Below are positions 1 through 58,270 of a DNA stretch of 58,270 nucleotides, piece by piece. Source of the DNA: Chloroflexota bacterium (GTDB lineage Bacteria > Chloroflexota > UBA6077 > FW602-bin22 > JAMCYS01); contig JAMCYS010000160.1 of NCBI GenBank assembly GCA_023473795.1, positions 1 to 58,270 of the forward strand, written 5' to 3'. Every line of letters starts with the position of its first letter. Within the stretch, counting starts at the first letter, position 1. Under the pieces are notes generated by a model. That model was given only the letters and a program-made list of their open reading frames with translations. It was not told the DNA's origin and made no database searches. Position numbers and translations under genes: made by a program.

Positions 1-1
1 C

Positions 2-730
2 CAGGGCTACTGCCACTACGCGCACGTGGTGCCCGAGCACTTCGTGGTGCACTTCGGCAACGTGGCCAGCGGCGGCCTCTTCGAGTGGGCGCTCAGACAG
101 TACTGGCCGGAGGTGGACGAGTCGCCGCAGGGCCGCCAACGCGCCTACCAGGCCGCCTTCGCCGCGGCCGGGGCGGCGCCGCTCGGCTCGGGGGGCGTCT
201 TCTGGACGCCGCACCTGCGCGGGGCGGGCAGCCCCTGGTTCGACGACCGGGCCAAAGCGGCGATCATAGGCCTGACCGACGCCCACGGTCGCGGGCACGT
301 ACTGCGGGCGGTGATGGAGGCGCTCTGCTACTGGCAGCGGGAGAACCTCGAGGCGGTGAGCCAGCTGCTGGACGTCCCCAGAGACGGCGACCTGGTGGCC
401 TACGGCGGGAGCACGCGCTCGGCACTGTGGATGCAAATCAAGGCCGACGTCACCGGGCGGCGAGTGCGGGTGGTGGAGCTGGCGGAGGCGGTGGCGCAAG
501 GCGCGGCGCTGCTGGCGGGCATCGGGGCCGGTGTCTTTCCCTCCTTCCAGGCCGCGGCCGACTCCGTGCAGCGGCCGACGACGCTCTACGAGCCCATCCC
601 TGCCCACACCGAGCAGTATGCCGAGTACTACGAGAAGATCTACCGCCATCTCTACTACGCCATCCAGGAGGTCAACTACAAGATCCACGAGGCCTTCTGG
701 AGCGAGGGCAAACTGAAGGGCCAGACCTAG
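2..730 (+). CDS. FGGY-family carbohydrate kinase, C-terminal part
   Basis: This is the C-terminal half of a sugar or polyol kinase of the FGGY family (xylulokinase/glycerokinase type), which phosphorylates a sugar with ATP in the cytoplasm. The frame is open from the left edge of the window, so the start and the N-terminal FGGY_N domain lie outside; 242 residues are visible. The ADP-binding region GGSTRSALWMQIKADVTG is followed by the typical EAVAQGAALLAGIGAG segment, both hallmarks of FGGY_C. The C-terminal tail after the Ala/Gly helix is rich in Tyr and Glu, as in xylulokinases. The substrate cannot be told from this half. A hairpin with a T-rich tail follows the stop, so it is probably the last gene of its transcript. 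Confidence 0.88.
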   Translation, partial: QGYCHYAHVVPEHFVVHFGNVASGGLFEWALRQYWPEVDESPQGRQRAYQAAFAAAGAAPLGSGGVFWTPHLRGAGSPWFDDRAKAAIIGLTDAHGRGHVLRAVMEALCYWQRENLEAVSQLLDVPRDGDLVAYGGSTRSALWMQIKADVTGRRVRVVELAEAVAQGAALLAGIGAGVFPSFQAAADSVQRPTTLYEPIPAHTEQYAEYYEKIYRHLYYAIQEVNYKIHEAFWSEGKLKGQT

Positions 731-787
731 CCAGCAGTGGCCGGGCCAAGCCAACGGAACCGGCTCAAGCCGGCTGCGACTCTCCTC

Positions 788-819
788 AGCCCCCTCCCCG
801 GGGGCTTCGTTTTCTTAGA
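788..819 (+). terminator. Rho-independent terminator after the sugar kinase
   Basis: Perfect 7-bp stem (788-794 with 800-806, C5/G5 core closed by AG/CT) with a 5-nt loop, followed by TCGTTTTCTT. It lies 57 nt after the kinase stop. Confidence 0.7.
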
Positions 820-913
820 CCGGCGCCGCGGCCACAGCTACCGCCACAGGCGGACCAATTGCCTTTCCCCCGACCACTGGGAGAGGCCCTTTTTCGTTAA
901 CCAACTGGTGATT

Positions 914-941
914 TTGCCAACTTGGCGAACTGTGTTATTAT
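914..941 (+). promoter_or_regulatory. Sigma-70-type promoter for the triheme protein gene
   Basis: TTGCCA (914-919), a 16-nt spacer and TATTAT (936-941). Predicted transcription start is near 948, about 200 nt upstream of the ATG of the triheme protein. This implies an unusually long 5-prime leader. Confidence 0.6.
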
Positions 942-947
942 GGTAGC

Positions 948-1150
948 TAGCCCAGAGGTACAGCGCCACACAGTAGAGAGCGCAGCAGGTCGCATTTCGA
1001 GACGGGATGCGCTAGAACGCGCGAAGAGGAGGTGACCCGGGAACCCTACTGGCGGGACGCTGGTCTCCGGTGACCACGGGCCGTCCCTCGAATGGAGGGT
1101 GTGTAGGGCGCGTTGCCTGGCAACGCGCGGCAATAAGGAGGCGCTGATTC
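948..1150 (+). promoter_or_regulatory. Long structured 5-prime leader of the triheme gene
   Basis: About 200 nt between the predicted transcription start and the ATG with no credible ORF. It ends in several hairpins: TGGTC/GACCA (around 1069-1084), CCCTC/GAGGG (1085-1089 with 1095-1099) and a 10-bp perfect inverted repeat at 1108-1117/1119-1128. The last one sits just before the AAGGAGG ribosome binding site at about 1135, so it could gate translation. It does not match a riboswitch class that I recognise. Confidence 0.45.
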
Positions 1151-1993
1151 ATGCACACTAGGCAGCGAGGGTTGCTTTACCTCTTCGCCATCTTGGGCCT
1201 GCTGGCGATGCTGGCGGCGGGAACGGGCGCGCTCAGCGCCGCTGCCCCCAACGGAACCGCGAGCATTACCGCGCCGGCGAACAACGCCACGTTGACCGGC
1301 ACGGTGCAGGTTCAGGGCACGGCAACGGCCAACAACTTCACCTTCTACAAGTTGGAATTTGGCTTGGGCGCCAACCCGACTAGCTGGTCGGTGATCGGCG
1401 TCCTGATGACCACCCAGGTGTCCTCCGGCAATCTCGGCGCCTGGGACACGACCAAAGTGCCGGACGGGCAGTACACGCTGAAGCTGACGGTGGTGGACAA
1501 CACCGGCAACTATCTCACGGCAGCGGTCCCGGTGACCGTGGCCAATGCCGGCCCGCCGCCGGCCCCCGCGGTGCCGCGGCGCGGCTGCACGGCCTGCCAC
1601 GTGCCGGTGAGGCCTGACGGCCGCTACTCGCTCGGTTGGGAGGCCATGAACGCGGCTAAGGCTATAGGTATCAACCATCCCACGGTCAGCCCGAGTGGCA
1701 TCTCGATCAAACCTACCGATACCGTCGGCCCTGCTCCCTGCCTCGAGTGCCACGGCGCGGGCAGCGGCGCGCGGGCGGACAACGGCGTTGTTGCCAACCT
1801 CTCTCTGCGCGACATCGTGCACCCGGCGCACATGTTCAGCGATATCTTCCCCAGCGAGTTCAAGGGCAACTGCTTCAGCTGCCACAACGTGAACAACGAG
1901 GGCGAGTTCATGATCCTCGGCCAGAAGGTGGACGTGAACGAGAACGGCATTCCCAAGGTGCTGCCGATTCCGGGCATGTTGGAGCCAACTTAG
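1151..1993 (+). CDS. Secreted triheme c-type cytochrome with Ig-like domain
   Basis: A 280-residue exported protein. Residues 1-31 form a signal peptide (basic start, hydrophobic core LLYLFAILGLLAMLA, Ala-rich cleavage region). Residues about 36-131 look like a bacterial Ig-like fold (TASITAPANN, then LKLTVVDNTGN). A short Pro/Ala hinge leads to a C-terminal region with three CXXCH haem sites: CTACH (146-150), CLECH (197-201) and CFSCH (241-245). Extra His residues (INHP at 175-178, VHPAH at 223-227) could be distal ligands. It probably carries electrons outside the membrane or binds a partner through its Ig module; no oxidoreductase partner is next to it. The ATG follows a strong AAGGAGG. 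It appears monocistronic, with its own promoter, leader and terminator. Confidence 0.85.
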   Translation: MHTRQRGLLYLFAILGLLAMLAAGTGALSAAAPNGTASITAPANNATLTGTVQVQGTATANNFTFYKLEFGLGANPTSWSVIGVLMTTQVSSGNLGAWDTTKVPDGQYTLKLTVVDNTGNYLTAAVPVTVANAGPPPAPAVPRRGCTACHVPVRPDGRYSLGWEAMNAAKAIGINHPTVSPSGISIKPTDTVGPAPCLECHGAGSGARADNGVVANLSLRDIVHPAHMFSDIFPSEFKGNCFSCHNVNNEGEFMILGQKVDVNENGIPKVLPIPGMLEPT

Positions 1994-2018
1994 GTCGCGG
2001 ACCGGCTCTGTCGACGCC

Positions 2019-2060
2019 AAGAGCCCCCTCCCCAGACGCGGGGAGGGGGCTCTTGTTTGT
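2019..2060 (+). terminator. Strong hairpin terminator after the triheme gene
   Basis: Perfect 15-bp stem (2019-2033 with 2040-2054), loop AGACGC, followed by GTTTGT. Strong enough to work for both strands. Confidence 0.8.
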
Positions 2061-2220
2061 AGTAGCGGGCTTAAGCACGCCCGCCTGGCCAGAAAGCGGG
2101 TCGGGCGCCCCGACCGCTGGTCATGGAGTCCGCAACATGAAGAATGCCAAAGCCGGCGGACTGAAGTCCGCACTACGAACGGGATGAACGGTTGTTTGTA
2201 GTGCGGACTTCAGTCCGTTC
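2055..2220. repeat. Dispersed GTTTGTAGT hairpin repeats (family C), three copies
   Basis: Copy at 2055-2084 has a GCGGGC/GCCCGC stem. Two further copies face each other, one inverted (2155-2180) and one direct (2194-2220), and pair over about 24 of 26 positions. Each copy is GTTTGTAGT followed by a palindrome centred on CTT(A/C)AG. Related copies occur at 30291-30365 and 54016-54079. No gene lies between 1994 and 2264. Confidence 0.75.
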
Positions 2221-2264
2221 GTCTCCTGCTTAGCTGAGGCTGGTAGTATTTGGCAAAGGATAGA

Positions 2265-3482
2265 CTACCTTTCCGCTGCCAGCTGGACTGCCCCGCAGGG
2301 GAAGACGGCGACCGAGCCTCCCCGGGGGTGGAACTCGGCCAGTGCCCCCAGTACGCCGCACCAGTCGTCAACCAGGCGCGCGTTCTTGGGCACGCTGTCC
2401 ATCAGCTGGCGCTGGTTGACGGTGTGGCAGAGGATGACCACGTTGCGCCCGGCCAGGCGAGGGTTGGGCTGTCTGTGCTCGTTGCGCATGTAGCGCCCCT
2501 CGAGCGAGTGGAAGCCGTAGCCGTCGCTGGAAGCGGAGACGATCACCACGGTGCCGCCCTCCCGCACCAGGGGCCGGCTGGCCGAGTTGAGAACGTGCAA
2601 GGCGTGGCCCAGGTGCATGAACTCGGTGTCCTTGGGGTACTGGTTGAAGACGCCGACGTCGGCGGGCTCGGGCGGCAAGGGCGTGGCCATAACCTCCAGT
2701 GCCCGCTTGCAGCCGGCGCGGTGCGCGGCCACCAGGTCGCCGACGAAGAGGCCGGTGATCTCGCGCCGGCCGCCGACGACCACGTTGGCGATGGCGTCGA
2801 TGCCGGCCAGGCGCACGCCCTCCTCCATGTCGGCTCGCCACTCGTTGCCCTCGATCTTGAGGAGCCCGCCCTGCAGGCGGCCGGGCCGGTGGTTCTGGTA
2901 GATGGTTTCGATGCCGGCCACGCCGGGGAAGACCGTCTTGGCGCCGGCGCTCAGGCCCGGGCCGCCGTGGGGCGAGATCTGGCCGATGCTCAACCGCATC
3001 TCGGCCTCCAGGTAGTGGCGGCTGAAGTAGACAGGCGTGCCGCGGCTGGTTTCGCCGACGTAGCCCAGGTACTCGTAAGGGTGATGGTTGATCACCTCGT
3101 AGCGGCGGACCACGTCCTCGCCCAGCTTCTTGGCCATCTCGGCGCGCGTCAGCGGCCGGTGGCAGGCGATGGCCATGAGGAACTTGATGTTCTCGTCGGG
3201 CACGCCCCCGGCGTGCAGCTCGGCCAGCACGTGCGGGATGAGCCGGTAAGCCGGCGTGGGCCGGGCGATGTCGTCGACGACGATGACGGCGCTCCGCTTG
3301 CCCCGTGCCAGCTCGGCCAGGCGCGGGGTGCCGATGGGGTTGGCGAAGGCCCGGCGGATGCCCTCCTCGCCGATGTCGGGCCCGCCCGCGGGCGGATAGA
3401 CGGTGACGGCAAAGCCGTCGGGGAAGTCGAGGGCCAGCGGCTCATCGCCGTGCCAGGAACGCCAGGTGAGCTCGATTTGCAT
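2265..3482 (-). CDS. LarA-type nickel-dependent racemase homologue (DUF2088)
   Basis: A 405-residue cytoplasmic protein of the lactate racemase LarA family, which uses a nickel-pincer nucleotide to move a hydride on 2-hydroxyacids. VVDDIARPTP (68-77) is the N-domain signature. The residues at the positions of the four LarA active-site residues are all present: His108 in ACHRP, His172 in PHGGPG, Lys182 in LSAGAK (the cofactor-bearing lysine of LarA) and His198 in YQNH. It should therefore be an active cofactor-dependent enzyme. LarB/C/E cofactor makers are not in the window. The substrate is unlikely to be lactate given the setting: it is the last gene of a minus-strand run after a transaminase and an M81 peptidase, so epimerisation of a 2-hydroxyacid derived from an amino acid is a fair inference. 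ATG start with AGGAGAAAGG upstream. Confidence 0.85.
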   Translation of the reverse strand: MQIELTWRSWHGDEPLALDFPDGFAVTVYPPAGGPDIGEEGIRRAFANPIGTPRLAELARGKRSAVIVVDDIARPTPAYRLIPHVLAELHAGGVPDENIKFLMAIACHRPLTRAEMAKKLGEDVVRRYEVINHHPYEYLGYVGETSRGTPVYFSRHYLEAEMRLSIGQISPHGGPGLSAGAKTVFPGVAGIETIYQNHRPGRLQGGLLKIEGNEWRADMEEGVRLAGIDAIANVVVGGRREITGLFVGDLVAAHRAGCKRALEVMATPLPPEPADVGVFNQYPKDTEFMHLGHALHVLNSASRPLVREGGTVVIVSASSDGYGFHSLEGRYMRNEHRQPNPRLAGRNVVILCHTVNQRQLMDSVPKNARLVDDWCGVLGALAEFHPRGGSVAVFPCGAVQLAAER

Positions 3483-3516
3483 ATGGACTATTCCTTTCTC
3501 CTAAGGAAAGAAACGG

Positions 3517-3690
3517 CCACCGCGGAGTGCGCGGAGGAAGCACGACGCTAACCACCGAGACACCGAGGACACCTAGAGCGAAGGAAAAAGGAGGGTTTAG
3601 ACGATCAATCCTGCTCCATTCCGGTCTCGGCGCTCTCCGTGTCTCGGTGGTTGCCTTTCGGTCCTCTCTCCGCGCTCTCCGCGGTAGTTC
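3517..3690. repeat. MITE-like element with nested inverted ends (family A)
   Basis: The gap between the transaminase and the LarA homologue is filled by nested inverted repeats. The outer pair is ACCGCGGAGTGCGCGGAG against its near complement at about 3665-3687. The inner pair is AACCACCGAGACAC (3550-3563) against GTGTCTCGGTGGTT (3639-3652). Half-copies of the same sequence occur at about 42743-42772 and 55380-55510. It carries no gene. Confidence 0.7.
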
Positions 3691-3695
3691 GATCC

Positions 3696-5018
3696 CTACA
3701 GATTGTGCAGGGCGTCTTCGACGCGGTTGAGCGTCTCCTCGATGTCGGCCAGGCTGTGGCTGGCGGAGAAGCCGTGATGGCCCAGAGCCAGCTTGCCGTA
3801 GTTATGGAAATAGAGCCCGCGCTCGAAGCAGGCGCGGATGAACTTGTAGCCCAGGTCGCCGTCGATGGTGGCGCAGTCCTGGTAGCATTTCACCTCCTTG
3901 GTGACGCCGAAGTAGATGCCAAAGCGCGCGCCCAAACCCTGCACGCGCACCGGCACGCCGTGCGAGGCGAAAAGGTCGGCCAGGCCGCCGTAGAGCCGCT
4001 CCGCCTTGGCGAAGATGGCGGGGTAGAAGCCATCCTGGCGGATCTCGGTCAGGGAAGCGATGACGGCCAGCATGGCGAACAGGTGGCCGGAGTAGGTGCC
4101 GGAATGGGCGGCCGGGCCGAAGGGGCTGAAGGTCCGCATGAACTCTGCCTTGCCGGCGATGACAGCCAGCGGCAGGCCGTTAGCCACGGCTTTGGCCAGG
4201 GTGCAGACGTCGGGCGTGACGCCGTAGTACTGCTGGGCGCCGCCGGGGGCCATGCGGAAACCCGACAGCACCTCGTCGAAGATCAGCAGCGCCCCGTGCT
4301 TCGTGGTCTCCGCCCGCAGCAACTCGAGCATCCCCGGCTCGGGCGGGATGCAACCGGAATTGTAGTTGACCGGCTCGCAGATGACCGCCGCCAGCTCGTC
4401 GCCGTGCTCGCGCATAGCCTGCTGGAAGGCGGCAGGGTCGTTCCAGGGGACCACGATGACGAACTGGGCGATCTCCTTGGGCACGCCGGCCGACTCGACC
4501 AGCAGCGGCACGTAGGGGTAGGTCGGGAACTCGGCGCGGGCGGGGCCGTGGGCGTTCCACATCACGTAGTCGTGCAGGCCGTGGAAGTGGCCCTCGAACT
4601 TGAGTATCTTGTCGCGTTTGGTGTGGGCCCGGGCCAGGCGGATGGCGCTCATTGTGGCCTCGGAGCCCGAGTTGGCGAAGCGCACCCGCTCGGCGCAGGG
4701 CACGGTCTCGGAGATCAGCCGGGCGGCCCGGCTGTGGTACTCGGTTTCGTAGGCGCAAATGACGCCCATGGCCAGGGCCTTCTCGATGCCCTCGCGGATG
4801 CGGGGGTGGTTGTGGCCGAGGAAGGTGGCGCCGTGGGAGAGGTTGTAGTCGATGAACTCGCGGCCGTCGACGTCGTAGACGCGCGAGCCGTCGCCGTGGG
4901 TGAGGTAGAGCGGCCGGCCGGTGGCGGCGTTGAGCCGGGCCGAGCCGGAGACGCCGGCCACCAGATAGCGGCTGGCGAAGTCGAAGAGTTCGTCGGTGCG
5001 TCCGGGTTTAGTTGGCAT
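3696..5018 (-). CDS. Class III PLP aminotransferase, glutamate-1-semialdehyde aminomutase-like
   Basis: A 440-residue PLP enzyme of the HemL/class III aminotransferase group. SGSEATMSAIRLAR (117-130) binds the PLP phosphate, CEPV is at 214-217, DEVLSGFR (248-255) supplies the pyridine Asp248, and Lys276 in TLAKAVANGLP should form the Schiff base. It resembles HemL in length and order but its active-site strand differs from the usual GKxIGGGLP of true aminomutases, and no haem genes are nearby, so a catabolic beta- or omega-amino acid transaminase is more likely. Start at 5018 because AGGAGG sits 7 nt upstream. A longer frame to 5069 would run into a 20-bp palindrome. It lies between an M81 peptidase and a LarA homologue on the same strand. 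Confidence 0.85.
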   Translation of the reverse strand: MPTKPGRTDELFDFASRYLVAGVSGSARLNAATGRPLYLTHGDGSRVYDVDGREFIDYNLSHGATFLGHNHPRIREGIEKALAMGVICAYETEYHSRAARLISETVPCAERVRFANSGSEATMSAIRLARAHTKRDKILKFEGHFHGLHDYVMWNAHGPARAEFPTYPYVPLLVESAGVPKEIAQFVIVVPWNDPAAFQQAMREHGDELAAVICEPVNYNSGCIPPEPGMLELLRAETTKHGALLIFDEVLSGFRMAPGGAQQYYGVTPDVCTLAKAVANGLPLAVIAGKAEFMRTFSPFGPAAHSGTYSGHLFAMLAVIASLTEIRQDGFYPAIFAKAERLYGGLADLFASHGVPVRVQGLGARFGIYFGVTKEVKCYQDCATIDGDLGYKFIRACFERGLYFHNYGKLALGHHGFSASHSLADIEETLNRVEDALHNL

Positions 5019-5061
5019 TGCGTTCCTCCTGGGCACAGCGCCCGTATGTGGACACAGTCTT

Positions 5062-5104
5062 CGTGTCATTCTGAGCCCGCCGCAGGCGGGCTCAGAATGA
5101 CACG
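5062..5104. repeat. Perfect 20-bp palindrome with TCATTCTGAG arms
   Basis: CGTGTCATTCTGAGCCCGCC pairs perfectly with 5085-5104 around a GCA loop. It lies between the stop of one M81 gene and the start of the transaminase, and could end or slow transcription within the operon. The CATTCTGAG arm is a commonly seen dispersed bacterial repeat. Confidence 0.75.
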
Positions 5105-5136
5105 GTAGCCGAGGGCCTCAGCGTAACAACCGTGTT

Positions 5137-6615
5137 CTACCACGGCTCCTGCAAATCAGGATCGAAGGGCCAGAGCGGGCGGCGAATCCGCCGGAAGGGC
5201 AAGCGAGTGAGATCGCTGTCGGTGGGTCCGGGCGTGTCCAGCTCGAAGATGGCCGCGGCAAACGAGCTGTAGATGGCCCGGAAGCCGCCCGGCGACTTGA
5301 CCTGCACTAGCTTGAAGTTCCGCGGCCGCAGGCCCGAGGAATGATACACCTCCCGGTCGATAGTCATCGCCGGCCGCTCGCTGAGCACCAGGGTAATCCC
5401 ACCGGCCTGGAAGACGGCCGTGCGGCCAGCGTGCACCGGCATCGGCGGCAGCTCGGCCTGGAAATCGCCGTCCGTGAGGGTCTTGACGTAGCCGGCCACC
5501 TGCACGGGCTGATAGAAGGCCGGCGTGAGCCGGCCGCCAACCGGCAGGGTGAGCCGGGCGCCGACGCCCGCCGCGAAGCAGGTAGCCACGGCCTGTGGAT
5601 CGGTGACCGTGAGCAGGGCAGTGTCTTGATAACCCGCCGCCAGCAGCGCCCGCAACAGCAGGTTGCCGTCGCCGTAGCCGCCGCCCGAGACACTGTCGGC
5701 GGAGTCGGTGACCACGACCGGTTTCTTCTCGCCGGCCAGCGCGAAGGCGATGACCTCCTCGATAGGCGTCTTCCGCACCAGGAAGCGCTCGCGGCGATCC
5801 CAGAGCATTCGGGCCAGTTCGTCGGCCCTGGCCTGGGCGAGGGCGCGGTCGCCGTCGGCCACCACCACCGTCGACCAGCCCAGTTCGGTCATGTCCATCC
5901 AGGGCTGAGTGGCGAAGACCGTCGCCGCCAGAATGCCTGGCTCCTGCTCCATGGCCAGGATGCGGTCCATGACCTCTTTCATCGGCCCCTGGCTGGTGTT
6001 GTGCCGCTCGGCCGAGGCGATCATGCGGGTCTTGCGCTGCATCACCACCGGCCGGATTTCGCCCTTCAGCGCCCGCACCAGGATGCGCATGGCGCGCTGG
6101 CCGGTGTCGTAGAAGTCGACGTGGGGATGGGTGTGATAGCCGACGATGGCATCCGCCGGCCTGACCGAAAGGTCGGTGAGGTGGCAGTGCATGTCGAAGG
6201 AAACGACTATGGGCACCTGGGGGCCGACGAGCTCGCGCACGCGGGTTAGCAAATCGCCTTCGGGGTCCTCCAGGCTCTCGGTGCTCATGGCCCCGTGCAG
6301 GGGCAGCATCACGCCGTCGATCCTGCCGGCGTTCTCGCGAGCGCCGGCCAGGATGCGATCGCGCATGTACTCGTAGGCGGCGTCCGCCACCACCGGCGCG
6401 GCGCCGCCAAAGGCGTCGATGGTCGGTATCAGCTCGACGTCCTCTTGCTGGGCGATGGCCAGTATGCCGTCGATCTCCTGGCCGGTTCCCCTGGCCGGGC
6501 CGAAGACGTCGGCACCTTCGACCAGGTGATTGTTGCGGAAGGTTTCCAGAGTGGCCACTCCGGGCACGAAGCTGACGGTCTCGTGCTTCATGCCGCCGAG
6601 CAGGACGCGCTTCAT
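5137..6615 (-). CDS. M81 family metallopeptidase, MlrC-like (copy a)
   Basis: A 492-residue cytoplasmic zinc enzyme related to MlrC, the last peptidase of microcystin breakdown, which cleaves linear peptides with non-standard residues. The N-terminal HET motif is at 11-13 and LHGAM is at 106-110. The metal site is read as Asp141 and His143 (SFDMHCH) plus His165 in HTHPHVDFYDTG; the spacing of 2 and 22 residues fits the family. The C-terminal MlrC_C domain shows TDSADSVSGGGYGDGN and VQVKSPGGFRAIYSSF. It is a close paralogue of copy b (11581-13059) and both appear to lie in the same transcript. The substrate is unknown; most M81 proteins have nothing to do with microcystin. ATG start; the ribosome site AGAGG is weak. 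Confidence 0.88.
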   Translation of the reverse strand: MKRVLLGGMKHETVSFVPGVATLETFRNNHLVEGADVFGPARGTGQEIDGILAIAQQEDVELIPTIDAFGGAAPVVADAAYEYMRDRILAGARENAGRIDGVMLPLHGAMSTESLEDPEGDLLTRVRELVGPQVPIVVSFDMHCHLTDLSVRPADAIVGYHTHPHVDFYDTGQRAMRILVRALKGEIRPVVMQRKTRMIASAERHNTSQGPMKEVMDRILAMEQEPGILAATVFATQPWMDMTELGWSTVVVADGDRALAQARADELARMLWDRRERFLVRKTPIEEVIAFALAGEKKPVVVTDSADSVSGGGYGDGNLLLRALLAAGYQDTALLTVTDPQAVATCFAAGVGARLTLPVGGRLTPAFYQPVQVAGYVKTLTDGDFQAELPPMPVHAGRTAVFQAGGITLVLSERPAMTIDREVYHSSGLRPRNFKLVQVKSPGGFRAIYSSFAAAIFELDTPGPTDSDLTRLPFRRIRRPLWPFDPDLQEPW

Positions 6616-6656
6616 CTCGTTACCTCTACGCTGAGCGTTCTACAAAGGGCGGGCCG

Positions 6657-7736
6657 CTAGCCCGCCGCCAGAGGGAAGGGCGACCGCCATTGGGCGAGAT
6701 CCTCCGGGTCGAGCCAGGCGCAGATGTGCAAGCCAGTAGGCGGCAGCTCCGCGATCAGGTAGTCGAGGTCGGCCGCGGACATGTTGCCGTGGATGAGCAG
6801 CGGCTTGCGCGCCAGAATCTGCCTGCACACGGGCACCAGGTCGCGGGTGGTGACGGGCGTCGAGCCCGTGTCCAGGGCGATCTCAATGGCCCGTGGCAGC
6901 TCGGCCGCCAGCAGCGGTGGCACGGTGTGCAGGAAGCCGGAGTGCAGGTGGATGGCCGAGTAATCGAATGGCCGGCAGACCTTATCCTCGAAAGGCAATA
7001 TCACCTGCTCGTAGGTGCGGGCGGAGATGATGGACGACTGGTCGGCCTGGGTGTTCACGCAGCTACCCGGCGCCCAGATGCCGAAGGGGCTGAGATAGCC
7101 TTCATGGAAGCGCGGGGTGGCGGCGTGCTGGGCCTTGACAGTCGCCACGAAGACGTCGGAGACGGCGCCGAGCAGGTCGCGCAGGTCTTCCGGCGCGTCG
7201 TAGAGTGCCAGGCAGAGGGCATTGTCGCCCAGAACGGCGCGGGCCAGGTCGATGGGACCGCGCATGAGCGTGAGCACCGGCCAGTAGGTGCCATCGCGCC
7301 GCGCCACCAATTCCGCCAGGAAGGCCAGCAGCTTGGCTAGCCAGGGGTTATCGTCCCTCAGGGCAAGTCGCGGCCAATCGGCGGGCCTCTCTAGGCATGG
7401 CTGAGCCCAGATGCTGCCGGAGCTACGGTCGGCCATAATGGGGCAGCCGAGGACGGCCTCCACCCAGGGCAGGCGGCGGAAGGGGGCGCGGAAGTTGAAG
7501 AGATCCCCCTTGAAGGGCTTGGCGCCCGGCTCGGCCTCGAAATCGGCGAAGGCGGCGGGGTCCAGAATCTCGGGGACGAGCTGCAGCTCGTCGCCCTGCC
7601 AGGCAGCCGCCGGCACGGGGATGGCCATGGGTGCCAGGGGCACGTAGGGGATCGCCGCCAGCAAGGGGCGGTCCACCTTCTCGCGATGCCAGAAAGCGCG
7701 GTGGCGCTGAATTAGTTCCGCTGTCCGCTCGGCCAA
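6657..7736 (-). CDS. URO-D family protein (uroporphyrinogen decarboxylase-like), copy 1
   Basis: A 359-residue TIM-barrel protein of the URO-D/MtaA superfamily. Members decarboxylate uroporphyrinogen or move methyl groups to corrinoid or CoM. It lacks the RQAGR start of true HemE and has no haem genes around it, so it is more likely a methyltransferase or an uncharacterised lyase. Visible landmarks are YVPLAPMAIPVP near residue 30, AIHLHSGFLHTVPPLL in the C-terminal half, and LLIHGNMSAADLDYL. I chose a TTG start at 7736 because GGGAGGG lies 4-6 nt upstream and the preceding permease stops 13 nt earlier; the open frame continues upstream only as a shadow of the permease. It sits in the middle of the peptide-importer operon. 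Confidence 0.75.
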   Translation of the reverse strand: MAERTAELIQRHRAFWHREKVDRPLLAAIPYVPLAPMAIPVPAAAWQGDELQLVPEILDPAAFADFEAEPGAKPFKGDLFNFRAPFRRLPWVEAVLGCPIMADRSSGSIWAQPCLERPADWPRLALRDDNPWLAKLLAFLAELVARRDGTYWPVLTLMRGPIDLARAVLGDNALCLALYDAPEDLRDLLGAVSDVFVATVKAQHAATPRFHEGYLSPFGIWAPGSCVNTQADQSSIISARTYEQVILPFEDKVCRPFDYSAIHLHSGFLHTVPPLLAAELPRAIEIALDTGSTPVTTRDLVPVCRQILARKPLLIHGNMSAADLDYLIAELPPTGLHICAWLDPEDLAQWRSPFPLAAG

Positions 7737-7749
7737 TGATCCCTCCCGT

Positions 7750-8643
7750 TTAGAGAATGGTGCGCAGGCGCGGATCGAGCAGGTCGCGCACGCCGTCGCC
7801 CAAGAGATTGAACCCGAGCACCGCCAGGCTGATGGCCAGGCCGGGGAAGAGCGGCGCCCAGGGGTAGCGCTCCATGTACTGTCGGCTCTCGCTGAGCATT
7901 GTGCCCCAGCTAACGTCGGGGGGCACGACGCCCAGGCCGAGGAAGCTGAGGCTGGCCTCGACCACGATGGCCGTGGCGAAGTAACTGGTGCCGAGCACGA
8001 TGATCGGCGAGATGATGTTGGGCAGAATGTGGCGAAAGAGGATAGCCTCCTCGCGCTGGCCCAGACAGCGCGCGGCCTCGATGTAATCCTTCTGGCGCTC
8101 GGCAAGAACCGAGGCCCGCACGGTGCGGGCGAAGACGGGGATGCGGATGCCGGCCACGGCCGTCATGACTGTGAAGAGGCCCGGCCCCAGGATGGCCACC
8201 AGCACTAGGGCCAGCAGCATTGCGGGGAAGGCCTGGATGGCGTCCATGAGGCGCATCAGCAGGCTGTCGAGCCAACCGCCAATGTAGCCGGAGATGGCAC
8301 CGAGGGCGACCCCGGCGACGAGGCCGAGGATGACTGAGACGGTGCCGACCTCCAGAGAAACGCGAGCGCCGAAGATGACGCGCGAGAGGATGTCGCGCCC
8401 GAGGTTGTCGGCGCCCATCCAGTGGCGCTCGCTGGGAGGCGCCAACTTGTCCAGGACGTTGATGGAGAGCGGGTCGTAGGGGCTGATGCTGGGGCCCACA
8501 ATGGCGAGAATGAAGATGGGCAGGCAGATGAGCGCACCGATCACCACCAGCCTGCTCCTGGACGCCAGGTAGAGAAAGTCCCAGCGCGACCTCTGGAAGC
8601 GGAGGTCCTCCGCCGCTGGGGCTATGGTGCTAACCTGACTCAC
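7750..8643 (-). CDS. Peptide ABC importer permease, DppC/OppC type (set 1)
   Basis: A 297-residue inner-membrane permease with about six membrane segments. It has the OppC N-terminal signature (SPYDPLSIN, then HWMGADNLGRDILSRVIFGARVSL after residue 70) and the EAA loop AARCLGQREEAILFRHILPN that docks on the ATPase. It forms the channel with the DppB-type protein at 10561-11508 and takes substrate from the binding protein at 8732-10432. GTG start with GAGGAG upstream. No ATPase gene follows; the next gene is a URO-D-like protein. Confidence 0.92.
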   Translation of the reverse strand: MSQVSTIAPAAEDLRFQRSRWDFLYLASRSRLVVIGALICLPIFILAIVGPSISPYDPLSINVLDKLAPPSERHWMGADNLGRDILSRVIFGARVSLEVGTVSVILGLVAGVALGAISGYIGGWLDSLLMRLMDAIQAFPAMLLALVLVAILGPGLFTVMTAVAGIRIPVFARTVRASVLAERQKDYIEAARCLGQREEAILFRHILPNIISPIIVLGTSYFATAIVVEASLSFLGLGVVPPDVSWGTMLSESRQYMERYPWAPLFPGLAISLAVLGFNLLGDGVRDLLDPRLRTIL

Positions 8644-8679
8644 GGCATGCTCCTCGCGGTTCCTGTTGTCGATTTCCCT

Positions 8680-8732
8680 GGCCAGGGGTTGGCCGGGACC
8701 CTGCCCAGCAGGGTCCCGGCCAACCCCTGGCC
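8680..8732 (-). terminator. 24-bp hairpin between binding protein and permease genes
   Basis: Perfect 24-bp stem (8680-8703 with 8709-8732), 5-nt loop, touching the stop codon of the solute-binding protein. No U-tract follows. In this position it probably protects the mRNA 3-prime end of the binding protein or gives partial termination, so that the binding protein is made in excess over the permease. Confidence 0.6.
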
Positions 8733-10432
8733 TACTTGTCGAGCCAGAGCTTGTGCACGCCGTGGGTCATGGACAGCGAGACGTAGCTCGTTAGGATATT
8801 GCTGTAGTTCTTCACGTAGTCGCGGAAGGCGTGGACGTTTGGGTTGTTCATCATGTAGATGGGCGTGGCGTTCTCCTCGATCCGTTCCACCAGCTGCTTG
8901 TAGATGGCCTTGGCCTTGGCCTGATCGGTTTCATTGCGCCCGGCCTGCATGAGATCGTCGACCTTCTGATCGACCAGGCCGCCGGAGAGCCAGAAGGCGT
9001 TGTAGTTGGATTCGACGGTGCAGAAGCCCCGCTCCGGGTGCCAGATGGAGCCGATTGGTTGCTCGGTGATGTCCCAGTTCCACTCGGGGCCCTGCTTCCA
9101 CCAGGAGGCGTACTCCTCCTTCTGCAGCTTGACGCGGATGCCGGCGCGAGCCAGCTGGGCCTGGACGACCTCGCCAATCTGCTGGTGAACGTTCCAGCAG
9201 AGGTGGACGACGTCCACGCCGTTGGGGAAGCCCGCTTCGGCGAGCAGCTGCTTGGCCTTGGCGACGTCCGGTTTCGGGTAGGGCACGTCGTTGTACCAGA
9301 TCGAATCCTTGATGAACGGCTGGTTGTGGACTTGGCCGAGGCCGCCGTAGATCGCGGCGTTCAGTTCGTCGCGGTCGATGGCGTATTTGGCGGCCTGGCG
9401 GGCCTTGAGCTCGCTGAAGGGCTTGCGGCGCGGATTGAGGCCCACGTAGTCGGAGTAGTTGACGTAGAAGATGACGTAGTTGACACCAGCGGGTGGCTGG
9501 CTCTGTTTCCAAGCCTTCACTTCGTCCAGCGGCAGCTGGGTGACGAGGTCGATGTCCTTGGCGCGCAGGGCGCTGAGGCGGATGGTGGCGTCGGGCACGA
9601 TCTTGACGACGATGCCGTCGATGTAGGGCAGTGACTGGCCATCGGTGCCCTTCTGCCAGTAGCGGTCGAACCGCTTCAGCCGAACCTCGCTGCCCTTGGT
9701 CCAGGAGTCCCAGACGAAGGGGCCGGTGCCGATCGGCTTGTCGACCGAGCCGTCGGCCTTGACGCACTCCTTAGCGACGATGGAGGTGCGGACGTTCGAG
9801 ATCTGGCTGGCGAGGAAGGAGCCGAAGCCAGCGGTTAGCTCGAACTTGACGTTGTACTTGTCGATGACGGTGGTCTTGAGGCCCATCCGCCGCAGGGTGC
9901 CGCCGAGCGGTAGGGCGGCTTTCTCGTCCACGATGCGGTCGAAGTTCCACTTGACGTCGTCGGCCGTCATTTCGCGACCGTTGTGGAACAACACCCCCTG
10001 GCGCAAGGCCATCGTCCAGACTTTGCCGCCGTCGGCGATCTGCCACTTCTCGGCCAGAACGGGCACAACGTTGTCGGTGGCGTCGCCACCGACCAGACAC
10101 TCGGCCACGAGGCCCATCACGTGGCCGTCGCCGCTATTGGTGTAGCGGTCCGGGTCGGGACTGCTGATGTCGTCCATCATGGCGGTGTTCAACGTGCCGC
10201 CGCGCTTGACGGAGCCGGCGCTGGGCGCCGTGGTCGCCGCCGGGGCCTGGGTGGCGGCCGGCTTAGCGGGAGCGGCCGTAGCGGCCGGGGCCTGGGTGGC
10301 GGCTGGTGCCGTGGTGGCGGCCGGTGCAGGGCTCGGGGCGGCGGGAGCGCAGGCCGCCAGTCCGGCCGATGCCCCGAGCAGTGCCAGCCCCTTGATCAGG
10401 GCGCGACGCGTGATCCGCGAGTTAGCCTTCAT
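8732..10432 (-). CDS. Peptide-binding lipoprotein, SBP family 5 (set 1)
   Basis: A 566-residue extracellular substrate-binding protein of the DppA/OppA family. The N-terminus has twin arginines (ITRRALIKGL), a hydrophobic stretch and a lipobox ending LAAC (about residue 28), then a 45-residue Ala/Pro/Thr tether. The folded domain starts near GGTLNTAMMDDIS and has the family motif WTMALRQGVLFHNGREMTADDVKWNFDR, split here in reading as VLFHNGREMTADDV. It should bind a short peptide or similar ligand outside the cell and hand it to the permeases on both sides. The gene order permease-SBP-permease is unusual for this family. ATG start with a good GAGGAGG. Confidence 0.92.
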   Translation of the reverse strand: MKANSRITRRALIKGLALLGASAGLAACAPAAPSPAPAATTAPAATQAPAATAAPAKPAATQAPAATTAPSAGSVKRGGTLNTAMMDDISSPDPDRYTNSGDGHVMGLVAECLVGGDATDNVVPVLAEKWQIADGGKVWTMALRQGVLFHNGREMTADDVKWNFDRIVDEKAALPLGGTLRRMGLKTTVIDKYNVKFELTAGFGSFLASQISNVRTSIVAKECVKADGSVDKPIGTGPFVWDSWTKGSEVRLKRFDRYWQKGTDGQSLPYIDGIVVKIVPDATIRLSALRAKDIDLVTQLPLDEVKAWKQSQPPAGVNYVIFYVNYSDYVGLNPRRKPFSELKARQAAKYAIDRDELNAAIYGGLGQVHNQPFIKDSIWYNDVPYPKPDVAKAKQLLAEAGFPNGVDVVHLCWNVHQQIGEVVQAQLARAGIRVKLQKEEYASWWKQGPEWNWDITEQPIGSIWHPERGFCTVESNYNAFWLSGGLVDQKVDDLMQAGRNETDQAKAKAIYKQLVERIEENATPIYMMNNPNVHAFRDYVKNYSNILTSYVSLSMTHGVHKLWLDK

Positions 10433-10560
10433 GTTTCCTCCTCAGATTGGAGAGGGGTATCCCCCCAGCAGAACGCGATGCGATCGCAGCTGTCTGACCT
10501 AGAGTCGCCAGGCGAAAATGCTAGAGAACGCCACCGTACAGCTCTTGCCGCCACCTCCTT

Positions 10561-11508
10561 TCAGGTTAGCTGTACTCTGGGGTCGATAAGCGGATAGGTG
10601 AGGTCGACGATTGTGCTGACGACCATCACCAGGACCGCCACCAACAGGATGACTGCCTGCACCACGGGATAGTCGCGGGCCAGAATGGCATCGATGACCA
10701 GGCTGCCCACGCCCGGCCAGGCGAACACCACCTCGATCACCACCGCGCCGCCGACCAGGTAGCTCGCCTGCAAGCCAACGAAGGTCACCACCGTGAGCAA
10801 GGAGTTGCGCAACACGTGGCGGTAGATGACCCAGCGTTCGGCGAGACCCTTGGCGCGGGCGGTACGCACGTAGTCTAGCCCCAGCTCCTCCAACACAGTC
10901 GAGCGGGCCAGACGCATCGTCACGCCCAGAAGGCCCATGGCCAGGGTGACCGCCGGCAAGGTCATGTGGCGCAGCGTGCCCATCACACCCGAACCCGGGG
11001 GGGCCGCGCCCATCGTGGGCAGCCAACCGAGCATCAGCCCGAAGACAAGCACGAGGGCGATGCCGGAGGCAAAGGGGGGTACCGACAGCGTGACCAGGGC
11101 GGTCGCCATGGCACCGAAGTCGTAGAGAGTGTTACGCCGGATGGCGGCCAGCACCCCGAGCGGGATGGCGATCATCACGGCGATGACCAGGGAGGCGAAG
11201 ACCAGCATCAGGGTGTTGGGCAGGCGCTGGCCGATCAGGGTGGCGACGGGAACGCGGGCGCGGTAGGAGAAACCGAGGTCGCCGGAGACCATGCGGCCGG
11301 CCCAAAGCACGTATTGCAGCACCACCGGCTGGTCGAGCCCGAGCGTTTTCTCCATCGCCGCCCTGGTCTCCTTGTCGGCCCCTTCCAGCCCGTACATCAC
11401 GTCGATCGGGTCGCCGGGCACGAGGCGCACGAGGGTGAAGGTGAGGATCGATACCAGGATCAGAGTCGGCACCAGTTCGACCAACCGTCTGATTACGAAG
11501 ATTCCCAT
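10561..11508 (-). CDS. Peptide ABC importer permease, DppB/OppB type (set 1)
   Basis: A 315-residue membrane permease with the OppB layout: first membrane helix at 8-28 (LVELVPTLILVSILTFTLV), the LVPGDPIDVM motif, then a periplasmic loop with LGLDQPVVLQY, and five more helices. The EAA-type loop RTARAKGLAERWVIYRHVLRN lies in the last third, and FAWPGVGSLVIDAILARDYP is the conserved end. It pairs with the DppC-type permease at 7750-8643. It starts 72 nt after the M81 copy b stop and is likely co-transcribed with it. Confidence 0.92.
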   Translation of the reverse strand: MGIFVIRRLVELVPTLILVSILTFTLVRLVPGDPIDVMYGLEGADKETRAAMEKTLGLDQPVVLQYVLWAGRMVSGDLGFSYRARVPVATLIGQRLPNTLMLVFASLVIAVMIAIPLGVLAAIRRNTLYDFGAMATALVTLSVPPFASGIALVLVFGLMLGWLPTMGAAPPGSGVMGTLRHMTLPAVTLAMGLLGVTMRLARSTVLEELGLDYVRTARAKGLAERWVIYRHVLRNSLLTVVTFVGLQASYLVGGAVVIEVVFAWPGVGSLVIDAILARDYPVVQAVILLVAVLVMVVSTIVDLTYPLIDPRVQLT

Positions 11509-11580
11509 TTCCTAGTCCCCCGTCGCTCGCGTGTGCTGGCTCGGACACTCAAGGCTTTCCCCGTTGGCCATCGCCGCCCG

Positions 11581-13059
11581 TCACCAGGGCGCCGGCAGGT
11601 CGGGGTCGAACGGCCACAACGGCCGGCGAATCCGTTTGAAGGGCAGGCGCGGCAGCTCGCTGTCGCAGGGCCCGGGCGCATCCAGTTCGAAGATGCCGGC
11701 GGCGAAAGGCCCGTAGACGGCGCGGAAGCCCCCCGGGGACTTGACCTGCACGATCTTGTACTGGCGCGGCTCCAGGCCCGCCATGTGGTAGGCCGAGGTG
11801 TCGATAGTCTGCACCGGGTAAGAGGTCACGACGATGTGAATCGTCCCGACCTGCAGGACGGCGGTTGGCCCGGCATTCTTAGGGCTGGGTGGCAAGTCAC
11901 GAGTGAACTTGCCGTCGGTCAGCGTTTTCACCCGTCCGCTGACCATAACCGGCTGAAAGAACTGGGGATTCAGCTTGCCGCCCAGCGGCATAGTCACCTG
12001 TCCGCCCACGCCGGCGGCAAAGCAGGCGGTCGCTGCCTCGGGGTCGGTGAGGGTGAGGAGAGCCGTGTCCGCGTAGCCAGTTGCCAACAGCTCGCGCAGC
12101 AGGAAGTTGCCGTCGCCGTGGCCGCCGCCGCTTACGCTGTCGGAGGAGTCGGTGAACACCCAGGGCTGGCCCGCGCCGCCCAGGGCCTTTTCGATCGCGG
12201 CGCGGACGGGTGTCTTGTGCACTAGATACTGTTCGCGCCGCTGCCAGCACATTTGAGCCAGCTCGTCGGCTTTGGCCTGGGCGAGCGCGCGGTCGCCGTC
12301 CGCCACCACTACCGTGGCCCAACCCAGTTCGCTCAGGTCCATCCAGGGCTGGGAGGGGAAGTAGGTGGCAGCGAGAACCCCGGCTTCCTGCTCCATCTCT
12401 AAGCAACGCCCCATGACCTCACTGGCGGGCGGCAAGCTGGTGTTATGCCGCTCCGCCGAGGCCATCATGGGCAGCTTGCGGTAGGCGACGACGGGTTTGG
12501 CCTCGCCGCGCATGGCCTTCACCAGCAGGCGCATGGCGCGCACGCCGGTATCGTAGAAATCGACGTGGGGGTGGGTGTGGAAGCCGACGATGATGTCGGG
12601 TGCGCTGGCCTTGGTGGCCGTGAAGTGGCAGTGCATATCGTAGGAGACGGCGATGGGCATCCGCGAACCGACGATGGCGCGCACGGCGGCCGCCATGTCG
12701 CCCTCGGGATCCTCCAGGCTTTCGGTGGCCATGGCGCCGTGCAGGCACAGCATCACGCCGTCCAGGCGGCCTGCCTCAGCGCGGGCGGCGGCGAGCACGC
12801 GGTCGCGGATGTACTCGTAGGCGGCATCGGCGACCGGGGGGGCGGCGCCCGCGTAGGCGTCGATGACGGGAATCAGCTCGACTCCCTCCGCCCGGGCGAC
12901 CGCCACAACGCCGTCTATCTCCTGACCGCTGCCGCGGCCAGACCCCAGGACGTCGGCGCCCTCGAAGAGGACGTTGCGCCGAAACGTGTCCAAGTCCGCG
13001 ACCCCGGAGGAGAAGCTATTGACCTCGTGCTTTAGACCGGCGAGCAAGACGCGGTACAC
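11581..13059 (-). CDS. M81 family metallopeptidase, MlrC-like (copy b)
   Basis: A 492-residue paralogue of copy a, the same length and alignable end to end. It has KHEVNSF at 10-16, CLHGAM at 105-110, the metal site Asp141/His143 in SYDMHCH with His165 in HTHPHVDFYDTG, and the C-terminal TDSSDSVSGGGHGDGN and VQVKSPGGFRAVY. It is the first gene of the set-1 importer run (M81-DppB-SBP-DppC-URO-D-M81-transaminase-LarA), so peptide hydrolysis and import are coupled by transcription. GTG start at 13059, chosen because AGGAGGT lies 8 nt upstream. The sequence AGATTGCCGGC at 13108-13118 upstream recurs near the SDR and GntR genes. Confidence 0.88.
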   Translation of the reverse strand: MYRVLLAGLKHEVNSFSSGVADLDTFRRNVLFEGADVLGSGRGSGQEIDGVVAVARAEGVELIPVIDAYAGAAPPVADAAYEYIRDRVLAAARAEAGRLDGVMLCLHGAMATESLEDPEGDMAAAVRAIVGSRMPIAVSYDMHCHFTATKASAPDIIVGFHTHPHVDFYDTGVRAMRLLVKAMRGEAKPVVAYRKLPMMASAERHNTSLPPASEVMGRCLEMEQEAGVLAATYFPSQPWMDLSELGWATVVVADGDRALAQAKADELAQMCWQRREQYLVHKTPVRAAIEKALGGAGQPWVFTDSSDSVSGGGHGDGNFLLRELLATGYADTALLTLTDPEAATACFAAGVGGQVTMPLGGKLNPQFFQPVMVSGRVKTLTDGKFTRDLPPSPKNAGPTAVLQVGTIHIVVTSYPVQTIDTSAYHMAGLEPRQYKIVQVKSPGGFRAVYGPFAAGIFELDAPGPCDSELPRLPFKRIRRPLWPFDPDLPAPW

Positions 13060-13168
13060 TTCGTCATACCTCCTGCGGGTTACCCATCTGTCGAACCACT
13101 ATGCTCGAGATTGCCGGCGGGCGCCTTCGCGGGAGTCGCGTGCACACCACTGGCGCTGTTCCTACACC

Positions 13169-13945
13169 CTAGACGGGCGCGAAACGGCGCGTCACCGCTC
13201 CGTCGACGACGATCACCTCGCCGCTAATGTAGCCCGCCTCGTCGCTGGCGAGAAAGGTGATCAGCGAAGCTATGTCATCGGGCACGCCCAGGCGCCCCAG
13301 AGGGATCTTCTCGGCCCACAGCGCCCGTTTGGCTTCGGTGAGCGGTGTAGAGCGCTCGACCTGGATGGCACCGGGGGCGACGGCGTTGACGGTTATGCCG
13401 TGCTTGCCCAACCTGACCGCGGCGGCGTAGGTTAGGGCGTTGACGGCGCCCTTGGCCGCCGCGTACCCTGAAAAGTCCTCGGTGGTCACCCGACTGTGAA
13501 TCGAGCTGAGATTGATGATGCGACCGCCGGCACCGCGCTCGATCATGTGGCGGGCCGCGGCCTGGAGGGCCAAGAAAACGGCGGTCACGTTGACCGTCAT
13601 GTACTCTTCGAACAACTCGCGCGGATAATGCTCCAAGGCCTCTCGCTTGAGGACGACGGCGGCGTTGTTGACCAGAATGTCGACCTTGCCCAGGCGGGCA
13701 ATGGCAGTCTGCACCATCTGGGCTGCCAGGCCCGGGTCCGTGGCAAAATCGGCGGCCATTACCTCCACCCGTCGCCCTGACTGGCGCAGTGTGACTACTG
13801 CCTCGTCCATTTGGGGTCGGGGGGTGCGGTAGTGCAGAAACAAATCGGCCCCCTGTTCGGCCAGGCGCATGGCCGTGCTCAGGCCGAGGCCCGAACCGGC
13901 GCCGCTAATCACCGCCACCTTGCCGGTCAGGTCAACCATCGTCAT
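13169..13945 (-). CDS. Short-chain dehydrogenase/reductase (SDR)
   Basis: A 258-residue classical SDR of the FabG-like group, an NAD(P)-dependent alcohol or keto reductase. It has the Rossmann SGAGSGLGLSTA motif (about 15-26), NNAA near residue 93, and the catalytic Ser-Tyr-Lys in LSSIHSR and SGYAAAKGAVN. The C-terminal IPLGRLGVPDDIASL and YISGEVIVVDGA match the family. It follows the set-2 permease genes on the same strand and precedes M81 copy b. It may oxidise a hydroxy- or reduce a keto-acid from the imported ligand; the substrate cannot be told. Confidence 0.9.
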   Translation of the reverse strand: MTMVDLTGKVAVISGAGSGLGLSTAMRLAEQGADLFLHYRTPRPQMDEAVVTLRQSGRRVEVMAADFATDPGLAAQMVQTAIARLGKVDILVNNAAVVLKREALEHYPRELFEEYMTVNVTAVFLALQAAARHMIERGAGGRIINLSSIHSRVTTEDFSGYAAAKGAVNALTYAAAVRLGKHGITVNAVAPGAIQVERSTPLTEAKRALWAEKIPLGRLGVPDDIASLITFLASDEAGYISGEVIVVDGAVTRRFAPV

Positions 13946-13960
13946 ACCAACACCTTCACC

Positions 13961-13974
13961 GCAATCTAGATTGC
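13961..13974. promoter_or_regulatory. 14-bp perfect palindrome upstream of the SDR gene
   Basis: GCAATCTAGATTGC, 16 nt upstream of the SDR start on the minus strand, is a possible operator. The same half (AGATTGCCGGC) recurs at 13108-13118 and, as AGATTGCCGC, at 18821. Confidence 0.35.
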
Positions 13975-14076
13975 CGGCCGAACGCGGCCAGCGTCCGCTG
14001 CCGCAAGGTCGCCGCCCAGGCGCGGCATGTATCGCGGTCTGTACTGCCGCGCTTCTGGTGGCAGAAGAATCGGCGC

Positions 14077-14982
14077 CTACTCCCCACGCAGGACGCTCCT
14101 CTGGCGGGGGTCAAGTATGTCGCGCAGTCCGTCGCCAAGGAAGTTGAAGGTAAAGACCACCAGCATGATGGCCAGACCGGGCCAGAGCGCCAGGTAGGGA
14201 GCCATCCACATGTAGTCGGAGGCGTCGCTGAGCATCAAACCCCAGCTGAACTCGGGCGACTGTGTTCCCAGGCCCAGATAGCTGATTGCCGCCTCCGAGA
14301 GAATGGCGTAGGACATGATGAGAGTCGCCTGGACGATGACCGGTCCCAGCGAGTTGGGTAGGATATGCCGTAGAACGATCCATCTGTCACGCTGCCCGAG
14401 CGTCCGCGCCGCTTCGATGTAGGCCTGGGCGCGTACACCGAGCACGGCGCTGCGTGTCACGCGCGAGACCGAAGGCGTATAGACAAGGACCAAGGCGAGC
14501 AAGACAGTGCGCGTGCCTAGCCCGATCACGGCGGCGAAGGTTAGCGCCATGACCACCGGGGGGAACGCGAAGAGCACGTCCATGCCGCGCATGATCACCG
14601 TGTCGGCAGATCGGCCGAGGTAGCCGGCAAGCAGCCCCAGCGGTACGCCAAGCAGCAGGGCGCCGGAGGAGACGAGGAGCCCGGCCAAAAGGGAGACTCG
14701 ACTGCCCCAGATGATGCGGCTGAGAACGTCACGGCCGAGGTTGTCCGCGCCGAGCGGGTGCAACGAACTCGGCGGCGCGAAAAAAGGCCCGGTTTGCACT
14801 TTGGACGGGTCGAAAGGCGACAGCACCGGCGCCAGAACCGCCACCATGACCACAGCTGTCAACATGCCCAAGCTAATGACTGCCTTCTTGCTGCGCAGCA
14901 AATCGGAGATCAGCGAAGGGCGCGAGCGGTGGCTGATCTGGAGGGTGTCTGGTTCAGGCGGTCTCACTGCTGATCGTGCCAT
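14077..14982 (-). CDS. Peptide ABC importer permease, DppC/OppC type (set 2)
   Basis: A 301-residue permease with the OppC layout: a first helix near residue 32, HPLGADNLGRDVLSRIIWGSRVSL, and the EAA loop AARTLGQRDRWIVLRHILPN. The C-terminus ends in GLRDILDPRQRS as in the other DppC proteins here. I start it at ATG 14982, 10 nt after the stop of the set-2 DppB gene; an upstream GTG is possible. It forms the channel with the permease at 14993-15937. No ATPase gene is present. Confidence 0.9.
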   Translation of the reverse strand: MARSAVRPPEPDTLQISHRSRPSLISDLLRSKKAVISLGMLTAVVMVAVLAPVLSPFDPSKVQTGPFFAPPSSLHPLGADNLGRDVLSRIIWGSRVSLLAGLLVSSGALLLGVPLGLLAGYLGRSADTVIMRGMDVLFAFPPVVMALTFAAVIGLGTRTVLLALVLVYTPSVSRVTRSAVLGVRAQAYIEAARTLGQRDRWIVLRHILPNSLGPVIVQATLIMSYAILSEAAISYLGLGTQSPEFSWGLMLSDASDYMWMAPYLALWPGLAIMLVVFTFNFLGDGLRDILDPRQRSVLRGE

Positions 14983-14992
14983 GGCTACACCC

Positions 14993-15937
14993 TCACTCGT
15001 ACCGTATCCGCGGGTCGATGAAGGCGTAGGCAATATCGGTGAGCAGATTGACGATTATGAAGGAGAGAGCGAAGACGAGGATGGTGGCCTGAATCAACGG
15101 ATAGTCTCGTTCGGAAATGGCGTTGATCAGCAGCAGCCCCATTCCAGGGTAGGCGAAGACCCGCTCGATGACAATGGCGCCGCCCAGCAACTGACCCAGT
15201 TGAATGCCGATGACGGTGATCGTGGGAATGAGTGCGTTGGGCAGAGCGTGCCGCAGCAGCACCCGCCGGTCGGCCAGGCCTTTGGAGTTGGCCACCGTGA
15301 CGTACTCCTGCTTCAACACCTCCAGCAGGCTCGAACGCAACATGCGGGTTGTGCTGGCGGCCATTATCGCTCCCAGTGTGACGCAGGGCATAACAATCGT
15401 GCGCAGCCACTCCCCCGCGTTCTCCCAGGGCGGTACGTAGCCTGTGGGCGGCAGCCAGTGCAGGCGCACGGCGAAGACGATGACCAGTAGTAGGGCCAGC
15501 CAGAAGCCGGGCATGGAGAGGCCTACCAGACTGGCCGCCGAGATGGCAACGTCCGCCCAGGAGTTGTATCGCCGGGCGGCAAGAATGCCAGCGGGAAAGG
15601 CTATCAGTAGGGAAATCAGCATCCCGCCCACCGCCAGCATCAACGTGCGGGGAAACCGTTCCATTATCAAGTCGGAGACCGGAAGGTGCAGTCTGAACGA
15701 AAGGCCCAGGGACCCGTGCAGAAGGTTGTTGACCCACGTCAGGTACTGCAGCGGTAAGGGCTGGTCGAGACCGTAGAGATTGCGAATCGTCGCCATGGCG
15801 ACCGGATCGCGCACGTCGCCGAACATCACGTCGATGGGATCGCCGGGCAGGAGGTGGATCATGCTGAAGACCAAGATGCTGATGATCAAGGCGAGCAGAA
15901 GCATCGTCAGAAGCCGTCTGGCGATATAGCGCTGCAT
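14993..15937 (-). CDS. Peptide ABC importer permease, DppB/OppB type (set 2)
   Basis: A 314-residue membrane permease starting MQRYIARRLLTMLLLALI, with HLLPGDPIDVMFGD, LYGLDQPLPLQYL and the loop TVANSKGLADRRVLLRHALPN. The end FAYPGMGLLLINAISERDYP is typical of OppB. ATG 15937 is preferred; a GTG at 15949 in the same frame would add four residues. The DppC partner gene begins right after it. Confidence 0.9.
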   Translation of the reverse strand: MQRYIARRLLTMLLLALIISILVFSMIHLLPGDPIDVMFGDVRDPVAMATIRNLYGLDQPLPLQYLTWVNNLLHGSLGLSFRLHLPVSDLIMERFPRTLMLAVGGMLISLLIAFPAGILAARRYNSWADVAISAASLVGLSMPGFWLALLLVIVFAVRLHWLPPTGYVPPWENAGEWLRTIVMPCVTLGAIMAASTTRMLRSSLLEVLKQEYVTVANSKGLADRRVLLRHALPNALIPTITVIGIQLGQLLGGAIVIERVFAYPGMGLLLINAISERDYPLIQATILVFALSFIIVNLLTDIAYAFIDPRIRYE

Positions 15938-16008
15938 CGGCGATGGCACCTCACCCTGTGACGGGCACCGATCCGAACGGTCCCTGCCAGCGGGATTACT
16001 CGGGATCG

Positions 16009-16045
16009 GCTGGGCAAGCAGGCCTACGGGCGGTGCTTGCCCAGC
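16009..16045 (-). terminator. 12-bp hairpin between set-2 binding protein and permease
   Basis: GCTGGGCAAGCA (16009-16020) pairs with 16034-16045 across a 13-nt loop, downstream of the SBP stop. It is in the same position as the 24-bp hairpin of set 1. Confidence 0.5.
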
Positions 16046-16076
16046 AGCGGCTAGGCGAAACGGCAGCTCCCGCCGC

Positions 16077-17765
16077 TCACTTCTTGGTGGTAGTCACACC
16101 CGACCAATCGATCGTGTTGTCGAGCACCGTGGTGAACCCCTCGACGGACTTGTATGCGGCCGTGATCAGCGTCGGAGTCACCAAGTAGATTTCCGGAACG
16201 TCTTCCACGAGCAACTTGAGAGCATCCTGGTAGATCTTGGCGCGCTTGGCGTCGTCGGGCTCGGCGGCCGCGCTCGTCAACAGCTGGGTCATCTTGGGGT
16301 TAGAGTAGTTGGCCATGTTCTGGGTGCCGTCCGGCAGTAGCCAGAGATCGAGTACGCGCTGCATGTCCGGCCCGGTGTGACCCATCTCGCTTACCGCCTG
16401 GTCCTTCTTGTTGAAGACGCGATCGACGAGCGTCGGGCCTTCCATCGTCTCGAATTTGAGGTTGATGCCGGCCTCTTTCATCTGCGATTGGAAGACCTGG
16501 GCGATGAGAATGTCGTTGGGGGTGTTGATTACCAGTGTCGTGTCTTCCAGGCCATTGGGGAAGCCGGCCTCAGCCAGGAGCTGTTTGGCCTTGGGGAGGT
16601 CTCGCTGATACTCGATCTCTTTCGTGTAGTAAGGGCTGTCGGGGAGGACAGGAGCGAACGCCGGCAAGCCCTTGCCCATTAGCGCGGCATCGACAATCGC
16701 CTTGCGGTCCACCGCGTACTTCACGGCCTGGCGGACCTTGACGTTGTCCCAGGGCGCTTTCTTAGTGTTGAAGGCGAACATGAAGAACTGGGAAAGCGGC
16801 GTCTCTTTGAGGTAGATGTCCGCTTGCGCCTTGTAACCATCGTAGTCCGCGTTGCGGATCTGCTGCAGCACGTCGGCGCTCTTGGCGAGGAAGGTGGAGC
16901 GCTGGGCACCGGCGTCGCTGAGCGGCATAAAGCGAATGCGGTCGACCTTGGGATAGCCTTTGCGATAGTAGTCCGGAAACCGGACGACGTCGATGTACTG
17001 GTCTGTGCGCCACTCTTTGAACATGAAGGGACCGGCGCCGATAGGATTGGTCTTGGGATCTTTGCCCGCCGCTATCTCTTCCACCGGGTATATCGGTAGG
17101 TAGACCAGCTTATCGAAAAGGAAGACCCAGGGGTTCTTGAGGTGGAAGATGGCGGTGTACTTGCCCTTGGCCTCGACGCCATCCACGGGCGCCATCTGCG
17201 TGCGTAGAGTGGCCCCTACCTTGGGGTCGAGGATCCTTTCGACGTTCTTCTTGATGTCGTCGGCAACGAGCTCTCGCCCATTGTGGAACTTGACGCCCTC
17301 GGGCAGATCGAAGCTGATCGTCTTGGGATCGATGTAGTCCCACTTCTTCGCCAGGCTGGGTACGGCCTTGCCCGAAGCGTCGTAGCGGCAGAGGAACTCA
17401 TGCATGCACATAGTTGGCCAGTAGGACGCCTTAGCTGAGGAAGTCTGCATGTCCAACGAAGGTGGGGACTGAGGCACGATAACCGTAACCGTGCCACCGG
17501 ATGCGGCGGCCTGGGTAGCAGCAGGCGCTGGCGCCGCCGAAGCGGCAGGAGCCGGGGCGGTGGTGGCCGCCGGCTTGGGGGCCTCGGTGGCCTTGGGCGC
17601 GGCGGGCGCCTGGGTGGCGGGCGCGGGAGCGGCGGGGGAGCAGTTGGCAAGCGAGAAGAGCGAGACGAGGCCGGCGCCCGACAGGGCGGCCATCTTCAAT
17701 AGGTCGCGACGGGTGACCCCGTGGCGGCCGGCAGCGGACCGGTGGTTGTTGTCTCCAGTGTTCAT
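16077..17765 (-). CDS. Peptide-binding lipoprotein, SBP family 5 (set 2)
   Basis: A 562-residue extracellular binding protein. It has a twin-arginine segment (VTRRDLLKMAAL), a lipobox ending LANC near residue 42 and an Ala/Pro/Thr tether to about residue 90. The SBP_bac_5 domain contains ISFDLPEGVKFHNGRELVAD and DDIKKNVERILDP. It takes its ligand to the permeases encoded just downstream. ATG start with AGGAGGAAGAGGC upstream. It lies 137 nt after the GntR-type regulator and is probably under its control. Confidence 0.92.
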   Translation of the reverse strand: MNTGDNNHRSAAGRHGVTRRDLLKMAALSGAGLVSLFSLANCSPAAPAPATQAPAAPKATEAPKPAATTAPAPAASAAPAPAATQAAASGGTVTVIVPQSPPSLDMQTSSAKASYWPTMCMHEFLCRYDASGKAVPSLAKKWDYIDPKTISFDLPEGVKFHNGRELVADDIKKNVERILDPKVGATLRTQMAPVDGVEAKGKYTAIFHLKNPWVFLFDKLVYLPIYPVEEIAAGKDPKTNPIGAGPFMFKEWRTDQYIDVVRFPDYYRKGYPKVDRIRFMPLSDAGAQRSTFLAKSADVLQQIRNADYDGYKAQADIYLKETPLSQFFMFAFNTKKAPWDNVKVRQAVKYAVDRKAIVDAALMGKGLPAFAPVLPDSPYYTKEIEYQRDLPKAKQLLAEAGFPNGLEDTTLVINTPNDILIAQVFQSQMKEAGINLKFETMEGPTLVDRVFNKKDQAVSEMGHTGPDMQRVLDLWLLPDGTQNMANYSNPKMTQLLTSAAAEPDDAKRAKIYQDALKLLVEDVPEIYLVTPTLITAAYKSVEGFTTVLDNTIDWSGVTTTKK

Positions 17766-17902
17766 GCCTCTTCCTCCTAGTAGACTGCAGTCAGATCACG
17801 CCGGCCTGGCGGGAGCCAAGCCGTTCTTGCCAGATGAGTCCTTGGACGCAGAGATTGACACTGAGCCGCGTGGGATGGCCACGCCTCTTCCGGACGCTGG
17901 CG

Positions 17903-18688
17903 CTAATCACCCCCTCCCAAGTTGGTAGCCTGCTCTGGACTCGCTCGCCCGCTGACGGGCAGTGGTGCAGGAGCGGAGCGATCCTCCAGAACCTCGACCA
18001 GGGCGCGCGCCGCGAGGGGGGCGCCCTGCGGCTGCAGACGCTGGGGCAGACTGCCGTAGATGTGGCGCACCACTGCGTCGCCGAGCGCAGCTGGCCCGCC
18101 GGCGCGCAGGGCGGCGAGGTACACCTCGTGGATCCGCACCGTGTCGTGCGGGTCAACGGCCATGGTATCGACCAGGAACTTGCCGCGAATGTGGGTATCG
18201 ATGCCGGCCCAGATGGCGTTGATCGTGGGGTTGCCGGCGAACTCCAGGAGCTGGCGGTGGAAGCGCATGTCCAGTTCGGTGAGCAGTCGGCGGTCGGCCG
18301 TCTGGGCGGCCCGCCTCATCGCCTCGACGTTCTCCTCTAGAACGGCGATCTGGGCCGGCTGTAGGCGGGTCGCCAGCCGGCGGGCGACAAAGACCTCGAT
18401 GGCGACGCGGGTCGGCAGCAGCACTTCCACGACCTCCTCCTCGGAGGTTGTGGCGACGCGGGTCTCGCGATAGGGGGTGGAGACGACGAGGCCCTCTTTC
18501 TCCAAACCGCGCAGGGCCTCGCGCACACAGCCACGAGAGACGCCAAAGGCGGCGGCCAGCTCGCTCTCCAGCAGGCGCTCATCCGATTTGAGTTGACCTT
18601 GGAGGATGGCGGACCTGATCTGCTCCGCGACCTGCTGGCGCAATGATCGTAGGGAAGGGGAATGGAACGCCGGCTGCTCTGTCTGCAA
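17903..18688 (-). CDS. GntR-family regulator with FCD domain (FadR subfamily)
   Basis: A 261-residue transcription factor. A winged helix-turn-helix occupies about 10-78 (QVAEQIRSAILQGQL, then SRGCVREALRGLEKEGLV). The FCD ligand domain follows with the metal/carboxylate ligands expected in ELDMRFHRQLLE, the HIRGK segment and RIHEVYLAAL. FCD regulators sense organic acids such as hydroxyacids or amino-acid breakdown products, which fits the neighbouring importers and enzymes. The start is a TTG at 18688 behind GGCAGGAG. It precedes set 2 on the same strand and has its own promoter with a palindrome over the -35 box, suggesting autoregulation. Confidence 0.9.
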   Translation of the reverse strand: MQTEQPAFHSPSLRSLRQQVAEQIRSAILQGQLKSDERLLESELAAAFGVSRGCVREALRGLEKEGLVVSTPYRETRVATTSEEEVVEVLLPTRVAIEVFVARRLATRLQPAQIAVLEENVEAMRRAAQTADRRLLTELDMRFHRQLLEFAGNPTINAIWAGIDTHIRGKFLVDTMAVDPHDTVRIHEVYLAALRAGGPAALGDAVVRHIYGSLPQRLQPQGAPLAARALVEVLEDRSAPAPLPVSGRASPEQATNLGGGD

Positions 18689-18732
18689 GGCTCGTCTTCT
18701 CCTGCCTTACTGCTGCCTGCCACCCGAGCCGT

Positions 18733-18765
18733 AGTGTACTCACTGCCTTTCGGATTGTCAACAAT
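18733..18765 (-). promoter_or_regulatory. Promoter and candidate operator of the GntR-type gene
   Basis: On the minus strand TTGACA (18761-18756), a 17-nt spacer and TACACT (18738-18733). The palindrome ATTGTCAACAAT (18754-18765) covers the -35 box and resembles the GT-AC core of GntR-family operators, though its 2-nt centre is tighter than the usual FadR site. Confidence 0.6.
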
Positions 18766-18876
18766 GTTTGCGGCACGAGCGCCAATCTCGTGAGGCTGGG
18801 GAACCTCCCTCAGGCGGCGGAGATTGCCGCTGCGGCCGAACACCTGGCCGCGGCAGGGCCAAGTTGGCCCTGGGCC

Positions 18877-19914
18877 CTACATGCGCAGCTTAGGGTCTAG
18901 GACGTCGCGCAGGCCGTCGCCGAAGAAGTTCACGGCCAGCACGGTGGACATCAGCACCAGGCCAGGCATGGTGGTAACATGCCAGGCCGTGGACAGGTAG
19001 CCCCGCCCGTCGGCGATCATGCTGCCCCAGGTGGGAGTTGGCGGCGGCACGCCCAGGCCCAAGTAGGAAAGCGCCGACTCCAGGATGATGACAAAGCCCA
19101 CCTGCTGGCTGGCGAGGACTATCAAGGGCGTCCAGACGTTCGGCAAGATATGGCGGAAGATGATCCGCAGGTCGCTGCCCCCCACCGTGCGGGCGGCCTC
19201 GATGAACTGTTGCTCGCGCAGCGAGAGTACGAGACCGCGCACCGTCCTGGCGTAGGTCATCCAGATGGACACGCTCATCACTATGATGAGGTTGCGCAGG
19301 CTGGGTCCCATGATGCCCACCAGAGCGATTGCCAGCAGGATGTAGGGGATGGCCAGCTGCACGTCGGCCAGACGCATTATCACCTCATCGGTCTTGCCGC
19401 CGTAGTAGCCGGCCAGCAAGCCGAGCAAGACGCCGACTGTGCCGGAGATCAATACGGCCAGCAGCCCGATGGTGAGCGAAATGCGCGCGCCGTAGATGAC
19501 GCGAGTGAGAATATCGCGGCCCAGTTGGTCACCACCCAAGACGTACTTGAGGTCGATGCCGGTCCAGATGGGCGTCTGCAGCCGGTAGTTGAAATCGACC
19601 AGTTCGGGATCGCCGGGGGCCACGTAACCGGCAAAGATCGCCAGCAGAGCCAGCACCAGTAAGAACAGGCCGCCGCCGACGGCCCGCCGGCTGTGCCGGA
19701 AGCGTTCGAAGAAGGTCTGCCGAGGAGGCGGGGCTTTGAGGTCGAGCCCGGCCACGGCGACGACGTGCCTCTCGCCCGCCTGGGCTACGGACCGGGACAC
19801 GGCCGCCTCGTAGGCTCCCTCAGGGTCGGTATAACAGGCCTGATCGACGGCACTATCGACTTGCCCGGCGGCCGGTTCCAGGGCGGAGGTGCGCGGCTCG
19901 GAAACGTCGGACAT
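18877..19914 (-). CDS. Peptide ABC importer permease, DppC/OppC type (set 3)
   Basis: A 345-residue permease with an unusually long hydrophilic N-terminus of about 75 residues before the first helix. The OppC motifs follow: GGDQLGRDILTRVIYGARIS, the EAA loop AARTVGGSDLRIIFRHILPN, and LGVPPPTPTWGSMIADGRGY. I start it at ATG 19914; a GTG at 19926 in frame is possible. It pairs with the DppB-type gene 15 nt upstream. It is the last gene of the set-3 run, before the GntR promoter. Confidence 0.9.
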   Translation of the reverse strand: MSDVSEPRTSALEPAAGQVDSAVDQACYTDPEGAYEAAVSRSVAQAGERHVVAVAGLDLKAPPPRQTFFERFRHSRRAVGGGLFLLVLALLAIFAGYVAPGDPELVDFNYRLQTPIWTGIDLKYVLGGDQLGRDILTRVIYGARISLTIGLLAVLISGTVGVLLGLLAGYYGGKTDEVIMRLADVQLAIPYILLAIALVGIMGPSLRNLIIVMSVSIWMTYARTVRGLVLSLREQQFIEAARTVGGSDLRIIFRHILPNVWTPLIVLASQQVGFVIILESALSYLGLGVPPPTPTWGSMIADGRGYLSTAWHVTTMPGLVLMSTVLAVNFFGDGLRDVLDPKLRM

Positions 19915-19929
19915 CTCTCGCTGCACCCC

Positions 19930-20850
19930 CTAACCGTAGCGAATACGCGGATCGATGTAGACGTAGACGACGTCGAGGACGAGGTTAATAGCGACGAAGA
20001 AGACCGAGACCAGGAGCGTAGCTGCCTGCACCAGGGGGTAGTCGCGCGCCAGAATCGCCGTCACCAGCACACGCCCGACGCCGGGCCAGGCGAAGATGGT
20101 CTCGGTGATCACCGCGCCGCCCAGCAGGTAGCCCAGTTGGATGCCGACCACGGTGACGAGTGGAATGAGGATGTTCTTGAGGGCGTGGCCATAGATGACC
20201 ATGCGCTCGGTGAGGCCCTTAGAGCGAGCCGTGCGGATGTAGTCCTCGCCCAGAATGTCCAGCATGCCGGAGCGCACCAGGCGGGTGACTAGCGCCATTT
20301 GCGGCGCGCCCAGGGCGATGGCGGGCAGGATGATGCTCTGCCAGGTATCGCGTCCCGAGGAAGGGAGCCAGCGCAGCTGCACGGCGAAAACCAGGATCAG
20401 CATCAGGCCGAGCCAATAGACGGGGGTGGCCTGGCCGACCGTGGCTACGAACATGGCCAGGTAGTCTGGCAGACGGTCACGCTGCACCGCGGAGAGGATG
20501 CCCATTGGTATGGCTATCAGCAAGGCGAAAACCAAGGCCGCCGCGGTCAGTTGGATGGTGGCCGGCAGCATCTCCAGAATGATGCCCAGGGCGGGTTGTT
20601 TATAGTAGAGCGAACGCCCCAGATCCCCGCGTACGGCGTTGGAGACGAAGAGCCAGTACTGCGTGGGCAAAGGCTGGTCGAGCCCCAGCGCCCGGCGCAT
20701 GTTCTGAATATCCGCCTCGGGGGCGCCATCGGGCAGCATCAATTGGGCCGGGTCGCCCGGGGCCAGATGGAGCAGGGAGAACACGACTATCGTAACCCCA
20801 AAGAGGACGAAGATCGAGAGCCCCAGGCGGCGGATGATGTATCTAGTCAA
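19930..20850 (-). CDS. Peptide ABC importer permease, DppB/OppB type (set 3)
   Basis: A 306-residue membrane permease: MTRYIIRRLGLSIFVLFGV, LAPGDPAQLMLPDGAPEAD, ALGLDQPLPTQYW and the loop RTARSKGLTERMVIYGHALKN, ending FAWPGVGRVLVTAILARDYP. It forms the set-3 channel with the DppC-type protein that follows. The gap of 333 nt to the binding-protein gene upstream is filled with hairpin repeats. Confidence 0.92.
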   Translation of the reverse strand: MTRYIIRRLGLSIFVLFGVTIVVFSLLHLAPGDPAQLMLPDGAPEADIQNMRRALGLDQPLPTQYWLFVSNAVRGDLGRSLYYKQPALGIILEMLPATIQLTAAALVFALLIAIPMGILSAVQRDRLPDYLAMFVATVGQATPVYWLGLMLILVFAVQLRWLPSSGRDTWQSIILPAIALGAPQMALVTRLVRSGMLDILGEDYIRTARSKGLTERMVIYGHALKNILIPLVTVVGIQLGYLLGGAVITETIFAWPGVGRVLVTAILARDYPLVQAATLLVSVFFVAINLVLDVVYVYIDPRIRYG

Positions 20851-21183
20851 GGGCTACACCTGGAATACTGGAATATGGGCTTAGCGAGACCGTCCCCCGC
20901 CCGTCTGGTTCCAGAGGCGGACAGTCTCGTACGCGACGTGATTGTCGTACCCCAGCCTGGCCACAAATGGGCCGGGCGACTACTGTCCAGCCCCAGGCAC
21001 GGGGCCGGCACGGAGTCCGGCCCCTATGAGCTGCTATTCATCGTAGGGGCGGGACCCTGTGCCCGCCCCGCCCTAGATCTGGCAGAGGCTAGCACTACAC
21101 GCCTGGAAACCATCCCGCGTGCTGCTCAGACCCTGTGAACGCGCTTATTGTGAATCCACCTCCTACGGGGAGAGGAAACCTGG
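20851..21183. repeat. Gap with three hairpins, including a GTAGGGGCGGG repeat
   Basis: No gene. Hairpins: GAGAC-GTCC around 20915 with GGACAGTCTC near 20927 (one mismatch), GGGGCCGG/CCGGCCCC (21001-21008 with 21017-21024), and GGGGCGGG/CCCGCCCC (21046-21053 with 21062-21069) preceded by GTA, a commonly seen dispersed bacterial repeat. They lie between the set-3 binding protein and its permease, as in sets 1 and 2. Confidence 0.6.
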
Positions 21184-22851
21184 CTACCCCCAGGACGCGC
21201 CGCGCAGGTCCCACACTTTGAAGGGGTAGGCCTGGAAGCCATTGATCCCCTTCTTCACGCCGTAGATGGCCTCCATCTGGTACAGCCAGATCATCGGCCC
21301 CTCTTTATAGAGTATGTCCTGCGCGTCTTGGTAGATCTTGGCCCGCTTAGTCTGGTCGACGGTCGTCTGCCCTTGCAGGATCAAATCGAAGACCTGCTGA
21401 TTGACCCAGCCGCTCTTGAAGACGTCGCTGCGGATGCGCTGGTCCATAATCTGGTCCGGGTCCCAGGTCGCGGCACCCGTAACGTAGATGTTGTAGCTGC
21501 CGGCACCGCGGGCGGCGGTGAAGGCGGCGCCTTCCATCACCGACAGGTCGTTGTCCAGGCCAGCCGCCTTGAGGTAGGCGGAGATGGCCTCCGCGACCTC
21601 CTGCATCTTCGGATACCAGCCCTGGGGGGCGATGAACTTGATCTTGCCGCCCGACCAGCCAGCCGATTTGAGCAGGCTCTTGGCCTTCTCAACATCGAAC
21701 GGATAGGGCTTGAGGCTCTCGGAGAAGCCCAGCTCGCCCTGGGGTACGATGGCAGCCGATGCCCGACCGCCCTCGAGGATCTTACTGACGATGGTTTGGC
21801 GGTCGATGGCGTAGTTGACGGCCATGCGCGCGTCGACCTTGTCGAAAGGCGGTTGGTCGCACTTGAGGCCAAGGTACAGTTGGTCCCAGGCCACCGCGCG
21901 CAAGATGGTCAGCTTGGCGTCGGCCTGGAGCACCTTCACCTGGTCTGGTGGTACGGTGTCGACGATGTCAATCTCGCCAGTCTGCAATCCGGCTACCCGA
22001 GTCTGATCCTCCATAATCGGGCGGTAGGTGATCTTCGTCAGCTTGGGCTTGCCCTTCCACCAATCTGGGTTGGCCTCCATAACGAAGCGCTCGTTCTTCT
22101 TCCATTCCACGAATTTGAAGGCCCCGGTGCCGATCGGGGTGTCGAAGAAGTTGGTGGGGTTGGCCTGAATCTGCTTAGCCGAATACATCACCGTGGGGGT
22201 GATCAGGTTAGAAAGAAGGGTGCCCATCGGCTTGGCAGTGCGGATGATGGCTGTGTAGTCATCAGGAGTGTCGACTTTATCAAGCTGGGCCCACCAGGTA
22301 GCGCGGGCGAGCTTCTTGTCCTTCAGCCGCTCAAGGCTAGCCTTGACGCTGGCCGAGGTGAAGGGGTCGCCGTTGTGGAACTTGACGCCCTTCTTGAGCT
22401 TGAAAGTCCAGGCTAGGCCGTCGGCCGAAGCCTCCCAAGACTCCGCCAGACCGGGGATGTACTTGCCGCTCGGATCCATCTCGACCAGGGTGTCAAAGAT
22501 GTGCAAGAAGAGGTCGTAGTTGACCAGGTTGAACTGGTCGTAGGCGTCCATCTTCTGGATCTCTTCCGGTCGGGCGATGACGATCTCGGTCTTGGCCGCG
22601 GCGGCGGGCGCCGGGGCGGTAGTGGCAGCAGGGGCAGGAGCGCTCGTGGCAGCGGGGGCCGGGGCGCTAGTAGCTGCCGGCTTCGGGGCCTGGGTCGCCG
22701 CCGGGGCGGTGGTCGCGGCCGGCGCAGCTGGCTGGCTGCAGGCCGCCATACCGACGGCCGCCAGGCTCGTCGTACCCAGTTTCAGCAAGTCGCGGCGGGT
22801 CAGCTGGCGCTGGCCCAGGTTCGCCAGGGTACCTTCACGCTCGGTGGACAT
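21184..22851 (-). CDS. Peptide-binding lipoprotein, SBP family 5 (set 3)
   Basis: A 555-residue extracellular binding protein with twin arginines (QLTRRDLLKLGT), a lipobox ending MAAC and a long Ala/Pro/Thr tether. The SBP_bac_5 domain contains WTFKLKKGVKFHNGDPFTSA. The start at 22851 (MSTEREG) is preferred over one 15 codons upstream because GAAGGAG lies 8 nt before it. Its operon partners upstream are a D-glutamate-cyclase-like and a D-threonine-aldolase-like gene, hinting that the ligand contains D-residues. Confidence 0.92.
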   Translation of the reverse strand: MSTEREGTLANLGQRQLTRRDLLKLGTTSLAAVGMAACSQPAAPAATTAPAATQAPKPAATSAPAPAATSAPAPAATTAPAPAAAAKTEIVIARPEEIQKMDAYDQFNLVNYDLFLHIFDTLVEMDPSGKYIPGLAESWEASADGLAWTFKLKKGVKFHNGDPFTSASVKASLERLKDKKLARATWWAQLDKVDTPDDYTAIIRTAKPMGTLLSNLITPTVMYSAKQIQANPTNFFDTPIGTGAFKFVEWKKNERFVMEANPDWWKGKPKLTKITYRPIMEDQTRVAGLQTGEIDIVDTVPPDQVKVLQADAKLTILRAVAWDQLYLGLKCDQPPFDKVDARMAVNYAIDRQTIVSKILEGGRASAAIVPQGELGFSESLKPYPFDVEKAKSLLKSAGWSGGKIKFIAPQGWYPKMQEVAEAISAYLKAAGLDNDLSVMEGAAFTAARGAGSYNIYVTGAATWDPDQIMDQRIRSDVFKSGWVNQQVFDLILQGQTTVDQTKRAKIYQDAQDILYKEGPMIWLYQMEAIYGVKKGINGFQAYPFKVWDLRGASWG

Positions 22852-22934
22852 ACCTCGCTCCTTCGTTTCAGTATTGCGAGTTATCGATTGTCGCATGAGC
22901 AGTCATCGGCAAGGTCGGCGACGGGCGACCGGGA

Positions 22935-23945
22935 TCAGGTGGCCCGGTTGAGGGCCGTCCTCGTCAGCAACTGCAGAATGTCCACGATGTGGCAGTGGAT
23001 ACGGCCGGGTATGTCGTCGCAGTAATAAACCGGACCCATCCCGAAGCCGTCCACGGCTCCGGCGCGCTGGCAGGCCTCGAGCACCCGGCGCTCGGCCTCG
23101 GCCTCATGCAGGGTGCGTTCGTTTCCCAGAAGCACACCGAGCATGGCGGCGATGCCGTAGGCGCCCCAGTTCGAAACCTGGGCGACGACCGTGACGTCGG
23201 GCGCTTCGGTGGCAGCCACACCTCCTTGGCACGGGCATTGGTAAACCGCGCCCCATTTGTGGTACTGGCGGGTGGCCTCGGCCACCAGGCCCATCCCCGC
23301 CTCGTTGCCGGCATCGCCGATGGCGATGGTCAGAATCCCCGCCTCTCGCGCCCTGCCGGGGAGGGCCTCGATGCGCATGTGGCCCTCCATCTGGGCCTGG
23401 CCGCCGCCGCGATGGGCCACCCCCTTGGCGTTCAGACCTAGCTTCTCGATGGTGACGATAGCCTTGGGGACGAGAGTGCGCGCGACCTCGTCTGCTCGCG
23501 CCTCAGCTCTATCGTCGTCGGGGAAGCTTTGAAGAACGAAGGAAGAAGGCACCTCCCTGGCGACCGAGAGCGGTCGTTCCAACAAGCCGATGGCGTCGAG
23601 GCTGGCGCGCACAGGCGCCAGACACTGCTCTTCCGCCAGCACGAGCGGCACGGCGCCGAAGGCGTGGCTGACGGCGTAAGCCGGGGCCGCGGCCCCAGGC
23701 GGGCCGTCGTCCTCCCCGGCGGGCATAAAGCCGGGCACCGGAAAACCTGTCGCAATTACTACTATATCGCCTCTGTGCACGCTGTCAACAAGGCGCTCGG
23801 CGGCGAGCAAGACCGGCGGGCCACCCTGCTTCTCCCGGGCCGTGGCGGCGAGGGGACGCACGATGCCCCGCAGGCCGGGCCTGCGGATTTCGGTTGTGAT
23901 CAGGGACTCGATGGCGTCGGCCACCGGAAGATATTGGCTGTCCAC
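22935..23945 (-). CDS. D-glutamate cyclase-like protein (DUF4392)
   Basis: A 336-residue protein that I place in the DUF4392/D-glutamate cyclase C-terminal family, whose known member turns D-glutamate into 5-oxo-D-proline. Diagnostic stretches are GDIVVIATGFPVPGF near the start, VTIEKLGLNAKGVAHRGGG in the middle, and AIGDAGNEAGMGLV followed by a WGA/NWGAYGIAAML region. The start is a GTG at 23945 with AAGGA upstream, 10 nt after the stop of the PLP enzyme gene, so the two are translationally close. The family call rests on motif memory, and the substrate may differ from D-glutamate. The setting beside a D-amino-acid-type PLP enzyme supports a D-residue role. Confidence 0.72.
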   Translation of the reverse strand: MDSQYLPVADAIESLITTEIRRPGLRGIVRPLAATAREKQGGPPVLLAAERLVDSVHRGDIVVIATGFPVPGFMPAGEDDGPPGAAAPAYAVSHAFGAVPLVLAEEQCLAPVRASLDAIGLLERPLSVAREVPSSFVLQSFPDDDRAEARADEVARTLVPKAIVTIEKLGLNAKGVAHRGGGQAQMEGHMRIEALPGRAREAGILTIAIGDAGNEAGMGLVAEATRQYHKWGAVYQCPCQGGVAATEAPDVTVVAQVSNWGAYGIAAMLGVLLGNERTLHEAEAERRVLEACQRAGAVDGFGMGPVYYCDDIPGRIHCHIVDILQLLTRTALNRAT

Positions 23946-23955
23946 TTGCCCATCC

Positions 23956-25062
23956 TTATGTGAACTTGCCCCGGCCCGCGATGGGCCAAACGACTTCGAC
24001 CTTGCCATCCCTAATGCCATACAGCTCGTCGTGCAAGCAGACGGTGGTGTCGGAGTAGCCGACCAACCACTCGATCTTGTCGCCCACCTTGGGCGTGGGG
24101 CTCGGCTCGGCCATCTCGAAGAGGCCGTACTCCGCCGAGAGCCAGACCTTGGTCGTCTGGCCGCAGCCGAGTGGCAGCGGGTTGCCCATGTTGGCGCTGA
24201 GCGCCTTGATGCCGGCGTCGGTGACCACCCGCGTGGGATTGGGGCGGCTGATAACGGTGGCGACCACGGTCAGGGCGTAGTCGTGGTCGACGTGCAGGTC
24301 CTCCCGATAATGCTTATCGCACCAGACGCCGCCGCCCGCCTTGACGTCGGTGACCCCTGGCACGAAGGCCGAGTACTGGTAGGTGGCGGTGCCGCCGCAA
24401 AGGACCATGGCGACTGGAATGCCGTTTTGCCGGCAAAGATCCGCCGAGCCTGTCAGCAAGCGCACACTTTGGAAGACGGTCTCCCGCCGCTCTTCGGGGG
24501 TGGCCTTCTGGGGACCGGCCGTGCCCTCCCAGGTCACCACGCCCAGGAAGTGCAGGCCCTCGCTTTGCTGTACCGCCTGCGCCAGCGCCACAACCGGCGC
24601 GCCCGGCTCGACGCCGCAGCGATTGAGGCCCGTGTTGACCTCGACCAGCACGCGTAACTCGACGCCCTGGGCGCGGGCAGCCTGGGCCAGCTCGCGCACG
24701 TTCTCGACGCTATCGACTGCCACCGCCACGTCCGTCTGCCGGCGCAGGTTGACCAGACGGGCGACCTTCTGCGGACCGACGATCTGGTTGACGATGACGA
24801 TGTCCTTGATGCCGGCGGCGGCCAGCACCTCGGCCTCGCTCAACTTGGCACAGCAGACGCCAACCGCTCCGGCGTCGAGCAGCTTGTGGGCGACGGCGGG
24901 GATCTTGATGCCCTTGGTGTGGGGCCGCCAGTTGACGCCGGCCTCGCGGAAGGTCGCCGTCAGGCGCCGGATGTTGCCTTCCAGCGCGTCGAGGTCCGCC
25001 AGCAGGGCGGGGGTGTCCAGGTCCCACTTGGAGTGGCCGATGGGGGTGAGGGCGCTGGTCAT
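23956..25062 (-). CDS. D-threonine aldolase / D-serine dehydratase-like PLP enzyme
   Basis: A 368-residue fold-type III PLP enzyme (alanine racemase N-terminal barrel plus the D-Ser dehydratase-like C-terminal domain). The family cleaves D-threonine or related D-3-hydroxy amino acids, or dehydrates D-serine. WDLDTPALLADLDALEGNI is the usual N-terminus, and RPHTKGIKIP (47-56) holds the PLP lysine, most likely Lys50. EVNTGLNRCGVEPG and VLCGGTATYQY are conserved barrel-end segments. A C-terminal CLHDELYG supplies the likely metal-binding His. The start at 25062 has GGAG 9 nt upstream. It is the first gene of the set-3 run (PLP enzyme, DUF4392, SBP, DppB, DppC). Substrate is inferred only. Confidence 0.85.
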   Translation of the reverse strand: MTSALTPIGHSKWDLDTPALLADLDALEGNIRRLTATFREAGVNWRPHTKGIKIPAVAHKLLDAGAVGVCCAKLSEAEVLAAAGIKDIVIVNQIVGPQKVARLVNLRRQTDVAVAVDSVENVRELAQAARAQGVELRVLVEVNTGLNRCGVEPGAPVVALAQAVQQSEGLHFLGVVTWEGTAGPQKATPEERRETVFQSVRLLTGSADLCRQNGIPVAMVLCGGTATYQYSAFVPGVTDVKAGGGVWCDKHYREDLHVDHDYALTVVATVISRPNPTRVVTDAGIKALSANMGNPLPLGCGQTTKVWLSAEYGLFEMAEPSPTPKVGDKIEWLVGYSDTTVCLHDELYGIRDGKVEVVWPIAGRGKFT

Positions 25063-25242
25063 CGTTGCGCTCCGTTCTCCTGGTCGCTGGGGGGAGCGGA
25101 ACCTCACCTCCAGCCCCTCCCCGAGGACGGGAAGGGAGAGCCGAGTCTCCCGGCCGACCTCTGCTCCAAACGGCTGAGGAGAGACGGGCGACGCCACGCG
25201 GTCCGAGGCAAACAGGCTTGCTATCCGAGAACCTGCTAACGA

Positions 25243-25271
25243 TCATTACCGAGCGATGGTCTGCTTGTCAA
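25243..25271 (-). promoter_or_regulatory. Possible promoter for the set-3 operon
   Basis: Perfect TTGACA (25271-25266) on the minus strand, a 17-nt spacer, but a poor -10 (TAATGA). The 25063-25387 gap is otherwise free of genes and contains a CTCACCTCCAGCCCCTCCCC-type repeat near 25104. Confidence 0.4.
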
Positions 25272-25387
25272 GGCCTCAGAGCAACCACTACTTGGCGGGA
25301 CACGCCGGAGGAGGGCGATGGCGGCGCCACCAGTTGACGCCGAGGGCCGGCGCGCCTATGCTGCGCCAAAGGGGCTGGAGGTGGGAT

Positions 25388-26518
25388 ATGGCGCTGGTGG
25401 ACGATATCAAGGATTTCGCGCTGGACCTCGGCTACTGCGCCGTAGGCATTGGCTCGGTGGAGCCGTTCGGCCAGTTCGCCCAGGCCCTGGAGGAGCGGCG
25501 AGAGGACTACGCCAAGTTCCCCTACCTCTGGCCTATGGTGGACCCGCGCAACGCGATGCCGGAGGCCAAGTCGCTCGTGGTGGTCGCCTACGATTACCAC
25601 GCCGCCGGCTTCCCCGCCGAACTGGTGGGCAAGATCGGCCGGGCCTACCAGGCGCGCTGCTATCTGGCGCCCGTGGAGCGGCTGCACGGCGCCCGGACCC
25701 AGCTGCTGCGCCAGTTTCTGGAGCGGGCCGGCTGCCGGGTGGGGCCCTGGGTAGGGTCGCGCACCGGCGTGCCGGAACGCCAGGCGGCGGCTCGTGCCGG
25801 CGTGGCCCAGTTCGGCCGCAACAACTTCGCCTGCGTGCCGGGGGTCGGCTCGTTCATCGTCGTTCACACCTTCAGCGTCGACGTCGAGCTGCCGCCGGAC
25901 GAGCCGACGGAGAGCCTGCATTGTCCGCCGAAGTGCCAGCTCTGTCGCCAGGCTTGCCCCACGGGGGCCATCACCGCGGACCAGCGGCTGAACCCGAGGC
26001 TGTGCGTGGCCTTCAATACCTTCACCACGCGGGGCGAAGAGACCGGCGTGCCCATCTACGTGCCCCGAGAGATCCGCCCCCAGATGGGCAGCTGGGTGCA
26101 CGGCTGCGACGTCTGCCAGGAGGTCTGCCCCAAGAACCAGCGCAAGCTGCAGGCGAACCTGCCGGTGGACCCGTTCCTGGCCAGGAAGGCGCGGGAGTTC
26201 GACCTGTTCTCGCTGTTGGGGATGACGGACGAGTACTACCGGCGGGTTGTGCAGCCAATGATGTACAACTACCTGCGCGACCAGAGCCTCTTCCGGCGCA
26301 ACGCGGCGATCGCCCTGGGCAACGGCGGCGATCGGGAGGCGGTGCCGGCCCTGGCCCAGGCGCTGGGCGATCCGGCCGAGGTGGTCCGGGCGCACGCCGC
26401 CTGGGCTCTGGGACGGCTGGGCGGGCGGCAGGCGCGCCAGGCGCTGGCCGCGGCCCGGGGGCGCGAGACCGGCCCGGCGGCGGAGGAGATCGAGGCGGCC
26501 CTCGCCGTGGTTGGCTAG
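25388..26518 (+). CDS. QueG-like epoxyqueuosine reductase family iron-sulfur protein
   Basis: A 376-residue cytoplasmic protein related to QueG, the corrinoid-dependent enzyme that makes queuosine in tRNA. The N-terminal half matches the QueG/reductive dehalogenase fold, with GAGVAQFGRNNF-like text at ARAGVAQFGRNNFACV. Two 4Fe-4S clusters are seen: CQLCRQACP near 185 and CDVCQEVCP near 240. The C-terminal 70 residues are HEAT-like repeats (ALGNGGDREAVPALAQAL, then AAWALGRLGG). The family includes paralogues that do not act on queuosine; no queuosine genes are nearby. ATG at 25388 follows GGAGGTGGGAT. It is divergent from the set-3 operon. Confidence 0.78.
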   Translation: MALVDDIKDFALDLGYCAVGIGSVEPFGQFAQALEERREDYAKFPYLWPMVDPRNAMPEAKSLVVVAYDYHAAGFPAELVGKIGRAYQARCYLAPVERLHGARTQLLRQFLERAGCRVGPWVGSRTGVPERQAAARAGVAQFGRNNFACVPGVGSFIVVHTFSVDVELPPDEPTESLHCPPKCQLCRQACPTGAITADQRLNPRLCVAFNTFTTRGEETGVPIYVPREIRPQMGSWVHGCDVCQEVCPKNQRKLQANLPVDPFLARKAREFDLFSLLGMTDEYYRRVVQPMMYNYLRDQSLFRRNAAIALGNGGDREAVPALAQALGDPAEVVRAHAAWALGRLGGRQARQALAAARGRETGPAAEEIEAALAVVG

Positions 26519-26532
26519 GGCGGGCTGGAGAG

Positions 26533-26570
26533 CTCCGTGGCCCGGGCCTGAGGTAGTCCGGGCCGCGGAG
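26533..26570. terminator. Bidirectional terminator hairpin
   Basis: 13-bp stem (26533-26545 with 26558-26570, one G-U pair), 12-nt loop, between the convergent ends of the QueG-like and Gly/Met-repeat genes. Confidence 0.6.
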
Positions 26571-26582
26571 TGGCGATCCCTG

Positions 26583-27386
26583 CTAGCTTCCCACTTCATG
26601 TAGGCCGACGAACGTGCCGTGCCAGGTGTGGTACCAGATCTGGCCGGTGAAGGCGTTCACCGAGAGCATGCCGTTCACCTGGCCGTCCCGCAGGGTATGC
26701 ACGGTGTAGTAACCATAGAACTGGTCGGGCGTCTCCGTGCTGTCCCCTGGCCGGTTCTGGTCTAGCCATTGCTGGGCCAGTTGCCGCGCCTGCTCGGGCG
26801 AGACGGACTCGCTGCCGGTCGGTGTGCCCCAGCCAAAGCGGCCGCCCATCGACCAGCCGGCCATCATGCCGTACTTGGTGTTCCACATCATGTTCGGGCC
26901 CGGCTCGGGGATGACCGCGCCGCCGTACTTGTTCACCAGGAGTTCGAAAGCGCCCCGACCACTGCTCTCTTCCTTGACGATGGCGTAGAAGTTGTACTGG
27001 AATTCCATTACCTCGTCGACCGCCAGCCCCTGATAGCCAGCGTTGGCTACGTAGCTCTTTACCTGGTCGACGGCCTGCGCCAGGGTCAGCGCCTGGCCGC
27101 CCGAACTCTGCCCGTACCAGCCGCCCATCATGCCGCCCGGTCCATAGCCGCCCATCATGCCGCCTGGCCCGTAGCCGCCCATCATGCCGCCCGGTCCATA
27201 GCCGCCCATCATGCCGCCTGGCCCGTAGCCGCCCATCATGCCCCCCGGCCCATAGCCAAACGTCCCGCCCCCGGGGCCCGACCCGCCCGCGGGGCCCGAC
27301 TGGGCAAACACCGGGGTGGCGACCAAGGCCACAGCCAGCGCCAGCACCACTGCCAGGCCGGCGAAGATCGCGTTGCGTCGCATCAT
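26583..27386 (-). CDS. Exported PepSY-like protein with GPGGMMGGY tandem repeats
   Basis: A 267-residue exported protein. Residues about 3-29 form a signal peptide (NAIFAGLAVVLALAVALVA, ending VFAQ). Next come five tandem 9-residue repeats YGPGGMMGG (about residues 45-90), rich in Met and Gly. The C-terminal part has two PepSY-like modules: LTLAQAVDQVKSYV..LAVDEVMEFQYNFYAIV and SPEQARQLAQQWLDQN..VNAFTGQIWYHTWHG. The Met repeats may bind Cu(I) or Ag(I) outside the membrane. The setting next to a Met-rich sensor kinase supports that but does not prove it. The start MM at 27386 has AAGGAGG about 10 nt upstream. The 27-nt repeats could recombine and change copy number. Confidence 0.75.
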   Translation of the reverse strand: MMRRNAIFAGLAVVLALAVALVATPVFAQSGPAGGSGPGGGTFGYGPGGMMGGYGPGGMMGGYGPGGMMGGYGPGGMMGGYGPGGMMGGWYGQSSGGQALTLAQAVDQVKSYVANAGYQGLAVDEVMEFQYNFYAIVKEESSGRGAFELLVNKYGGAVIPEPGPNMMWNTKYGMMAGWSMGGRFGWGTPTGSESVSPEQARQLAQQWLDQNRPGDSTETPDQFYGYYTVHTLRDGQVNGMLSVNAFTGQIWYHTWHGTFVGLHEVGS

Positions 27387-27469
27387 AGTCTGTCTTCCTC
27401 CTTGCGAACGCCGGACTGCCTCCGGCCAACTCAACCGACAACCGCTTCTCGAAACGGACGCGGCCAGTC

Positions 27470-27697
27470 TCAGGACAGGTCGCGCCTGGCCTGCTCGAAC
27501 TCGGCCTGGCTGATCTCGCCGCGGGCGTAGCGCCGCTTCAGCAGTTCGAGCGGCGACTCCGGTTCCGTCCCGCCGAAGCCGCCCAGGCCCCGCACGAGGA
27601 CCCAGACGACGAGGGCGATGAGAAGGACCCAGACGATCATTCCAAATCCCATGCCGAGCCCGCCCAGCAAACCGTAGCCGCCGTAGAAACCCATCAT
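27470..27697 (-). CDS. Small membrane protein with SHOCT domain
   Basis: A 75-residue protein with one Gly-rich membrane helix (GMIVWVLLIALVVWVLV) and a C-terminal SHOCT motif, PLELLKRRYARGEISQAEFE. SHOCT tails are short oligomerisation modules found in many small membrane proteins, often near metal and stress genes. The start at MMGFYGG fits a GGAAGGGG about 13 nt upstream. It is 83 nt before the Gly/Met-repeat gene and probably in one transcript with it, downstream of the two-component system. Confidence 0.8.
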   Translation of the reverse strand: MMGFYGGYGLLGGLGMGFGMIVWVLLIALVVWVLVRGLGGFGGTEPESPLELLKRRYARGEISQAEFEQARRDLS

Positions 27698-27788
27698 TTG
27701 GCTATTCCCCTTCCGCCGACCAGGCCCTGCGAAGAGCGCCCCCGGCCGGCCTTCTTGCTCTGTCGAAAACAAGAATAGCGAGACGAGG

Positions 27789-27829
27789 TCAAGCCTAGAT
27801 GGGGGATCGGTTCAAGATTTGATCAAGAT
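27789..27829 (-). promoter_or_regulatory. Direct repeats, candidate response-regulator site
   Basis: TTCAAGAT (27811-27818) and ATCAAGAT (27822-27829) are 11 bp apart in phase, with a further TCAAG at 27789 two turns away. 11-bp direct repeats are the usual binding layout of OmpR-family regulators such as the one encoded at 29242. They lie about 100 nt upstream of the SHOCT gene. A TTGACC overlaps the proximal repeat on the minus strand but has no good -10. Confidence 0.4.
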
Positions 27830-27909
27830 GGGGAATTGTCTGTGGCTTCGCGGACTGTCACTGAGAAGAACAAATGGTGGTGTTTGGTAGGGTCGACCGG
27901 CGACGCCAT

Positions 27910-27969
27910 GTTTGGAGTGCGCAGGCTTGCCTGCGCTTTGGAAAGCGGCGGCTCGCCGCCGCACTCCAC
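27910..27969. repeat. Compact double-hairpin repeat (family B)
   Basis: TTTGGAGTGC, then an 8-bp hairpin (27919-27926 with 27929-27936), CTTTGGAAA, a second 8-bp hairpin (27945-27952 with 27955-27962) and GCACTCCA. The ends are inverted copies of each other. It lies in the 354-nt gap between the sensor kinase and SHOCT genes. A larger member of the family is at 43055-43206. Confidence 0.7.
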
Positions 27970-28051
27970 ATTGGCTTTGCCCGCGCCGCAGAGGGGGCCA
28001 CCCTCCACGGCCGTTCAGCAAATGCCCATTCTCGTAAGAATTCCTCTACAC

Positions 28052-29245
28052 CTATGGCCTGTCGGCACTGGGCAAGGTGAAGGTGAAGGTGGAGCCCTGG
28101 CCGGCGCCGGGGCTCTCCGCCCTGATCGTGCCGCCCTGAGCTTCGACCAGGTGGCGAGTGATCGTGAGGCCGATGCCGCTGCCGCCCCGGGCGCGCGAGC
28201 GCGAGGCGTCGACGCGATAGAAGCGCTCGAAGAGGTGGGGCAAGTGCTCGGGGGCGATGCCGATGCCCGTGTCGGCCACGGCAAACTCGACCTGGTGGGG
28301 GAGGGCGCGGACTCGCACCGTCGCTTCGCCGCCGGCAGGAGTGTAGCGCAACGCGTTGCCCAGCAGATTGGTCAACACCTGCACGGCCCGGTCCTTGTCG
28401 GCCAGAACCGCCGGCAGCCCCGCCGGCACCACCAGCGCCAGAGCCAGCCCCTTCTCCACGAACTGAGGACTCAAGCGCGCCGTTGCCACCTCCACCAGCT
28501 TCTGGGGCGCCACCGGCCGGGGGTGAAGCGGGATCTGGCGGGCCTCGGCCCGCGATAGCTCCTGGAGGTCGTCGACGAGGCGACGCAGTCGCCGAGTCTC
28601 GCCGTGCAGGAGGGCGAAAGTAGCGGCCGAGGGCTCCACCACGCCGTCGAGCAACCCCTCCGCGTAGCCCTCCAGGGTGGTAAGCGGGGTGCGCAGCTCG
28701 TGGGCGACGTCGCCGATCAGGGCCAGGCGACGCCGCTCGTCCTCCTCCAGCGAGGCCGCCATTTGATTGAAGCTGTCGCGCAAATCCGCCAACTCGTCGC
28801 TGCCGCCGGCCGGCACGCGTTCGGCGTAGTGGCCGGCGGCGATGCGGTGGCTGGCCACGGCCATGCGGCGCACGGGCTGCACGATGCGCCGGGTGAAGAA
28901 GAAGCTGGCCAGCGCCGCCGCCACCAGCCCGGCGAGCGAGGCCAGCAGCAGCGAGGACGTCACCGCCTCGCGGAAGGTCACGGTGACGCTCTCCGTCATG
29001 GCGCGCGTCATACTAGCACCCATCATGCCCATGCCGTCGCCCATCATGCCGAACATTGAGCGGTTGAAGATGGTGGGCGCCAGGTAGCTCACCGCCAGGA
29101 AGAGGGTGAGCACGCCTACCGCCACTACCAGGATGTAGGAGAGAAACAGCTTGCTGCCGATGCCGCCCCCTAGTCCCCGCGCCATTGGGGCTCCAGGGAC
29201 GCTAGGTTCGAGTCGCGCCTCTGTCTCGACCTGCTTGTCGATCAC
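28052..29245 (-). CDS. Sensor histidine kinase with Met-rich periplasmic loop
   Basis: A 397-residue membrane kinase of the BaeS/CpxA layout. TM1 is at about 32-57 and TM2 at 97-117. A HAMP linker follows (RRIVQPVRRMAVASHRIAAGHY), then the HisKA box with His182 in DVAHELRTPLTTLEGY, and HATPase_c with NLLGNALRYTP, VADTGIGI and GGSGIGLTI. The short outer loop (58-96) reads SMFGMMGDGMGMMGASM and holds about eight Met residues and no Cys or His, which suggests Cu(I)/Ag(I) sensing. GTG start overlaps the stop of the response-regulator gene by 4 nt (GTGA), so the two are co-translated. Confidence 0.92.
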   Translation of the reverse strand: MIDKQVETEARLEPSVPGAPMARGLGGGIGSKLFLSYILVVAVGVLTLFLAVSYLAPTIFNRSMFGMMGDGMGMMGASMTRAMTESVTVTFREAVTSSLLLASLAGLVAAALASFFFTRRIVQPVRRMAVASHRIAAGHYAERVPAGGSDELADLRDSFNQMAASLEEDERRRLALIGDVAHELRTPLTTLEGYAEGLLDGVVEPSAATFALLHGETRRLRRLVDDLQELSRAEARQIPLHPRPVAPQKLVEVATARLSPQFVEKGLALALVVPAGLPAVLADKDRAVQVLTNLLGNALRYTPAGGEATVRVRALPHQVEFAVADTGIGIAPEHLPHLFERFYRVDASRSRARGGSGIGLTITRHLVEAQGGTIRAESPGAGQGSTFTFTLPSADRP

Positions 29246-29952
29246 CGGGCCTCTCCCTCCGGCTCGAAGCGGTAGCCGGCGCCGCGCACGGTGACGAGCA
29301 GGCGGGGCCGGGCCGGGTCGTCCTCTATCTTCTTGCGCAGCGAGGCCACGTGGACATCGACTACGTGGTCGTCGCCGTAGAAGTCGTAGCCCCAGACCTT
29401 TTCGAGGAGCTGCTCGCGGGTGAAGACCCTGCCCGGCGAGCCGGCGAGGGCGGTCAGCAGCCTGTACTCCAGGGGCGTCAGGGCAACCTCCGCGCCGCCT
29501 TTCAGCACGCGATGGCCGGCCAGATCGAGCGTCAGGTCGCCGAAGGAGAGCGGTCGCGGCTCCTCTACGTCGGCGCCGGCCGTCGCGCCGCGCGGGCGGC
29601 GCAGCATGGCCTTGACGCGCGCCACCAGCTCGCGCGGCGAGAAAGGCTTGGTGAGGTAGTCGTCGGCGCCCACGGACAAGCCCACGATCTTGTCGATCTC
29701 CGCGGCGCGAGCCGTGAGCATGATGACGTAGGCGTTGGAGAAGAGGCGTACTTGCCGGCAGACTTCGACGCCGTCCAGACCCGGCAGCATCACGTCGAGG
29801 ACGATGACGTCGGGGCGCTCGCGCTGGACCAGGTCCAGGCCGGCCTGGCCGTCCTGGGCGGTGAGGACGGCGAAGCCCTCGCGTTCGAGATAGCCGCGCA
29901 CGAGGCCCAGTAGGCTCGCCTCGTCGTCGACCACCAGCACCTTCGTCGCCAC
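29242..29952 (-). CDS. OmpR-family response regulator
   Basis: A 236-residue two-domain regulator. The receiver (1-118) has VDDE with Asp9/Asp10, the phosphorylated Asp53 in VIVLDVMLPGLDG and Lys in DYLTKPFSPREL. The C-terminal winged helix contains LTPLEYRLLTALAGSPGRVF, VWGYDF and VDVHVASLRKKIEDDP. The start is a GTG at 29952 with GAAGGATC upstream; a longer frame has no ribosome site. It is the partner of the Met-rich kinase that follows and may control the SHOCT and Gly/Met-repeat genes through the direct repeats near 27800. Confidence 0.93.
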   Translation of the reverse strand: MATKVLVVDDEASLLGLVRGYLEREGFAVLTAQDGQAGLDLVQRERPDVIVLDVMLPGLDGVEVCRQVRLFSNAYVIMLTARAAEIDKIVGLSVGADDYLTKPFSPRELVARVKAMLRRPRGATAGADVEEPRPLSFGDLTLDLAGHRVLKGGAEVALTPLEYRLLTALAGSPGRVFTREQLLEKVWGYDFYGDDHVVDVHVASLRKKIEDDPARPRLLVTVRGAGYRFEPEGEAR

Positions 29953-30464
29953 TACGCCGATCCTTCGCGGTAGAACTCTCTGGGGGATTGTACCCCAGAT
30001 GGCCTGAGCGCGCTCGGGGGCTATTGTAACGCGCCGCGGTCGCCGGGCCAAGGCGGGGCCTCAGGGGTCACGGTTACGGCAGGGTGGAGCGGCCTCAGGT
30101 AGGCGAGCCTAGTGGAAGGCAAGGAGCTGGCCCGGGTGGAATGGGGATTAGCACGCCCGCGCCCGACGGAGGTACGGGGGCGGTGAGCCGCCCTACCACG
30201 AACCGAACGGTGGTTACTTGTAGTAGCGCAGTCACGTGCCCCCACGGTTAGGGGGTTGCCGCGGCCGTACCTCTGGCATGCTCAGCCTGCTCGTAGTGAG
30301 CGCTTTAGCGCTTCGTCTGGTCCCCAAAGGGGAAGGAGAAAGCGCTGAAGCGCTCACTACAAACGCCGAAGGTGGCGTTCCCGAGGCAAGCAGTCGGTAG
30401 ATTGGGCGACTGGCCGCGGCTCGTGTGCCGACGGTCGGGGACAGAGCACGCCATCTCTTGGTTC
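29953..30464. repeat. Gene-free gap with family C hairpin repeats
   Basis: No credible ORF. Inverted family C copies at 30291-30313 (TCGTAGTGAGCGCTTTAGCG) and 30340-30365 (ending CACTACAAACG) enclose a TCCCC/GGGGA hairpin at about 30321-30333. A worn copy is at about 30216-30240 (CTTGTAGTAGCGCAGTCACG). Confidence 0.65.
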
Positions 30465-31511
30465 CTAGTAGTCCTCCAAGACCCGGGAGATGATGGCGAG
30501 GCTCTTTTCCAGGGCCTCGACGGGGGCGTCCTCGGTGATGCCGATGGCCAGGCCGCGCTTGCCGCCCCAATCGGCCAGCAGCTGGCGGGTGTGGGCCTCT
30601 ATCTCCGCCGGCGGGGCGATGTGCATGTTGCTGGTGAAGTTGATCCAGAGGGCCTTGCCCGGCCAGAGCTCGCGCGCCTCGGCCAGGGAGACGTTGCCCA
30701 TCGGCGGCGGGGTGAGGGCCTCGATGACGTCGACGTCGGCCGCCGCGATCTCGTCCTTGAGCGCCGCCAGCCGGCCATCCATGTGCGAGCCGATCAGCTT
30801 GCCGCTGCCGGCGAGGGCCGCGCGTACCCGCTGGTAGACCGGCGCGATGTAGTCGCGGAAGCGCTCGCGACTGACCACGTCGCCGCTGATGTTGTCGCCC
30901 ATCAGCACCATCTCCACCGGGGCCCCGGCCGCCAGGGCGAACAGCTCCTCGTAGCGCCGGCGCATGGTGTGGTAGAGCGAGTCGAAGAGGTCGCGGCGGG
31001 TATGGAAGTCAAGGGCGAAGCGCTCCATGCCCATCAGGAAGTAGAGCATCTCCTGCAGGGGCGTCTTGGCGATGCGCGCGTAGACCAGGCCGTCGCCGCC
31101 GATGCGCCGCCGCGCCTCGCGGATGTAGTCGTAGTTATCCGCGAAGACGGCGTCCTGGAAGTAGTACTCCAGCACCCGGTAGTCGTCGGGTTCCTTGATG
31201 AAGTGCTCGACGATCCAGTTGGAGGTGGCGTAGGCGCCCTCGGGGCGCAGCGTCTCCCAGACCTCGCCGACGGGGGTGACGATGGTGCGCCGGACGCGCC
31301 GCTCGCCGTCCTGCCAGTACTCGCGGCTGAGGATCTCGACGTCGCGGTGACGCTCCACGTGGGCGGGCGGGCGCAGCACCAGGCCGACGCCGAGGTTGCG
31401 CGCCAGGCGCTCGCCCTGGCCCCGGGGCAGGGTGCTGGCGAAGGCGGTGAGGGGCACGCGGTCGGGCTCGCCCCAGGTGATGGCGGTGAGGATGCGTTCC
31501 CTTATGTCCAC
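30465..31511 (-). CDS. URO-D family protein (uroporphyrinogen decarboxylase-like), copy 2
   Basis: A 348-residue TIM-barrel protein of the URO-D/MtaA superfamily. The N-terminal IRERILTAITWGEPDRVPL is characteristic of the non-HemE branch, and SHMDGRLAALKDEIAAADVD and LADWGGKRGLAIGIT match the C-terminal strands that bind substrate or corrinoid in methyltransferases. It has little similarity to copy 1 (6657-7736) beyond the fold. GTG start at 31511 with AGGAGG spaced 6 nt; the longer open frame upstream has no such site. It has its own extended -10 promoter and stands alone between a two-component system and an MFS gene. Reaction unknown. Confidence 0.8.
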   Translation of the reverse strand: MDIRERILTAITWGEPDRVPLTAFASTLPRGQGERLARNLGVGLVLRPPAHVERHRDVEILSREYWQDGERRVRRTIVTPVGEVWETLRPEGAYATSNWIVEHFIKEPDDYRVLEYYFQDAVFADNYDYIREARRRIGGDGLVYARIAKTPLQEMLYFLMGMERFALDFHTRRDLFDSLYHTMRRRYEELFALAAGAPVEMVLMGDNISGDVVSRERFRDYIAPVYQRVRAALAGSGKLIGSHMDGRLAALKDEIAAADVDVIEALTPPPMGNVSLAEARELWPGKALWINFTSNMHIAPPAEIEAHTRQLLADWGGKRGLAIGITEDAPVEALEKSLAIISRVLEDY

Positions 31512-31544
31512 GTCCGGCCTCCTGGGCTCTCGATTGACCGGGCG

Positions 31545-31553
31545 ATTATAGCA
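31545..31553 (-). promoter_or_regulatory. Extended -10 promoter of URO-D copy 2
   Basis: Minus-strand TGC then a perfect TATAAT (31550-31545). Predicted start about 31538, giving a 27-nt leader with AGGAGG. No strong -35. Confidence 0.55.
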
Positions 31554-31619
31554 CCCTCGCCCCAGCATAAGCCCCCCGGCGGGCGACCGCCGGCGGGCTG
31601 ATTGCCAGGGCAATTGCCG

Positions 31620-31648
31620 TTGACACTCATTGAGGGCGGGGGTACACT
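31620..31648 (+). promoter_or_regulatory. Promoter of a leaderless MFS gene
   Basis: TTGACA (31620-31625), 17-nt spacer, TACACT (31643-31648). The GTG start codon is at 31655, which is where transcription should begin. Confidence 0.65.
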
Positions 31649-31654
31649 CGCCCG

Positions 31655-32881
31655 GTGAACGACCGCGCTTGCACGCGCGCCCAGCGCCGAGGGCTGCTGG
31701 CGAACATACTGGCGCAAGCCGTCTCTGCCACCTCCACCTACGCGCTCGCGCCGCTCGCCGCACTCGTCCAGTCCGACTTTGGTTTAACGCGGGCCGAACT
31801 GGGGCTGATGCTGAGCATGGGCGCTGTCGGGAGTACGCTCATCGCCTTGCCGGGTGGCTGGCTGACCGACTTGCTGGGCGTGCGCCGCGTCGTCTTCGCC
31901 GGAATGCTGCTGGGCGGGCTCGGCTTCTGCGCCCTGAGCCTCACCGGATCGCTGCCGCTCTCTTTGCTCCTGCTGTTGGTCGCCGGCATGGGCGGGGGAG
32001 TCCTCCCCGCGGCCACCACCAAAGCGATCATGCTCTGGTTCACCACCCGCGTGCGCGGCACGGCGATGGGCATCAAGCAGACCGGCTTCCCTCTGGGCGG
32101 GGCGCTCGCGGCGGGCTTGCTGCCGAGCGCGGCCCTGGCGCTGGGCGGCTGGCGGCCGGCCATGGTGGGGGTGGGCCTGGTAGCCGTGGGCGCCGGCGCG
32201 CTTTACCTGTGGCTGTATGCCGACCATCCCGCGGACGCGTCGGCGGGCTTGCCGAGGCCGGCCGGCCTAGCGACGATGCGCTCCGTCTTGGTCGAGCCAC
32301 GCCTGCTGGCGCTGGCGATGTTCGGCCTCTGCTACGCCTGCTGCGCGTCCACGTTGACGGGCTACCTTTCGCTCTACCTGCAGGAAACACTGGGGATAGG
32401 GATAGTATTGGCCGGGGTCTTTCTGATGGGCTGCCAGGTGAGCGGGGCCACGACACGGCTGGCCTTCGGGTTCATCAGCGACCGCTACTTCGGCGGCAGG
32501 CGCGCGCCCGTGTTGCTGGCGGTCACGGTGGCCCACGGCGTGCTGGCGCTCGGCTTTGGCTGGTTGCCGGCCGTAGGACCCTGGGCGCAGATGGCCCTGG
32601 TAGTGGCGTTCGGGGCGACGGCAAGTGGCTGGAGCAGCCTCTACCACGTCTTCGTGGGCGAAACGGCCGGGCGCAGGCAGGCGGCCACGGCGATTGGGCT
32701 CTGCTTGATGGCCATGTCGGGAGGCGTGGTGGTCGGACCGCCCTTGTTCGGCTACATCGTGGACGTCACTCGCTCCTACCAGCTGGCGTGGGCGACGCAT
32801 GCGGTGCTGGCGGTTGTGGAGGTGGCTCTGCTCTTGTGGGTGAACCGTCGGTCGGCCCGGCCGTCGGCAGCGGTTGCCTAA
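31655..32881 (+). CDS. MFS transporter
   Basis: A 408-residue major facilitator with about 12 membrane segments. The loop after TM2 reads GGWLTDLLGVRRVVFAG, the MFS signature (G-x-L-x-D-x-x-G-x-R-R), and the central loop between TM6 and TM7 is around residue 190-205. The sequence SLYHVFVGETAGRRQAATAIG resembles nitrate/hexuronate or oxalate-formate type carriers, but the substrate cannot be told. The GTG start has no ribosome binding site and coincides with the predicted transcription start, so translation should be leaderless. Upstream in-frame extension exists only as noise. It is divergent from URO-D copy 2. Confidence 0.88.
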   Translation: MNDRACTRAQRRGLLANILAQAVSATSTYALAPLAALVQSDFGLTRAELGLMLSMGAVGSTLIALPGGWLTDLLGVRRVVFAGMLLGGLGFCALSLTGSLPLSLLLLLVAGMGGGVLPAATTKAIMLWFTTRVRGTAMGIKQTGFPLGGALAAGLLPSAALALGGWRPAMVGVGLVAVGAGALYLWLYADHPADASAGLPRPAGLATMRSVLVEPRLLALAMFGLCYACCASTLTGYLSLYLQETLGIGIVLAGVFLMGCQVSGATTRLAFGFISDRYFGGRRAPVLLAVTVAHGVLALGFGWLPAVGPWAQMALVVAFGATASGWSSLYHVFVGETAGRRQAATAIGLCLMAMSGGVVVGPPLFGYIVDVTRSYQLAWATHAVLAVVEVALLLWVNRRSARPSAAVA

Positions 32882-33309
32882 CGCCCAGTTCCTCTTCCCT
32901 GAAACGCAAGGGCCTCCGGGCAAGGGTGGGCCGTGTTACTAATGGGCGCGCCGGCCAGTCTTACCCTGGCCGGCCACGCGTTGGGAGTGCGCCAACACTC
33001 GCCTGGGCACTTGTCTACTATGATCTGATCTTCCTGGCAGCCGGGAACAGTCAGCAAGCGGTCACTCGCGTTGACAACCGGGTCCGGTCCAACGTACAAT
33101 TACCGAATATGCGCTATCGCTCAGACTTTCTGGCGAGTGATAACGAGCGCGGGGGGTTGGCGCACCGGTCAAGAGCCGGCGGCGGGTCGGGTCTGGCGCT
33201 GGACCACGTAGCCGCCAGAACGCTCGGGCGGGCTTGCCCCCGTGGGTGCGGTATACTCGTCAGCTCTCCGAGCACATGGCTCGCGCGGAGATAAACGGGA
33301 GGGTTCAGC
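32882..33309 (+). promoter_or_regulatory. Gap with a hairpin and the promoter of the sugar importer
   Basis: A 9-bp hairpin (32950-32958 with 32966-32974) ends the MFS transcript region. The importer promoter is TTGACA (33071-33076), an 18-nt spacer and TACAAT (33095-33100). A second TATACT lies at 33252-33257 without a clear -35. The leader would be about 200 nt; a 61-codon frame at 33109 inside it is probably chance. Confidence 0.6.
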
Positions 33310-34740
33310 GTGAGAAAGGTCAGTCGTCGTCAGTTCCTGATGGGTGTGGCCGCTATCGGGGCGGTGCCTTTGCTTGCGGCGTGCCAGCAGCCCGCAGCGC
33401 CCGCGCCCACTAGCGCCCCTGGGGCCACTAGCGCCCCTGGGGCCACTAGCGCGCCCAAGCCCGCCGGCACCACGGCTCCGGCTGCTACTTCTGCGCCAAA
33501 GGTTTCGACCGGGCAGACGGTAAGAATCATGGGTGGAACATCAGTGTACGATATGGCACTAAGCGGTACGCTCAACAAGGAGTTCACTGCCCAAACTGGG
33601 ATCAACGTCCAAATGGAGACGCTCACCGACCCGATTCTCCTGCAGAGGTCGGAACTGGAGCTGTCGTCGGGCGGGAGCAGTTATGACGTTATCCGCATGT
33701 TTTTCATAAAGACAGGTCACTTTATCGGCGCCGGGTGGTGCAGCCCGCTGGACGCATACATCGCGAGGGACGCGAAAGAGGTTGATGTTTCCGACTTCCC
33801 GACGTATGCTTTCCAAGTCGGCCAGGCGAACGGTCATACCTATTCTCTGCCTTGGGGCGCCGACGTGCAGCTGCTCGCTTATCGCAAGGACGTACTCGAC
33901 AAGTTCGGGGTGACCAACGCGCCGAATACCTTCGACGATCTGAAATCTGTCTGCGCGAAGATTAACACCAAGGAGCTGGCGGCCATTGTCATGCGGGGCG
34001 CACCGCAAGCCTCAGCCGCAGCCTGGATTTACCCGGCGTTCCTACAGGCCTATGGCGGCAATGTGTTCGCGGACCCCCCGACGGACCTGACACCTACGCT
34101 TAATACCCAGAGCGCGATCGATTCGGCCGTTATGTTCACCACGCTCTTGCGGGACTACAGCGTGCCGGGCGTCGGCAATTTCATCTACGACGATATCGTG
34201 ACGGCGATGTCGCAGGGCAAGGCAGCGATGAACATCGACGGCACGTTCGCGCTGGGTGCCATGATGGATCCGACGAAGAACCCTCAGGCGGCCAACATGT
34301 GGTTCGCAGAGGTTCCCAAGGGGCCGCAGGCGCGCCGACCACAGATGGCCGTGCATGGATGGCTCATCCCGGTCGGAGCTAAGAATAAGGACTTGAGTTG
34401 GGAGTGGATCAAGTGGGCCGTGAGCAAGTCTGTCATCAAGGAGGTGGCGCTTGACTTCCCCTACCCACCGGTGGTACGTCAGTCAGTACTGCTTGATGCG
34501 GACTATCTCAAGAAGTACAACTGGGCCGGTGGCAAGTTCGGCCAGTTGGTCTTGGACAGCATACCGCTGACAAGGATCGCCTACCGCTACGTCAGCGAGT
34601 TCTTACCGGTCGGAGACCGCCTTGGCGTGGCGCTGTCTCAGATCCTCTCCAACCAAATGAAACCCAAGGACGCCTTGGATGCCGCGCAGAAAGATGCAGT
34701 CGACATTCTGACACGCGCCGGCGTGAAGGTACACAGTTAA
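33310..34740 (+). CDS. Sugar-binding lipoprotein, SBP family 1 (MalE/UgpB type)
   Basis: A 476-residue extracellular binding protein of a carbohydrate importer. Twin arginines (VSRRQFLMGVAA), a lipobox ending LAAC (about residue 25) and an Ala/Pro/Thr tether with three SAPGAT-like units lead to the SBP_bac_1 domain. Family features are LNKEFTAQTGINVQME, YSLPWGADVQLLAYRKDVLDKFG and GKAAMNIDGTFALG. It captures a sugar or polyol for the MalF/MalG-type permeases that follow. GTG start behind GGGAGGG. Base composition here is slightly less GC-rich than in the neighbouring peptide cluster. Confidence 0.92.
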   Translation: MRKVSRRQFLMGVAAIGAVPLLAACQQPAAPAPTSAPGATSAPGATSAPKPAGTTAPAATSAPKVSTGQTVRIMGGTSVYDMALSGTLNKEFTAQTGINVQMETLTDPILLQRSELELSSGGSSYDVIRMFFIKTGHFIGAGWCSPLDAYIARDAKEVDVSDFPTYAFQVGQANGHTYSLPWGADVQLLAYRKDVLDKFGVTNAPNTFDDLKSVCAKINTKELAAIVMRGAPQASAAAWIYPAFLQAYGGNVFADPPTDLTPTLNTQSAIDSAVMFTTLLRDYSVPGVGNFIYDDIVTAMSQGKAAMNIDGTFALGAMMDPTKNPQAANMWFAEVPKGPQARRPQMAVHGWLIPVGAKNKDLSWEWIKWAVSKSVIKEVALDFPYPPVVRQSVLLDADYLKKYNWAGGKFGQLVLDSIPLTRIAYRYVSEFLPVGDRLGVALSQILSNQMKPKDALDAAQKDAVDILTRAGVKVHS

Positions 34741-34759
34741 GAGCTGCGGAGAGACAAGC

Positions 34760-35707
34760 ATTACGAGCCACGATCAGGTCCGCGGAGCCAGAGGCATCAC
34801 ACTTGGGGCGGAACGCCACCTAGGCTGGGCCAGAACACGCCGGCGATGGTTCGGGGTCTTCCTGGTGCCGGCGTTGCTTATCCTGTTCGTGGTGACTATT
34901 GCGCCTTCTCTGTTCCTTGTTGCGACCAGCCTCACGCCGCTGGACCTGTCCAGGCCCGCCACGTGGTGGGACTTCCGTGACCCACTCGTCAACTATCGGT
35001 CGCTGCTGAGAGACGATCTTTTCGCCAGCTCGGTCTGGGTGCAGGTGTACCTCTCGGTGGCGACCGTTGGCTTCCAGCTCCTAGCCGGCCTGGTGATCGC
35101 TGTCATCCTCAACAGGCGAACGCGGTTCTTGGAAGCGGTTCGTGCTATTTTCGTCATCCCGATGGTGCTGCCGCCAGTAGTGGTGGCGATCATATGGAAA
35201 GTCCTTTTTACGCCAGATGTCAGTGTGATCAACTGGGCGCTAGGTCTCGTGCACCTACCTCAGCCAAGCTGGCTGACCGATCCTCATCTCGCGCTGTGGA
35301 CGATCATCATTGCCGACGTCTGGGAGTGGTTCCCGTTCACGATGCTGATGATCCTCGCCGCCTTGCAGATGATGCCGGACGAACCGCTGGAGGCCGCCCG
35401 GATCGATGGCGCCGGTGCCTGGCAGACGTTCTTCTACGTTGTCCTGCCGTTGCTGCGTCCGGTGATTGTGCTCGCAGCGCTCTTTCGCCTCATTGAGAGC
35501 GTCAAAGCCTTCCCACTCATCTTCATCATGACGTCTGGCGGCCCAGGAGTGACAACGCAACCAACAAATTACTATGCGTATCTCCAGGGGTTCTCCTACA
35601 ATTTCATTGGTTACTCAAGCGCGATCTCCGTGATAGTGCTCGCTTTCTCTTTCCTGTTGAGCTGGCTGATCATTCGAATGGCCGGAACGAGGATGCAACT
35701 TGACTAG
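34760..35707 (+). CDS. Sugar ABC permease, MalF/UgpA type
   Basis: A membrane permease of about 315 residues. The first helix (FGVFLVPALLILFVVTIAPS) would be cut if translation began at the first standard codon, GTG 34865. The frame stays open upstream to the preceding gene with a basic leader (TRRRWFG) typical of MalF proteins, but contains no ATG, GTG or TTG. ATT at 34760 has GGAGAG six nt upstream and lies 19 nt after the binding-protein stop, so I place the start there. The EAA loop AARIDGAGAWQTFFYVVLPL is clear near the end. If ATT is not used, the gene may hold an error or start at 34865. Confidence 0.82.
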   Translation: MTSHDQVRGARGITLGAERHLGWARTRRRWFGVFLVPALLILFVVTIAPSLFLVATSLTPLDLSRPATWWDFRDPLVNYRSLLRDDLFASSVWVQVYLSVATVGFQLLAGLVIAVILNRRTRFLEAVRAIFVIPMVLPPVVVAIIWKVLFTPDVSVINWALGLVHLPQPSWLTDPHLALWTIIIADVWEWFPFTMLMILAALQMMPDEPLEAARIDGAGAWQTFFYVVLPLLRPVIVLAALFRLIESVKAFPLIFIMTSGGPGVTTQPTNYYAYLQGFSYNFIGYSSAISVIVLAFSFLLSWLIIRMAGTRMQLD

Positions 35708-36554
35708 CCCAAGTACACGTCCACGGCCGCGACGCCGCGGGCGATGGCTCGATCTATTGCTGATTGCCGTGATATTGCTGCTGGTGGGAATCGCGATGTT
35801 CCCGTTTCTGTGGATCGTGCAGATGTCGCTCAAGACGCAGCTGGAGGCATTCACGATGCCGCCCAAGCTCATCTTTCTACCCACCTTCGAAAACTACGTG
35901 AGCCTCTTGCAGGACAACTCGTTCCTGCACACGTTCGCCAACAGCACCCTCGCGAGCACGATCACAGTCGTGTTGTCTATGGTGATAGGAGTTCCCGCCG
36001 CTTACGTGTTGTCGCGATCGCAGACCAAAGCGGACTCCTCTATTGCGTTGTGGGTATTGACAACACGGATGGCCCCACCAATCGCCTTTGCCATCCCGTT
36101 CTTCTTGATCTTCCAGAAAATCGGACTGATCGATACGATTCAAGGTCTGGTCCTTGTCTATCTAACGTTCAACTTGTCCCTGGTCATGTGGATGATGCGG
36201 ACTTTCTTCGACGGATTGCCGCTGTCACTGGAGGAAGCAGCGTGGATCGACGGTGCAAACATTCCGCAAACCTTTCTGCGGATTGCCCTTCCCCTGTCTG
36301 TTCCCGGCCTGGCGACCACCGCGATCTTCTGCTTCCTTCTCGCCTGGAACGATTTCTTTTTCGCGCTGATTCTAACCCGAAGCGCGACGATGACCGCCCC
36401 CGTGGGCATCGTAAACTTCATGAACTACGAAGGATGGGCTTGGGGCAAGATCACAGCGGGGAGCGTTCTCATCATGCTCCCGGTGGTTGCGTTTTCGCTG
36501 CTCGTCCGCAAATACCTGATCCGCGGTTTAACGGCCGGCGCGATCAAAGGCTAG
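35700..36554 (+). CDS. Sugar ABC permease, MalG/UgpE type
   Basis: A 284-residue permease with six membrane helices. MFPFLWIVQMSLKTQLEAF near residue 35 and the EAA loop EAAWIDGANIPQTFLRIALP identify the MalG group. TTG start overlaps the end of the MalF-type gene by 8 nt, with GAGGA upstream, so the two are translationally coupled. No ATPase (MalK) gene follows; the importer presumably borrows one encoded elsewhere. A 9-bp hairpin follows the stop at 36584-36603. Confidence 0.92.
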   Translation: MTSPSTRPRPRRRGRWLDLLLIAVILLLVGIAMFPFLWIVQMSLKTQLEAFTMPPKLIFLPTFENYVSLLQDNSFLHTFANSTLASTITVVLSMVIGVPAAYVLSRSQTKADSSIALWVLTTRMAPPIAFAIPFFLIFQKIGLIDTIQGLVLVYLTFNLSLVMWMMRTFFDGLPLSLEEAAWIDGANIPQTFLRIALPLSVPGLATTAIFCFLLAWNDFFFALILTRSATMTAPVGIVNFMNYEGWAWGKITAGSVLIMLPVVAFSLLVRKYLIRGLTAGAIKG

Positions 36555-36583
36555 TAGCCGGTTGCCCCGCTAGAGCGCCGTCG

Positions 36584-36603
36584 CCGGAGGCGCTCGCCTC
36601 CGG
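36584..36603 (+). terminator. Hairpin after the sugar permease genes
   Basis: CCGGAGGCG (36584-36592) pairs with 36595-36603 over a 2-nt centre. No U-tract, so termination is uncertain. Confidence 0.4.
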
Positions 36604-37560
36604 GCTTGCTTGGGACTGCTCCAGACCCAACGCCCGAGTCGCCTGCGAAATGTCAAGTCGTCGCGGTTTCGGATTGCGTTGCCGCTGAGTGGAGTAGGCA
36701 AGAGGATGACGGCTAGAACGTCAGAGATGGAATCGCCGCTGCCCGATTCGCCGTTCCAGCCAGGAACGAGACTAGCCAGTAGAACCTACTCGTTAGAGCA
36801 GGCGCTCAAAGACATGCCGCTGCCGCCCCGCGACTGCACCGGTGGTTGGCGGGAGCGTCAAAGTGGGCAGCAGCACGGTTGGTGCCGGTGCTGTTATACC
36901 ATCTCGTTTGCCCCGTAAGGTTCTCTGACGGCGAAGCCTCGCCCATCGAGACTTCCGATTGGTGGATAGGTCAGTCCACCGGACGAACTCCAGCGTGGGT
37001 CTAGACGCACCGTGCACCGCAAAGCCAACGGTGGGACTCACGGGCTACGTGTGCCGCAGGTCGGCATCGCTGCTAGGCGTCAATCTCCCTCCGCGTGCTG
37101 CCCGTGCACAGGAGCGAAGGCTAGCACTTCGCCGCGGCCTGCCCTTGAAAGACGAAACCGGCCCCCTCTCGGTAGGGACCGGCTTCGCCTAGGAGTGACC
37201 CAGAGTGGCTCCCTACCAGGTGGACCGTCAGGCGGTCGGCGTCCTGTTGCGGCGCTTCACGGGTCGGGTTAGTCCCAGAAAGTACTTCAGTGGGTCTCAG
37301 GTAGCACTATTGTCCTGCTCTCCAACGTGTGCTATCCTTAACTGGTCAAGGTCAAACCAGGCAACAAGGCTAGCGACCAGAATTCCTCAGCCCGGCGTCG
37401 GTGCAGGCAGCGTGCGTTGTCCGGCCGGCCGTCCTTGGTGAGACGAGCATTCAGGCCCGGGATGTGCCGTAATCAAGGAGGACGCAGCCTGTCTGACGTT
37501 CCACTGGGTCAGCTTGGACAGGCGAGTCGGCCTGCAGTTGCTCGGAGGGTGGGCATAGGC
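36604..37560. other. About 1 kb with no recognisable gene
   Basis: No frame here looks like a real protein. Visible items: a GGTGGA/TCCACC hairpin (36961-36966 with 36975-36980), an imperfect CCGG-CCCT/AGGG-CCGG hairpin near 37162-37186, and a promoter TTGTCC-17-TATCCT (37310-37315, 37333-37338) reading toward the Panacea-domain gene with a leader of about 215 nt. Confidence 0.5.
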
Positions 37561-38073
37561 ATGCAAACAAGGTTCAATTGGAAGAAGGCGACGGAAGTCC
37601 TGCTGTACATCGCAAAGCAGGTCCCGAACATGTACACGGCTTTGAAGGTACTCTACTTCGCCGATAAGGAGCACCTGTCCCGATATGGGCGCCTGATCTG
37701 TGGCGAGAGCTATGTGGCGATGAAGGCGGGCCCTGTCCCAAGCGGCACGTACGATCTCGTCAAGTTCTGTCGTGGGGACGGAATGTGCAGTCGAGAGGCC
37801 CGTGAAACCGTTAGTCTGGCTCTTGAAGTGGACGGATACAACTTGAGGTCGTTGCGGCCAGCAAACGAGGACTTGCTTAGTGAGTCAGACATGGAATGCC
37901 TTGACTTCGCAATCAATAAGTATGGGAGGCTTACTTATAAGCGACTAGTGGAGCTGAGCCACAAGGAGCCTGCATACCAGCATTCCGACGTGAACGACTT
38001 CATTCCTCTCGAAGGCATTATCGACAGCCTGCCTAACAGCGAAGAACTGAAAGACCACCTCCGGGCAAGCTGA
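37561..38073 (+). CDS. Panacea-domain (DUF4065) antitoxin-like protein
   Basis: A 170-residue cytoplasmic protein. The core KVLYFADKEHLSRYGRLICGESYVAMKAGPVPSG, read here as LYFADKEHLSRYGR and KAGPVPSGTYD, is the DUF4065/Panacea signature shared with SocA and many antitoxins that neutralise diverse toxins. The C-terminal YKRLVELSHKEPAY also fits. GGAGGG lies about 14 nt before the ATG. A toxin partner is expected next to it; downstream there is only a small, apparently frameshifted ORF. The gene and its surroundings are less GC-rich than the rest of the window and sit beside a restriction system, suggesting a defence or mobile patch. Confidence 0.85.
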   Translation: MQTRFNWKKATEVLLYIAKQVPNMYTALKVLYFADKEHLSRYGRLICGESYVAMKAGPVPSGTYDLVKFCRGDGMCSREARETVSLALEVDGYNLRSLRPANEDLLSESDMECLDFAINKYGRLTYKRLVELSHKEPAYQHSDVNDFIPLEGIIDSLPNSEELKDHLRAS

Positions 38074-38077
38074 GCCG

Positions 38078-38298
38078 ATGCCGGTACTCGGTAACGGCTT
38101 CCCAGCGCAAGCTAAGCGCCAGCATATACAAGCAACGAGTACCTCGACTATCAAAACATAGAGTCACAGCTAATGGCCGACATGAGCAGAATCAAGTCGG
38201 ACCTCACCGCAGCAACGAAGCAAGAGGTCAGGGCAGCCGTACAGGGCGCGAGAACCATATCGCTTGTGCACAAGCGGTTGATACTTGGCAGCCTGTGA
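38078..38298 (+). pseudogene. Small ORF after the Panacea gene, apparently frameshifted
   Basis: An ATG 4 nt after the Panacea stop opens a 27-codon frame (MPVLGNGFPAQAKRQHIQA...) ending at 38161. The next frame then continues without a start as SNEYLDYQNIESQLMADMSR and on to LVHKRLILGSL, stopping at 38298. Joined by one shift near 38135 they would give a helical protein of about 70 residues in the place expected for a toxin partner. No family recognised. An internal ATG at 38173 could make 41 residues alone. Confidence 0.35.
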
Positions 38299-38805
38299 TT
38301 TGGTAGGCGAGCTGGGCTGTCTGGCCGTACGCCCTCCACGGGGGTTCACTTGCTGCTATGCCCCAATGACCCGGCTAATGGTAGCAGCGCTTTGTCGTCC
38401 GAGTGCTTCACAGCGCAAGCATAGGTGCTCATCGTTACCGCCGGGCTGGGAGCGCCCCGGACGGGCAGACACCGCCGTTATGGGCATGCATTGGCCTAGG
38501 GACGAGAAGGATGCTGGCGTGCGTATGGCGCACCCCAGGCGGTCGCACGTTGTCAACTTGTTGTCAGGCCTGCTTAGGGAACGAGAAAAGCCCGATTGCT
38601 CGGGCTATTCTCGCCGGCCAGCCGCCGGGGGGCGATATGTAAACGGTCTGGGGCCGGGCAGGGCCTGGTAGTCCTCCACTGCCCGGGCGACGGCGGCGAG
38701 CGTTCTCTGGAACGCTCGCTCTCACAGCTTGCGCGTGATATGATAGCCATCAAGTAACCGACTGCCACTTGCCTTACCGAATGCCCCGTCCGCGAGGAGG
38801 CGTCA
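38299..38805. other. Gap before the restriction gene, with two hairpins
   Basis: No gene seen. A 13-bp hairpin with one mismatch (38582-38595 with 38600-38613) followed on the minus strand by TTTTCTCG looks like a terminator for that strand. A 10-bp perfect hairpin lies at 38696-38705 with 38710-38719. Confidence 0.5.
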
Positions 38806-41800
38806 ATGCAGCCGCTGGAAACCTACCTCGACGAGATGCGCCTGATCCACTCCTCGGGTGCCAACACGCCGGAAACGTCCTATTACCCGACTCTTGCCAA
38901 TCTGCTGAACGAGGTCGGCAAGACACTGAAGCCACGTGTGCGCTGCATCATGGGCTTGCGCGACCAGGGCGCCGGCTTGCCGGACGGCGGTCTCTTCACG
39001 CCGGAGCAGTTTCCGCGCTCGGGCCTACCACCGGCGAACACTATACCTACCAGGGGCGCCATCGAGGTCAAACCCGCCGCCGACAACTCCTGGCAGACGG
39101 CCGCGGGCGCTCAGGTGACGCGCTACGGTCAGCGCTACGGGCACGTGTTGGTGACCAACTACCGCGACTTCCTGCTGGTGGGGCCGAATGCCGGCGGGCA
39201 AACGGCCGTGCTGGAGCGCTACCATCTGGCGACCGACGAGGCAGCCTTCTGGGCGGCCGCGGTCCACCCCCGCCGACTGGCCCAAGAGCAGGGCGAGCGC
39301 TTCCTGGAGTTTCTGAAGCGCGTCATGCTCTATGCCGCACCCATCAGCAAGCCGCAGGACTTGGCCGGCTTCCTGGCCTCCTACGCGCGCGACGCCCGCT
39401 TGCGCCTGGAGATGGCGCCGCTGCCGGCCCTGGCGAGCGTGCGCCAGGCGCTCGAACAGGGCCTGGGACTGAAGTTCGAGGGCGACAAGGGCGAGCACTT
39501 CTTCCGCTCCACGCTGGTGCAGACGCTGTTCTACGGCCTCTTCGCCGCCTGGGTGCTCTGGGCGGAGCGGTTAGCGCCGGCTGACCAGCGCCTGTTTGAT
39601 CGGGACTCGGCGGCGCGCAACCTGAGGGTGCCCATCCTCAGACGCCTCTTCTACGAGCTGGCGGAGCCGGGCCAGATGGAGGAACTGCGCCTGGACGAGG
39701 TCCTGGACTGGGCCACGGCGGCCCTCAACCGGGTGGACCGGGCGGCCTTCTTCGCCAGCTTCCAGCAGGGGCAGGCGGTGCAGTATTTCTACGAGCCCTT
39801 CCTCGCCGCCTACGACCCGGAGCTGCGCAAGGAGCTGGGCGTGTGGTATACGCCGCCGGAGATCGTGCAGTACATGGTGGCGCGCGTAGACACGGTGCTG
39901 CGCCAGGAGCTGGGCCTGGCCGATGGGCTGGCGGATAGCAGCGTCTACGTGCTGGACCCCTGCTGCGGCACCGGCGCCTATCTGGTGGAGGCGCTGCGGC
40001 GGATCGAGGCTACGCTGGCGGCGAGGGGCCCGGACGCGCTGGCGGGGGCCGACTTGAAGAAGGCGGCCAGGGAGCGGGTCTTTGGCTTCGAGATTCTGCC
40101 CGCGCCGTTTGCCATCGCTCACCTGCAGGTGGGGCTCTTTCTCCAGCAGCGCGGCGCGCCGCTGGCCGCCGGCGAGCGGGCGGGCGTCTACCTGACCAAT
40201 TCGCTGACCGGCTGGGAGCCGCCCCAGGGGCCGAAACAGCGCCTGCTGTTCCCGGAATTGGAGGCGGAGCGCGACGCGGCGGGCGAGGTGAAGCAGAGCA
40301 AGCCGATTCTGGTAGTGCTCGGCAACCCGCCTTACAACGGCTTCGCGGGGGTCGCCGTGGGCGAGGAGCGCGAGCTATCGGCGGTGTATCGCCAGACCAA
40401 CAGGGCACCAGCACCCCAGGGCCAGGGGCTGAACGACCTTTATGTGCGCTTCTTCCGCGTGGCCGAGCGACGCATAGTGGACGCGACCGGCCGGGGCGTG
40501 GTCTGCTTCATCTCCAACTACTCCTGGCTGGATGGGTTGTCGTTCACCGGGATGCGGGAGCGCTGGCTGGGGGAGTTCAACCGTATTTGGATAGACAGTC
40601 TCAACGGCGACAAGTACCGCACGGGTAAGCTGACCCCGACCGGCGAGCCAGACCCGAGCGTGTTTTCGACGCCCCTCAACCCCGAGGGCATTCAAGTGGG
40701 CACGGCCGTCTCCCTCTTGGTCCGCCGGGTGGCTCTCGATGAGCCTAGCGAGCTGCGCTTCCGCAACTTGTGGGGCAAAGACAAGCTTGCCCAGTTGGCT
40801 CAGCACGCCGGCCGCGACGGCGGGACGCTCTACCAGTTGGTCAATCCGGCGAGCGAGCTGGGTCTGGCCTTCGTGCCGGCACAGATTGACCCCCGCTACC
40901 ACGCCTGGCCCAGCCTGCCGGCCTTGCTGCCGGTGTCGTACCCGGGGGTGAAGACGAGCCGCGACGACGTGGTGGTAGACATCGACCGCGAGCGGCTGGT
41001 GGCTCGGATGCGCCGGTATTTCGACCCCCAGGTAAGCCACGAGGAAATGCGCCGCCTGGCGCCGGGGGCGATGGAGAGCACGGCGCGCTTCGACGCCGTG
41101 GCGACTCGCGATTACCTGTGCCGGCGCGGGTTTCTGCCGGACAATATTGTGCGTTACTGCTATCGGCCGTTCGACGTGCGCTGGTTGTACTGGGAGTCGG
41201 AGACGAAGCTGTTGGATGAGAAACGGTCTGATTACTTCCGGCAGGTCAAGACTGTGGAGAACTTGTGGCTGAGCGCGGGCTAGCGCAACCGCAAGGACGA
41301 ATTCTACCAGCCCCAGTTCACGCGCCACCTTTCCGACCACCACATCGTGGAGTCTAACTCCAGCCTGTTCCCTCTCTGGAACAGTCCGGCCCAGAGTCAG
41401 ACTCCTTTGTTCGCCGACGATTGCCAAGCACGCCGGGCCAACCTCAGTGCGTCTGCCGAGTCGTTGCTATCAGCACTGCGCGCCAATCCCGTCGACCTGT
41501 TTCACCACGTCTTGGCCATACTTCATTCGCCACAATACGCGGCGAAGAATGGAGCCGCCCTGCGCCAGGACTGGCCGCGCGTGCCATTGCCGGCCCAGAG
41601 GGACGACCTGCTGGCCTCGGCGGCGCTGGGGAAGCAGTTGGCGGCCTTGTTGGACACGGAGACGGCCGTGGCCGGGGTAACGATGGGCAGCCCGCGTTCG
41701 GAACTGCAAACGCTAGGCCCCATCGCTCGGGCGGGGGGCGGCAGCCTCAATCCGGCGGCGGGGGAGCTGGCGCTGACCGCGAATTGGGGGTACGCCGGCC

Positions 41801-42204
41801 AGGGCGGGGTGACGATGCCGGGCGCGGGCAGACTGAGCGAGAGGGCCTACGACGCGGCGGAGCTGGCAGCCATCGAGGCGGGCGCCAAGGGCGCGGGCCT
41901 CTCCCTGGCCGAGGTTCTGGCCCTGCTGGGAGAGAGGACCTACGACGTTTACCTAAACGACGTGGCATACTGGCGCAACGTGCCGGTCAACGTCTGGCGG
42001 TACACCATCGGCGGCTATCAGGTGGTCAAGAAGTGGCTCAGCTACCGGGGGCGGCAGCTGCTGGGGCGCGACCTGAAGGTGGAGGAGGCGCGCGAGGTGG
42101 CACAGATGGTGCGGCGGATAGCGGCCATTCTGCTGCTGCAGCCCCAGCTGGACGAGAACTACCGGCGGTCGCGGGACGACGCCTACCCCTGGCCGGGCAA
42201 GTGA
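38806..42204 (+). pseudogene. Type ISP/IIG-like restriction-methylation gene with in-frame amber stop
   Basis: One continuous frame of 1,132 sense codons is broken only by TAG at 41281-41283, giving a front part of 825 residues. The nuclease end has Glu23, Asp60 and Glu87-Val-Lys89 (PD-ExK pattern). The helicase-free middle leads to an N6-adenine methyltransferase with TPPEIVQYM, motif I DPCCGTGAYLV at 384 and NPPY at 507. After the stop the frame goes on as RNRKDEFYQPQFTRHLSDHH and a target-recognition-like C-terminal region to 42204. The residue at the TAG is plausibly Gln (CAG to TAG). The front part keeps both catalytic domains but loses about 300 residues expected to recognise DNA, so it is probably inactive unless the stop is read through. 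ATG start; GAGGAGG upstream. Confidence 0.82.
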
Positions 42205-42240
42205 AGCCCGGCGGGATGGAGCGAGGGGAGGGCCACGGCA

Positions 42241-42576
42241 ATCCGTCAGGGAATCTATCAGAAGTTGGTAGAGACTGCCAGAAACCAGAGTCTGGTCAAC
42301 TATGGGGAGATAGCCCCACTGGCGGGGCTCGATCTGGACAGCCAGGAAGACCGCAATACGCTCGGCAGACTGCTGGGCGAAATCTCCACGTTTGAGCACA
42401 GCCAGCGGCGGCCGATGCTCTCGGCCGTTGTGGTCTACCTGGACGCCAACGCCCCGGGACCGGGCTTCTACAAACTGGCCAGGGAGTTGGGGTTGCTGGC
42501 CGGCCACGATCCGGTGAGCGAGCTAGAGTTCTACATCCGTGAGCTGAGGAGCGTATACGCCACCTGGCGAACCTGA
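42241..42576 (+). CDS. Small protein linked to the restriction gene, unknown
   Basis: About 104-112 residues, not recognised. IYQKLVETARNQSLVNYGEIAPLAG at the start resembles a small DNA-binding or assembly module, seen here as NYGEIAPLAGLDLDSQED, followed by LLGEISTFEHSQRRPMLSA and GFYKLARELGLL. The frame has no ATG or GTG: a TTG at 42265 has no ribosome site, while ATC at 42241 has GGGGAGGG about 8 nt upstream. It follows the restriction gene by 36 nt on the same strand and is likely co-transcribed with it. The start is uncertain. Confidence 0.5.
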   Translation: MRQGIYQKLVETARNQSLVNYGEIAPLAGLDLDSQEDRNTLGRLLGEISTFEHSQRRPMLSAVVVYLDANAPGPGFYKLARELGLLAGHDPVSELEFYIRELRSVYATWRT

Positions 42577-42674
42577 CCCGGGTCCGTTGAGACATTGAGA
42601 GGATGGCCCGGATGCCTGCGGGCCGCGCCCAGTGACGGGCGCCGCTACCAGAGTTGGGACGAACGGATCGGCTA

Positions 42675-42990
42675 CTAGACATCTGAGTAGCCAAGGCGCA
42701 GATACCGCGTGTACGGCAGCGCGCCCCACCACTGGCTACTCTCCGCCCTCGGTGCCTCGGTGGTTAGGTCGGTATTTCTGCCTGGGAATGAAGCGGCCAC
42801 CAGCAACAGCGGCCAGAGCTGCCAGAGCCCCCACCAGAGGTCGCCGTGCACCAGGCCCAGGTTCTGGGCCAGGAAGAGCACCCCGAAACCGATCAGGATC
42901 GTTGGCCAGACTATGGAGTAGCGGCGCGGGCGGGCACGGGCTGAATCAGCCAGCTGGACGGACTTGGCCCTGGACGAAGGGCGGGACGCG
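42675..42990 (-). pseudogene. Remnant of a LiaI/LiaF-type membrane protein (DUF5668)
   Basis: The segment YSIVWPTILIGFGVLFLAQN plus GLWQLWPLLLVAAS is the two-helix DUF5668 unit found at the start of LiaF-like stress proteins. After it the frame runs into a half-copy of the family A repeat (42743-42772), and the usual cytoplasmic domain is missing. No convincing start with a ribosome site is seen. Probably a decayed gene cut by the repeat. Confidence 0.45.
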
Positions 42991-43054
42991 AACCTGGCCA
43001 GATGGCGGGCCGGCGGGCTAGCGGGTGGCAGATAGGGCACGGTGGAGCAGGACA

Positions 43055-43206
43055 TATGGAGTGCGGCGGCCGCGGCCGCCGCTTTGAGTCCGGCAGAATC
43101 ATGCTACGGCGGTACAAGTCGCGCCGCCCCTGGCGTCGAACGATCCTCGACTCCCTACAAGGTAGGACGAGAGCCAAAGCGGTGCCCGCGGGCACCGCAC
43201 TCCAAA
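43055..43206. repeat. Expanded double-hairpin repeat (family B)
   Basis: TATGGAGTGC and an 8-bp hairpin (43063-43070 with 43075-43082), a middle of about 95 nt, then a second 8-bp hairpin (43179-43186 with 43191-43198) and GCACTCCAAA. The ends match the compact element at 27910-27969 in design. Confidence 0.65.
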
Positions 43207-43253
43207 TCGGCACGTTCCCAGAACGTGTCACACACCTGATGGCGCCCGCGGCA

Positions 43254-43282
43254 TTGCCTCCTCTGCTTGCCTCTGCTAGAAT
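43254..43282 (+). promoter_or_regulatory. Promoter of the TPP riboswitch operon
   Basis: TTGCCT (43254-43259), 17-nt spacer, TAGAAT (43277-43282). Predicted start near 43289, just before the riboswitch. Confidence 0.65.
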
Positions 43283-43300
43283 AGGGGCGACAAGCGAATA

Positions 43301-43395
43301 TTGACCCGGGAGCTTGGGCAAGCCAGGCTGAGAGGGTGGCCACCGCCACCGACCGGAGGAACCCGATCTGGATAATGCCAGCGTGGGGAGACTTC
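43301..43395 (+). promoter_or_regulatory. TPP riboswitch (THI element)
   Basis: The conserved core is plain: GGCTGAGAGGGTGG near 43326, AACCCGATCTGGATAATGCC near 43360 and AGCGTGGGGAG at the 3-prime side. An 8-bp hairpin follows (43401-43408 with 43421-43428) without a U-run. The AAGGAG at 43453 lies 25 nt further on, so control may act through RNA folding around translation or a weak terminator. It governs the PurM-fold gene and thiE. Confidence 0.95.
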
Positions 43396-43465
43396 TTTCT
43401 GGCCCCGCTGGATTTGCCCGGCGGGGCCATTCGATTGTCAGAAAACTCGCCCAAGGAGAGCGCGA

Positions 43466-44488
43466 ATGGCTGTTGGCAAGATCTCGGACCGATTCTTCTC
43501 CGAGCGCGTCAGACCGCACTTGGGGGCGCGCCGGAATGACGTCATCGTGGGGCCGCACCTGGGCACGGATGCCGCCGTCATCGACCAGGGGAACGGCCGC
43601 GTGATGGTGGTGGCCGAGGACCCGATCTTCCTCGTGCCGGGCGTCACCATCGACGACTTCGGCTGGTACACGGTGCACATCGGCGCCAGCGACGTGGCGG
43701 TCACCGGCGTAGTCCCCTCGCACATGACCTACTCCTTGCTCCTGCCCCCGGACACGGGCGAAGAAACCATCGCCGAGATCGTGCGGGCGGTGAGCGATAC
43801 TGCCAAAGAACTCGGCATCGCCATCGTCGGCGGACACACCGGCTACGCCCCGGTTGTAGTCGCGCCCACCATCGGCGGCATCACGGTCTTCGGTTGGGGC
43901 GATCGCTACGCGAGTCCGGCCGGCGCGCGCGAGGGAGACGACCTATTGATCACCAAGGGTCCGGCGATCGAGGCGGCGGGGATTCTCGCCCGCCAGTACC
44001 GAGAGGAGCTGCTGGCTGGCGGCGTTGCGCCCCACCTCGTCGCGCGCGCCGCGGCGCACATCCGCTCGATGAGCGTCGTCCAGGACGCGCTCACCGCCTT
44101 TGCCGCGGGTGAGGTGCATGCGATGCACGACGCCACCGAGGGCGGGCTGGTGCGCGGCAGCTATGAGATGGCCGAGTCGGCAGCAATAGGTCTGCGGGTC
44201 GAGCGCGACGCTATCGTAGTGCCCGAGGAGATCGCCGCCGTGTGCTCGTTCCTAAACATCGATCCACTCCATTCGATCAGCGAGGGCACGCTGGTGGCGG
44301 CCGTGCAACCCGATTCGACCGCGGCGGTGCTCGGCCGACTCCACGAGGCGGGGATACCCGCCTGGAAGATCGGCCGGTTTACGGCTCGCTCGGCAGGGAT
44401 CAAGTTCACGGATGGCGAGGAGATCCGCCCGGCCGCCGAAGATCCCTTCTGGAACGTCTTCTTCGCCAAACTGGCGGCACAGGGTTGA
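43466..44488 (+). CDS. PurM/ThiL-fold (AIR synthase-related) protein under TPP control
   Basis: A 340-residue member of the PurM/HypE/SelD/ThiL superfamily, which bind ATP at a dimer interface. VGPHLGTDAAVI (about 28-39) is the N-terminal metal-ATP motif, VGASDVAVTG-like IGASDVAVTGVVPS follows near 72, and IVGGHTGYAP near 120 and MHDATEGGLVRGSYE near 215 are the C-domain marks. It lacks the C-terminal Cys of HypE and is not close to classical ThiL. Being the first gene behind a TPP riboswitch and directly before thiE, it probably acts in thiamine phosphate metabolism, possibly as the TMP kinase. That is inference from context. Confidence 0.8.
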   Translation: MAVGKISDRFFSERVRPHLGARRNDVIVGPHLGTDAAVIDQGNGRVMVVAEDPIFLVPGVTIDDFGWYTVHIGASDVAVTGVVPSHMTYSLLLPPDTGEETIAEIVRAVSDTAKELGIAIVGGHTGYAPVVVAPTIGGITVFGWGDRYASPAGAREGDDLLITKGPAIEAAGILARQYREELLAGGVAPHLVARAAAHIRSMSVVQDALTAFAAGEVHAMHDATEGGLVRGSYEMAESAAIGLRVERDAIVVPEEIAAVCSFLNIDPLHSISEGTLVAAVQPDSTAAVLGRLHEAGIPAWKIGRFTARSAGIKFTDGEEIRPAAEDPFWNVFFAKLAAQG

Positions 44489-44548
44489 GCCTCTCTGGAG
44501 ACGCAGGCCCGCATGGCGGGCGAATCAGAATGCGAGGTGTAAGCAATC

Positions 44549-45184
44549 GTGGTACAGGCAAAGCCGCAAATAAGAGGTCTTTACGTGATCACGGACGAGG
44601 CGGTGTGGGGCAAGCGGCACGTGGACATCGCGGCCGCGGCGCTGCGGGGAGGGGCGCGAGTCATTCAGCTGCGGGACAAGACGAAACACGACGCCGAGCT
44701 GCTGCCCATCGCCAGGGACATCTTGGCGCTCTGCCGCCAACACGGCGCCGTCTTCATCGTCGACGACCGGGCCGACCTTGCCGTGGCCTGTGATGCCGAT
44801 GGCGTCCACGTCGGCGAATACGATCTGCCGCTGTCCGCCGCCCGCAAGGTCGTTGGCCCGGATAGACTCGTCGGCGTCTCCTGCTACGGGAACGTCGAGG
44901 CCGCCGCCCAGGCCGAGCGGGAGGGAGCCGACTACGTCGCGGTGGGATCGATCTACCCCACGCGCACCAAGCAGGCCGCGGTCACGGGGCTGGAGATCAT
45001 CCGGCAGGTAAAGGCCCGGGTCTCCCTGCCCGTGGTCGCCATCGGCGGCATCGAGGCGGGCAACCTGGCCGAGGTCGTGCGGGCGGGGGCGGACTCCGCC
45101 TCGGTCGTGGAGGCGGTGGCGGGCGCGGACGACATGGTGGCGGCGACTCGCAACCTGATCGACATCATCGAGAGCGCTAGGTAA
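44549..45184 (+). CDS. thiE: Thiamine-phosphate synthase ThiE
   Basis: A 211-residue TIM-barrel enzyme that joins HMP-pyrophosphate and the thiazole phosphate to make thiamine monophosphate. The family signatures are all seen: IQLRDKTKHDAEL (about 39-51), FIVDDRADLAVACDADGVHV, GVSCYGNVEAA, DYVAVGSIYPTRTKQAA and VVAIGGI near the end. GTG start 60 nt after the PurM-fold gene and in the same TPP-controlled transcript. ThiD, ThiM and ThiC are not in the window, so this operon covers only the last steps. Confidence 0.96.
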   Translation: MVQAKPQIRGLYVITDEAVWGKRHVDIAAAALRGGARVIQLRDKTKHDAELLPIARDILALCRQHGAVFIVDDRADLAVACDADGVHVGEYDLPLSAARKVVGPDRLVGVSCYGNVEAAAQAEREGADYVAVGSIYPTRTKQAAVTGLEIIRQVKARVSLPVVAIGGIEAGNLAEVVRAGADSASVVEAVAGADDMVAATRNLIDIIESAR

Positions 45185-45234
45185 GGCCGGAGCCGGGCGC
45201 TGCCGGCCCCTGGGCGGCCAAGGCGTAGAGAGCG

Positions 45235-45999
45235 TCACTTGGCCCGGTCGAGAACACGGCGGCGGGCGTCGAGAAAGCCTGGGCGCCAGAGGTAGAGCAC
45301 CAGGCCCAGGAGCAGGGCGTCGCCCAGCAGCAGATAGAGGCGGTCGACGATCTGCAGACCGGCCAGAGGATCGTCGAGAGTCGGCGCCAGCCAGAGGTAG
45401 CGGGAGGCCGTGTCGACGGCGGCGTGGACGAGGACGAGGCCCGCGATACCGCCCGCCCGCCAGCGGATCAGCCCCCAGATGAGGCCGACGAGGGAGATGC
45501 TCAGGGCGGCGAAGAGGCCGCCGCGGCCGACGTGGTAGAAGCCAAAGCTGAGGGCCGAACCCCAGATGGCCCAGCGGGGGCCGCGCCAGTCGAGGAGGGC
45601 GCGGTAGATCAGGCCGCGGAACAGCAGCTCCTCGACCGGCCCCACCTGGCCGAAGTAGAAGAGAGCGTCCCCCGCCAGCTGCCAGGGGGCTGGCGGTCGC
45701 CAGGACGGGCGCAGGTTGGTGCCCAGAAGGCCGACGGCCACTGCCAGGACGAAGAAGGCGCCGCAGGCGAGGCTAAGCCAGAGCCCCCGGCGGTTGACGC
45801 CGAGCTCGGCGAGGCGCCAGCGGGGCAGGCCGATGGCCAGGGTGCCGGCGAGGAAGTAGGAGTAGACCAGGACCATGACCCAGTGTTCCCAGTCGCTGCC
45901 GCGGACGGCCGGCCAGAGCCAAGCGTAGGCCGGCAGGGCGGGCAGGAACATGACGCCCACCCAGAGGAGAGCGGCGGCCCCGGGGTGCAAGCGTGCCAT
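45235..45999 (-). CDS. CPBP-family intramembrane metalloprotease
   Basis: A 254-residue membrane protein with about seven helices. The CPBP/Rce1 motifs are EELLFRG (motif 1, glutamate pair), FGFYHVGRG (motif 2, His) and VLVHAAVDTASRYL (motif 3). Family members cleave membrane peptides or act in protein maturation and bacteriocin immunity. The start MARLHPG at 45999 has GAGGCG upstream; a longer frame is not supported. It converges with thiE and follows the large lipoprotein gene on the minus strand. Confidence 0.88.
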   Translation of the reverse strand: MARLHPGAAALLWVGVMFLPALPAYAWLWPAVRGSDWEHWVMVLVYSYFLAGTLAIGLPRWRLAELGVNRRGLWLSLACGAFFVLAVAVGLLGTNLRPSWRPPAPWQLAGDALFYFGQVGPVEELLFRGLIYRALLDWRGPRWAIWGSALSFGFYHVGRGGLFAALSISLVGLIWGLIRWRAGGIAGLVLVHAAVDTASRYLWLAPTLDDPLAGLQIVDRLYLLLGDALLLGLVLYLWRPGFLDARRRVLDRAK

Positions 46000-46148
46000 T
46001 GGCGACGCCTCGTGGCGAGAGTGCCAGGAATCGGGCACCTGAATTGTACAGCGATTCGTCCGTGGGACAAGGGGCCGCCCCTCTTTTTCACCTTGTGCTC
46101 GTCGAGCATGGCGCCGGTCGTCAGACAGGAGGCGGCACTCGCCATCTC

Positions 46149-48401
46149 CTAGTTGCGAGACAGATCCCAAGTCGTGGTAGTAGTCGTATCTCCCCCGGAG
46201 GGCGTGGTCTTGCTGCCCTTGAGGACATCGGGCTTGTTTGGATCCACCGTCGGTGCAATGTCGATCCCCTCTAGACTCCGCTGGACTGCCTGTTCACCCT
46301 TGGTTGTACTGACCGTCAGGGTACAGGTGCCTTTGTTGTCGTCGAGATCGTAGCCATTGCTCACATCTTCGTTCTTTTCCACGCCTACCAGTTCACCAGT
46401 AGCACTGACGGAGATGGTGGCTGGCATGCCGGGCATCAGCACTACCATTATCATCGCCTCACCTTCCCCCTGTGCCTCGGCCGTGGAACTTTGCGTGGAT
46501 ACTTGAGGCGTACAGTACTTGCGAAAGGCGCCGGCGAAGGCGCCATTATACTCGTCTCTCTTGGACGACCTGAACTGCTTCTGGTAACTCGCGCTTACAG
46601 TGCCGCTCAGCATGTCCAGGCCCTGCTCTGGCGGCGGCATTGCCCCAGCCGGCATCCCCGGAATGTCCACCGGACCGGTCAAAGTCACCACTTGGCGGAA
46701 GGTTTCCGAGTACGTGCTGATCGCGTCCGACCTTTGGGTCGTCGTGGTTTTGGTGATAGTGCCATGCCAGCCGCCGGCTTCCTGCCAGTCCAAGACCGCA
46801 AAGGTGTGGTTACCGCCGAAAGCCCAGCGCGTTCGCATTATCAAGTCCGCCGGCATCGCCAGTAGGGCGCTCGGCCCCCCCAGGGCCATGCCCACCGCGC
46901 CCAGCAGGTCCTGGAAGATGTTCGCCGGTTGGATCTGGACTTTCACTTCAACGGTCGCCTCTTCCTTCTTGTCCTGCGTGGCGCCGCTTCCTATCTCCTC
47001 TCGTTGCCCGACGCCCTCCACGTCGATGTTGGCTTCGCCCTTCTCGTTGGTGGACTGGTTGGTGACAGCGTTCTCGCCCGTGGACGTGTCCCCACCCGTC
47101 TGAACGCGGTTCTCGGCAAAGCGTACTACCTGCTCGGGTCCGCCGTGGAGAACGGCCGCTGCCTCGTTGAAGCCGTCGAGCCCTCGCCACTGCACGTGGG
47201 CGCCCTTGACCGGCCCGTCATTCGGTAGGCTGAAGTCCAGGCCCGCGGCGTTGAGCATGAGGCGGAGGCAATTGAGCGTCTGCGCCTGCCCGATTTTCAT
47301 TTTCACCGTGGCGACCAGGTTGCGCTGCTCGCCGTGGCCGGTGGGGCGCAGGTCCTTGGTCCGCAGCAGAGGTCCGCTGCCCCGCAGCTCAATCTTGAGG
47401 TCGAAAGCGGCGTAAATCCAGACGAGTCTGACGTACGCTCCGAGAAGGTTGGCGTAGCCCGTGACTTTACCGATCTTGCCCGCCTTGGCCAGGCCCTTGC
47501 CGTCGAGGTAGTCCATCACCTTGCCAAACCCTGTCGTCGTCCCCAGGGCCGCCACGTCCATTATCGAGCTCGCCGTTTCGCTGAGGGTACAGGCCAGGTT
47601 AGCGGCGTACGCCGTCTTGACTCCCCACCAGTCCTGCTGCCCGCTGGGCTTCGTGCTCGCCCCTGGCGACTGCGACAAGGAATACACGTCCCCCATCAGT
47701 CGGCGCAGGATGAAGGAAAGTTGGATCGTGTCCAGTTCCACCTTGGCCGGGTCCGCCTGACCGAGCAGGTCGTAGCGCTCGTGCCCCTGCGCCTGGCGTC
47801 CCAGTTCGACGATGAACCGCGCCCAGAAGCGCATGGGCGAGGGCTTGTCTTGCGCGTGGGCCTGAATACCACTCAAGATGAAACTGTCCATCGGGGCTCC
47901 CTTGAGCTCCTCCAGAGGGCTATCCAGCACCTCGGCCAGGTTCGTGAGGGGAAGGGAACCCCCGCGCTGGGCGGACGCCGCCATGAGCCGCACTTCCCAG
48001 TTCTCGAAAACCAGGCCCTGGGACGGTTCGGCCGGCTTGACTGACAGTGCGCCGTCACTGCCGCGCACTCCAAAGCCCGCTGCCCGCAGGGCCGCGAGCA
48101 GAGCAGGCAGCGTCTCATCGCCGCCCCGCAGCACCTGGCCGGCCAGGGTAGCCGCCGCCTGGTCTAGTGAACCCTGCGGCATTGGCGATTGGGCGGGCAG
48201 CGGCGCGACCAAGGAATCGACGGCAGTGTCTGGCTTCGTTGCCGCCAACGCCGGCTTGCCGCTAGCTGACGTGGTTGCAGACGATGGCTTGCCGCTGTCC
48301 GGGGCCGTCTGGGGAGAGGGAACGCTGCCGCACGCGCTGCTGACGAGGATCGCCACAGCCAGGATGGCTGCGAGGATTCTCTGTGGACCACCTGCCATCA
48401 T
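46149..48401 (-). CDS. Large lipoprotein of unknown function
   Basis: A 750-residue exported lipoprotein: a hydrophobic start (ILAAILAVAILVSSACGS) with Cys at about residue 24, then a Ser/Pro/Thr/Lys tether to about 80. No family recognised. The middle has a possible membrane-near or globular part with ACTLSETASSIMDVAALG and KVTGYANLLGAYVRLVWIYA. The region near 430-470 is polar and Gly/Asn/Glu-rich (TNQSTNEKGEANIDVEGVG). The end is beta-rich with TATISVSATGELVG-like text and a Thr run (GGDTTTTTTWDLSRN). Regulation may involve a 25-nt direct repeat at 48473 that also precedes the HtrA genes. ATG start with GGGAGAGGTGACA. Confidence 0.8.
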   Translation of the reverse strand: MMAGGPQRILAAILAVAILVSSACGSVPSPQTAPDSGKPSSATTSASGKPALAATKPDTAVDSLVAPLPAQSPMPQGSLDQAAATLAGQVLRGGDETLPALLAALRAAGFGVRGSDGALSVKPAEPSQGLVFENWEVRLMAASAQRGGSLPLTNLAEVLDSPLEELKGAPMDSFILSGIQAHAQDKPSPMRFWARFIVELGRQAQGHERYDLLGQADPAKVELDTIQLSFILRRLMGDVYSLSQSPGASTKPSGQQDWWGVKTAYAANLACTLSETASSIMDVAALGTTTGFGKVMDYLDGKGLAKAGKIGKVTGYANLLGAYVRLVWIYAAFDLKIELRGSGPLLRTKDLRPTGHGEQRNLVATVKMKIGQAQTLNCLRLMLNAAGLDFSLPNDGPVKGAHVQWRGLDGFNEAAAVLHGGPEQVVRFAENRVQTGGDTSTGENAVTNQSTNEKGEANIDVEGVGQREEIGSGATQDKKEEATVEVKVQIQPANIFQDLLGAVGMALGGPSALLAMPADLIMRTRWAFGGNHTFAVLDWQEAGGWHGTITKTTTTQRSDAISTYSETFRQVVTLTGPVDIPGMPAGAMPPPEQGLDMLSGTVSASYQKQFRSSKRDEYNGAFAGAFRKYCTPQVSTQSSTAEAQGEGEAMIMVVLMPGMPATISVSATGELVGVEKNEDVSNGYDLDDNKGTCTLTVSTTKGEQAVQRSLEGIDIAPTVDPNKPDVLKGSKTTPSGGDTTTTTTWDLSRN

Positions 48402-48811
48402 TGTCACCTCTCCCGCTTTGGTGTGTGTTGCGGCCTCTGTCACTGCCGGTATCTCTGGCAATTGGCGGTACGCTAGGGCAGCCTCAGAACAGATCGTTCC
48501 CAACCCAACAGGCCCTGGCGCCGGGCATGAGAAGACCCACAATCAAGATAGGGTCATTATCCAGGTTTAGTAAGGCGGGGCATCCGTAGAACTACGGACG
48601 TCGGGTAGCAACGACAAGGAATCCGTAGTGCGGCCGGCAAACGTAATGTCTGCCGGCGTGCAACCTGGGGCCGAGAACGCTAAGCCTGATCGGGGGCCAG
48701 GGACGGGGTCGGCAGAACGCGCTGCGGCGAAAGATCGTGCCGGATGTGGCATGCATTGGCGCGCCAGTGCCTGGCGCTGCCGGCTGGGCGCCCGGGGGCA
48801 GGTGGGCTGAC
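48402..48811. other. Gap with a shared 25-nt repeat and two small hairpins
   Basis: No gene. Holds one copy of CTAGGGCAGCCTCAGAACAG and five further bases (48473-48497), a TCCGTAG/CTACGGA hairpin (48583-48598) and a GCCGGCA/TGCCGGC hairpin (48633-48657). Confidence 0.55.
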
Positions 48812-51259
48812 CTATTCGGACGGAGCGGCTGGGCCAGCCAGGCCGTTGGCCACGACCCAGCCGGCTATTTCGGCACGCGAGGCGAAGCCCAGCTTGCGGA
48901 TGATACTGGCGGTGTGGCTTTCGGCCGTGCGCCGGGAGATGACGAGCGCGGTCGCGATTTCGTGGTCCTTCTGGCCGAGGGCGATTAGCGCCGCGACCTC
49001 TCGCTCGCGGCTGGTGAGGGTGGCTGTTGATCCGCTGACAGGGGGCCGAGCCCGCGGGTCGGCGGTAGCGGTCCGGGGTGCGGCGAGCACGTAGGCCACG
49101 GCCTCTCCTGCCCTCAGTGCCCTGCCCCACGCCCAAGCGGCGGCGAACTGTGCCTCGCCCAGCCTGGACCGGGCGGTGGCCAGGTCCTGCGCGAAGTGAG
49201 AGCGGTTGGCGGGGCTCTGCGGCGCCCCAGCCGCCTCGCTCAGAGACTCGGCCGCCCCAAACAGCCGCACTGCTCGCCGCCATTCCTTCTCCGCGCTGGC
49301 AACCATCGCCAGGATCGAGAGCACAACCGGTATGGCCCGGACGTCGGCCAACTCGTACAAGAGGCGGAGCGCCTCTTGGCCGTAGGCGGCAGCCTCGTGC
49401 CAGTCGCCCAGGAAACGAGCCACGCCGGCCAGGTTTGCCAGGGTGAAACCGACTACCCTACCATCGCGCGCTGCCCGGCCTAGCGCCAGGGATTCCTCGT
49501 AGAACGCCTTTGCTTCCGTGAAGCTGCCCCGGTCGGCGGCGGCGTTGCCCAGATTGTTGAGCGCGGCCCAGGCCCCCGACACGTGGCCAAGCTCCCTAGC
49601 GAGCGTCAGGCTCTCGGCAAATAGTAGACTCCCTCGGGCATCGTCTCCCTGCTCTTCGGCCACGAGACCGAGACCGTCGAGCGACCGCATCACCCCTACC
49701 CGGTCTTGGAGCTCGCGCCAGAGGTCCAGGCTTGCCGCCAACAGCCTATCTGCTGCTGGGTAGTCTCCTTGGCGACACGCTAGTATGCCCGCGCCATACA
49801 AGGCAGGCGCTCTCAGTCGAGCAGAGGCACCCTCGCCCAGCGCCAGCGCCGCGTGCAGCCAGCCTCTCCCCTCCTGGAGATGGCCGCGAATATCCCAGAA
49901 GAGCCACAAGGCGCCGACCAAGCGGAGAAAGTCCTCTGCCTTCCCGCGGTCCTGCAGCCAACGCAGGGCGGCGCGCAGATTCTCGTGATCGCCGTCCAGC
50001 CTTTGCAGCCAAAGGAGCTGCTCTCGCCCCGAAAGCTCCGGTTCGGCAGCCTGGGCTAGGGCGAGGCAATGCGCCGCCTGCCGGCTCCGGACTGCCTCGC
50101 CTTCGTCCGCCGCCAGCCCGTCCAGTAGCTCGAGGCAGTACTCGCGGATCGTCTCGAGCATGCGGAAGCGCGGTTGCCCGTCGGCCTGCTCCTCCTGCCT
50201 GAGCAGGCTCTTACCCACGAGGGAGGCGACAATCTCCAGCACCGGCGGCGTGTCCTCGCCGGAGCAGCACACCGCTTCGACCGCTTCTAGCGTGCAGCCC
50301 CCGACAAAGACGCCAAGACGTCTGAAGACCGCTTGCTCCGCGCCTGTCAGCAGATCGTAGCTCCAGCGAATGGCTACTCTCAGGGTCTGATGCCTCGCGG
50401 GCGCGTCCCGGGCCCCGTTTCTCAGCAAGTCCAGCCGCGAGGCCATGCGCGCCAGCATGGCCTGAGGCGTGAGGGTCGCCACCCGCGAAGCGGCTAGTTC
50501 GATGGCCAGGGGCAGGCCGTCCAGGCGGGTACAAATCTCGGCGACCGTCACGGCGTTGTGCCGACCGAAGGCAAACGTCGGCGACGCCGCCCGCGCTCGC
50601 TCAACGAAGAGCGAGACGGCAGGGTAGTTCAGCATCTCTTTTGGGGTGGCCACCCGTGTCGGGTCGGGAGTCGCCAGGGGAAGCACCGGCAGTACCTGCT
50701 CCCAGCGCAACTGCAGCGCCTCCCGGCTGGTGACGAGAATCGTCACCTCCGGGCAGGTCGCCAGGAGATCGGCCACCAGCGGCGCCGCGCTCACTAATTG
50801 ATCGAAGTTGTCGAGCACAAGCAAGAGACGTTTCCGGCGCAGGCCCTGTTTCAGGCTCTCTAAGCGCACACCTGCCCCCACTTGGCCGAGCCCCTGGGGA
50901 TCGGCCACCGCGTCAGCCAGAGCCGCTGGGTCCCGCGTAGGGGCGAGATCGACAAAGCAAACGCCGTCCGCGTACTCGCCCACTAGCCTCGCCGCTATCG
51001 CCAGGGCCAGTCTGGTCTTGCCGACGCCGGGGGCGCCGGTGAGCGTGAGCAGGCGCAGACCGTCGCGGCGCAGGCACTGCCGCGCCGCAGCCAGCTCCCG
51101 CTGACGGCCGATGAGCACCGTCGGCTGCGCGGGCAAGCCGCAGTAGCCGTCGTCCCCTCTGGCGCCGGCTGAGCGAATCGACGTCACAGCGGCGAGAGCC
51201 GGCGCGGGGGAGAGCTGACGGTTGCTGGCCGATGCCGGACCGGTTTGGCGACGCGACAC
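48812..51259 (-). CDS. NB-ATPase/TPR regulator with LuxR-type DNA-binding end
   Basis: An 815-residue regulator. An NTPase comes first: Walker A LTGAPGVGKTRLAL (about 75-88), a Walker B-like stretch LLLVLDNFDQL and RPLxxR-type LPLATPDP. Then TPR-like helices fill about 380-700 (ADRGSFTEAKAFYEESLALG, then ARFLGDWHEAAAYGQEAL). The C-terminus is a LuxR helix-turn-helix: LTSREREVAALIALGQKDHE and RRTAESHTASIIRKLGFASR. Such proteins couple ligand or protein binding, ATP and DNA binding. The GTG at 51259 is preferred, as AAAGGAG lies 10 nt upstream. The likely target is unknown; the lipoprotein gene follows on the same strand. Confidence 0.88.
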   Translation of the reverse strand: MSRRQTGPASASNRQLSPAPALAAVTSIRSAGARGDDGYCGLPAQPTVLIGRQRELAAARQCLRRDGLRLLTLTGAPGVGKTRLALAIAARLVGEYADGVCFVDLAPTRDPAALADAVADPQGLGQVGAGVRLESLKQGLRRKRLLLVLDNFDQLVSAAPLVADLLATCPEVTILVTSREALQLRWEQVLPVLPLATPDPTRVATPKEMLNYPAVSLFVERARAASPTFAFGRHNAVTVAEICTRLDGLPLAIELAASRVATLTPQAMLARMASRLDLLRNGARDAPARHQTLRVAIRWSYDLLTGAEQAVFRRLGVFVGGCTLEAVEAVCCSGEDTPPVLEIVASLVGKSLLRQEEQADGQPRFRMLETIREYCLELLDGLAADEGEAVRSRQAAHCLALAQAAEPELSGREQLLWLQRLDGDHENLRAALRWLQDRGKAEDFLRLVGALWLFWDIRGHLQEGRGWLHAALALGEGASARLRAPALYGAGILACRQGDYPAADRLLAASLDLWRELQDRVGVMRSLDGLGLVAEEQGDDARGSLLFAESLTLARELGHVSGAWAALNNLGNAAADRGSFTEAKAFYEESLALGRAARDGRVVGFTLANLAGVARFLGDWHEAAAYGQEALRLLYELADVRAIPVVLSILAMVASAEKEWRRAVRLFGAAESLSEAAGAPQSPANRSHFAQDLATARSRLGEAQFAAAWAWGRALRAGEAVAYVLAAPRTATADPRARPPVSGSTATLTSREREVAALIALGQKDHEIATALVISRRTAESHTASIIRKLGFASRAEIAGWVVANGLAGPAAPSE

Positions 51260-51694
51260 GGCGGGTAAGCTCCTTTCGGGCGCGGGCAAGAATCCCTTAC
51301 CTTGGTCCCGAGGAGGAAGGAGCCTCCCTAGCGCTACTTCACGGGGCCAAGCGGGGCAGGTTCGGGTCCGCGCACGAAACAGCGCTGGTGCTATGCGTGG
51401 GGACGGCGCTCGTTGCCACCTTCAAGGGGACTTTGAGCGAATAGGCGGGGTACAAACGGCGTGCGCCGCCGCCCACAGTATACTCAAGAGCCAGCCCCAA
51501 TACAATAGCCCCCCTACCTCCCTGCCGGCCGTCAGCGCACCCTTAGGAGAGGCGGACGCTCCGGAGCACCTCGGCCTGGTGGAAGGACAGCAAGACGTGC
51601 CCTTGCTTCTTGTCGCACGAGCGGCCGGCTCAATTATACGGCCGCTTTGCCACGCGGCAACAGGGCGTCAGCGAGTCGGGGGGCTTGAAAGCAA
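51260..51694. other. Gap before the small membrane ORF
   Basis: No gene recognised in 435 nt. A TATACT at about 51478 has no clear -35 element. No strong hairpin seen. Confidence 0.4.
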
Positions 51695-51901
51695 GTGCTA
51701 ATTCGCTGGCCGATCTTCGGGCCCTACGTGCTGCTGTACTTGGCATCCGTGATGTTCTACTGGTGGCCCCTTGCTCTCGTCAGCCGGCCGCTCTGGTATG
51801 TGGGGGCGGCCACGTTCCTCGTCAGCACCGCTCTCAATGTGACCTCCCACAAGAGGGCCAATCGCGGGCACGGCGGACCGCGGCAGCGAGACACCGCCTG
51901 A
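51695..51901 (+). CDS. Small two-helix membrane protein, hypothetical
   Basis: 68 residues: two hydrophobic helices (IFGPYVLLYLASVMFYWWPL and YVGAATFLVSTALNV) and a basic tail (SHKRANRGHGGPRQRD), as in many small inner-membrane proteins. GTG start with only a G-rich run upstream. No family recognised. It may be real because of its clear helix-tail layout, but length and weak start leave doubt. Confidence 0.45.
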   Translation: MLIRWPIFGPYVLLYLASVMFYWWPLALVSRPLWYVGAATFLVSTALNVTSHKRANRGHGGPRQRDTA

Positions 51902-52116
51902 AGCGGCAAGTTGGCCCATCCGGGACAGGACGAAGCGTGGTCCCACCACCTTGACGGCCGGGGTCAGTGGAGGATCTAAAGGCGGAGGGGACAACCTACT
52001 GTATCGTAGCCTTGCTCCGGGGGTGCCGCCTTAGAAGATGGTATAACTTCACCGAGTCCGGATCCGCGGCTGGCGGCGGCAAGCACCGTCTGCCACGGCT
52101 GGAGGAGTGACCGTTC

Positions 52117-52749
52117 TTGCTGCAGATTCTTATTGCTTCCGACCGGCCCCTGGTGCGCGCGGGGCTGGCGGCGCTGGCCGCCGCCGCGGAGGACTGCCAG
52201 GTGGCGGGCCAGACCGGCCTGGCCGAGGTCGGAGAGCAGGCTGCGGCCTTGCGGCCGGATGCCGTCCTCCTGGACGCCGTGGGCGATGACCCGGAGGGCC
52301 TGGAGCCGCTGCGGCGCCTGGCGGCGTCCCTCCCTCAGCTGCCGGTGCTGGTGGTGGGGGGCGAGGCGGCGGCGGACCAGGCGCGACGGGCGTTGGAGGC
52401 TGGGGCGCGGGGCTACCTGCTCTGGGACGCTGCGGGCGAGGAGCTAGCGGCGGCGCTGCGGGCAGCGGAACAGGGCCTCGTGGTGCTTTCCGCGGCCGTC
52501 GCCCGGGAGTTGCTGGGGCGCACCGCTGCTCAGGCGCCGCCGGCCGGGGGCGAGCCTCTGACGCCCCGCGAGCAGGAAGTGCTGCAGCTGCTCGCCCAGG
52601 GCCTGCCCAGCAAGACTATCTCCACCCGCCTGCACCTCAGCGAGCACACGGTGAAGTTCCACGTGGGCTCGATCATGCAGAAACTCGGCGCCGCCAGCCG
52701 CACCGAGGCGGTGACGCTGGCCATCCGCAAGGGTCTGGTGGTTCTATAG
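52117..52749 (+). CDS. NarL/LuxR-type regulator with degenerate receiver
   Basis: A 210-residue two-domain regulator. The C-terminal helix-turn-helix is intact (LTPREQEVLQLLAQGLPSK, then HTVKFHVGSIMQKLGAASR). The N-terminal receiver keeps the phospho-acceptor site Asp53 in AVLLDAVGDDPEG, but the acidic pair is Ser8-Asp9 (IASDRPLVR, usually ADDHPLVR). The conserved Lys before the last helix is Trp103 (GYLLWDAAGEEL, usually LLKDA), and the switch Thr/Ser is Gly (VLVVGGEAAA). It is thus likely to work without normal phosphorylation. TTG start with GGAGGAGTGACC. No kinase is adjacent. It may control the HtrA genes downstream. Confidence 0.88.
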   Translation: MLQILIASDRPLVRAGLAALAAAAEDCQVAGQTGLAEVGEQAAALRPDAVLLDAVGDDPEGLEPLRRLAASLPQLPVLVVGGEAAADQARRALEAGARGYLLWDAAGEELAAALRAAEQGLVVLSAAVARELLGRTAAQAPPAGGEPLTPREQEVLQLLAQGLPSKTISTRLHLSEHTVKFHVGSIMQKLGAASRTEAVTLAIRKGLVVL

Positions 52750-53073
52750 GCTTTCTCCCCGCCTCAGCCCGGGCCGGAACGCACGGGCAACCTCTCCTCC
52801 CGTCCCCGCGTCCCTTCGATCGCCAATGACGCGGGGACATGGTCCCCTAGTGCAGCCTCAGAACAGGTCGTCGGTAATGCCCGTTGTCCACAGATGCGCG
52901 GATCACCGTCCCTGATGGGCGGCTGCCAACGTCCCTCGGTCCGACGATCCCCGAAGAGGTCATCTGTTCGTGCACTAGCCATAAGTCCAGGGTGAATCTA
53001 GCCCTTCTACCGATGCGTCTGCCGCGGCGCGCGCCTATACCTAGGTCAGAGATCTTCGACGGGGGGAATTGCG
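52750..53073. other. Gap with a terminator-like hairpin and a shared 25-nt repeat
   Basis: An 11-bp hairpin (52802-52812 with 52828-52838) follows the regulator gene. The sequence CTAGTGCAGCCTCAGAACAG plus five bases (52847-52871) matches 48473-48497 at 23 of 25 positions. No ORF. Confidence 0.6.
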
Positions 53074-53997
53074 ATGGCAGAGAACAGTGAGAACAAAGGC
53101 GGGCTCGTGGGCTTTTCGCGCGAGCTGGCGGACGCGGCCGCGCAGGCCGGCCGCTCGGTGGTGCGGGTCAACGCCCGGCGGCGCATGCCGGGCAGCGGCA
53201 CGGTGTGGACGAACGACGGGGTCGTGGTCACGGCCGACCACGTGGTCGAGGTTGAGGAGGGCATCACCCTAGCCCTGCCCGACGGTGGGGAGGCAGAGGC
53301 GGAACTGGTGGGGCGTGACCCGGGGAGCGACCTGGCGGTGTTGCGCACCAGCAGCGGCGGCCTGGCGCCGGCGCAGCCGGCAGCCTTCTCCGACCTGCGC
53401 GTGGGCCAACTGGTGTTGGCCGTGGGGCGCTCGTGGGGGGCGAGTCTGACGGCCACGGTGGGCGTGGTCAGCACCCTCACCGGGCCTTGGCGCACCTGGC
53501 GGCGGGGCACGCTGGACAACCTGGTACTGAGCGACGTGACGCTCTTCCCCGGCTTCTCGGGCGGACCGCTGGTGGACGTGAGCGGGCGCGTGCTGGGCGT
53601 CAACAGCTCCCTGTTGGCGCGCGGCGTCGGCGCGGCCCTGCCCTCCGAGTTGGTGGAACGAGTTGTGCGTCAGCTGCTGGCACAGGGCCGGGTGCGTCGT
53701 GGCTACCTGGGCGTGAGCACCTATCCGGTGGCGCTGCCGCGGGAACTGGCCGAGCGCCACGGGCTCAACCAGCGGTCGGGTCTGCTGATCAACGGCGTCG
53801 AGCCGGGCAGCCCGGCGGAGAGGGCGGGGCTGCTGTTGGGCGACGTGTTGGTGGGGCTGGAGGGCCAGCCGATCGCGGACGCGGACGACCTGCAGGGCCT
53901 ACTGGGCCCAGAGCGCGTAGGCGTGCAAGTTGCTCTTAGCATCATACGAGGGGGCGAGTTGCGTCAGCTGCCGGCGACCGTGGGCGAGCGGGAGTAG
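53074..53997 (+). CDS. HtrA-like serine protease with PDZ domain (copy 1), cytoplasmic
   Basis: A 307-residue trypsin-fold protease. The triad is His56 (VTADHVV), Asp86 (GSDLAVLR) and Ser162 (FPGFSGGPLVD). The usual NPGNSGGP is FPGFSGGP here, so the Asn before Ser is replaced. A PDZ domain follows at about 215-295 (GYLGVSTYPV, then GVEPGSPAERAGLLLGDVLV). There is no signal peptide or membrane anchor, so it should stay inside the cell, unlike most HtrA/Deg proteins. The protease part is compact, without the long LA loop. It lies 218 nt before a second HtrA-like gene on the same strand. Confidence 0.9.
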   Translation: MAENSENKGGLVGFSRELADAAAQAGRSVVRVNARRRMPGSGTVWTNDGVVVTADHVVEVEEGITLALPDGGEAEAELVGRDPGSDLAVLRTSSGGLAPAQPAAFSDLRVGQLVLAVGRSWGASLTATVGVVSTLTGPWRTWRRGTLDNLVLSDVTLFPGFSGGPLVDVSGRVLGVNSSLLARGVGAALPSELVERVVRQLLAQGRVRRGYLGVSTYPVALPRELAERHGLNQRSGLLINGVEPGSPAERAGLLLGDVLVGLEGQPIADADDLQGLLGPERVGVQVALSIIRGGELRQLPATVGERE

Positions 53998-54015
53998 GGC
54001 AGGGCGGGGGCGAGA

Positions 54016-54079
54016 GCGGACTGAAGTCCTTACTACAAACGACGAAGACCCCGTGTTTGTAGTGAGGGCTTCAGCCCTT
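54016..54079. repeat. Inverted pair of family C hairpin repeats
   Basis: Left arm GCGGACTGAAGTCCTTACTA plus CAAAC (54016-54040), right arm GTTTGTAGTGAGGGCTTCAG plus CCCTT (54055-54079), between the two HtrA-like genes. Each arm has its own CTTCAG-centred stem. Confidence 0.7.
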
Positions 54080-54215
54080 CCCGGTCGAAGCGCCAACAAA
54101 CCCCGGCCTTGGCCGCTAGGACAGGATCCTCACGGTTTAGGCCGGGAGGTCCCGACGGGTGATATGTGACTGCAAAGCGGGCGGCCCGCGGGCCGGCCGC
54201 GGAGGCTAAGAAATC

Positions 54216-55217
54216 ATGGTAGTACCGCAAGACAGCAAGAAAGAGGAGCGGCTGCAAGCCGCGAGCGAGTTCCTCGACGCCTACTCCGACGCGGTAGCGG
54301 CGGTGGTCGAGAAGGTGATGCCCTCGGTGGTGCACGTGGCCGTAACCAAAGAGGCGCGCGACCCGCGTCGGGGCGGGCGGCCGTTTGAGGCGCAGGGCGG
54401 CGGCTCGGGGGTGATCATCGCACCCGACGGCTACGCTCTGACGAACAACCACGTGGTGACGGGCAGCAAGAGCATCGGCGTCACCGTCGCCGATGGCCGG
54501 GAGCTTTCGGCCCAGCTGGTGGGGGCCGACCCTGCCGCCGACCTGGCCGTGGTGCGCATCGACGCCCTCGGCCTGCCGGCCGCCGAGTTCGGCGACTCCG
54601 AGAGCCTGCGGGTGGGCCAGCTGGTGCTGGCGATGGGCAGCCCTTTCGGCTTCCAGGCCACCGTCACCTCGGGCATCGTCAGCGCCATCGGCCGTTCGCT
54701 GCGTAGCGAGTCGGGCCGGCTGATTGAGAATATCATCCAGACTGACGCGCCGCTAAACCCGGGCAATTCGGGTGGCCCTTTGATCGACTCGCACGGGCGG
54801 GTGGTGGGCGTCAACACCGCCATCATCGCCTACGCGCAGGGCATCTGCTTCGCCATTCCCTCGGCCACGGCGCGCTGGGTGGCGGGCCTGCTGATCAAGG
54901 AAGGCAGGGTGCGGCGGGTGTACCTGGGCATCTCGGCGCAGCTGCGCGGCCTGCACCCGGCGCTGGTGCACGCCTTTGGCATGCAGAAAAACACGGCGGT
55001 CGAGGTTGTTGAGGTGGCCCCCAACAGTCCGGCGGCGCTGGCCGGTCTGCAGGCGGAGGACGTGATCATCGCCATCAACGGCACGGTGGTCAACAGCGTG
55101 GACGACATCCACCGGCTGCTCAACCGGGCGGAGCCGGGACAGCGGCTGGAGCTGTCGGTGCTGCGGGGCGGGCAGCGCCTGGAGCTGGCGGCAACGCTGT
55201 TGGAGCAGACGGCGTAA
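54216..55217 (+). CDS. HtrA-like serine protease with PDZ domain (copy 2), cytoplasmic
   Basis: A 333-residue paralogue of copy 1 with a more classical site: His79 (LTNNHVV), Asp109 (AADLAVVR) and Ser185 (NPGNSGGPLID). GSGVIIAPDGYALTNNHV and GSPFGFQATVTSGIVSAIGR are typical of Deg proteases. The PDZ domain covers about 235-325 (VYLGISAQLRG, then APNSPAALAGLQAEDVIIAI). Like copy 1 it begins without a signal peptide (VVPQDSKKEERLQAASEF), so both should work in the cytoplasm. The upstream gap holds family C repeats and no strong promoter. A ribosome site is not strong (GGAGGC about 15 nt before ATG). Confidence 0.92.
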   Translation: MVVPQDSKKEERLQAASEFLDAYSDAVAAVVEKVMPSVVHVAVTKEARDPRRGGRPFEAQGGGSGVIIAPDGYALTNNHVVTGSKSIGVTVADGRELSAQLVGADPAADLAVVRIDALGLPAAEFGDSESLRVGQLVLAMGSPFGFQATVTSGIVSAIGRSLRSESGRLIENIIQTDAPLNPGNSGGPLIDSHGRVVGVNTAIIAYAQGICFAIPSATARWVAGLLIKEGRVRRVYLGISAQLRGLHPALVHAFGMQKNTAVEVVEVAPNSPAALAGLQAEDVIIAINGTVVNSVDDIHRLLNRAEPGQRLELSVLRGGQRLELAATLLEQTA

Positions 55218-55253
55218 CCGGCAGCGCCAATTTCGTCGTGAAGGATGGAGACT

Positions 55254-55421
55254 ATGAGTCTCTTCGAAGCATCCTACCGCCAGGGTCAGCCGCCCTGGGA
55301 CATCGGCCGGGCACAGCAATCGTTCGTTTGTTTAGAAGAGGCGGGCGAGGTGAGGGGCGCGGTTCTACTCTGTCTCCCATCCTCTCTCCGGCCTCTGTGT
55401 TCTCGGTGTCTCGGTGGTTAG
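55254..55421 (+). pseudogene. SAM-dependent methyltransferase, N-terminal fragment cut by a repeat
   Basis: The first 37 codons read MSLFEASYRQGQPPWDIGRA and on to EEAGEVRGAV, which is the start of the class I methyltransferase group that continues with a VLDVGCGTGE motif. Just before that motif the frame enters a family A repeat (about 55380-55510) and stops at 55421. AAGGATGGAG upstream of the ATG shows the original start. No remainder of the gene is seen downstream. Confidence 0.7.
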
Positions 55422-55510
55422 ATCGTCTTCGGCCTCCCACCAGTCTCGGTGGTTACGTAGCTCCGGTTTCGCTTCGCTCTCCGCGCCCTCTGGGCTCTCC
55501 GCGTTAGTAT
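55380..55510. repeat. Half-copy of the family A repeat
   Basis: TCGGTGTCTCGGTGGTTAGA near 55404, a second CTCGGTGGTTACG near 55445 and CTCTCCGCG runs match the right half of the element at 3517-3690. It interrupts the methyltransferase fragment. Confidence 0.65.
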
Positions 55511-55514
55511 CCGT

Positions 55515-56126
55515 CTAGCGCAAGCCCAGGCGCCCCAGCACGGCCCAGCCCGAGGGCAGGGCCAGCGCCGCCAGCAGCAGCTTGAGCGCGTCGCCGGGGA
55601 GGAAGGGCAACAAGCCCAGAGGCACGGCGTTCGCCAGGCCGACGAACCTGCCTAACCACAGCATCCCCAGGGAGAAGATGATGGCGTTACCCAACAGCAT
55701 GGCCGGCGCCGCCGTCAGGAAGCGACGGTCCCAGCCGCGTTCGGCCAGCCAGCCCACCGCGCCGGCCGCCAGGGGCAGGGCGAGGAGGTAGCCGGCCGTG
55801 GGGCCCAGAATCCAGGGCACTCCGGGCACGGCGCTGGGGCTCCAGGCGCCGCGGGCGAGGGCGAAGACGGGAAGTCCGGCCAGACCCTCGAGCAGATAGG
55901 CAGTCAGGGCGAGAAAGCCCAGCCGCCCCCCTAGCAACGCGCCTACCAGCAGCACGGCGAAGGTCTGCCCGGTGAGGGGTACGGGAATGCCGGGCAGCGG
56001 TAGCGACAGCTGGGCCGCCAGGGCGGTGAGAACGCTCCCGCCCAGGACGAGAACGGCGTCGCGCCGGACCCCCAGGCGCGGCCACAGGGCGCTGACCAGA
56101 GTTGGCGTGCTTGCGCTTGCGTACAC
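55515..56126 (-). CDS. bioY: Biotin transporter BioY
   Basis: A 203-residue membrane S-component for biotin uptake (ECF-type or alone). It has about six helices and the BioY signature PVPLTGQTFAVLLVGALLG (about residues 52-70), then GRLGFLALTAYLLEGLAGLP and GPTAGYLLALPLAAGAVGWL. The start is GTG at 56126 because GGGGAGGT lies about 10 nt upstream; a GTG 17 codons earlier is less supported. No EcfA/EcfT genes are adjacent and no biotin-repressor site is recognised. Confidence 0.95.
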   Translation of the reverse strand: MYASASTPTLVSALWPRLGVRRDAVLVLGGSVLTALAAQLSLPLPGIPVPLTGQTFAVLLVGALLGGRLGFLALTAYLLEGLAGLPVFALARGAWSPSAVPGVPWILGPTAGYLLALPLAAGAVGWLAERGWDRRFLTAAPAMLLGNAIIFSLGMLWLGRFVGLANAVPLGLLPFLPGDALKLLLAALALPSGWAVLGRLGLR

Positions 56127-56438
56127 TGCTTCGTTACCTCCCCGACCTACGTACTGGAGCGCCAGCTTGCCACTCACGCCCCCAGGTTACTACTAGCATA
56201 ACACCTAGCGAAAGCAGTCGTGATGGCTACGAGATGCCTTTCTCCGAATCGGCCAAGTTGCTGGCCCTACCGGGAGGCAGGGCGTATGCGTTCTAACACC
56301 ATCAAGTCGGGCGTGCCGGGAGGTCGACGCTGTAGGCGCTGACTGCAAACGGCCCTGCTTGTTGACCCGGGGGGCCGATGCTATGATCGTGAGGAGAGCC
56401 GCCGCTGGGCTGGCCAACGCGAGAGGAGAAGGGACGCG
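56127..56438. other. Gap between divergent bioY and M81 copy c
   Basis: No gene. Holds the promoter for M81 copy c at 56359-56387. No hairpin repeat of note. Confidence 0.45.
56359..56387 (+). promoter_or_regulatory. Promoter of M81 copy c
   Basis: TTGTTG (56359-56364), 17-nt spacer, TATGAT (56382-56387). TTGACC lies three nt inside the spacer at a poor distance. Predicted start about 56394. Confidence 0.5.
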
Positions 56439-57902
56439 ATGAAGCGAGTGATCTTGGCTAACCTCGCCCAGGAAACGTGCAGCTTCGCCCCGACCCACCA
56501 CAGCCTTGAGTCCTTCCGGCGCTACTATCTGCTGTTCGACGACGAGATCATCCCCCAGCTACGCCAGGAAAGGATGGAGCCGGCGGGCATCATCGCCGTG
56601 GCCGAGGCGGAGGGCATCGAGCTGCTGCCCACCGTCGCCTCCTACGGCGGCACCGGCGGCCCGGTGACCGACGAGGCCTACTTCTACCTGCGCGACCAGA
56701 TAGTGGCGCGGGTGCGCCGCTTCGCCCCGCGGGCCGACGGCGCCGTGCTGGCCCTGCACGGGGCCATGGTCGGCGAGAGCGTGGACGACACGGAGGGCGA
56801 CCTGATCGGCCAGGTGCGCCAGGCGCTGGGGCCGGACAAACCGATCGTCGTCAGCCTGGACATGCACGCCCACATCACCGCGGAGATGATCGAAGGCGCC
56901 AATGCCATCGTGGGCTACCACACCTGGCCGCACGAGGATATCTACGAGACCGGCATGCGGGCGATGCGGCTGCTGGGCAGGATACTGCGCGGCGAGGTGC
57001 AGCCGGTGCTGGCCTACCGCAAGCTGCCTATGATCACCCCGCCGGAGACGCACCGCGTTAGTCAGAAGCCGATGAGCGAGGTGATGGGCCGGGCCCTGGC
57101 GGCCGAACGCGAGCCGGGGGTGCTGGCGGCGACTATCTTCGCCACCCAGCCACAGCTGGACGTGCCCAATCTCGGCTGGTCGTCGGTGGTGGTGGCCGAC
57201 GGCGATCGTGCGCGGGCGCAGGCCGTGGCCGATGAGATCGCCGAGATCGCCTGGCGCGAACGGCGCAACTTCCTCCACCAGCGCACGCCCGTGGCAGAGG
57301 CGCTACGCCGGGCGCGAGAGGTAGAGAGCGGGCCGGTGGTGCTGGCCGACTCCTCCGACGGCACGGCCGGCGGGGGTGAGGGCGACAGCACCGTGCTGCT
57401 GGAGGCGCTGCTGCAGTCGCCCGTGCCGGGGCAGACCTTGCTGTTGATAGTCGACCCGGAGGCGGTCGCGGCTTGCGTCGAGGCGGGGGTGCGGGCCGAG
57501 ATCACTCTGCCGGTGGGCGGCAAGATCGCCAGCCAGTTCTACCACCCTGTGACCGTGACCGGCAGGGTAAAGACCATCTCGGACGGCGTCTTCAAGATGA
57601 AAGTGCCAACCCTGCCGGCGGACCGGGGGCGCACGGCGGTGCTGCAGGTGGGCGAGCTCTTCATCGTGCTGAGTGAGAAGCCGGTGTATACCTGGGATGA
57701 AGAGTGCTATCGCAGCGTGGGGCTGTTCCCGCGGGAGGCGAAACTGGTGCAGGTGAAATCGCCGGGCGGCTTCCGGCCGGTGTACGAGCCGTTTGCCAAG
57801 GAGATCATCGAGCTGGACGCCCCCGGACCGGTAGACAGCGAGCTGACGCGCCTGCCCTACCGGCGGGTGACGCGACCCCTCTTCCCGCTGGACGAGATGT
57901 AG
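56439..57902 (+). CDS. M81 family metallopeptidase, MlrC-like (copy c)
   Basis: A 487-residue MlrC-like enzyme, more distant from copies a and b. The expected metal ligands are kept at the same positions: Asp141 and His143 in SLDMHAH and His165 in GYHTWPHEDIYETG. The usual N-terminal HET is QET here (Gln11). Other marks are ALHGAM at 105-110, DSSDGTAGGGEGDST and VQVKSPGGFRPVYEPFA. Unlike the other copies it is transcribed alone from its own promoter on the plus strand, 30 kb away from the importer block. AGGAGAAGGGACGCG precedes the ATG. Substrate unknown. Confidence 0.87.
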   Translation: MKRVILANLAQETCSFAPTHHSLESFRRYYLLFDDEIIPQLRQERMEPAGIIAVAEAEGIELLPTVASYGGTGGPVTDEAYFYLRDQIVARVRRFAPRADGAVLALHGAMVGESVDDTEGDLIGQVRQALGPDKPIVVSLDMHAHITAEMIEGANAIVGYHTWPHEDIYETGMRAMRLLGRILRGEVQPVLAYRKLPMITPPETHRVSQKPMSEVMGRALAAEREPGVLAATIFATQPQLDVPNLGWSSVVVADGDRARAQAVADEIAEIAWRERRNFLHQRTPVAEALRRAREVESGPVVLADSSDGTAGGGEGDSTVLLEALLQSPVPGQTLLLIVDPEAVAACVEAGVRAEITLPVGGKIASQFYHPVTVTGRVKTISDGVFKMKVPTLPADRGRTAVLQVGELFIVLSEKPVYTWDEECYRSVGLFPREAKLVQVKSPGGFRPVYEPFAKEIIELDAPGPVDSELTRLPYRRVTRPLFPLDEM

Positions 57903-58270
57903 GGGTGAGGGCCTTCCCTGGTCGCGGGTGATGCGGTTGAGGTCGGACGAAGAACAGCAGTTATGTCATGTTGCGTCACGTGCATGTGCCGGCTGACGTC
58001 GCCCGCCAAGGCCCCGCAGGGCCCACGACCCTCTCCCTTTGGGAGTTCAGGGGCGGACAGTCTTGCTTAGTACGCGGTGGTACGGCGCTGTCACCCGGGG
58101 CTCAAGCCCCGGGCTCAGGGTACAAAGCCCCCTCGAAGGGGGCTGGGGAACGTCCCCAGCCCCCTTCAGCCGGCTTTGTCTCTGAGCCCGCTCATTTATG
58201 GCCGGGCGACGGCGACCCCGCGACTTCGACAGTCTACGGGCGGCGGCCCCGCGCCACCGCGGATCGCAAA
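57903..58270. repeat. Gene-free end with a nested 81-nt hairpin element
   Basis: A 9-bp hairpin CCCGGGGCT/AGCCCCGGG (58094-58102 with 58105-58113) overlaps a longer nested structure: 58110-58118 with 58182-58190 (9 bp), 58122-58129 with 58172-58179 (8 bp) and a 15-bp inner stem 58135-58149 with 58153-58167. All stems are perfect. It may terminate M81 copy c or be a mobile repeat. No ORF. Confidence 0.7.

Follow-up and report, generated by a model that had tools for sequence, protein, structure and literature searches.

The PurM fold is shared by ThiL, a member of an ATP-dependent family that acts in the thiamine pathway, by HypE, a hydrogenase maturation protein with a characteristic C-terminal cysteine, and by SelD, the selenophosphate synthetase. 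E. coli ThiK and thiamine pyrophosphokinase (PF04263) have other folds, and so do ThiD (PF08543) and ThiD2 (PF17792). The gene encoding ThiD often neighbours those encoding ThiE or ThiN, and ThiD2 is reportedly devoid of HMP kinase activity. PMC4210487 reportedly concerns a SelD-like archaeal family. The PurM-fold family analysed below is not described among the literature matches listed, in a search with most subscription journals beyond its scope.

A TPP riboswitch upstream of a PurM-fold gene and thiE

The only RNA detected at Rfam thresholds across the full window (the whole 58,270-nt stretch of DNA analysed) is a TPP riboswitch aptamer (RF00059; positions 43296–43406, + strand), which covers the full-length model with a score of 63.8 bits (gathering score 54.3, E = 3.1e-10). 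This aptamer was also recovered by our own covariance model, R1, whose training set contains it. Directly downstream on the same strand, a gene encoding a PurM-fold protein of 340 amino acids (43466–44488, +), thus placed in a TPP riboswitch regulon, is followed after about 60 nt by thiE, which has a GTG start and encodes a thiamine-phosphate synthase (TMP synthase) of 211 amino acids (44549–45184, +; TIGR00693, 198 bits, cut-off 145.1). The succession of riboswitch, PurM-fold gene and thiE read in the preliminary description of this DNA is thereby confirmed. Just 5′ of the aptamer, a sigma-70-like promoter site (43254–43282, +) combines the hexamers TTGCCT and TAGAAT, separated by 17 nt, with a TG ahead of the second one; one such site was found versus a mean of 0.2 in shuffled sequence, a consensus match that is no proof of a promoter. 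RNA folding also predicts a 12-bp hairpin (43400–43429, +) between the aptamer and the PurM-fold gene, its first bases overlapping the 3′ end of the aptamer model; this hairpin is a possible expression platform that might act by termination or translation.

The protein contains an AIRS domain (56.4 bits) and an AIRS_C domain (78.6 bits), both above the Pfam cut-offs, and by these domains and its fold it is a member of the PurM/AIR-synthase superfamily. It exceeds the cut-off of none of the NCBIfam families listed (hypE, thiL, selD and others). The AlphaFold model (mean pLDDT 91.5) is most similar to HypE (Z 36.5, rmsd 2.1, 314 residues aligned), followed by ThiL (Z 29.9) and SelD (Z 29.7); these matches span most of the chain, and Foldseek concurs on the superfamily. 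A profile of 13 members of the clade defined below aligns over nearly the full domain with a profile of 11 ThiL sequences (E = 4.9e-25). D35, D52 and D76, all acidic, are retained in the clade, as is an HDATEGG stretch, and other conserved acidic positions are common to ThiL. The VHF, PxPR and EDYEL motifs, which show little or no variation among the 11 ThiL sequences, are lost in the 13-member profile; TMP, bound in the way ThiL binds it, is therefore probably not the acceptor. According to the translation, the protein has a single cysteine, which is internal, and none at its C-terminus.

Elsewhere in the window, an adenine-methylase-type restriction gene recognized by eye (38806–42204, +) seems to be split into two ORFs (38806–41283 and 41347–42204), perhaps by a frameshift. 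Three similar ORFs of 487–492 amino acids (5137–6615, 11581–13059 and 56439–57902), located among ABC transporter genes, resemble MlrC (microcystinase C) by eye.

Phylogeny, riboswitches and neighbours of the clade

In a tree of 56 rows, the window protein falls inside a 13-row clade with 100/100 support, and the clade is recovered with the same support in a larger tree, where it includes 41 of the 48 rows. In the latter, the window protein joins that of genome G201 at 100/97 and those of G162 and G294 only at 89/75, with a long-branch warning for G201 and others. The G201 protein is also the closest relative found (48% identity over 337 columns), and across 29 genomes from its class, the top match beyond the window's own genome is 42% identical. 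The clade is present in several Chloroflexota families and in three haloarchaeal loci; no relative was confirmed in the viral contigs scanned.

Among the 42 clade loci examined (including the truncated L116), 18 have a TPP riboswitch on the same strand at most 300 nt upstream of the clade gene. Six of these 18 aptamers were used to build R1, and all 18 independently pass the Rfam gathering score. In 30 loci of sister clades, some of them shortened by contig ends, the same covariance model detected none. Two weak R1 matches were left uncounted: L179 3136–3241 (18.7 bits) and L055 10174–10267, on the opposite strand (12.2 bits). The adjacent riboswitch is absent from the other 24 clade loci, among them that of a paralogue on contig C47 of the window's own genome; L118 and L119 have a TPP riboswitch farther off, over a different gene, and the remaining 22 have none adjacent. 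The distant riboswitch of L118 (3322–3426, 64.7 bits) precedes an ORF of 817 amino acids (851–3304, −) which by eye corresponds to a zinc alcohol dehydrogenase fused to a LuxE-like domain.

A TMP synthase gene directly follows the clade gene in 12 of the 42 loci. Ten of these (the window, eight loci of genus g49 and G078) encode ThiE, and the other two (G162 and G294) encode the unrelated archaeal-type ThiN (PF10120, 147 and 157 bits, respectively). Other thiamine-related neighbours include ThiD (PF08543, 287 bits), encoded by the next gene in the Natrialbaceae locus L057, and, in G201 (locus L186), a thiamine-binding protein of the MTH1187 family (65.3 bits, cut-off 54.7), encoded directly upstream by an ORF that, as called, shares 41 nt with the clade gene. 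In three genomes of family f28 (G043, G052 and G061), the riboswitch and the clade gene are followed by genes for an ABC ATPase, a permease and an NMT1/THI5-like binding protein, i.e., a ThiXYZ-type transporter. The permease was identified by Pfam in all three loci, and the binding protein matches PF09084 in G043 (205.6 bits), those of G052 and G061 being 60% identical to it.

No neighbouring thiamine gene was recognized by eye for riboswitch-less members such as those of families f51 and f7 and of Dehalococcoides-like G034, G046 and G071, or for the C47 copy of the window's own genome. An ORF resembling the regulator SufR, below its cut-off, lies directly 5′ of riboswitch-less members (L023:4114–4749 and L175:5118–5873), the C47 copy included; in L023 it is itself preceded by an ORF that resembles by eye an aldehyde:ferredoxin oxidoreductase.

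We also scanned 10 of the 11 ThiD2–ThiE fusions (all except that of G260). The ThiE match stops at model position 119–127 of 180 in eight of them, corresponding to the ThiD2-bearing ORFs of L187, L188 and L190–L195, and in each of these eight genomes a TMP synthase gene adjoins the clade gene (thiE in seven and, in G162, thiN). Since 8 of the 10 fusions have the shortened ThiE match in a genome with this pair, the pair is supported as a unit. Nevertheless, in G078 and G294, where the pair also occurs, the fusion retains all or almost all of its ThiE domain.

Taken together, these data establish a solid link between the gene and thiamine. Very probably, the clade represents a branch of the PurM/HypE/ThiL/SelD enzymes that is new, dedicated to thiamine and distinct from ThiL.

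Thiamine genes of the genomes and the candidate reactions

The preliminary description had suggested that the protein might phosphorylate TMP in a lineage without a normal ThiL. This proposal does not hold: the window's own genome encodes a classical ThiL (G000:C71:33368–34342, 269.8 bits, cut-off 184.15), as do the 11 others tested, and the replacement of ThiL was thus rejected. The expected association of the family with TPP riboswitches was observed (18/42 loci versus 0/30 in sister clades), whereas the expected association with the absence of thiL was not, in the 12 genomes tested. Similarly, of the two observations announced as contrary to the proposal, the classical thiL was found, whereas the homologues do show a thiamine link, through the adjacent riboswitch or TMP synthase described above. 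The fallback suggestion of another salvage step is now favoured.

The window's own genome also contains a canonical thiD (356.7 bits), three copies of thiE and three further TPP aptamers, one of which is below the Rfam threshold. Their targets are a CytX-type transporter (TIGR02358, 393.1 bits, above cut-off), thiG-thiH-thiE and thiC; thiG, thiH and thiC were read by eye, and thiE was confirmed by profile. The sub-threshold aptamer (L021 3136–3277, −; 42.1 bits), behind which thiC lies, is longer than the other aligned aptamers. A third PurM-fold paralogue of this genome (L024:6676–7680, −) lies beside an ORF resembling SelB by eye, in a locus without TPP riboswitch.

We surveyed 400 Chloroflexota genomes with a completeness of at least 85%, calling the clade gene at E = 1e-75 or better; these genomes are not independent, and absences could reflect assembly gaps. 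The clade gene is present in 37 of them, ThiD in 176, ThiE in 207, ThiD2 in 33 and thiamine pyrophosphokinase in 217; ThiL was searched in 12 genomes, and ThiN, ThiM, TenA, ThiC and ThiK were outside the genome-wide searches. A further gene-bearing genome, G060 (84% complete), stands outside the 400. Thiamine pyrophosphokinase was found in only one of the 37 gene-bearing genomes (G201) versus 216 of the 363 others (p = 1.7e-12). This avoidance is seen among ThiE-positive genomes (0/30 versus 53/177, p = 7.7e-5) as well as among ThiE-negative ones (1/7 versus 163/186, p = 4.5e-5), although these p-values are too small, since kin are treated as independent and the 37 genomes represent only 16 families. 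ThiE-negative is not equivalent to synthesis-negative, G162 having ThiN.

The distribution of HMP-P kinases is also uneven. Among ThiE-positive genomes, the clade gene occurs in 17 of the 37 without ThiD versus 13 of the 170 with ThiD (Fisher test, 1.4e-7; odds ratio 10.3), and no ThiD was found above cut-off in six genomes of the 12-genome test. ThiD2 was detected in 20 of the 38 genomes that carry the clade gene; of the 37 ThiE-positive genomes without ThiD, 30 have it. At least one of the two enzymes was detected in 33 of the 38 gene-bearing genomes, and neither in G043, G052, G060, G061 and G201; all 30 gene-bearing genomes that are ThiE-positive have one.

The three f28 genomes provide the weightiest evidence for reading the function of the gene. 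ThiE, ThiD, ThiD2 and thiamine pyrophosphokinase were not found in them at the thresholds used, and ThiL is present in G043 and G052, the two that were tested for it. In these two genomes, TMP therefore needs another source. ThiN, an enzyme outside our genome-wide searches, could be this source. A thiamine kinase would explain the combination of ThiL, riboswitch, clade gene and transporter without any further assumption, and for this reason we tentatively favour the most parsimonious reading, namely that the protein is an ATP-dependent thiamine kinase and produces TMP for ThiL. This reading would also explain the avoidance of thiamine pyrophosphokinase, and the pairing with either ThiE or ThiN, since both enzymes would then supply TMP to ThiL.

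According to this model, a low level of TPP would allow the riboswitch to permit expression of the PurM-fold gene and thiE, as expected from known TPP riboswitches. The PurM-fold protein, which would use ATP like its relatives, as its fold and conserved acidic residues suggest, would most likely phosphorylate thiamine to TMP, which the separate classical ThiL would then convert into TPP. A single message could thus provide two sources of TMP, salvage by the PurM-fold protein and synthesis by ThiE, and in ThiL-using genomes the protein may substitute for thiamine pyrophosphokinase or for a ThiK of the E. coli type. Several observations fit this model less well. G201 holds both the clade gene and a pyrophosphokinase, 24 of the 42 clade loci have no adjacent riboswitch, and the counts that suggest mutual exclusion ignore kinship. 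Among the enzymes searched, G043 and G052 show the combination that would call for a thiamine kinase (ThiL without ThiE or pyrophosphokinase); the window's genome has ThiE. ThiXYZ-type transporters are best known for a pyrimidine precursor, and phosphorylation of an alcohol is not known to us for any enzyme of the PurM fold.

The transporter adjacent to the gene in the three f28 loci is also an argument for the main rival, a pyrimidine kinase that would convert HMP to HMP-P, and perhaps HMP-P to HMP-PP, feeding the adjacent TMP synthase as ThiD does. The proximity to ThiE or ThiN, recalling that of ThiD, the excess of the gene in ThiD-negative genomes and the frequent co-occurrence with ThiD2, given the activity this enzyme is said to lack, point in the same direction. 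We nonetheless consider an HMP kinase rather doubtful: ThiD or ThiD2 is already available in every gene-bearing ThiE-positive genome, the window's own genome has its canonical ThiD, ThiD stands beside the clade gene in L057, and the product would be a dead end in f28 unless both a TMP synthase and an HMP-P kinase escaped detection in these genomes. A simple replacement of ThiD, attractive in view of the ThiD-negative skew, was dropped as first choice given the ThiD2 found in most ThiE-positive, ThiD-negative genomes and the ThiD or ThiD2 found in most gene-bearing ones. The adjacency to ThiE or ThiN would equally suit a hydroxyethylthiazole kinase, analogous to ThiM, making the other substrate of TMP synthase; this seems very unlikely, as the f28 genomes have the riboswitch-controlled gene without ThiE, which would again call for an unseen TMP synthase, and the window's genome seems to synthesize thiazole itself, with thiG and thiH (by eye) under a TPP riboswitch.

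The fold itself leads to two further possibilities. With ThiL among its nearest folds and TMP synthase as the commonest partner seen, the protein might be a second, riboswitch-controlled TMP kinase working alongside the housekeeping ThiL; this is quite unlikely considering that ThiL is already present in all genomes tested, that its three motifs are not conserved in the clade and that HypE is nearer than ThiL in both sequence and fold. This proximity to HypE, together with the members located beside a SufR-like regulator without a riboswitch, would fit another thiamine-handling role that involves no simple kinase reaction, for instance one concerned with TPP or with an analogue of thiamine, or one in which an amide or thiol is activated as by HypE. 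We have no direct evidence against such a role, which is less economical and which we regard as unlikely.

If the thiamine kinase reading is correct, it would supply the missing step in genomes with ThiL and thiamine uptake but no known enzyme from thiamine to TMP, and it would broaden the range of reactions of the PurM superfamily. In its full extent, the proposal is possible but somewhat doubtful: thiamine kinases with a PurM fold would form an unrecognized family, the earliest known of the superfamily to phosphorylate an alcohol, and would provide TMP for ThiL in Chloroflexota and some haloarchaea, as part of a riboswitch-controlled pair with ThiE or ThiN that would supersede a decaying ThiD2–ThiE fusion in one group of small Chloroflexota genomes.

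Comparison with known enzymes

The protein shares with ThiD and ThiD2 the partnership with ThiE or ThiN and the TPP riboswitch; it differs from them in fold and in being accompanied by one or the other in all gene-bearing ThiE-positive genomes. With E. coli ThiK and thiamine pyrophosphokinase it would have in common the phosphorylation of thiamine, in another fold, and 36 of the 37 gene-bearing genomes show no pyrophosphokinase. Within the PurM superfamily, similarity-based annotation of proteins such as these readily yields HypE or ThiL, and on present evidence neither name is right for the clade. The window protein resembles SelD in fold, but scores 74.1 bits against the SelD model (TIGR00476), whose cut-off is 125. 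It resembles ThiL in its fold, its affiliation to an ATP-dependent family and its thiamine context, but reaches only 80.8 bits of the 184.15 required by TIGR01379, lacks the characteristic ThiL motifs and coexists with a separate ThiL. HypE provides the nearest solved fold and the nearest solved sequences; however, the protein scores 90.9 bits against a cut-off of 251.6 for TIGR02124, its sole cysteine is internal, and it shares its operon with a thiamine gene.
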